Shown: positions 1 to 20,349 of the stretch, piece by piece
Numbering within the stretch: the first letter of the stretch is position 1
How the letters are laid out: each line of letters starts with the position of its first letter
Virus record (IMG/VR): IMGVR_UViG_3300042898_001051
Location: 1 to 20,349 of that record
Origin: a virus
Strand: one strand, 5' to 3'
Length of the DNA stretch: 20,349 nucleotides
Made by a program: the position numbers and the translations under genes
The notes under the pieces: model-generated
What the model saw: the letters and a program-made list of their open reading frames with translations, nothing else
Told to the model about the DNA's origin: nothing
Database searches by the model: none

Positions 1-248
1 AAAGCTGGAACCATTGCTTTGAATTGGTCGCCCATTTCTGTATAGAAATCTTTGCTTGTAAAAATCATACCTAAAGCCATCATTGATTGCATTCCTGCAT
101 CTGCGGCTGATTTAGTGTATTTTGATTGTGCATCAATAAAACCATTCAATGCTGTTTTGATGCCTTCGTGTTGAACTGTTTGTTCTACGAATTGTTTTTT
201 GAAGTCTGAAACGCCATCGATAAAGGCGTAAGTTGCTGTGTTAAACAT
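1..248 (-). CDS. Phasin-like protein, 3'-truncated by window edge
   Basis: 82 codons are visible from ATG at 248. A strong Shine-Dalgarno (AGGAGA, 251-262 region) sits about 5 bases upstream. The frame was read by hand and runs off the window edge without a stop. The visible protein is helical in character and contains FIDAQSKYTKSAADAG around residues 37-52, which resembles the amphipathic helix of phasins, proteins that coat polyhydroxyalkanoate granules in the cytoplasm. No signal peptide or membrane segment is seen. It has its own promoter-like sequence and lies after a terminator, so it is transcribed separately from the upstream operon. If truly a phasin, it would be a metabolic gene acting on host carbon storage. 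The phasin call rests on sequence resemblance only, and the C-terminal half is missing, so another helical protein is possible. Confidence 0.6.
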   Translation of the reverse strand, partial: MFNTATYAFIDGVSDFKKQFVEQTVQHEGIKTALNGFIDAQSKYTKSAADAGMQSMMALGMIFTSKDFYTEMGDQFKAMVPA

Positions 249-324
249 AATTTTCTCCTGTGTAAGTGTGTTTAAGTAGATTTTTGAACAGATACTACAA
301 CTGTCTATTAGTATTTACACTAGT

Positions 325-352
325 ATTATAGCGCAAAATATTTGTCTATAAA
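325..352 (-). promoter_or_regulatory. Candidate sigma70 promoter for the phasin-like gene
   Basis: On the minus strand a perfect TATAAT (330-325) is preceded by TTTATA (352-347) with a 16-base spacer. It lies just downstream of the terminator of the preceding operon and about 70 bases from the start codon. The -35 is only a partial match, so this is a moderate call. Confidence 0.4.
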
Positions 353-358
353 AGAGAA

Positions 359-376
359 ATGGGGCATTAGCCCCAT
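359..376 (-). terminator. Intrinsic terminator ending the 4605-to-367 operon
   Basis: Inverted repeat ATGGGGC / GCCCCAT (7 bp stem, 4-base loop), followed on the minus strand by ATTTCTCTTTT. The TAA stop of the ORF ending at 367 lies in the loop. The plus strand also has a T-rich tail, so it might work in both directions, although no plus-strand gene reads into it. Confidence 0.7.
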
Positions 377-660
377 GTTTCTCTATATTTTTCTAGAGCC
401 TTGTGTCTAATTTCTGCTAGTCTCTGTAAGATGTGATCTGGTAATTCAGCGTCATCATCCCACAGATCCTTAACTTTAACTAGTTTAGGTCTTATATAAC
501 TACGATGTAAGTCTATTTCAACTACATCGTAATCATCACTGCCTTCTAGATTACTTACCTGCTGGCTTGGCGTCCGCTTTAGGAGCAGTTGCTGTTGCAG
601 CCTTTTCGTCCTTGGCAGGTGCACTTTTAGTGGCATCTGCTTTAGGAGCGGCCTTAGCAT
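367..660 (-). CDS. Small hypothetical protein with unclear start, overlapping the exported-protein gene
   Basis: Only the last 60 or so codons (367 to about 550) look like a real protein: acidic then basic, ending LWDDDAELPDHILQRLAEIR and a KYRETWG tail. The only in-frame ATGs (660 and 636) and a GTG (624) lie inside the upstream gene in another frame, where the translation looks like a shadow (Leu/Lys/Arg/Gln-rich). No ATG, GTG or TTG in this frame exists near the end of the upstream gene. Possible explanations are a +1 frameshift from the upstream gene, a lost start codon or an assembly error, or an unusual start. Function unknown. It ends directly at the terminator hairpin, which supports it as the last gene of the operon. 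The start given is simply the furthest ATG and should not be trusted. Confidence 0.45.
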   Translation of the reverse strand: MLRPLLKQMPLKVHLPRTKRLQQQLLLKRTPSQQVSNLEGSDDYDVVEIDLHRSYIRPKLVKVKDLWDDDAELPDHILQRLAEIRHKALEKYRETWG

Positions 661-835
661 CTTCTTTCTTCTTAGCCAACTTCATTTCTTCTTTTGGTGC
701 TTCTGCTTTAGCAGGTGCAGCCGGTGCTGTAGCTGCCGGAGCAGGTGTTGCTGGTTTTGCGGCAGGGGCTGTATTCTGAGCCATTGCTGTTGCTACTGAC
801 AATGTAGCGATTAGGGCGATTGCTAATGTTTTCAT
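551..835 (-). CDS. Exported Ala/Lys/Pro-rich low-complexity protein
   Basis: 94 residues. The N-terminus (MKTLAIALIATLSVATAMAQ) is a classic Sec signal peptide: one Lys, a hydrophobic core, and an AMA-Q cleavage site near residue 19-20. The remainder is almost entirely Ala, Lys, Pro, Thr and Glu, with repeated APAA, AAP and KADA units and no recognisable domain. After export it would be a disordered, basic-to-neutral periplasmic or cell-surface peptide. The start has a good Shine-Dalgarno (AAGGAAA). Its high-GC Ala codons contrast with the AT-rich neighbours, and similar Ala-rich exported proteins occur in betaproteobacteria, so capture from a host is possible. A role in envelope interaction or lysis cannot be read from the sequence. 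Confidence 0.75.
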   Translation of the reverse strand: MKTLAIALIATLSVATAMAQNTAPAAKPATPAPAATAPAAPAKAEAPKEEMKLAKKKEDAKAAPKADATKSAPAKDEKAATATAPKADAKPAGK

Positions 836-876
836 TTTAAGTTTCCTTTTAAAAATATACAGAACGAAATTATTGC

Positions 877-905
877 TGTATACATATATAACGCCTCAGA
901 GACAA
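877..905 (-). promoter_or_regulatory. Candidate sigma70 promoter for the exported-protein gene
   Basis: Minus strand TTGTCT (905-900), 17-base spacer, TATACA (882-877). Each hexamer matches consensus at four of six positions. It lies in the only gap of this operon (836-922), which fits separate expression of the exported protein. Moderate to weak support. Confidence 0.35.
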
Positions 906-922
906 GGCCAGTTGACAACTAT

Positions 923-1093
923 TTAGCCGCCCCTGCCCGTTTTTCTTGTAACTGTTGACCCAAAGCCTTTAGTTGGTTTAGGTGCTTTTGCTTTTTGAAT
1001 TTGGTTAGCTTTTTCGGGTGTAATTTTAGTATTACGTGCTTTTGCTTCTAGTGCCATTTGAATGAATGGATTTGGGTTTTTCTTTTCAGTCAT
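923..1093 (-). CDS. Small hypothetical protein, 56 aa, basic C-terminus
   Basis: Read by hand: ATG at 1093 to TAA at 923, 56 residues. It begins MTEKKNPNPFIQMALEAKAR and ends in a Gly/Arg/Lys tail (FGSTVTRKTGRGG). The start overlaps the stop of the upstream gene as ATGA, the same coupling used by most genes in this operon, and this is the main evidence that it is real. It is lysine-rich with no membrane segment. The basic tail could bind nucleic acid, but no function is assigned. Confidence 0.75.
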   Translation of the reverse strand: MTEKKNPNPFIQMALEAKARNTKITPEKANQIQKAKAPKPTKGFGSTVTRKTGRGG

Positions 1094-1494
1094 CTTTTTA
1101 CCTTTATAGAAGATAGATACTCTTGCAAGTTTCCATACAATCCTAACATCATTGCGACCTTGCTGTCGTAAACTCTAATGTAGAACGACTTATTCTTGTC
1201 TTTTTTATTTACACCAATGTAATAGGGGCATTTGATTTTCTTATTCAGTTCAAGTACAAAACTGTGATAACTTTGTCCATCTTGTTTGAATTCGTAATCA
1301 TAAAATTCAATTTCAGCTAAATGAAAACCAGTAACTCCCTCTTCAGTTAAACGAAGGCCCTCTTGTCTTCCTGTTTGCCACCATTTGAACATCACATCTT
1401 CAACTGGTAGTTCGTGATAGATTCTATGTGATTGTGGGATTTCAGCCAATACGGCTTCGGTGATTTGTTGTTTTAGTGATTTACGATTGCTCAT
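1090..1494 (-). CDS. Conserved phage hypothetical protein (GLRLTEEG motif)
   Basis: 134 residues. The middle carries VMFKWWQTGRQEGLRLTEEG (residues 34-53) followed by an acidic aromatic stretch (HLAEIEFYDYEF), a pattern I associate with small T4-like marine phage proteins of unknown role. The C-terminal half alternates beta-like hydrophobics with lysines. The start overlaps the preceding gene by 14 bases, and the stop overlaps the next start as ATGA. No catalytic motif or membrane segment. A winged-helix-like DNA-binding fold is possible for the GLRLTxEG part, but this is a guess. Confidence 0.8.
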   Translation of the reverse strand: MSNRKSLKQQITEAVLAEIPQSHRIYHELPVEDVMFKWWQTGRQEGLRLTEEGVTGFHLAEIEFYDYEFKQDGQSYHSFVLELNKKIKCPYYIGVNKKDKNKSFYIRVYDSKVAMMLGLYGNLQEYLSSIKVKR

Positions 1495-1780
1495 CGGGAT
1501 ATACTACAGACCCCGAGTTCATAAAGACAACAGTGAACTTGTCTGTTTTGAATTGTGTGTTTAACTTACGGCATAAGTTACGTGCGTGACCCGGATTACT
1601 GAAACTTGTTTTCTTGTATTTAGGTGTGGATTGATTATCCAAGTAATGTTGATTCTTTAGATTAATAGGTTGTCCATCATAGAACACGGCCCAAATACCT
1701 GCGGCTTCAACGACTTGGTCGCATTTGTATGTTTTCTTGTCAACTAATTCTAACAAGACCTTGGGTTGTGATCTACTCAT
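1481..1780 (-). CDS. Conserved phage hypothetical protein, 99 aa
   Basis: 99 residues, ATGA-coupled to the gene upstream. Visible segments are KVLLELVDKKTYKCDQVVEA at the N-terminus, GIWAVFYDGQPINLK in the middle, and KKTSFSNPGHARNLCRKLN in the second half. It is basic and mixed alpha/beta in character with no signal or membrane segment. I recognise it as a type common in uncultured tailed phages but know no function for it. Position in the exonuclease operon suggests expression with the DNA-metabolism genes. Confidence 0.8.
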   Translation of the reverse strand: MSRSQPKVLLELVDKKTYKCDQVVEAAGIWAVFYDGQPINLKNQHYLDNQSTPKYKKTSFSNPGHARNLCRKLNTQFKTDKFTVVFMNSGSVVYPDEQS

Positions 1781-1983
1781 TTAAAACTTCCGCCTTTAAT
1801 TTCTACCTTGATTACTGGTTCTTCGTCAGGTTTCTTCTCGCTATTCATTTGATATTGATCGGCAAGCATTTTAGCCAATTCATCACGTAAGCCACGTGCT
1901 TCAATTATTGGCATAACAAAATCCTTACCCTGTCTACTCTCTATCATAGAAACCCTATCTATAAAACGTTTGATATGAATCAT
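1777..1983 (-). CDS. Small hypothetical protein, 68 aa
   Basis: 68 residues, starting MIHIKRFIDRVSMIESRQGK. The first two thirds are predicted helical and amphipathic (ARGLRDELAKMLADQYQM), followed by a charged tail ending KVEIKGGSFK. ATGA overlaps join it to both neighbours. No known domain. The small size and amphipathic helices suggest a protein-binding or adaptor role, which is speculation. Confidence 0.75.
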   Translation of the reverse strand: MIHIKRFIDRVSMIESRQGKDFVMPIIEARGLRDELAKMLADQYQMNSEKKPDEEPVIKVEIKGGSFK

Positions 1984-2438
1984 AGATTATTTATCACGTT
2001 TTCCGCTTCGGCTTCTGTTTTATAGGGTCCATGATAAGGGTAGCGTTGAACAAAGATATACTTAGGGCATAATACCTTTTCAAACTCACCGTTTTGATTG
2101 ATAGCAAACCATCCTGCGGCGTAGTAACACTTGCTTTTCGTTGTCTTTGTAAACAAGTGTAGTTTACGCTTGATGTCCAACATTGAATTATAGACCTTTC
2201 CTACAGTAGGATAAGTAGCAAAAGGTAAGTCAGCCTTTGATCTGTTAGTTTTTAATGTTTCAAACTGAATTCTAGTTTTGCGCTTTAGTTCAGTCGTGTT
2301 CTCAAAGTGTTTGCTCACACCATTGATTTTGAGGTTAAACCCCGAACCTTCAGCAATAACATTGCCTACTTTTTGTTCACCGTCTGTCACGACCCAATAT
2401 TGATCTTTAATAATAGGTTTTGCGATTAATATATTCAT
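1980..2438 (-). CDS. Conserved phage hypothetical protein, 152 aa
   Basis: 152 residues. The N-terminal part (MNILIAKPIIKDQYWVVTDG) reads as beta strands. The middle is strongly basic, with LDIKRKLHLFTKTTKSKCYY at about residues 87-106, and the C-terminus carries KYIFVQRYPYHGPYKTEAEA. Cys, Tyr and Lys density suggests a compact nucleic-acid-contacting protein, but no known motif is visible. ATGA overlaps on both sides. I believe homologues occur in environmental phage genomes; the function is unknown. Confidence 0.8.
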   Translation of the reverse strand: MNILIAKPIIKDQYWVVTDGEQKVGNVIAEGSGFNLKINGVSKHFENTTELKRKTRIQFETLKTNRSKADLPFATYPTVGKVYNSMLDIKRKLHLFTKTTKSKCYYAAGWFAINQNGEFEKVLCPKYIFVQRYPYHGPYKTEAEAENVINNL

Positions 2439-2734
2439 GTTGCTACTCCTTCATCTGTGTATCTATACCATCTATTCTCTGTGCTGTTCCAATGTCTTTT
2501 GTCCCGTAATGCAATACGCAGTTCGTAACCAAGTATGTTAAGGTTAAGTTCAGGACCAGCATGATCACTTCCGAACCAATTTAAACCAACATGAAATTCA
2601 AATAGGTTGTATCTATAGTTAAAGAATCCAATCTCAAATACTTTGTTCTTTGTAATCAGCCATTCACCTTGATAAAGGTCGCGCCACTCAGAACATTTGA
2701 ATGGATTTTTAATACTAAGTCTAAAATCAATCAT
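2435..2734 (-). CDS. Hypothetical protein, 99 aa, aromatic-rich
   Basis: 99 residues, rich in Trp, Tyr and Phe (for example FNYRYNLFEFHVGLNWFGSD at about residues 38-57) with alternating beta-type hydrophobicity and few helices. No catalytic signature and no signal peptide. Both ends are joined to neighbours by ATGA overlaps, which fixes the start. The beta-rich, aromatic composition could suit a small binding domain, but no function can be assigned. Confidence 0.75.
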   Translation of the reverse strand: MIDFRLSIKNPFKCSEWRDLYQGEWLITKNKVFEIGFFNYRYNLFEFHVGLNWFGSDHAGPELNLNILGYELRIALRDKRHWNSTENRWYRYTDEGVAT

Positions 2735-2934
2735 TTTTTACCTTTCTTCTTTTTGGGATTCATGTGTGGCGCGATATCGTTATCAAAAATATGTGCCATT
2801 GTTTGCCACAATCCCTTGCGTTCAAAATCTGTCATACCTGATAACCAAGGCGGATCGTCATGACTACGGTTCAATCCATAGTCATGACGATATGTGTAAC
2901 ACATTGATGTTATTATCTCTTCCCTTGTTTTCAT
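2731..2934 (-). CDS. Small hypothetical protein, 67 aa, with internal strong hairpin
   Basis: 67 residues, from ATG at 2934 directly after the TAA of the gene upstream, to a stop overlapping the next ATG. It contains DDPPWLSGMTDFERKGLWQT (about residues 26-45) and ends in a lysine cluster (NPKKKKGKK). The first third is encoded by a 16-bp inverted repeat (2854-2891), which makes the peptide carry similar HDYG / SHDD pieces. The DxPPWL and FERKGLW parts look like a conserved small phage protein. Function unknown. Confidence 0.7.
   Translation of the reverse strand: MKTREEIITSMCYTYRHDYGLNRSHDDPPWLSGMTDFERKGLWQTMAHIFDNDIAPHMNPKKKKGKK
2854..2891 (-). repeat. 16-bp inverted repeat inside a coding sequence (hairpin)
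   Basis: Left arm 2854-2869 and right arm 2876-2891 are complementary at 15 of 16 positions around a 6-base loop. The one mismatch becomes a U-G pair in the minus-strand mRNA, so the transcript can form an unbroken 16-pair stem. Each arm also contains the palindrome GTCATGAC. It is not followed by a U-tract, so it is not a standard terminator. It lies about 45 bases downstream of the gene's start. Confidence 0.8.
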
Positions 2935-3387
2935 TTATTTTTCTTTAGTCAATTCACACACTAACATGAAATGTTCGTATGCTTTTTTGACAGAAGGATT
3001 TTCCATCAATTGGTTAGCCTCTTCCATCATAGCCTTAACACCGGCTTCAGCGCAGTCATGAACACTAAGCCCGTATAGGGTACATAATTCATCACCCATT
3101 TCTTTAGCTAACTTAGCCCAAGCTTTTCGTTGTGCTTCTGTTATAGGTGTATGTTTTGGACGTAGTTCGCTTGCTTTACTGATAGCTTTACAGATAGCAT
3201 CCTCTGCTACCCTACCTGCCGCAATCATCGCGGCATAGTTAGGATCAATATTGAACCTGCGACTAGTGCCTCCGGGATAAACCATAACCAAGTGAGTGCC
3301 TTTTGGAAAGCTATCCAAAAGGTCGCTATCATATTCTGCAACTGGAACATATTTGCGTCCTTCTTTAATGTAATAAATCTTTTTCAT
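2935..3387 (-). CDS. Conserved phage hypothetical protein, 150 aa
   Basis: ATG at 3387 is preferred to the upstream in-frame start because it overlaps the previous stop as ATGA. The protein begins MKKIYYIKEGRKYVPVAEYD and carries FPKGTHLVMVYPGGTSRRFN (about residues 26-45) and DPNYAAMIAAGRVAEDAI. The last half is helical and acidic. This looks like a protein family frequent in environmental tailed phages with no known role. No membrane segment and no metal-binding motif; two or three Cys are scattered. Confidence 0.8.
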   Translation of the reverse strand: MKKIYYIKEGRKYVPVAEYDSDLLDSFPKGTHLVMVYPGGTSRRFNIDPNYAAMIAAGRVAEDAICKAISKASELRPKHTPITEAQRKAWAKLAKEMGDELCTLYGLSVHDCAEAGVKAMMEEANQLMENPSVKKAYEHFMLVCELTKEK

Positions 3388-3611
3388 TTTGAAAATTCTT
3401 CCCAAAACAGTTCGGTATCTTTAACTGTAGCAAAAGGCTTGAGCCAACCCTTCTCCATACATGTAGCAATAATTAGTCTATACTCTCTAGGACATTCGTT
3501 ACTTATTTCGACTCCTGCACGTGGTGCAATCTTGAAACCGTCTCTAAGTATAAACTTAGGATCACCCTTTTTGATGGTCCTCAGTGAAGATTTTGTAATT
3601 TCAATGTTCAT
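3384..3611 (-). CDS. Small hypothetical protein, 75 aa
   Basis: 75 residues from ATG at 3611, overlapping the exonuclease stop by 11 bases, to a stop overlapping the next start (ATGA). Visible pieces are KKGDPKFILRDGFKIAPRAG and ECPREYRLIIATCMEKGWLK. It is basic with a mixed alpha/beta pattern and two cysteines. No known domain. Tight coupling to the exonuclease suggests co-expression, but a functional link is not shown. Confidence 0.75.
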   Translation of the reverse strand: MNIEITKSSLRTIKKGDPKFILRDGFKIAPRAGVEISNECPREYRLIIATCMEKGWLKPFATVKDTELFWEEFSK

Positions 3612-4605
3612 TGAGTTGTCCTATGTATGGAGTATTAAGCCATTTAGCGTAAGCCTCAGCCTGCTCTGAGATTTTTGTCAGTTCATATTTGCCACAAAAT
3701 CTCATGAAGTGAATGCCAACTTGCCCTACGTGTGCAACAGACAATTCGTCCTTGATACGGTGGTCAACCGCGTCTTTGATTTCTTGAGGTTGTGCAGTAA
3801 GGTCAATTAACATACGGTTACGTTGATACGCATCACGTACACAAATTTCATTGTCATTGTGATCCATCCACTTCTGCAACATGAAATTGTTCCACTTGAA
3901 GCCCTGATTATTGCGATCCTCAAATGCTTCTTTGATACCTACTTTGTTTTTGCTACCGACCTCACGCACACCTGGGTAAGCACTGAAAACGTTATCGCCA
4001 CCGTCACCCCTAATGATCTTTTTGAATAGCAAATACTCGGGAGTATCCTCCATAAGTTTGGGCTTCTTCTCCTTAGTCAATACGGGTTTACCGTTATCTT
4101 TGAAGTATCCATTGAGGGTAATAAGTTCATTTGTGATGCCATTGTACTGGTGCACGTTTTCACTAATAAGCTGAACATAATCGGAATCAGAACTAACAAT
4201 GTAATGCGTATCATCGGGATGTAAATGTGCAAATCGTGCGATGAGGTCGTCTGCCTCAGCACGTTCATGACGGAGAACACTGACGTTAGTTTTCTCACGA
4301 AGGAATGTAGTGAACTTATCGTAAGTATCCCAAAACATCTGGTTTTCTTCGATTTCTTCCTCAGTCTGGGAAAGAGTATCCACAATGCGGTTCTTTTTAT
4401 ACGGCTCGTAAACGTCTTTGCGCCATGAACGACCCTCCAAGCAGAATACAACGTGGTCAATCTTATGATTGCGAACGACCATATTCACACTTGCGAGGGT
4501 TAGATGCAATGCCATTGCTACTTTCTCCTCTGCTGTACTGTTACGTGATGCAACGTGACGGGCACGGAAGAAAGTATTAGCTGTGTCAATGAGTGCGTAT
4601 TTCAT
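3601..4605 (-). CDS. 5'-3' exonuclease / flap endonuclease (T4 RNase H-like)
   Basis: 334 residues, cytoplasmic. FEN/PIN-type signatures: MKYALIDTANTFFRARH at the N-terminus (Asp7 as first metal ligand), a CLEGRSWRKDVYEPYKKNR region, RAEADDLIARF and IVSSDSDYVQLI in the middle, and IRGDGGDNVFSAYPGV as the helix-hairpin-helix/DNA-binding end. The family removes RNA primers and flaps during lagging-strand synthesis, as T4 RNase H does. ATG at 4605 was chosen over the TTG at 4632 because the predicted transcription start lies near 4635, and the MKYALID start matches family N-termini. No convincing Shine-Dalgarno is seen. It is the first gene of a long overlapping operon that ends at the terminator near 359-376. 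Confidence 0.88.
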   Translation of the reverse strand: MKYALIDTANTFFRARHVASRNSTAEEKVAMALHLTLASVNMVVRNHKIDHVVFCLEGRSWRKDVYEPYKKNRIVDTLSQTEEEIEENQMFWDTYDKFTTFLREKTNVSVLRHERAEADDLIARFAHLHPDDTHYIVSSDSDYVQLISENVHQYNGITNELITLNGYFKDNGKPVLTKEKKPKLMEDTPEYLLFKKIIRGDGGDNVFSAYPGVREVGSKNKVGIKEAFEDRNNQGFKWNNFMLQKWMDHNDNEICVRDAYQRNRMLIDLTAQPQEIKDAVDHRIKDELSVAHVGQVGIHFMRFCGKYELTKISEQAEAYAKWLNTPYIGQLNEH

Positions 4606-4641
4606 GTGAGGGGAATGTATATAGTTAGACAAGTAACGCTA

Positions 4642-4670
4642 AGTATACTACTATTTAGATTATTTGTCAA
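4642..4670 (-). promoter_or_regulatory. Near-consensus sigma70 promoter for the exonuclease operon
   Basis: Minus strand TTGACA (4670-4665), 17-base spacer, TATACT (4647-4642). The -35 is perfect and the -10 matches five of six. It overlaps the last codons of the upstream GIY-YIG-like gene. The predicted start is about 30 bases upstream of the ATG at 4605. Host RNA polymerase should recognise it without phage factors, which suggests early expression. Confidence 0.75.
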
Positions 4671-5092
4671 GCCACATCTTCAAGATACTTATCCGGAAAG
4701 TTCTTGATACCGTCAACAACAGTTTTCATGTTGTATCGTGTAATGGGTAAGAATACTTGTTTTACCCTTTTCATTTTTAATGGATGACATTTGATCCTAT
4801 CTTCAATCAAATCACGCACATAGTCGTGTGTAATCTGTGTGAACTTTGGATCAACATATTCACTTGGCTTGTGATTTCCTTGTGGATTTTCCAAGTAAGG
4901 GAATAGTTGTCGCATGATGTAACTTTCACAGTTCTTTACATGCTCGTCATAACCATCAATTGAAACGTATAGATAATGAACACATGGGTTCATGTTACCT
5001 TTATCATACGATAGCATCCTAGCCGAGGGATTCTTAGAAATCCCTGGCTTGACTTTACCGTATACTTCAGCAATATACAGAAACATGCTCAT
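4667..5092 (-). CDS. GIY-YIG / T5orf172-like domain protein
   Basis: 141 residues. MSMFLYIAEVYGKVKPGISK (residues 1-20) followed by NPSARMLSYD fits the start of the T5orf172 branch of the GIY-YIG nuclease superfamily (Y-I ... K-x-G-x-S, then a conserved Arg). A Glu (CESYIMRQL, about residues 54-62) and the GNHKPSEYV stretch fit the later conserved Glu and Asn positions. A lysine-rich tail could bind DNA. The start overlaps the ParB-like gene as ATGA, so the two are translationally coupled. It could be a homing-type endonuclease, a DNA-processing nuclease, or a catalytically dead relative. The assignment is by motif only. Confidence 0.6.
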   Translation of the reverse strand: MSMFLYIAEVYGKVKPGISKNPSARMLSYDKGNMNPCVHYLYVSIDGYDEHVKNCESYIMRQLFPYLENPQGNHKPSEYVDPKFTQITHDYVRDLIEDRIKCHPLKMKRVKQVFLPITRYNMKTVVDGIKNFPDKYLEDVA

Positions 5093-6294
5093 TTGAATTT
5101 TGCTTTCTGTGACGGAGTAAGTTGCTTGAACATGGTAGTGTTGTTCTCACAGTAGCGAGTGTACAGGCTCTTAGGAACATACTGATATGTACCGCCTGCC
5201 TTGAGATACAATTGCAACAACAAAACCAGTGATGCATCTTTAGGACAACCTGCAGGGCTGTCACCGAACGCATCTTCGTAGTACTTGGGATACAAAGCCT
5301 GAGTCAGATTCTTGAATTCGGGCCAACCACCTGCAACTTCCTTTACTAATGCGTTAATGTCACGCATGAATTCTTTGAAATCTTGTGTAGTAAAGTCCGC
5401 ACCTTCCTTGATTAGCTTCTTACGCAGTTCTTGAAAAGGAAGCATTTCGATAGCATCAAGAGGTTCTTGGGGCCAGTAGTTATAGTGGTTCTCTCCAAAG
5501 AAACGAACATCATGCATATCTAATTTAGTTAGCAAGTTGCTGTGTACAAGCGCACCGGGCTTGAATCGATCAGGACTATCAGGGTGAACAGGGAACAACT
5601 TCCAAGATTCAAGTTCTGTTTGAATACGATTCGCAAGTTCATACTTTTCTTGTGTATCCTTAGTGGGACTATCTAGTCGCTTACCGAACACATGAATCTT
5701 GTGCATTTCAAAAGGAATGATAGGTAGCTTATCCAAGCCATTGATTCCCAAGAAGTGTTCACGTGCAAAACTGAAATCGCTAGTCTCAACAACTTGACAG
5801 TTTACTTCAATGTCTAACCAATCTTTAGGATCGATATCAGGGAACATGCCAAGCTTGGCACGTAATGCGATAGCAAGCACAGTATGCTGACCATCTGTAA
5901 TATAACATGTATTACTCTTGGGCAACTTAATAACGTTGATAGTTGCAGGACGACGGCTGTCCCAAGTAGTGATGATTCGGATTAGGTGATCGAAATCGAT
6001 TTTTCGTTGAACCGCAAGTGCTGACAATAGATGACGAATAGCAATTCGTTTCATCTTGGGCATTTGATTGTATCGTTGGGGTTTGCCTTTGCGGCTAGTC
6101 TTGAACTCTGCGGTTTCAAGTTTTTCTTTGAGTTGATTGAACTCCGGGCTCTCTGCAAACAACTTTGCCAAGTCTTCGATTCCATGAGAATCAACATATC
6201 CTGGTTGTTTGTCTAACTCATTAGTTGGTCGATCTGTGTCAGTGACTGGTTTAGAGTTAGGGACCCATGTGAATTTATAAGTAGGTGTTGCCAT
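5089..6294 (-). CDS. ParB/DGQHR-like protein
   Basis: 401 residues, start supported by AAAGGA six bases upstream. The core is YITDGQHTVLAIALRA at residues 131-146, the ParB/Srx-like signature (DGQHR in DndB-type and related proteins), preceded by a basic stretch (MPKMKRIAIRHLL). Proteins with this fold bind or cut DNA or use nucleotides. The long C-terminal part (150-401) is helical and without a motif I know. It is the first gene of a two-gene unit with the GIY-YIG-like protein. The family covers nuclease, regulator and modification-associated proteins, so the actual role here is open. A palindrome lies at its predicted transcription start. Confidence 0.6.
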   Translation of the reverse strand: MATPTYKFTWVPNSKPVTDTDRPTNELDKQPGYVDSHGIEDLAKLFAESPEFNQLKEKLETAEFKTSRKGKPQRYNQMPKMKRIAIRHLLSALAVQRKIDFDHLIRIITTWDSRRPATINVIKLPKSNTCYITDGQHTVLAIALRAKLGMFPDIDPKDWLDIEVNCQVVETSDFSFAREHFLGINGLDKLPIIPFEMHKIHVFGKRLDSPTKDTQEKYELANRIQTELESWKLFPVHPDSPDRFKPGALVHSNLLTKLDMHDVRFFGENHYNYWPQEPLDAIEMLPFQELRKKLIKEGADFTTQDFKEFMRDINALVKEVAGGWPEFKNLTQALYPKYYEDAFGDSPAGCPKDASLVLLLQLYLKAGGTYQYVPKSLYTRYCENNTTMFKQLTPSQKAKFK

Positions 6295-6339
6295 ATTTTT
6301 CCTTTCTGTGTTAATGGCTGTGAAACAAATATTATTTGA

Positions 6340-6350
6340 AGCACAGTGCT
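6340..6350 (-). promoter_or_regulatory. 11-bp palindrome at the predicted transcription start (operator candidate)
   Basis: AGCACAGTGCT is a perfect palindrome about one central base. It lies immediately after the -10 box (6351-6356), so a bound protein would block the promoter of the ParB-like gene. It is short enough to occur by chance and no second copy was noticed. Confidence 0.3.
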
Positions 6351-6378
6351 ATTATACACGAAATTGAAAAAGATGCAA
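6351..6378 (-). promoter_or_regulatory. Candidate sigma70 promoter for the ParB-like/GIY-YIG pair
   Basis: Perfect TATAAT on the minus strand (6356-6351), with TTGCAT (6378-6373) 16 bases upstream. The -35 is weak, but the element sits in one of the few intergenic gaps (6295-6384) and ahead of a gene with a clear Shine-Dalgarno. Confidence 0.5.
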
Positions 6379-6384
6379 CCTTTT

Positions 6385-6822
6385 TTAACTAACTTCCGTG
6401 CGTCCGTCGCCCAAATCTCTAGTTCTAATTACCCGAACATCGTCACGTTTGGTGGGGTCTGCTTGCTCTTGTTCATAGACTTCTAGGGCCACATTGCGGC
6501 AAACTGTCTGAAACCATCGGTCCACGATAACCGTTTCAGCTTCATTGGGCTTGATAGAGTAACCTGCACGTACCAAATTAGCAATGAACTTCTCATTCCA
6601 ATCTAGTTCAAATGCACCTGCATTAATATCATTAGGATTAAGGTCCATGCGAATTACATTAATGTATGGCTCACCTTTTTGTGTAGCTAACTCTTTTTCA
6701 GATAACTTAGGCTCTTGTTTAACCTCTTTGGGTTTACGTGGCTTTCGTTCTTTCTTTTGAGCAGGAGGAGGAGCAGGTGCTACCTCCTGCTTCTTAAACA
6801 TAGTTTTTAACTTATCAAACAT
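6385..6822 (-). CDS. Conserved phage hypothetical protein with Pro/Lys-rich N-terminus
   Basis: 145 residues from ATG at 6822 (MFDKLKTMFKKQEV). This start is preferred because GAGGA lies at a suitable distance; ATGs at 6828 and 6837 are possible. Residues up to about 45 are disordered, Ala/Pro then Lys/Arg/Glu-rich. The folded part contains KGEPYINVIRMDLNPNDI, AGAFELDWNEKFIANLVRAG and VDRWFQTVCRNVALEVYEQE, a pattern I associate with a conserved small protein of T4-like marine phages. No known activity. It overlaps the 3' end of uvsE by 8 bases and so is expressed with it. Confidence 0.78.
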   Translation of the reverse strand: MFDKLKTMFKKQEVAPAPPPAQKKERKPRKPKEVKQEPKLSEKELATQKGEPYINVIRMDLNPNDINAGAFELDWNEKFIANLVRAGYSIKPNEAETVIVDRWFQTVCRNVALEVYEQEQADPTKRDDVRVIRTRDLGDGRTEVS

Positions 6823-7840
6823 TAACATATTCCTCATATAGCTTGAAGCTGGCTAAGTTCTTAGCCTTTGACTCGCACATCATATCGAATTTATCGTAGA
6901 AGGTCATTGCCCAATCGTTCACAGCTTCGTTCCAATAGTAATCACTATGTGCCCGAAGTTTCTGCTTACTGTGTCCTGATTCAATCAACGCACCATGATT
7001 GGGTAACTGTGATCCGGAATGGCCGACGAGTATATCTTCGCGGCTAACACTGTAATGGAGAGTAGGGCGAACACCACGCCAACTATCAATAACCTGTTTA
7101 ACAAGGTCGTCATTATGGGAAATATAATTTCCCTCACGAATCCAATTGTGATGGATGTCCATGACCGTAGGTACGAGGTCAGATAATGATAAGCAGTCAG
7201 ATAGTCCATGTGTGTATTCCTCATTCTCTAGTGTAAGTGTGTTTCGTGCCTCGGGGCTAAGTCTACCAAACACATCTCTGATACCCTGAGGACCTTTACG
7301 ACCACTGATGTGAACGTTGATCTTCATGTCCTGAAACGTCTTGCCATAGCCCATAAATCTAGCCATGCTAGCATGATATTCGAATTCTTCAATACTCTTA
7401 TTTACTACTTCTTCACGGTCACTCGCTAAAACTACAAACTGATCGGGGTGAAACGACAAACGAACATTGTTTTGTCGTGCAGTCTCGCCGATGGGTGCCA
7501 TCCAACGTTCAAGACTAGATTGAATGTCAGGTTGATGCCAAAAGTCTTTGTAGTCATCATGGGTGTAGAAGCTGAACATGTCACTAGTGATACGCAACAT
7601 ACGCAGTGGTTCGGGTAGAGCGGCTACCTTTTTGACTAGTGCGTGTGTATTGAGAATGTTGGTCTTTGCAACATCAATGATTTTTTCCTCAACCTTAGAA
7701 CGATTATTGCGCTTTGCCCAAGCCATTGTAGTGCCGCCTGTATTGAGGCCCTCTGTACTGGCAATCTCGCCTTTCTTGTTGATTTCAGCCCATTTGCAAG
7801 CAAAGCCGATGCGTTTAGTAGTAATGTTGAAAGAGTGCAT
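6815..7840 (-). CDS. uvsE: UV damage endonuclease (UvsE/UVDE)
   Basis: 341 residues, close to the usual size. The TIM-barrel UVDE signatures appear in order: RIGFACKW at the N-terminus, ITSDMFSFYTH, RLSFHPDQFVVLASD, MKINVHISG, LTLENEEYTHG, VMDIHHNWI, LHYSVSR and HSDYYWNEA near the C-terminus. The His, Glu and Asp residues in these blocks match the family's metal site. The enzyme nicks DNA 5' of UV photoproducts and other lesions, in a repair route independent of UvrABC. ATG at 7840 (MHSFNITTKRIGF) is chosen because the family N-terminus begins here and a near-perfect promoter lies 29-57 bases upstream; the longer upstream reading would extend into that promoter. In a phage this would repair sunlight-damaged genomes on entry. 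Confidence 0.92.
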   Translation of the reverse strand: MHSFNITTKRIGFACKWAEINKKGEIASTEGLNTGGTTMAWAKRNNRSKVEEKIIDVAKTNILNTHALVKKVAALPEPLRMLRITSDMFSFYTHDDYKDFWHQPDIQSSLERWMAPIGETARQNNVRLSFHPDQFVVLASDREEVVNKSIEEFEYHASMARFMGYGKTFQDMKINVHISGRKGPQGIRDVFGRLSPEARNTLTLENEEYTHGLSDCLSLSDLVPTVMDIHHNWIREGNYISHNDDLVKQVIDSWRGVRPTLHYSVSREDILVGHSGSQLPNHGALIESGHSKQKLRAHSDYYWNEAVNDWAMTFYDKFDMMCESKAKNLASFKLYEEYVNV

Positions 7841-7854
7841 AAGAAGTCCAGAAT

Positions 7855-7862
7855 GATAAATA
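7855..7862 (+). promoter_or_regulatory. T4-like late promoter octamer (GATAAATA) for the cargo cassette
   Basis: GATAAATA fits the T4-type late consensus TATAAATA at seven of eight positions and the NATAAATA form reported for T4-like cyanophages. It is 53 bases upstream of ATG 7915 on the only plus-strand transcription unit. No good -35/-10 pair is seen for this direction, which fits late, phage-controlled expression. The motif is short, so chance is possible. Confidence 0.4.
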
Positions 7863-7868
7863 TTAGAT

Positions 7869-7897
7869 AGTATACAATAAGTCGTATTTATTGTCAA
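7869..7897 (-). promoter_or_regulatory. Near-consensus sigma70 promoter for uvsE
   Basis: Minus strand TTGACA (7897-7892), 17-base spacer, TATACT (7874-7869). The predicted start is near 7862, about 20 bases before the ATG at 7840. The spacer also contains AATAAATA (7892-7885), a late-type octamer on the same strand. Confidence 0.75.
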
Positions 7898-7914
7898 ATT
7901 TTACGGAAACCAGC

Positions 7915-9879
7915 ATGAAAATCAAACATTTAATGGAAGGCGCAGAGCCAAAATTAGCAGGAGCACCAGAGGGTATCCAAATTATGACACCTCAGCAATT
8001 CGTTGCTAGTGCAGGTGATATGCCCGGTGAAGAATCAGAAGAAGGTGTGGCGGAGGGCGTTAGAGATTTAGGATATGATGCACAATCTCTTATTATGAAG
8101 CTACGCCGAGATGTAGAAGAAAAAAGATTACAACCTACTCCACAAGCAGTATTAGCAGCCGCAAGAGAATTAGCAGGTGATATGGAGTTTGCTCCTCAAC
8201 TGTTAGTAAAACAAGTATTAGGACAAGGTGTGGCGGAAGGCTCTGAAAAAGCAGAAAAATACAAGGCACATTTGCTAAAGACAGCGCCACGGATAATGGA
8301 CTTTTTAGCCAAGACTGTTAAAGGATGGCGTCCCAGCGAACAAGAAATGTTGGGTGCTATTGATACTGCCTATACAGTTATGAAACATACTGGCGATGTT
8401 AAACAAGCAGGCAAGGCCATGATGGATGAGTTGAATACTCTACACAGAATGAGTCAGGGCCAGCAAGGTGTGGCAGAAGATACATTAGAAGAAGATGAAT
8501 ATGATAAAATGCTAAGAGATTTGTTGAAGGCAAGACCTGACTTGACTAAAAAATATGCCAAAGATGTTCAAAAGTCAAAAGATATTGAAAGTGGCAAAGA
8601 GTTAAACAAACTTGTTAAAAAGAATCCTGGTGTATTGAAAACATACAGTGATGCTGTAAAGAGAGATAAGAAACTAGGTGTGGCGGAAGGTCTAGAACAA
8701 TTAAACAGAATTCGTAAACTATCTGGCTTAGCTGAAGCTACAACATTACCAGCACAAACACGTGATTTGGGTAGCGATGAATTTCAAGACTATATGAAGC
8801 GTATCGTTGGTACACCTGATGTTGACAAACAAGGTAATGTTAAGACTGATAAGAAGGGCAATGAAAAGTATGTCTCTGGTAAAACAAAAACAGACAGATA
8901 TAAAATGCCTTATATCCATCGTAGTAGTGTAATTGAATACCTAGGTCCTGATGGAGAGACATACGATGAAGATAAGATTAAGCAATCATTAGCACAACGT
9001 CCTAAAAATTTGCTAAAGCAAAACGAAAAGATGAAGCACAGTAACGGAGAGTTTGAACAATTCTTCAACGTTGGCTTTGCCGCATTAACAGGTATCGCAT
9101 TAGATGAAGATACAAACAAACTAATCATTGTAAACACATGTCCAGGCGCTGGTTCATGTAAAGTAGATTGTTTCGCTATGAAGGGTGGCAAAGTTCAGTT
9201 CAAGGCTGCTTGGCTAAGTGATGGTAGAATCTTAACATATCTATTGAACGACCCAGATGGTTTCTTCAATCAACTAAGTGCTGAAATTTCTAAAGAAGAG
9301 GCCGCAGGACAAAAGGGCGATAAGAAGTTTCCTAAGGGTTGGCAAACTACTATTCGCTGGCACGATGCCGGTGACTTCTTTAGTCCAGAATACTTAGACA
9401 TGGCACTGAAAATGGCTGCAAAGCATCCTGATACAAAATTCTATGCTTATACAAAGATGGCGGCGGCCGCATTAGCACAGAAGCCACCTAACTTCATTAT
9501 CAACTGGAGTGAAGGTGCTAACACAAGTCAAGAGAAACAAGTTAAAGCTACAGACGCTAACTTAGATACAACCAAGAACAGTCGTATTGTTCCTGATGAA
9601 ATATTCCAAGATTTGTTAGTTAAGGACGAAAAGAAAAACTTAGTTAAGGGAGAACAAGGCCAGTGGCAAGTACAACCTGACAAGTTACCTGAACTAAAAC
9701 AACGTCTTGCTAAAGAGTATGGATTAAGTAGTAATAGTATTCTAAACTACGATGAGTACATGGCTAAACGCAAATCAATACCTGCCGGTATGAAGTACAA
9801 TGTTATCGTTGCCCCAGGTGAAGGTGATATCAGTGCTAACGATCCCAACATTATATCTACATTACTATTGAAACACTAA
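7915..9879 (+). CDS. GP88-like Cys-cluster protein with cleavable leader and GVAEG-spaced modules
   Basis: 654 residues from ATG at 7915, preferred to TTG at 7891 because it exposes the leader MKIKHLMEG. Order: leader ending LME at residue 8; low-complexity to 43; GVAE(G/D) motifs at 44-48, 105-109, 185-189 and 255-259 separating helical modules of 55-75 residues; LNRIRKLSGLAEA (263-275) with a further LAE site; then a folded domain from about 285. That domain has NTCPGAGSCKVDCFAMKGG (407-425; Cys409, 415, 419 as C-x5-C-x3-C), RWHDAGDFFSPEYLD (481-495) and KFYAYTK (508-514). These blocks resemble the phage GP88 family and, more distantly, DUF5131/Gp37-like radical-SAM-type proteins; Fe-S binding is plausible but not shown. 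The biochemical role is unknown. It overlaps the next gene by one base (TAATG). Confidence 0.7.
   Translation: MKIKHLMEGAEPKLAGAPEGIQIMTPQQFVASAGDMPGEESEEGVAEGVRDLGYDAQSLIMKLRRDVEEKRLQPTPQAVLAAARELAGDMEFAPQLLVKQVLGQGVAEGSEKAEKYKAHLLKTAPRIMDFLAKTVKGWRPSEQEMLGAIDTAYTVMKHTGDVKQAGKAMMDELNTLHRMSQGQQGVAEDTLEEDEYDKMLRDLLKARPDLTKKYAKDVQKSKDIESGKELNKLVKKNPGVLKTYSDAVKRDKKLGVAEGLEQLNRIRKLSGLAEATTLPAQTRDLGSDEFQDYMKRIVGTPDVDKQGNVKTDKKGNEKYVSGKTKTDRYKMPYIHRSSVIEYLGPDGETYDEDKIKQSLAQRPKNLLKQNEKMKHSNGEFEQFFNVGFAALTGIALDEDTNKLIIVNTCPGAGSCKVDCFAMKGGKVQFKAAWLSDGRILTYLLNDPDGFFNQLSAEISKEEAAGQKGDKKFPKGWQTTIRWHDAGDFFSPEYLDMALKMAAKHPDTKFYAYTKMAAAALAQKPPNFIINWSEGANTSQEKQVKATDANLDTTKNSRIVPDEIFQDLLVKDEKKNLVKGEQGQWQVQPDKLPELKQRLAKEYGLSSNSILNYDEYMAKRKSIPAGMKYNVIVAPGEGDISANDPNIISTLLLKH
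8044..8057 (+). repeat. GGTGTGGCGGAAGG repeat, copy 1 (encodes GVAEG)
   Basis: GGTGTGGCGGAGGG, one difference from copies 2 and 4. In frame, encoding Gly-Val-Ala-Glu-Gly at a module boundary. GC-rich in an AT-rich gene. Confidence 0.85.
8227..8240 (+). repeat. GGTGTGGCGGAAGG repeat, copy 2
   Basis: Identical to copy 4 over 14 bases, 183 bases after copy 1. Encodes GVAEG at residues 105-109. Confidence 0.85.
8467..8480 (+). repeat. GGTGTGGCGGAAGG repeat, copy 3 (diverged)
   Basis: GGTGTGGCAGAAGA, two differences, encoding GVAED. 240 bases after copy 2. Confidence 0.8.
8677..8690 (+). repeat. GGTGTGGCGGAAGG repeat, copy 4
   Basis: Identical to copy 2, 210 bases after copy 3. Encodes GVAEG at residues 255-259, directly before the LNRIRKLSGLAEA stretch. 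A shorter relative (TGGCGGAA) occurs in the next gene around 10045, where it encodes the MAE of NMAETT. Confidence 0.85.
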
Positions 9880-10391
9880 TGAGAGCTACTGAATTTATAT
9901 CAGAACGTAGAAAATCTAGAAAAAAATCTAGAAAAATTCGCAGGGTAAGCGGATATTATTTTCCTGGTTATGGATACTACGGAGGTAGTGGAGACTCCGG
10001 TGAAGGCGGTGGAGACGGCGGTGGCGGAGAATCACAGTCAAACATGGCGGAAACTACCCATACACAATTGTGGCATGGAACATCTGAGCCAGTTGATGTT
10101 ATTCAACAGCAAGGTTTAAGAGGTGGTAGACACCATGCAGTATTTTTAACAGATAACCCTGACTTAGCATTAGAATATGCTGTGTCAGATCAAGAAAGAA
10201 CTGGTAATGATTATGTAACATTAATCACAATTGATGTAAATAAATTAGACCATAAAAAACTTGCAGGAGATTTGGATCATACTACAGTTGACAATTGGAT
10301 TGACAGTTTAAAAGAAACAGACCAATGTATGTATTTGGGTGATATATTACCTAGTATGATTATACAAGTTGAGGATTATACAGACCAATGA
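9879..10391 (+). CDS. ADP-ribosyltransferase-like protein with capsid-targeting-type leader
   Basis: 170 residues. The leader MRATEFISE (Ile-Ser-Glu at 7-9) is followed by a very basic stretch (RRKSRKKSRKIRR, 10-22), an aromatic/Gly-rich linker (25-50), then NMAETT (55-60) and a compact domain. That domain starts LWHGTSEP (64-71) and has QGLRGG (79-83), HHAVFLTDNPDLALEYA (85-101), LITIDVNKL (115-123) and LGDILPSMI. The HGT ... GL ... vFLT ... A-x-x-YA order is typical of small ADP-ribosyltransferase/KptA-type folds, which use NAD+. The final catalytic Glu or equivalent is not certain. T4 packages ADP-ribosyltransferase Alt in its head, so the combination of leader and ART-like domain is meaningful. 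Starts as TAATG and ends as ATGA with its neighbours. Confidence 0.6.
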   Translation: MRATEFISERRKSRKKSRKIRRVSGYYFPGYGYYGGSGDSGEGGGDGGGGESQSNMAETTHTQLWHGTSEPVDVIQQQGLRGGRHHAVFLTDNPDLALEYAVSDQERTGNDYVTLITIDVNKLDHKKLAGDLDHTTVDNWIDSLKETDQCMYLGDILPSMIIQVEDYTDQ

Positions 10392-11377
10392 GAGCAAGTG
10401 ACTTCATTACTGAAGAAGCCAAATCCGCTAAGTACAACGGTTTGGGTATGAAGTACGCCTTTAATGACAATGCTTTAATATTAAAGGCATTTTCAAAAGA
10501 AGGACCATTAGCATATGTAAAGTTTGTTAAAGAAGATAAAGAACTATATCCGCAGGATCTATGGGTCAATGATGAATATCGTAATCGTAGCATTGCTAAG
10601 TCAATGTATGACTTTTTAAAGGGTGAAGGTTATATCATCAATAGAAGTCACGATCAAACTAAAGCAGGCGCTGGTTTTTGGGACAAACATCGCGGTGAAG
10701 ATACTTATGTTTGGGAAGAAGAAGTACTAGATGAGATGCCATTGCCCGTTGATTGGGATCCTCAACAAATGCGTCAACAAGGCACAAGTTTCAAATCAAG
10801 ACTTGCTTATGCACTAGAAAGAGCAAAGAAGTTAGGTATTGGTTCTAGTCGTGTAGCTACAGTTATTGAATATCAAGGTCGTCCTACAGTATTAAAGATT
10901 GCTAAGAATCAAAAAGGTCTAGCACAGAATTCAGTAGAAGCAAGTATCTTAGAAGATGGCTATGCAAGTCAGTTAGGTATATTAATTCCATTGATTGACT
11001 ATGACGAACAAAATCGTGAACCTACTTGGATTCACACTGAGATGGCTACTAAGGCTAGTGAAAAGCAATTGTGTACTATTATGAAATGTGACAACCTAAG
11101 TCAGTTAGTTAGTATGGCATGGTCGATTACAGGTAAAAAGAAATATCTAGGAACCTATCAAGGATATGTAGATTATTTACGACAAAAAGGAAGAAGTGAA
11201 CAAGATATTGAAACGGTGACCGAATATGCTAACATATTAGCAGACCTAAACAGTAACTTTGATGTTGAATTAGCAGACTTCGGCCGAGCCGCAAACTGGG
11301 GACTCTATAAAGGAAAACCTACAATCATTGATGTAGGTTTCAATAGTAATGTTTTGAATCAATACTACAAGCGTTAA
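10388..11377 (+). CDS. GNAT-like / protein-kinase-like fusion with capsid-targeting-type leader
   Basis: 329 residues. Leader MRASDFITE (Ile-Thr-Glu at 7-9). Residues about 20-110 look like a GNAT acetyltransferase: LWVNDEYRNRSIAKSMYDFL (58-77) takes the acetyl-CoA loop position (degenerate RxxGxA), and GFWDKH is typical of the end. A VLDEMP hinge (113-118) contains an LxE site between the two parts. Residues about 150-320 are kinase-like: TVLKIAKN (167-174; candidate ATP Lys170), QNSVEA (180-185; candidate helix-C Glu184), ELADFGRAANWGLYKGKPT (294-312; candidate Asp297 and Asn303) and IIDVGF (313-318; metal Asp315). The Asp-to-Asn spacing is one longer than usual, so activity is uncertain. 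ATGA-coupled to the ART-like gene. Its stop overlaps that of the convergent galE-like gene. Confidence 0.55.
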   Translation: MRASDFITEEAKSAKYNGLGMKYAFNDNALILKAFSKEGPLAYVKFVKEDKELYPQDLWVNDEYRNRSIAKSMYDFLKGEGYIINRSHDQTKAGAGFWDKHRGEDTYVWEEEVLDEMPLPVDWDPQQMRQQGTSFKSRLAYALERAKKLGIGSSRVATVIEYQGRPTVLKIAKNQKGLAQNSVEASILEDGYASQLGILIPLIDYDEQNREPTWIHTEMATKASEKQLCTIMKCDNLSQLVSMAWSITGKKKYLGTYQGYVDYLRQKGRSEQDIETVTEYANILADLNSNFDVELADFGRAANWGLYKGKPTIIDVGFNSNVLNQYYKR

Positions 11378-12198
11378 ACTTTAAGCAATTGTTCCAGAGT
11401 ATACAAGTTCTTCATATAGGGTGACACATTTTCTAGTACGCTTGATGGAAGGTCACCGTCTCTACGTGGGCCATATTTAATAGCAATCTCAACATTATTG
11501 ACTTTCTGAAACAAGTCAACCATTTCTTTTACTGTATATCCCACACCATGTCCAAGACATTCAGTTTTGTTTGCAGGACTTTCGATAGCCATCTTGATAG
11601 CATGACAGATTTCTTCTACATGAACGTAATCACGCACACACGTTCCGTCAGTTGAACAATCATAATCATTACCGTAGATAGTGAATTCACCTGTATCTCT
11701 AGCTTTGATAAGATTATACATTAATCCATCTGGATTTGTAGGCCCTACTACTGTTGTGCCGATCACGTTATAGAATCTGAAGATTGTATAATCACCACCG
11801 GACATCTTATTATATGAACGTACAACATCTTCTGCGGCTCGTTTACTGACACCGTATGCACTTGCACAATCTTGTGCGGCACCAGTACTAGCAAATATAA
11901 AGTTTTTTGCCTTTAACTTGTTTAGTACATTCATTGTGCCATTCAAGTTAGTGATGTAATAGCTAATAGGTCGTTCTTGGCTTTCGCCTACGTTGACTAA
12001 TGCGGCAAGATGAACAACTGCATCAAACTCTACTCCATCAATAGCAAATTGTTTATTGATATCAATGTTATAAAACTTATCGATTTCTACTTGAGGTCCT
12101 ACTAAGTCAAGACCGTGTACCTCGTATTCTCCCTGCAACATGTCACATAGATGTGATCCTATATATCCTGAGCATCCTGTAATTAAAATCTTTTTCAT
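11374..12198 (-). CDS. galE: UDP-glucose 4-epimerase-like NAD(P)-dependent epimerase
   Basis: 274 residues, shorter than the usual 330-340. SDR-extended signatures: Rossmann loop GCSGYIGSH (8-16), VVHLAA (61-66), FASTGAA (102-108), catalytic YGVSK (Tyr115, Lys119), and DGTCVRDYVHVEE characteristic of GalE-type epimerases. It interconverts UDP-hexoses at C4; the exact sugar cannot be read from sequence. ATG at 12198 is preferred over 12204 because it gives the ATGA overlap with the glycosyltransferase stop. Paired with the glycosyltransferase it probably supplies the donor sugar for decorating phage DNA or the cell surface. Confidence 0.85.
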   Translation of the reverse strand: MKKILITGCSGYIGSHLCDMLQGEYEVHGLDLVGPQVEIDKFYNIDINKQFAIDGVEFDAVVHLAALVNVGESQERPISYYITNLNGTMNVLNKLKAKNFIFASTGAAQDCASAYGVSKRAAEDVVRSYNKMSGGDYTIFRFYNVIGTTVVGPTNPDGLMYNLIKARDTGEFTIYGNDYDCSTDGTCVRDYVHVEEICHAIKMAIESPANKTECLGHGVGYTVKEMVDLFQKVNNVEIAIKYGPRRDGDLPSSVLENVSPYMKNLYTLEQLLKV

Positions 12199-13532
12199 TG
12201 CCATTCAAACAAGCTTACGCCTGTTAGTTCCTCTGTTGGTTCAAAGCTAGGGTCTTTTGTTAGATAAGTATCTTCATCTGTATAGATAACCCTAAATTTA
12301 TGTTTGTTTGATAATACGCTACGAATATCATCCATGCAGATAATCTTACGATCCAAAGCAGTAATGTAATCTTGTAGCTTCACTGTAGTTTCACTGCAAA
12401 TCTTTGCTGTATTACTGTTTGAAGTCTTTGGACTAAACTCATGGAAACAATCATTCCACTTACCAAATACACGATTTTCCATGAACTTAGCATGTTCTAA
12501 TGAACCAAGATTATACCATGTTTCTGCTTTATCAAATGAATCATATAATTCTTTTGCTCTCTGAGCCATGTCTTTCTTTGCACACTTGTAAAAGAAATCT
12601 TCGTTAAAGTTATTAGTCCATCGTTGATTCTCTAATACCAATGTTGGTAACTGAATATGTTGCTCATAGAAAGCCATACCATAACTTTCAACGATACTAG
12701 GGTTGAATGCGATACGGCTTGACTTGATGAATTCAACTTTCTCTCGACCTACGATACTAGCACGAACATCGTATGTTGCACCGATCTTCTTTAGTCGTTC
12801 TTCAAACTTCTTAACGCCATTGGGACTAGTCATTACTTTTGCAGGCAACTTAGTCTGCTCAATCAAATCAATGAATAACTCTGGATTCTTGCCTTCTTCC
12901 CAACGACCAATGAATAATACGCCCTCACGTACCTGTTCACTCGTATATTCTTCTAATAAAGATTTCTCTGTGATAGGAATAGGAAGATGATATCCACCTA
13001 CTTGTAGTTGATTGAACTTGCTTTGTGTACCAATAAAAATACCGCTCAGTTCTAACTGCTTACGCATCATTTCATTAGTAGAGTTTAAGAATGGATTCTT
13101 AGTGTCTTTAAAGATTTGACTCTCTAAGTGAGTGTAAGCAATGATTTGTATACAATCTTCAAGCCCCATTGTGCTTGCTACTTGAACAGTTTCGTAGGTA
13201 TTGCAAATTAATGCGTCATACAAGTTGTGTTCAAGTGCTTCAACGATTGCATTTCTAAAATTAGCCATGCGCTCATAACAGAAAGTATCACCATACATAA
13301 AGATGTTACTGTGGTCAGTGTAGCGTAATGATTCCAATGGTGCAATAATATTAGCCTTCAGTCCCTTGATGAATTCAGTGTCTTGAGGTTCTTTATCAGT
13401 GATTATATCTACTTTGATATTATGCTCATCCATTAGTTCACAAAAGCTTTTAGCAAATTGACCAATGCCACCATGTGGTATCAATGTTTGTGAACTTACC
13501 AAGAAGCCAATTCGTTTATCGTATGTTCTCAT
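12195..13532 (-). CDS. GT-B (GT4-like) glycosyltransferase
   Basis: 445 residues. Family-like features: HGGIGQFAKSFCELM near the N-terminus (the acceptor-side Gly-rich loop), GVLFIGRWEEGKNPELFIDL around residue 210 (start of the nucleotide-sugar domain), and the ESYGMAFYEQ region at about 285 (the E-x-x-G donor motif). The last about 90 residues form an extra region ending VSLFEWQ. No signal peptide or membrane anchor. ATG at 13532 was chosen for the ATGA overlap with the upstream stop. Acceptor unknown: phage DNA, a head protein, or a host glycan. Its coupling to galE fits a sugar-donor pathway. Confidence 0.78.
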   Translation of the reverse strand: MRTYDKRIGFLVSSQTLIPHGGIGQFAKSFCELMDEHNIKVDIITDKEPQDTEFIKGLKANIIAPLESLRYTDHSNIFMYGDTFCYERMANFRNAIVEALEHNLYDALICNTYETVQVASTMGLEDCIQIIAYTHLESQIFKDTKNPFLNSTNEMMRKQLELSGIFIGTQSKFNQLQVGGYHLPIPITEKSLLEEYTSEQVREGVLFIGRWEEGKNPELFIDLIEQTKLPAKVMTSPNGVKKFEERLKKIGATYDVRASIVGREKVEFIKSSRIAFNPSIVESYGMAFYEQHIQLPTLVLENQRWTNNFNEDFFYKCAKKDMAQRAKELYDSFDKAETWYNLGSLEHAKFMENRVFGKWNDCFHEFSPKTSNSNTAKICSETTVKLQDYITALDRKIICMDDIRSVLSNKHKFRVIYTDEDTYLTKDPSFEPTEELTGVSLFEWQ

Positions 13533-13759
13533 CGTGTTAACTTCCAAATTATATGTTCAAATTTATCATGCCATCTATATTCAAATAGTGTATCACCGGG
13601 ACCAGTAATCATCCTAGTCAAACGGTATCCATACTTTAGCCAAATACGTTTACCTGATATGTCACATGTTTGTAGTGACCATGAAAACTTATATTCAGCA
13701 CCTAACATCATTCTACTATCATAGAATGTGTCATATGATTGTATCTGATCTAACGGCAT
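13529..13759 (-). CDS. Small hypothetical protein, 76 aa
   Basis: 76 residues, aromatic- and Arg-rich, with KFSWSLQTCDISGKRIWLKY in the middle and EYRWHDKFEHIIWKLTR at the end. The start overlaps the upstream TAA as TAATG, and the stop overlaps the glycosyltransferase start as ATGA. The beta-rich pattern suggests a small globular domain, but nothing identifies its job. Confidence 0.72.
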   Translation of the reverse strand: MPLDQIQSYDTFYDSRMMLGAEYKFSWSLQTCDISGKRIWLKYGYRLTRMITGPGDTLFEYRWHDKFEHIIWKLTR

Positions 13760-13944
13760 TACCAGCTACTTACATCAGTGATGTCAACAACTACTGATTT
13801 GGGATTGTATTCCATTTTTGTAGTTGGACCAATACCTGATTCATGTGTTTCAATAATTGATACTTGTTCCACTGTATCATACATATCAAACACTTCTTTT
13901 AATCTTTCAAACTGCATTCGTGTGATTGTAATTTTTGTCATCAT
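13759..13944 (-). CDS. Small conserved phage hypothetical protein (ESGIGP motif)
   Basis: 61 residues from ATG at 13944, chosen for its ATGA overlap with queE. Helix-rich start (RMQFERLKEVFDMYD), then VSIIETHESGIGPTTKMEY and a closing VVVDITDVSSW. The HESGIGP piece is a pattern I associate with small phage proteins, without known function. Its place between queE and the sugar genes gives no firm clue. Confidence 0.75.
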   Translation of the reverse strand: MMTKITITRMQFERLKEVFDMYDTVEQVSIIETHESGIGPTTKMEYNPKSVVVDITDVSSW

Positions 13945-14792
13945 GTTCCCCACTCGTTTTTAAACAATGGCACTTGCAATCTGTCGCTATAACGCAACCC
14001 ATTCTTCATTGCAAGTTCTGCGACTTTTCGATTGTTCATGCTATACACACTCTCAACACCACCAACAGGCATGAGATATACAGAACCAAAGAAGCCAGCT
14101 TTGCGATATTCGTTAATAACGTCTAACGCTTCTTCAACATCTTCTTCGGTTGCTACTACCAACTTAAGATAAGTGTGACCATACAATTCATACTCACGCA
14201 CAATCTCAGGACATATAGCTTCTGAACGTTTCTCGCCGCTACCTGACAACTTAGCACTTACACTAAAAGTAAGAGTATCAATGCCTTTGTTTTTATGCCA
14301 ATTCGTTTGTAAGAACTTTTTGAAATCTTCGTGCAACTCTTGTGTACCATTAGTTTCAAAAGTCAACTCTTTCAAGTTAACCATCTTCTCATGAGATAAC
14401 AACTCAGGATAAACACGTTGCCATCCTAATAGCGGTTCACCACCCGTGATAACCAAGTGCTCATCATGCCAACTATTGAATGGGAGTATATCCATAATGC
14501 TACCAACAATAGTATCGGTAGTGAGCACAGGACTAAGATGTTTAAAACGAGGGTCCCAAGATGCATAAGAGTCACATCCCGTACTGACAAGTGGTAAGGA
14601 TTTATAATCCTTATAATCTTCTGCTTTAATTGCAATAACATCTCTCTCACCGCTCAACTCTTCCTTAGGCATGCCGAATCCACCACATGTAAAATTGCAT
14701 CCAAAGACTCGTAGAAACACAGACGGGACGCCCATGAATCTACCCTCACCTTGAATGCTATAAAATAACTCTGATACTTTTAAATGACTCAT
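13941..14792 (-). CDS. queE: 7-carboxy-7-deazaguanine synthase, phage-type (radical SAM)
   Basis: 283 residues. QueE signatures: ELFYSIQGEGRFMGVPSVFL at the N-terminus, GCNFTC (Cys32, Cys36), GGEPLL (117-122), FETNGT and YLKLVV. It converts 6-carboxy-tetrahydropterin to 7-carboxy-7-deazaguanine with a 4Fe-4S cluster and SAM. The canonical CX3CX2C is interrupted: 36 residues lie between the second Cys and the likely third (Cys73 in TGCDSYASWD), a form I recall from other phage QueE proteins. ATGA overlap with dadA. Its partners FolE and QueD are also in this window; QueC was not found. The product could feed DNA modification (preQ0 or related bases) or host tRNA queuosine. Confidence 0.9.
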   Translation of the reverse strand: MSHLKVSELFYSIQGEGRFMGVPSVFLRVFGCNFTCGGFGMPKEELSGERDVIAIKAEDYKDYKSLPLVSTGCDSYASWDPRFKHLSPVLTTDTIVGSIMDILPFNSWHDEHLVITGGEPLLGWQRVYPELLSHEKMVNLKELTFETNGTQELHEDFKKFLQTNWHKNKGIDTLTFSVSAKLSGSGEKRSEAICPEIVREYELYGHTYLKLVVATEEDVEEALDVINEYRKAGFFGSVYLMPVGGVESVYSMNNRKVAELAMKNGLRYSDRLQVPLFKNEWGT

Positions 14793-16060
14793 ATTTGTTC
14801 CGAAATAAGTTTTGCTGTGTATGGTGCTAAGGTCCAGCCTAAGTGACCATGTCCTGTATTATAGAACACTTTTGAGTTTTTGTCACTACATTTGGTAATA
14901 GGCATCATGTTAGGAGTCATCGGTCTGAGACATGCCCAACTGCTATAATCACTTGTATCCATATTTGGGAAATTAGTTCTTACCCAATCTAGCAATGGTT
15001 TGATTCTATCATGCCTAATATCGTAGTTCTCACCTGCAAGTTCAGCAGTACCTGCGACACGGAATCTATTGCCTAATGTTGAGGTAACAATCTTTGCTTG
15101 GTCATCCAATAAACTAACAATAGGTAAATGTTTCTTGTTTACGTTGTTGATGGTGATTGAGTAACCTTTGACCGGATAAACGTCAATAGAGTCGCCCACT
15201 GTCTTTGCTAATGCCCTGCTACCCACACCATTACTAATAACTACTGCATCATATAATGAAACTTCTTCGATATGATTGATTTTCCAGTTATACTCAAATA
15301 TAACACCGTATTTCTTTTCTAATACTTTTGCAAGTTCAGTGCAGAATTTATGAATGTCACCAGTCCAATCACTCAATGTCCAAGCACCACCTACGATGCC
15401 AACGATATGTTCTAGTCTACTGTCTAGTTCTTTAACTCTTTGAGAGTCAACAATGTCCCACTCGCAACCATTCTTACGATAGATGTATTGTGCTTCTTTT
15501 GCAGCCTCAAAGTATTGTTCGTCTTTATATAAGTGAAGAATGCCTGAGGGTGATTGGTCGAATGATAATCTTTCAGCGTACATAATCTCTTTGTACAACT
15601 TACTAGACTCTAGCCCCATCTTAATTGTTTCGCTAGTGTTCTTTTCATACTGATTGGTAATAGTATTATACAAAAACTTAGCGATCCACTTCCATTGATT
15701 AAAATCTAAACGAGGACGAATCAATAATGGAGCATCTTTCTTAAAGAGCCATTTGATGCCCTTCTTGACATTGCTCCATGTAGTCCATACTTCGCTGTTA
15801 CTTACAGAGACTTGGCCACCATTAGCAAAGCTAGTTCGCATTGCCGCATGCGGTTCTTGTTCGTATACAGTTATTTGATAACCCTTTTTAGCAAGGTAAT
15901 ATGCTGTTGTGATGCCGGTGATGCCGGCACCAATAACTGCTACTTTTTTAGGTATTCTATTTCGACCTTTGACAAACTCATCATACTTTTCTTGTGTACC
16001 TATGCTGTACCCACCGTCGCCGGCGTGCAGTTCGGCACCTGCTTTAATGTTTTCGTTCAC
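14789..16060 (-). CDS. dadA: FAD-dependent D-amino acid dehydrogenase-like (DadA family)
   Basis: 423 residues. FAD dinucleotide-binding VAVIGAGITGITTAYYLAKK (40-59), acidic end VYEQEP, ANGGQVSVSNSEVW, a VYPVKGYSITI substrate-side block, CLRPMTPNMMPI and a C-terminal TGHGHLGWTLAPYTAKLIS. This matches DadA, which deaminates D-amino acids to keto acids and passes electrons to the respiratory chain. There is an extra N-terminal segment of about 38 residues (Gly-rich) not typical of the family. The start is GTG at 16060, overlapping the queD stop as GTGA, and the end overlaps queE as ATGA. Lying between two 7-deazaguanine genes is unexpected: it could be an accessory redox enzyme for that pathway or separate D-amino-acid metabolism. 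Substrate not known. Confidence 0.82.
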   Translation of the reverse strand: MNENIKAGAELHAGDGGYSIGTQEKYDEFVKGRNRIPKKVAVIGAGITGITTAYYLAKKGYQITVYEQEPHAAMRTSFANGGQVSVSNSEVWTTWSNVKKGIKWLFKKDAPLLIRPRLDFNQWKWIAKFLYNTITNQYEKNTSETIKMGLESSKLYKEIMYAERLSFDQSPSGILHLYKDEQYFEAAKEAQYIYRKNGCEWDIVDSQRVKELDSRLEHIVGIVGGAWTLSDWTGDIHKFCTELAKVLEKKYGVIFEYNWKINHIEEVSLYDAVVISNGVGSRALAKTVGDSIDVYPVKGYSITINNVNKKHLPIVSLLDDQAKIVTSTLGNRFRVAGTAELAGENYDIRHDRIKPLLDWVRTNFPNMDTSDYSSWACLRPMTPNMMPITKCSDKNSKVFYNTGHGHLGWTLAPYTAKLISEQI

Positions 16061-16560
16061 GCAAGTAAGTCCTCATTCCATTCACGATGACCTTCACGGT
16101 AAGCCATGTTGCTTTGTGTCTCACGCACTTCTACACGATAGCACCATAGACGTTCTGCTTCACCTGGACCCCACATATCAGGAATATAAACACCATTGAC
16201 ATACTTATAAAGCATATCAGCTAATGATTCGCATCCAATTCTAGGTAGAATGGTTAGTTTAGCTAGTTTCTTTTCTTGCAACATTTTGAATGTTTCAAGT
16301 TCAGGATCGTCTTGTGCGACTAATAGAGTATGGTCAAACTGATCCTCAAGAATCTTTTTCAATTCTTTAAGTCCACCATAATCTGCCGCCCAATTGCGTA
16401 CATCTAGGTCGTTTGTGCCGAAATAGAATTTCATACTGAAACTATACCCATGAATCATATTGCAGTGACTGTCTGCTCTCCATTGACGATAAGCGCAAGG
16501 GAATGAATCATGGTACTCTTTAGTACTTGTAAATTTGTAACTGACTGGTTGTAATGACAT
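16057..16560 (-). CDS. queD: 6-carboxy-tetrahydropterin synthase-like (QueD), variant metal site
   Basis: 167 residues. Conserved parts: SHCNMIHGYS (31-40), NWAADYGGLKELKK (56-69), FDHTLLVAQDDP (75-86; catalytic Asp/His) and GCESLADML (109-117; Glu111). It makes 6-carboxy-tetrahydropterin from dihydroneopterin triphosphate, the step before QueE. Two of the three usual zinc histidines appear changed: PCAYRQW has Tyr24 where the first His normally lies, and the HGH pair reads HGY (Tyr39), leaving His37. I recall similar HGY and xRQW forms in other marine phages, so this may be a phage subfamily instead of a dead enzyme. Strong Shine-Dalgarno (AGGAGA) and an extended -10 promoter upstream. First gene of the que-dadA-sugar operon. 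Confidence 0.85.
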   Translation of the reverse strand: MSLQPVSYKFTSTKEYHDSFPCAYRQWRADSHCNMIHGYSFSMKFYFGTNDLDVRNWAADYGGLKELKKILEDQFDHTLLVAQDDPELETFKMLQEKKLAKLTILPRIGCESLADMLYKYVNGVYIPDMWGPGEAERLWCYRVEVRETQSNMAYREGHREWNEDLLA

Positions 16561-16577
16561 GCTTTTCTCCTATGTTA

Positions 16578-16607
16578 ATTATAGCATAGGCTGGCAGAGT
16601 TTGTAAA
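16578..16607 (-). promoter_or_regulatory. Extended -10 sigma70 promoter for the queD operon
   Basis: Minus strand TTTACA (16607-16602), 18-base spacer, and TGC-TATAAT with a perfect -10 (16583-16578). The TG one base upstream of the -10 gives an extended -10 element. It lies in the gap between the kinase/nucleotidyltransferase gene and queD, about 18 bases from the start codon. Confidence 0.75.
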
Positions 16608-16633
16608 GCGGGATGAAGCCAAGACCGCTATTC

Positions 16634-17434
16634 TTATTTACCAAATCCTAATTCTTTTCGAATTTTTGTGGCAGATATAGCATGGGTTGCATCGTCAAAC
16701 GTTTCTTGTTCAATCTTATACCCAACATCACGTCCATAAGTAATATTAACAATGTTTGGAACGATTTGTATCTCATACTGACCTTGATAAAGCATATCCA
16801 AATCACGCTTAATGAAACTCTTTACTTGCTCAATCGCAAATGGATTACTACCTTGCCAGCCTTGACAATCTCTAATCTGAATAACTACCTGTCCAGTCTT
16901 AGCAATAGCACGTTCAAACAACTTGCGATGTCCTTCATGCCACGGTTGCCAACGACCTAGCATCTGTACCGTTTCTTTCTGCCAGTCAAACACTGGTCTA
17001 CGACGGTTGTCATATATATGAGCGGCAATGAACTCGCCCCATTTTTCACAGTGCTGTTCTGTAATTCTAAAATCATAAACTTCAGGTGGGATGAAGGCTT
17101 TGTTAGTATCTTCAAATCGACCTTTATCAATAGTATCAACCCAAACAGTCCAGTCTGCTTTAAAGTTATTACGCATCTCAACTAATGGTGCAACAAAATC
17201 ACAGATAACATAATCATATTCTGTCATGCTATCTGCTAGTTCACGCATACGCAAACTTTGACGGATACGCCCTTCGTGACTAAAGTCCCAGTCATTGTAC
17301 TTCTTACGCACATCATCTGCGTTTAGCCATCCTACTTTTTTCTTTTCATTTTGTAAATGCTCTAGCACACGTTGTGCCAAGTATGTCTTTCCTGCACCTG
17401 GCAGGCCCATGATTAAGATTCTTTGTGGTTTCAT
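16634..17434 (-). CDS. P-loop kinase / nucleotidyltransferase fusion
   Basis: 266 residues in two domains. Residues 1-140: Walker A GLPGAGKT (10-17), WLNADDVRKKYNDWDFSHEG (36-54) and an Arg-rich helix, the layout of adenylylsulfate kinase (CysC)-type small-molecule kinases. Residues 150-266: LGRWQPWHEGHRK (159-171) with the HxGH motif (166-169) and ISATKIR (253-259), the two signatures of nucleotidyltransferases such as NMN adenylyltransferase. Similar kinase plus NMN-adenylyltransferase pairing is known in NadR-type NAD salvage, although there the order and kinase family differ. The substrate may be a pyridine nucleotide, a sulfate or a sugar/polyol phosphate. Coupled by ATGA to the TagD-like gene, another HxGH enzyme. 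Confidence 0.75.
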   Translation of the reverse strand: MKPQRILIMGLPGAGKTYLAQRVLEHLQNEKKKVGWLNADDVRKKYNDWDFSHEGRIRQSLRMRELADSMTEYDYVICDFVAPLVEMRNNFKADWTVWVDTIDKGRFEDTNKAFIPPEVYDFRITEQHCEKWGEFIAAHIYDNRRRPVFDWQKETVQMLGRWQPWHEGHRKLFERAIAKTGQVVIQIRDCQGWQGSNPFAIEQVKSFIKRDLDMLYQGQYEIQIVPNIVNITYGRDVGYKIEQETFDDATHAISATKIRKELGFGK

Positions 17435-17907
17435 TTTACTTCTCCTTTTTTGTTTGATTCACTGTCATAGACACGTTTACGTAGACTTGAAGAACTAAAT
17501 GAATGATCTCGCCGGTTAAACACATGATGAATTCCACGACCGACTCCCTCATTGCGTCCCGTAAAGTTTGTATCTTCATACTCAACTCCTAGTATACGCA
17601 CATCAATGGGTAGTGTCAATATCAAATCGATTAAGTCTTGCTCAGTGCTATAAACTACGATTTCGTCTACATATCTACATGCGCCTAGTGTAAGTTGTCG
17701 TTCAACAATACTTTGTACTGGTTTATTCTTAGTATCTGGTCTATCAATTGTTGGATCAGTCTGTAGTCCTGCAATTAAATAATCACAATGATTCTTTGCC
17801 TCACTGAGCATCGCCACGTGACCCGCATGCATTAGGTCAAACGATGAAAAAACGATACCCACACGTTTGCCTTCCTTCTTTAGTTCTTTTATATTGTTAA
17901 AAATCAT
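17431..17907 (-). CDS. Glycerol-3-phosphate cytidylyltransferase-like (TagD/RfaE-C type)
   Basis: 158 residues from ATG at 17907, chosen because it overlaps the stop of a small upstream gene as ATGA; the reading frame extends further but without support. VGIVFSSFDLMHAGHVAMLS (16-35) carries the HxGH motif (27-30), and HSFSSSSLRKRV (135-146) is the second signature (S-S/T-x-x-R). Length fits the family, which makes CDP-glycerol or similar activated head groups. GLQTDPTIDRP resembles the VGVxTDE region. It may feed polymer or DNA modification, consistent with the nearby glycosyltransferase and SGNH-like genes. Exact substrate not readable. Confidence 0.82.
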   Translation of the reverse strand: MIFNNIKELKKEGKRVGIVFSSFDLMHAGHVAMLSEAKNHCDYLIAGLQTDPTIDRPDTKNKPVQSIVERQLTLGACRYVDEIVVYSTEQDLIDLILTLPIDVRILGVEYEDTNFTGRNEGVGRGIHHVFNRRDHSFSSSSLRKRVYDSESNKKGEVK

Positions 17908-18056
17908 TCTTTTGTTCTTTCGATAATTTCTTTTAATTGCACTAAACATCTTTCTAGTTCAATGCCAACTTTGCATTTACCTATATCACGTTTAATGATT
18001 TCAATAGCATCTTCAATGTTGATTGCCGCTTTTGTTAAATTATATTTAATTGTCAT
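17904..18056 (-). CDS. Small hypothetical protein, 50 aa, helical
   Basis: Read by hand: ATG at 18056, TGA at 17904, 50 residues, starting MTIKYNLTKAAINIEDAIEI and ending EIIERTKE. Almost all helix-forming, with two Cys (28 and 37). The start overlaps the previous stop by 11 bases and the stop overlaps the TagD-like ATG as ATGA, which is the main support. No function known. Confidence 0.72.
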   Translation of the reverse strand: MTIKYNLTKAAINIEDAIEIIKRDIGKCKVGIELERCLVQLKEIIERTKE

Positions 18057-18291
18057 CTGGTAATACTTCCTCTACTTCTATATTGTTTCCAAAATAATGA
18101 ACGTAATATGTTTTACCTGCATGTAAGTATTCATCTGTAAACGACCTTTGATTATTTGTACTTTCTATTGGTTCAATAAGACGGAACAATGTTAACATGT
18201 TCTCTTTCTCTTGTCCTTCTAATGTTCGTTTAGTAGGACCCATCACACGGCGAATGAAAGCTTTTGCTTCTTCTTTCGTCATGTTATTCAT
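18046..18291 (-). CDS. Small hypothetical protein, 81 aa
   Basis: 81 residues from ATG at 18291 (MNNMTKEEAKAFIRRVMGPT); a GTG at 18318 or the ATG at 18282 are alternatives. An N-terminal basic helix is followed by GQEKENMLTLFRLIEPIEST and a beta-type tail (KTYYVHYFGNNIEVEEVLP). No signature recognised. It lies 5 bases after the previous stop and overlaps the next small gene. Confidence 0.7.
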   Translation of the reverse strand: MNNMTKEEAKAFIRRVMGPTKRTLEGQEKENMLTLFRLIEPIESTNNQRSFTDEYLHAGKTYYVHYFGNNIEVEEVLPDDN

Positions 18292-18296
18292 AAGTC

Positions 18297-18533
18297 TTAT
18301 TTTGCCAGTGTTTTCCACATTACAATTTTTTCATGTTCTTCTACAAACTCTTTTTCACCTGCAAACTCAGGGCTGTCTTTCATTATTGAATCAATTAACC
18401 ACTTGAGTTTGTATAAATCTTTCTTTATTTCCCATTGTACATATCCATCATTGTATGGACTATGTAGTTCTACACCCGCCATGTAGATTTGATGATGTAC
18501 AGCATTATAATCCATTGGTTTACGAAATCCCAT
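18297..18533 (-). CDS. Small hypothetical protein, 78 aa
   Basis: 78 residues from ATG at 18533, supported by AAAGGA eight bases upstream and preferred to the TTG at 18554. The N-terminal part (GFRKPMDYNAVHHQIYMAGV) is followed by a mainly helical acidic stretch (SPEFAGEKEFVEEHEKIVMW). No domain recognised. Lies two bases after the stop of the Cys-rich membrane protein. Confidence 0.72.
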   Translation of the reverse strand: MGFRKPMDYNAVHHQIYMAGVELHSPYNDGYVQWEIKKDLYKLKWLIDSIMKDSPEFAGEKEFVEEHEKIVMWKTLAK

Positions 18534-18535
18534 TT

Positions 18536-18664
18536 TTATTCCTTTGTAACACAATTACAGTTGCGACCTTGATTACAATCTCCGATGCAACTGCTAGGTG
18601 GTAATCTGCGAACAATAGAAATAGCAATGACTGCTACTAATACAATCAATAGTAAAGTAATCAT
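18536..18664 (-). CDS. Small Cys-rich single-pass membrane protein, 42 aa
   Basis: Read by hand: ATG at 18664 (overlapping the folE stop as ATGA) to TAA at 18536. Residues 2-18 (ITLLLIVLVAVIAISIV) form one hydrophobic membrane helix, followed by RRLPPS and a tail with four cysteines (26, 30, 36, 38) in a C-x3-C-x5-C-x-C order, with GDCNQGRNCNC as the core. Basic residues just after the helix suggest the tail stays in the cytoplasm. The Cys order could bind a metal or form disulfides. I believe short phage proteins with GDCxQGRNC tails exist, but I know no function. Confidence 0.78.
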   Translation of the reverse strand: MITLLLIVLVAVIAISIVRRLPPSSCIGDCNQGRNCNCVTKE

Positions 18665-19341
18665 TTGCATCCTTTGTTAGCAATCTGTAAAAACTCTTGT
18701 CTTGCGGCTGGGTCAGTTTTGAAACCACCACCTAAACGACAAGTAACAGTACTACTGCCTGTATCTTCTACACCACGACTCTTAACACAATAGTGTTGAG
18801 CATCAATCATAACTGCAACATCTTCTGTATCAAGGATGAACTGTAAGGTGTGAAATATCTGCTCTGTTAAACGTTCCTGAATTTGCGGACGTTTACTGAA
18901 ATATTCTACTATACGGTTGATCTTACTAAGCCCTAAAACTTTTTGTTTAGGGACATAAGCTACAGTAGCCAATCCATCAATGATTACAAAATGATGTTCG
19001 CAGTTAGATTGAACATTAACATTACGCTCTACAACCATTTCGTTGTATTGCATCTTGTTGTCAACTGTTGTACATTTAGGGAATGCTTCATAGTCTAGAC
19101 CCCAAAAGATTTCATTCACATACATCTTAGCAACACGCTTGGGTGTTTCAATTAGACTATCATCGGATAAATCTAATCCAAGATATTGCATGATAATAGT
19201 GAAGTGTTCTTCGATACGATCAATCTTATCTTTTCTGTCTAAGTTGTTTGGCAGTGTAGGTGTCTCAACACCCATTTTGACCAAGTATTCGTGTACTTGT
19301 TGACCCAACTCAGGGTCGCATTTTGTTTTGTTATATGACAT
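18661..19341 (-). CDS. folE: GTP cyclohydrolase I
   Basis: 226 residues, about the family length. Zinc ligands are present: SNCEHHF (Cys114, His117) and HYCVKSRGVED (Cys185); ETPKRVAKMY (65-74), VLGLSKINRIVEYFSKRPQ (135-153) and the STVTCRLGG end are typical. It converts GTP to dihydroneopterin triphosphate, the entry substrate of QueD, so it belongs functionally with queD and queE further downstream although a separate promoter lies between. The start has a strong Shine-Dalgarno (AAGGAAGG). A perfect TATAAATA is about 62 bases upstream. Confidence 0.93.
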   Translation of the reverse strand: MSYNKTKCDPELGQQVHEYLVKMGVETPTLPNNLDRKDKIDRIEEHFTIIMQYLGLDLSDDSLIETPKRVAKMYVNEIFWGLDYEAFPKCTTVDNKMQYNEMVVERNVNVQSNCEHHFVIIDGLATVAYVPKQKVLGLSKINRIVEYFSKRPQIQERLTEQIFHTLQFILDTEDVAVMIDAQHYCVKSRGVEDTGSSTVTCRLGGGFKTDPAARQEFLQIANKGCK

Positions 19342-19402
19342 ATGAATCCTTCCTTACGCGGATGTTAAATTTTGAAATGTTGTCACCGTTGTGTGACATA
19401 CT

Positions 19403-19410
19403 TATTTATA
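19403..19410 (-). promoter_or_regulatory. T4-type late promoter octamer (TATAAATA) upstream of folE
   Basis: A perfect TATAAATA on the minus strand, overlapping the TAA stop of the previous gene and 62 bases before the folE ATG. In T4 this octamer alone, read by gp55/gp33-modified polymerase, defines late promoters. The gap 19342-19405 holds no good sigma70 pair. A single octamer in AT-rich DNA can be chance. Confidence 0.45.
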
Positions 19411-19615
19411 CTGACTTCTTTTTGCGAGACTTTTTTACGGGTGTCTCTGCTACACTAGCAATAGCTTCACGAACCTCTTTCAATAGTTGTTCGTCATCCC
19501 ATTCTAGTTCTACCCGACCATCTGGATGTGTAGTCACTGTTAAGTGAGTACCCACAATTGTTTTGGGTTCGTCTTTTGCTTTTAGTTCAGCAATTTGTTT
19601 TTTACGTGATGCCAT
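19406..19615 (-). CDS. Small hypothetical protein, 69 aa, basic ends
   Basis: 69 residues: MASRKKQIAELKAKDEPKTI at the N-terminus, a central VTTHPDGRVELEWDDEQLL likely folding as beta then helix, and a lysine/arginine tail (KKSRKKKSV). The start directly follows the TAA of the upstream gene with no gap. Basic termini around an acidic core may suit DNA or membrane contact. Function unknown. Confidence 0.75.
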   Translation of the reverse strand: MASRKKQIAELKAKDEPKTIVGTHLTVTTHPDGRVELEWDDEQLLKEVREAIASVAETPVKKSRKKKSV

Positions 19616-20349
19616 TTATAACCAACCTTTCTTTTCTAAATGGGGCATGATAACTTCATCAGCAAATGCTTTATGTAGTTTTGTGTTTGGGTGCGGAATG
19701 CTAACACCATAAGGATCCCAAGCTTCTACTGCAGGATCTTGTTTTCTAACACACCATTCGTATTCACTATCAACATCAATGAACTCATTGAAGTCTACCA
19801 TATCATATAGATGTTTAATATCTACATGATTTACCATATCCCCTTTTGGGAATACTTCTGGGTAATACGTAGTCATGAAATAACGTATGTTATGGCTTTT
19901 CAAAAACCATTGTGTTCTAAGGATATGCTCTAGTGATTCAATATTTGAACCCACTTCGTCATATATGTGTTTGTAATACCATATAGATAGTTCATCTTCC
20001 CAATAAGGCATTACTTTATAGAAGTTATAGTTACCACCAATTGACGCAGGATTGCTTTGGTGTAGTGATCCGTTATCAATATTGTGATGTTGAAATTTTG
20101 GCTCTGAGTAATATACTTCTTTTCTATATGAACCACTCCACATGATACCAACTAAGATATCTTCAGGCTTGTATTGCTTTAATGCTTCAGTAACTTCATA
20201 AATTGTAGTTCTGCTTATGATGCCATTACCAGATCCGCCTTTGCCACTATACTTCGGTATGCAATCAGGCAAGTGATTGTTGACATGTACAGCCCATGAC
20301 AATGAAGTCTTTGGATGAGGATATAATGACATGTCAGGTTTAGACACCC
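19616..20349 (-). CDS. SGNH-hydrolase-like protein, 5'-truncated by window edge
   Basis: At least 243 residues are visible; the frame stays open to the window edge, so the codon at 20347 (GTG) may be internal and the real start outside. Blocks: SWAVHVNNHLP, KGGSGNGIISRT (the Gly block II of SGNH proteins) and a late DPYGVSIPHPNTKLHKAFAD, which holds an Asp ... His pair of the block V type. The first block (G-x-S) would lie upstream. Related phage SGNH-like proteins are thought to be esterase/acetylhydrolase-like, removing acyl groups from glycans or peptidoglycan. Alternatively it may be a structural SGNH relative without activity. Confidence 0.55.
   Translation of the reverse strand, partial: VSKPDMSLYPHPKTSLSWAVHVNNHLPDCIPKYSGKGGSGNGIISRTTIYEVTEALKQYKPEDILVGIMWSGSYRKEVYYSEPKFQHHNIDNGSLHQSNPASIGGNYNFYKVMPYWEDELSIWYYKHIYDEVGSNIESLEHILRTQWFLKSHNIRYFMTTYYPEVFPKGDMVNHVDIKHLYDMVDFNEFIDVDSEYEWCVRKQDPAVEAWDPYGVSIPHPNTKLHKAFADEVIMPHLEKKGWL

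Follow-up and report, generated by a model that had tools for sequence, protein, structure and literature searches.

A viral contig that ends inside an apparent phasin gene raises the question of whether its phage carries a phasin-like protein and what such a protein would do in the infected cell. The DNA analysed here (the window) is the whole of an IMG/VR record, a viral fragment of 20,349 bases, in which the gene concerned, called PHA below, occupies positions 3 to 248 of the minus strand. The frame opens with an ATG at 248 and stays open to the contig end; the window thus holds the first 82 codons, while the remaining 9 and the stop codon fall past the contig end. The motif that the original prediction had singled out is real: it is encoded in the ATG frame by the codons for FIDAQSKYTKSAADAG (residues 37-52; positions 93 to 140, minus strand), which the translation and our alignments identify as the core motif aligned to phasins, and it is part of a conserved phage gene. 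The 3′ part of the gene, which the prediction had named as the first thing to obtain, was supplied by a relative (L001) identical to the window over all 82 residues; this copy ends in ...NVKKTKAK and brings the protein to 91 amino acids.

Searches of viral contigs returned 114 related places, and the frame is therefore not a chance one. We kept 80 of these loci, which are 84-100% identical. The stop codon is visible in 79 of the 80, the remaining copy (L070) being cut at its 3′ end, while another (L079) is cut at the 5′ end and its first residues are absent; complete proteins among the kept loci have 88-95 amino acids. A tblastn search of 50,697 phage records with the window protein gave no match. 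Fifteen more divergent proteins, with 23-70% identity to L001, could be aligned, and over 26 members of this wider family D11, K17 and Q41 are invariant and K18, F37, D39, Y44, T45 and K46 nearly so. The last eight residues include 2-4 Lys/Arg in every one of the 26. These results confirm that PHA is a genuine, conserved and widespread phage gene, carried by a group of large environmental phages.

To family libraries the protein is not a recognizable phasin. The window protein matched no phasin in Pfam, PHROGs or NCBIfam and no Pfam family at all, and no Pfam phasin model matched any of 19 close relatives, whose profile is uninformative because the sequences are too alike. Among the 26 phage members that make up our wider-family profile, Phasin_2 (PF09361) was matched more often than any other Pfam family (E≤0.05), namely by five members with a best E-value of 9.2e-5. 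The bit scores of these five matches (17.3-23.0) all fall below the Pfam cut-off of 24.9, and the matches lie in two different registers. The NCBIfam phasin model TIGR01841 matched a single member of the 26 (E 0.044), and three unrelated families each matched more, namely NadS (four members, best 0.001), a pantothenate kinase model (four, best 0.0024) and EutK (two, best 0.037). A PF09361 search of 33 viral records at E≤10 found nothing, a tblastn search of the 50,697 phage records with two phasins gave no match, and peptide-pattern searches revealed neither a bacterial relative of the window clade nor, in viral contigs, an alphaproteobacterial-type phasin. The window protein and the relatives tested are not Pfam-grade Phasin_2 members.

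Profiles were also compared with genomes and with phasin alignments. The test least open to bias was a search with the wider-family profile through 398 whole genomes of one phylum, that of a Bosea genome (G036). It gave matches in 13 at a per-genome E≤0.1, the majority of the genomes having none. Of the 13 matching proteins we retrieved 12 and scanned 10 of these with Pfam; the two set aside (L487 and L489) look like a third, L490, which is a chemoreceptor. Six of the 10 scanned proteins, including the four best matches, are Phasin_2 proteins with scores of 83-93 bits, the others being a DsbA protein, a trigger factor, the chemoreceptor and an MMPL protein. The best single E-value in this search, 0.0011, is unimpressive alone, and it is the concentration on one family that counts. 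Because phasins took the top four ranks with the wider profile and made up six of the 10 proteins scanned, we regard a distant homology of the PHA protein to Phasin_2 as well supported by the sequences and very probably correct. The narrower profile of the window clade gave unclassified hits in 14 of the 398 genomes at E≤0.5. Run over 14 records behind phasin loci, it matched a phasin gene on one small plasmid (E 0.0016) and nothing in the other 13, which are whole genomes.

When profiles were aligned directly, the close relatives scored 25.5 against ten alphaproteobacterial phasins (E 6e-4, probability 28%), with a collinear alignment of 61 columns that places K18 on the conserved phasin K41 and Q41 on the conserved Q67. 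None of 150 column shuffles reached this score (best 17.0); the reversed comparison, phasins against close relatives, gave 19.6 (E 0.0095), and decoys from 84 phage families did not exceed 18.5 with the same ten phasins or 19.5 with the close relatives. With a larger set of 90 phasins the score of the close relatives fell to 19.0, no better than the best decoy (19.1) and under the best of 100 shuffles (20.6). For the wider family it rose to 27.1 (best of 60 shuffles 14.6; best of the 84 phage families against the wider family 17.2), and the divergent members alone reached 29.3 with a probability of 54% (best of 60 shuffles 21.8). Betaproteobacterial phasins gave no match in any version of the profile. 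In the alignments to the retrieved phasins, the phage K(K)xF falls on KKSF and FvdaQteYtkkA on LQTxFaKsA. The likeness to Phasin_2, the alphaproteobacterial PhaP-type family, thus comprises a helical protein with a core Q-(T/S)-x-(Y/F)-x-K motif and an upstream KK in collinear order. The differences are the score below the Pfam cut-off, the Lys/Arg-bearing C-terminus and a shorter chain, the annotated phasins that we fetched having at least 105 residues. Of the predicted resemblance to a phasin helix, then, a distant homology holds and the flagged motif does align, but there is no match at the Pfam cut-off.

The prediction had further taken the gene as a pointer to the host group. The phasins that align are alphaproteobacterial, but no host was established, and this use of the gene is not yet borne out. 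The same gap weighs on a further reading of the core motif, in which the protein would be a decoy for a host granule regulator, competing with host phasins for granules and for the PhaR repressor and so shifting regulation instead of forming a structural coat. Such a role would follow from PhaR-phasin biology and would suit the resemblance of the core motif to the conserved phasin motif. Binding to PhaR is a proposal only, and we consider this reading very unlikely.

An AlphaFold2 model built from the wider alignment has three helices (residues 2-24, 28-64 and 66-88) with a mean pLDDT of 82.9, compared with 70.5 for a narrow alignment. In 17 of 26 members helix 2 has a hydrophobic moment above that of 95% of shuffles, as helix 1 has in six of 26; the helices appear mildly amphipathic, a modest degree that counts against a phasin. 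The top viral fold match for both models is a UniProt entry named ‘Phasin’ from an uncultured Caudovirales phage (A0A6J7WGJ6; 30% identity), with weak E-values of 0.011 for the first model and 0.0067 for the second. A ‘Phasin domain-containing protein’ of the same kind of phage (A0A6J5LP31; 24% identity) was the fourth-best viral fold match of the first model, also with a weak E-value (0.44), and was absent from the best 50 matches listed for the second. Comparisons with solved structures, including Foldseek, gave generic helical matches with a top Z of 8.2, and no phasin was among the matches listed. Since helical hairpins match one another readily, this last result would also suit a small, late and abundant helical hairpin that serves as a virion or assembly accessory protein, whose likeness to phasins is that of hairpin to hairpin. 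Chance likeness of this sort leaves unexplained why phasins were the four best matches in 398 genomes. No PHROG structural family was clearly matched, one tape-measure family being touched by two of 19 members (best E 0.0093), so that the case in which the full-length protein turns out to match a structural phage protein, named in advance as contrary to a phasin, did not appear in these scans. Moreover, the jumbo phage PA5oct, several of whose virion proteins have been annotated by mass spectrometry, lacks PHA. We consider a virion role improbable.

PA5oct is also the reference point for the lineage. The order of genes around PHA is largely conserved (exonuclease, the uncharacterised c17, c20 or c10, c3, c6, c2, c1 and c9, ..., PHA, c8, c4), with an Ala/Lys-rich protein often found between c9 and PHA and other genes coming and going in the block. 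In the window, all on the minus strand, the Ala/Lys-rich upstream neighbour with a signal-peptide-like start lies at 551 to 835, followed by the conserved neighbours c9 (923 to 1093), c1 (1090 to 1494) and c2 (1481 to 1780; sharing 47% identity with an uncharacterised PA5oct protein), then by c3 (1980 to 2438), also related to a PA5oct protein, and by an exonuclease/RNase H-like gene (3601 to 4632) that is 50% identical to its PA5oct counterpart and served as a marker of the phage lineage. The exonuclease, c3 and c2 are thus common to these blocks and to PA5oct-type jumbo phages (Arenbergviridae). Unlike the PHA phages, PA5oct gave no match to the window-clade profile over its whole genome; the genome of Sinorhizobium phage Phosso gave none either, and the 80 loci whose c2 is closest to that of PA5oct had no PHA within the flanks examined. 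In relatives of the PA5oct jumbo phages PHA occupies a constant position, and PA5oct itself is without the gene. Median identity within the block peaks at c2 (90%), which has a dN/dS of about 0.04 in unsaturated pairs and at least 524 relatives in viral contigs.

The sequence in front of PHA is conserved in its own right. In the window the 5′ leader (249 to 318, minus strand) matches our covariance model R1 with 50 bits and E 1.5e-8, a score obtained by construction because the model draws in part on L001, whose sequence there equals that of the window. The leader carries GTAAATA (312 to 318, minus strand) and, after an ACACAC-type stretch, the Shine-Dalgarno sequence AGGAG (255 to 259, minus strand), an arrangement shared with the leaders of relatives. 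The consensus of T4 late promoters is TATAAATA, and we take the ATAAATA of the relatives' PHA leaders, and with it the GTAAATA of the window, to be T4-late-promoter-like. Of 96 leaders, which are not independent of one another, 91 have an xTAAATA at a distance of 50-82 bases from the start codon; two of the five exceptions are cut by contig ends. Counting distinct leaders, ATAAATA is found in 45 of 51. Within the same interval ATAAATA precedes 73 of 76 window-clade PHA copies but only one copy among 662 from 11 neighbouring genes, and the looser xTAAATA also precedes c6 (48 of 64 copies) and the exonuclease (11 of 58). We judge it likely that PHA is expressed late and probably strongly. A late-type promoter with a strong ribosome-binding site would also be in keeping with a virion protein.

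The stretch after the promoter motif folds as an H-type pseudoknot. In the window, on the minus strand, stem 1 consists of TAGACAG (301 to 307) and CTGTTCA (285 to 291), with one mismatch and one G-U pair, and stem 2, as read from the sequence, of GTAG (295 to 298) and CTAC (276 to 279). Stem 2 of the window is shifted relative to the consensus columns; in the consensus register its pairing is incomplete, which makes the window copy a weak version. We examined covariation in 36 distinct leaders, chosen for the presence of the late-promoter-like motif and after exclusion of different-looking ones (L379, L424 and L439, which have a hairpin only, and L369, L434, L380 and L390). In this set 96.0% of the cells are paired, whereas shuffled columns give 84.2% and slid ones no more than 60.9%, and changes on both sides of a pair occur in 48 cells compared with 10.3; neither value was reached in any of 500 shuffles. 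The double changes fall at seven of the 12 pairs, with both stems represented. The PHA leader is an H-type pseudoknot with strong covariation, and leaders from five loci had no match in Rfam.

A covariance model of the leader's sequence and stem 1, run over 16 records with 150 candidates scored in the two largest, gave strong matches in 13, each in front of PHA. Because several of these leaders stood in the model's own alignment, the informative part is the scarcity of other matches: the best one away from PHA in the 13 records had an E-value of 0.003 (G001), PA5oct and Phosso had only weak matches (0.21 or worse), and a contig with an Hsp20-like gene beside c8 had none. The leader is near-specific for the PHA gene. 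One locus without PHA (L386) has a related leader, with late promoter and hairpin, directly before c8, and for this reason the leader seems tied to the pair of PHA and c8. A record of 524 kb (G027, locus L065) contains two copies of PHA with their leaders, at 49 kb and 484 kb on opposite strands, for which a duplication and a joined assembly are both possible.

A known system invites comparison. The leader of T4 gene 32, as described in a 2010 review (PMC3014915), has an H-type pseudoknot followed by a UUAAA-bearing stretch that leads to the ribosome-binding site, and to this extent the PHA leader, with its upstream pseudoknot and UUAAA-containing spacer, is alike. In contrast to gene 32, PHA has an ACACAC-rich spacer and a leader without an Rfam match, and its product was unrelated to an ssDNA-binding protein in all our searches. 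By analogy, feedback of the PHA product through the pseudoknot is a possibility. According to the same review the gene 32 pseudoknot is perhaps the sole viral example in translational autoregulation, and for this reason a second phage gene led by a pseudoknot is a direct test case, which makes the PHA leader of interest by itself. Its own late-type promoter and pseudoknot also set PHA apart from Phasin_2.

We then considered c8, the gene that accompanies PHA. A DNA pattern for c8 returned 103 stretches, 80 of which were listed and 77 represent new loci; 29 of the 77 are on contigs of our first PHA set and 48 on new contigs. A PHA homologue is present at 54 of the 77 loci (53 at E<1e-5 and L380 at 4e-4), an Hsp20-like gene stands directly before c8 at 15, and eight have neither. 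For the 48 new contigs the corresponding numbers are 27, 15 and six, and some of the stretches with neither gene are cut close to c8. Two loci (L386 and L393) have kept c2 and c8 and lack PHA, and in another (L390) c8 and PHA sit side by side but in the opposite order, with no other block gene detected in the contig. The c8 protein has the motif YG..LE.YI...NPQ...D(I/V)E, and two c8 proteins matched no Pfam family. The name Hsp20 is our reading of the sequence (examples beside c8 are L375, L388 and L423). The phage Hsp20-like gene holds the same position beside c8 as PHA, and its product, although unrelated to the PHA protein in sequence, would share a related biochemistry, the coating of hydrophobic surfaces.

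This arrangement bears on what the PHA protein might coat. If PHA occupies the place that Hsp20 has in other phages, the protein could be a late holdase of phasin ancestry whose clients are not polyhydroxyalkanoate granules but membranes, or phage or host proteins prone to aggregation, which it would shield. The 15 new c8 contigs with an Hsp20-like gene directly upstream, against 27 with PHA, speak for such a role, as does the overlap in function between small heat-shock proteins and phasins: PMC10646324 describes IbpA, a small heat-shock protein, as sitting on polyhydroxyalkanoate granules and calls it phasin-like. However, no other gene of the PHA block was detected in the Hsp20-c8 stretches, so that the swap is one by position beside c8 only. 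The (near) invariance of K18, Q41, Y44, T45 and K46 is, moreover, more specific than a general coat needs, and on balance we consider the holdase unlikely, though it is the alternative to be taken most seriously.

Comparison of PHA with its neighbours revealed an unusual pattern of conservation. Selection on PHA is purifying, with a median dN/dS of 0.26 over 300 pairs from 25 copies. Its median dS of 0.39 contrasts with 1.2-1.6 for c2, the exonuclease, c1 and c4, for which 56-193 of the 300 pairs were saturated and set aside, compared with none for PHA. At four-fold sites the median difference across 39 contigs is 0.125 for PHA and 0.571, 0.533 and 0.412 for c1, c2 and c4. The differences in PHA do not track those of the flanks, with rank correlations of -0.07, -0.09 and 0.14 to c1, c2 and c4, compared with flank-to-flank values of 0.45 (c1 with c2) and 0.13 (c2 with c4). 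Individual loci illustrate this. L434 and L380 have c1 at 77% and c2 at 90-91% identity to L061, yet their PHA copies are at 47% and 24%, while L425 has c1 at 42% and nevertheless PHA at 86%, although its exonuclease is also close, at 80%. We rejected constraint on the protein as the sole cause of PHA conservation, since four-fold sites show little change either, and phages with close flanks and a very different PHA copy contradict it. Codon constraint may explain part of the conservation. The simplest reading of these sequences, which we regard as quite probable, is that PHA alleles have been exchanged between phages independently of most neighbours, and this argues against a virion protein. 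The lower pooled Nc of PHA (35.8, compared with 38.8-47.9) was discarded as a sign of expression, since Nc falls when near-identical copies are pooled. The gene's own pseudoknot leader and its cassette-like exchange are the unexpected part of these results.

With these alternatives weighed, we return to the reading that we prefer, to which we assign a probability of about one half: a phage phasin, made late and probably in abundance, that would cover hydrophobic surfaces, possibly the polyhydroxyalkanoate granules of the host. According to PMC4117528, phasins are helical, oligomeric coats of polyhydroxyalkanoate granules. In our proposal a protein of about 91 residues, all-helical and mildly amphipathic, with a lysine-rich tail and a distant kinship to phasins, would be expressed late and strongly from its own late-type promoter, through the 5′ H-type pseudoknot, the ACACAC-type stretch and a strong ribosome-binding site. 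It would then coat hydrophobic surfaces of the infected cell, most likely host granules, which could control granule size or access to stored carbon; the benefit to the phage is one that we infer. The N-terminal domain of polyhydroxyalkanoate synthase (PhaC_N) was found in none of 34 records, many of them fragments, and because no PhaC was found there the protein, in a further difference from Phasin_2 genes, would act on granules of the host. PHA probably works like a phasin and is a good candidate for a phage gene acting on host storage granules; that the protein itself binds such granules we put forward tentatively, as somewhat less than an even chance. Among the titles listed in literature searches for phage-encoded phasins, none concerns a phage-borne phasin, a result that does not establish absence from print.

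By their sample numbers, many PHA-bearing contigs presumably come from fresh water. Large freshwater phages with pmoC are known; a methanotroph link through this gene was considered and dropped, as a search for AmoC in 34 records found none. Suitable aquatic hosts for a granule-coating protein do exist, since freshwater bacteria such as Polynucleobacter make both polyhydroxyalkanoate synthase and phasin, as stated in PMC7522526. The most elaborate version of our proposal would join a dedicated late operon of PHA and c8, behind a phage-specific 5′ pseudoknot, in large phages of polyhydroxyalkanoate-storing aquatic hosts, a granule coat whose level is set by feedback through the pseudoknot as in T4 gene 32, and an exchangeable cassette that spreads through strong selection for granule control, with Hsp20 as its equivalent elsewhere; as a whole we think it rather improbable.

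Several other features of the window deserve mention. A second minus-strand frame (367 to 660; ..LPDHILQRLAEIRHKALEKYRETWG) overlaps the Ala/Lys-rich frame at 551 to 835, and a dual-coding stretch is possible because this second frame clusters with frames in other loci. Farther along the minus strand are genes that we named by reading as QueE-like (13941 to 14792), 6-pyruvoyl-tetrahydropterin-synthase-like (16057 to 16560) and GTP-cyclohydrolase-like (18661 to 19341), a trio as in the deazaguanine pathway; near the related exonuclease, PA5oct has QueE and Phosso has QueE and FolE. An FAD-dependent oxidoreductase resembling D-amino-acid dehydrogenase (14789 to 16060) and a UvdE-like endonuclease (6815 to 7897), also on the minus strand and named by reading, are unusual phage cargo. 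Three plus-strand neighbours (7891 to 9879, 9879 to 10391 and 10388 to 11377) have similar short peptides at or close to their starts (MKIKHLMEGAE, MRATEFISERR and MRASDFITEEA), and the first of them contains several GVAE(G) repeats; these features are reminiscent of the sites for capsid targeting and for the prohead protease in T4 internal proteins.
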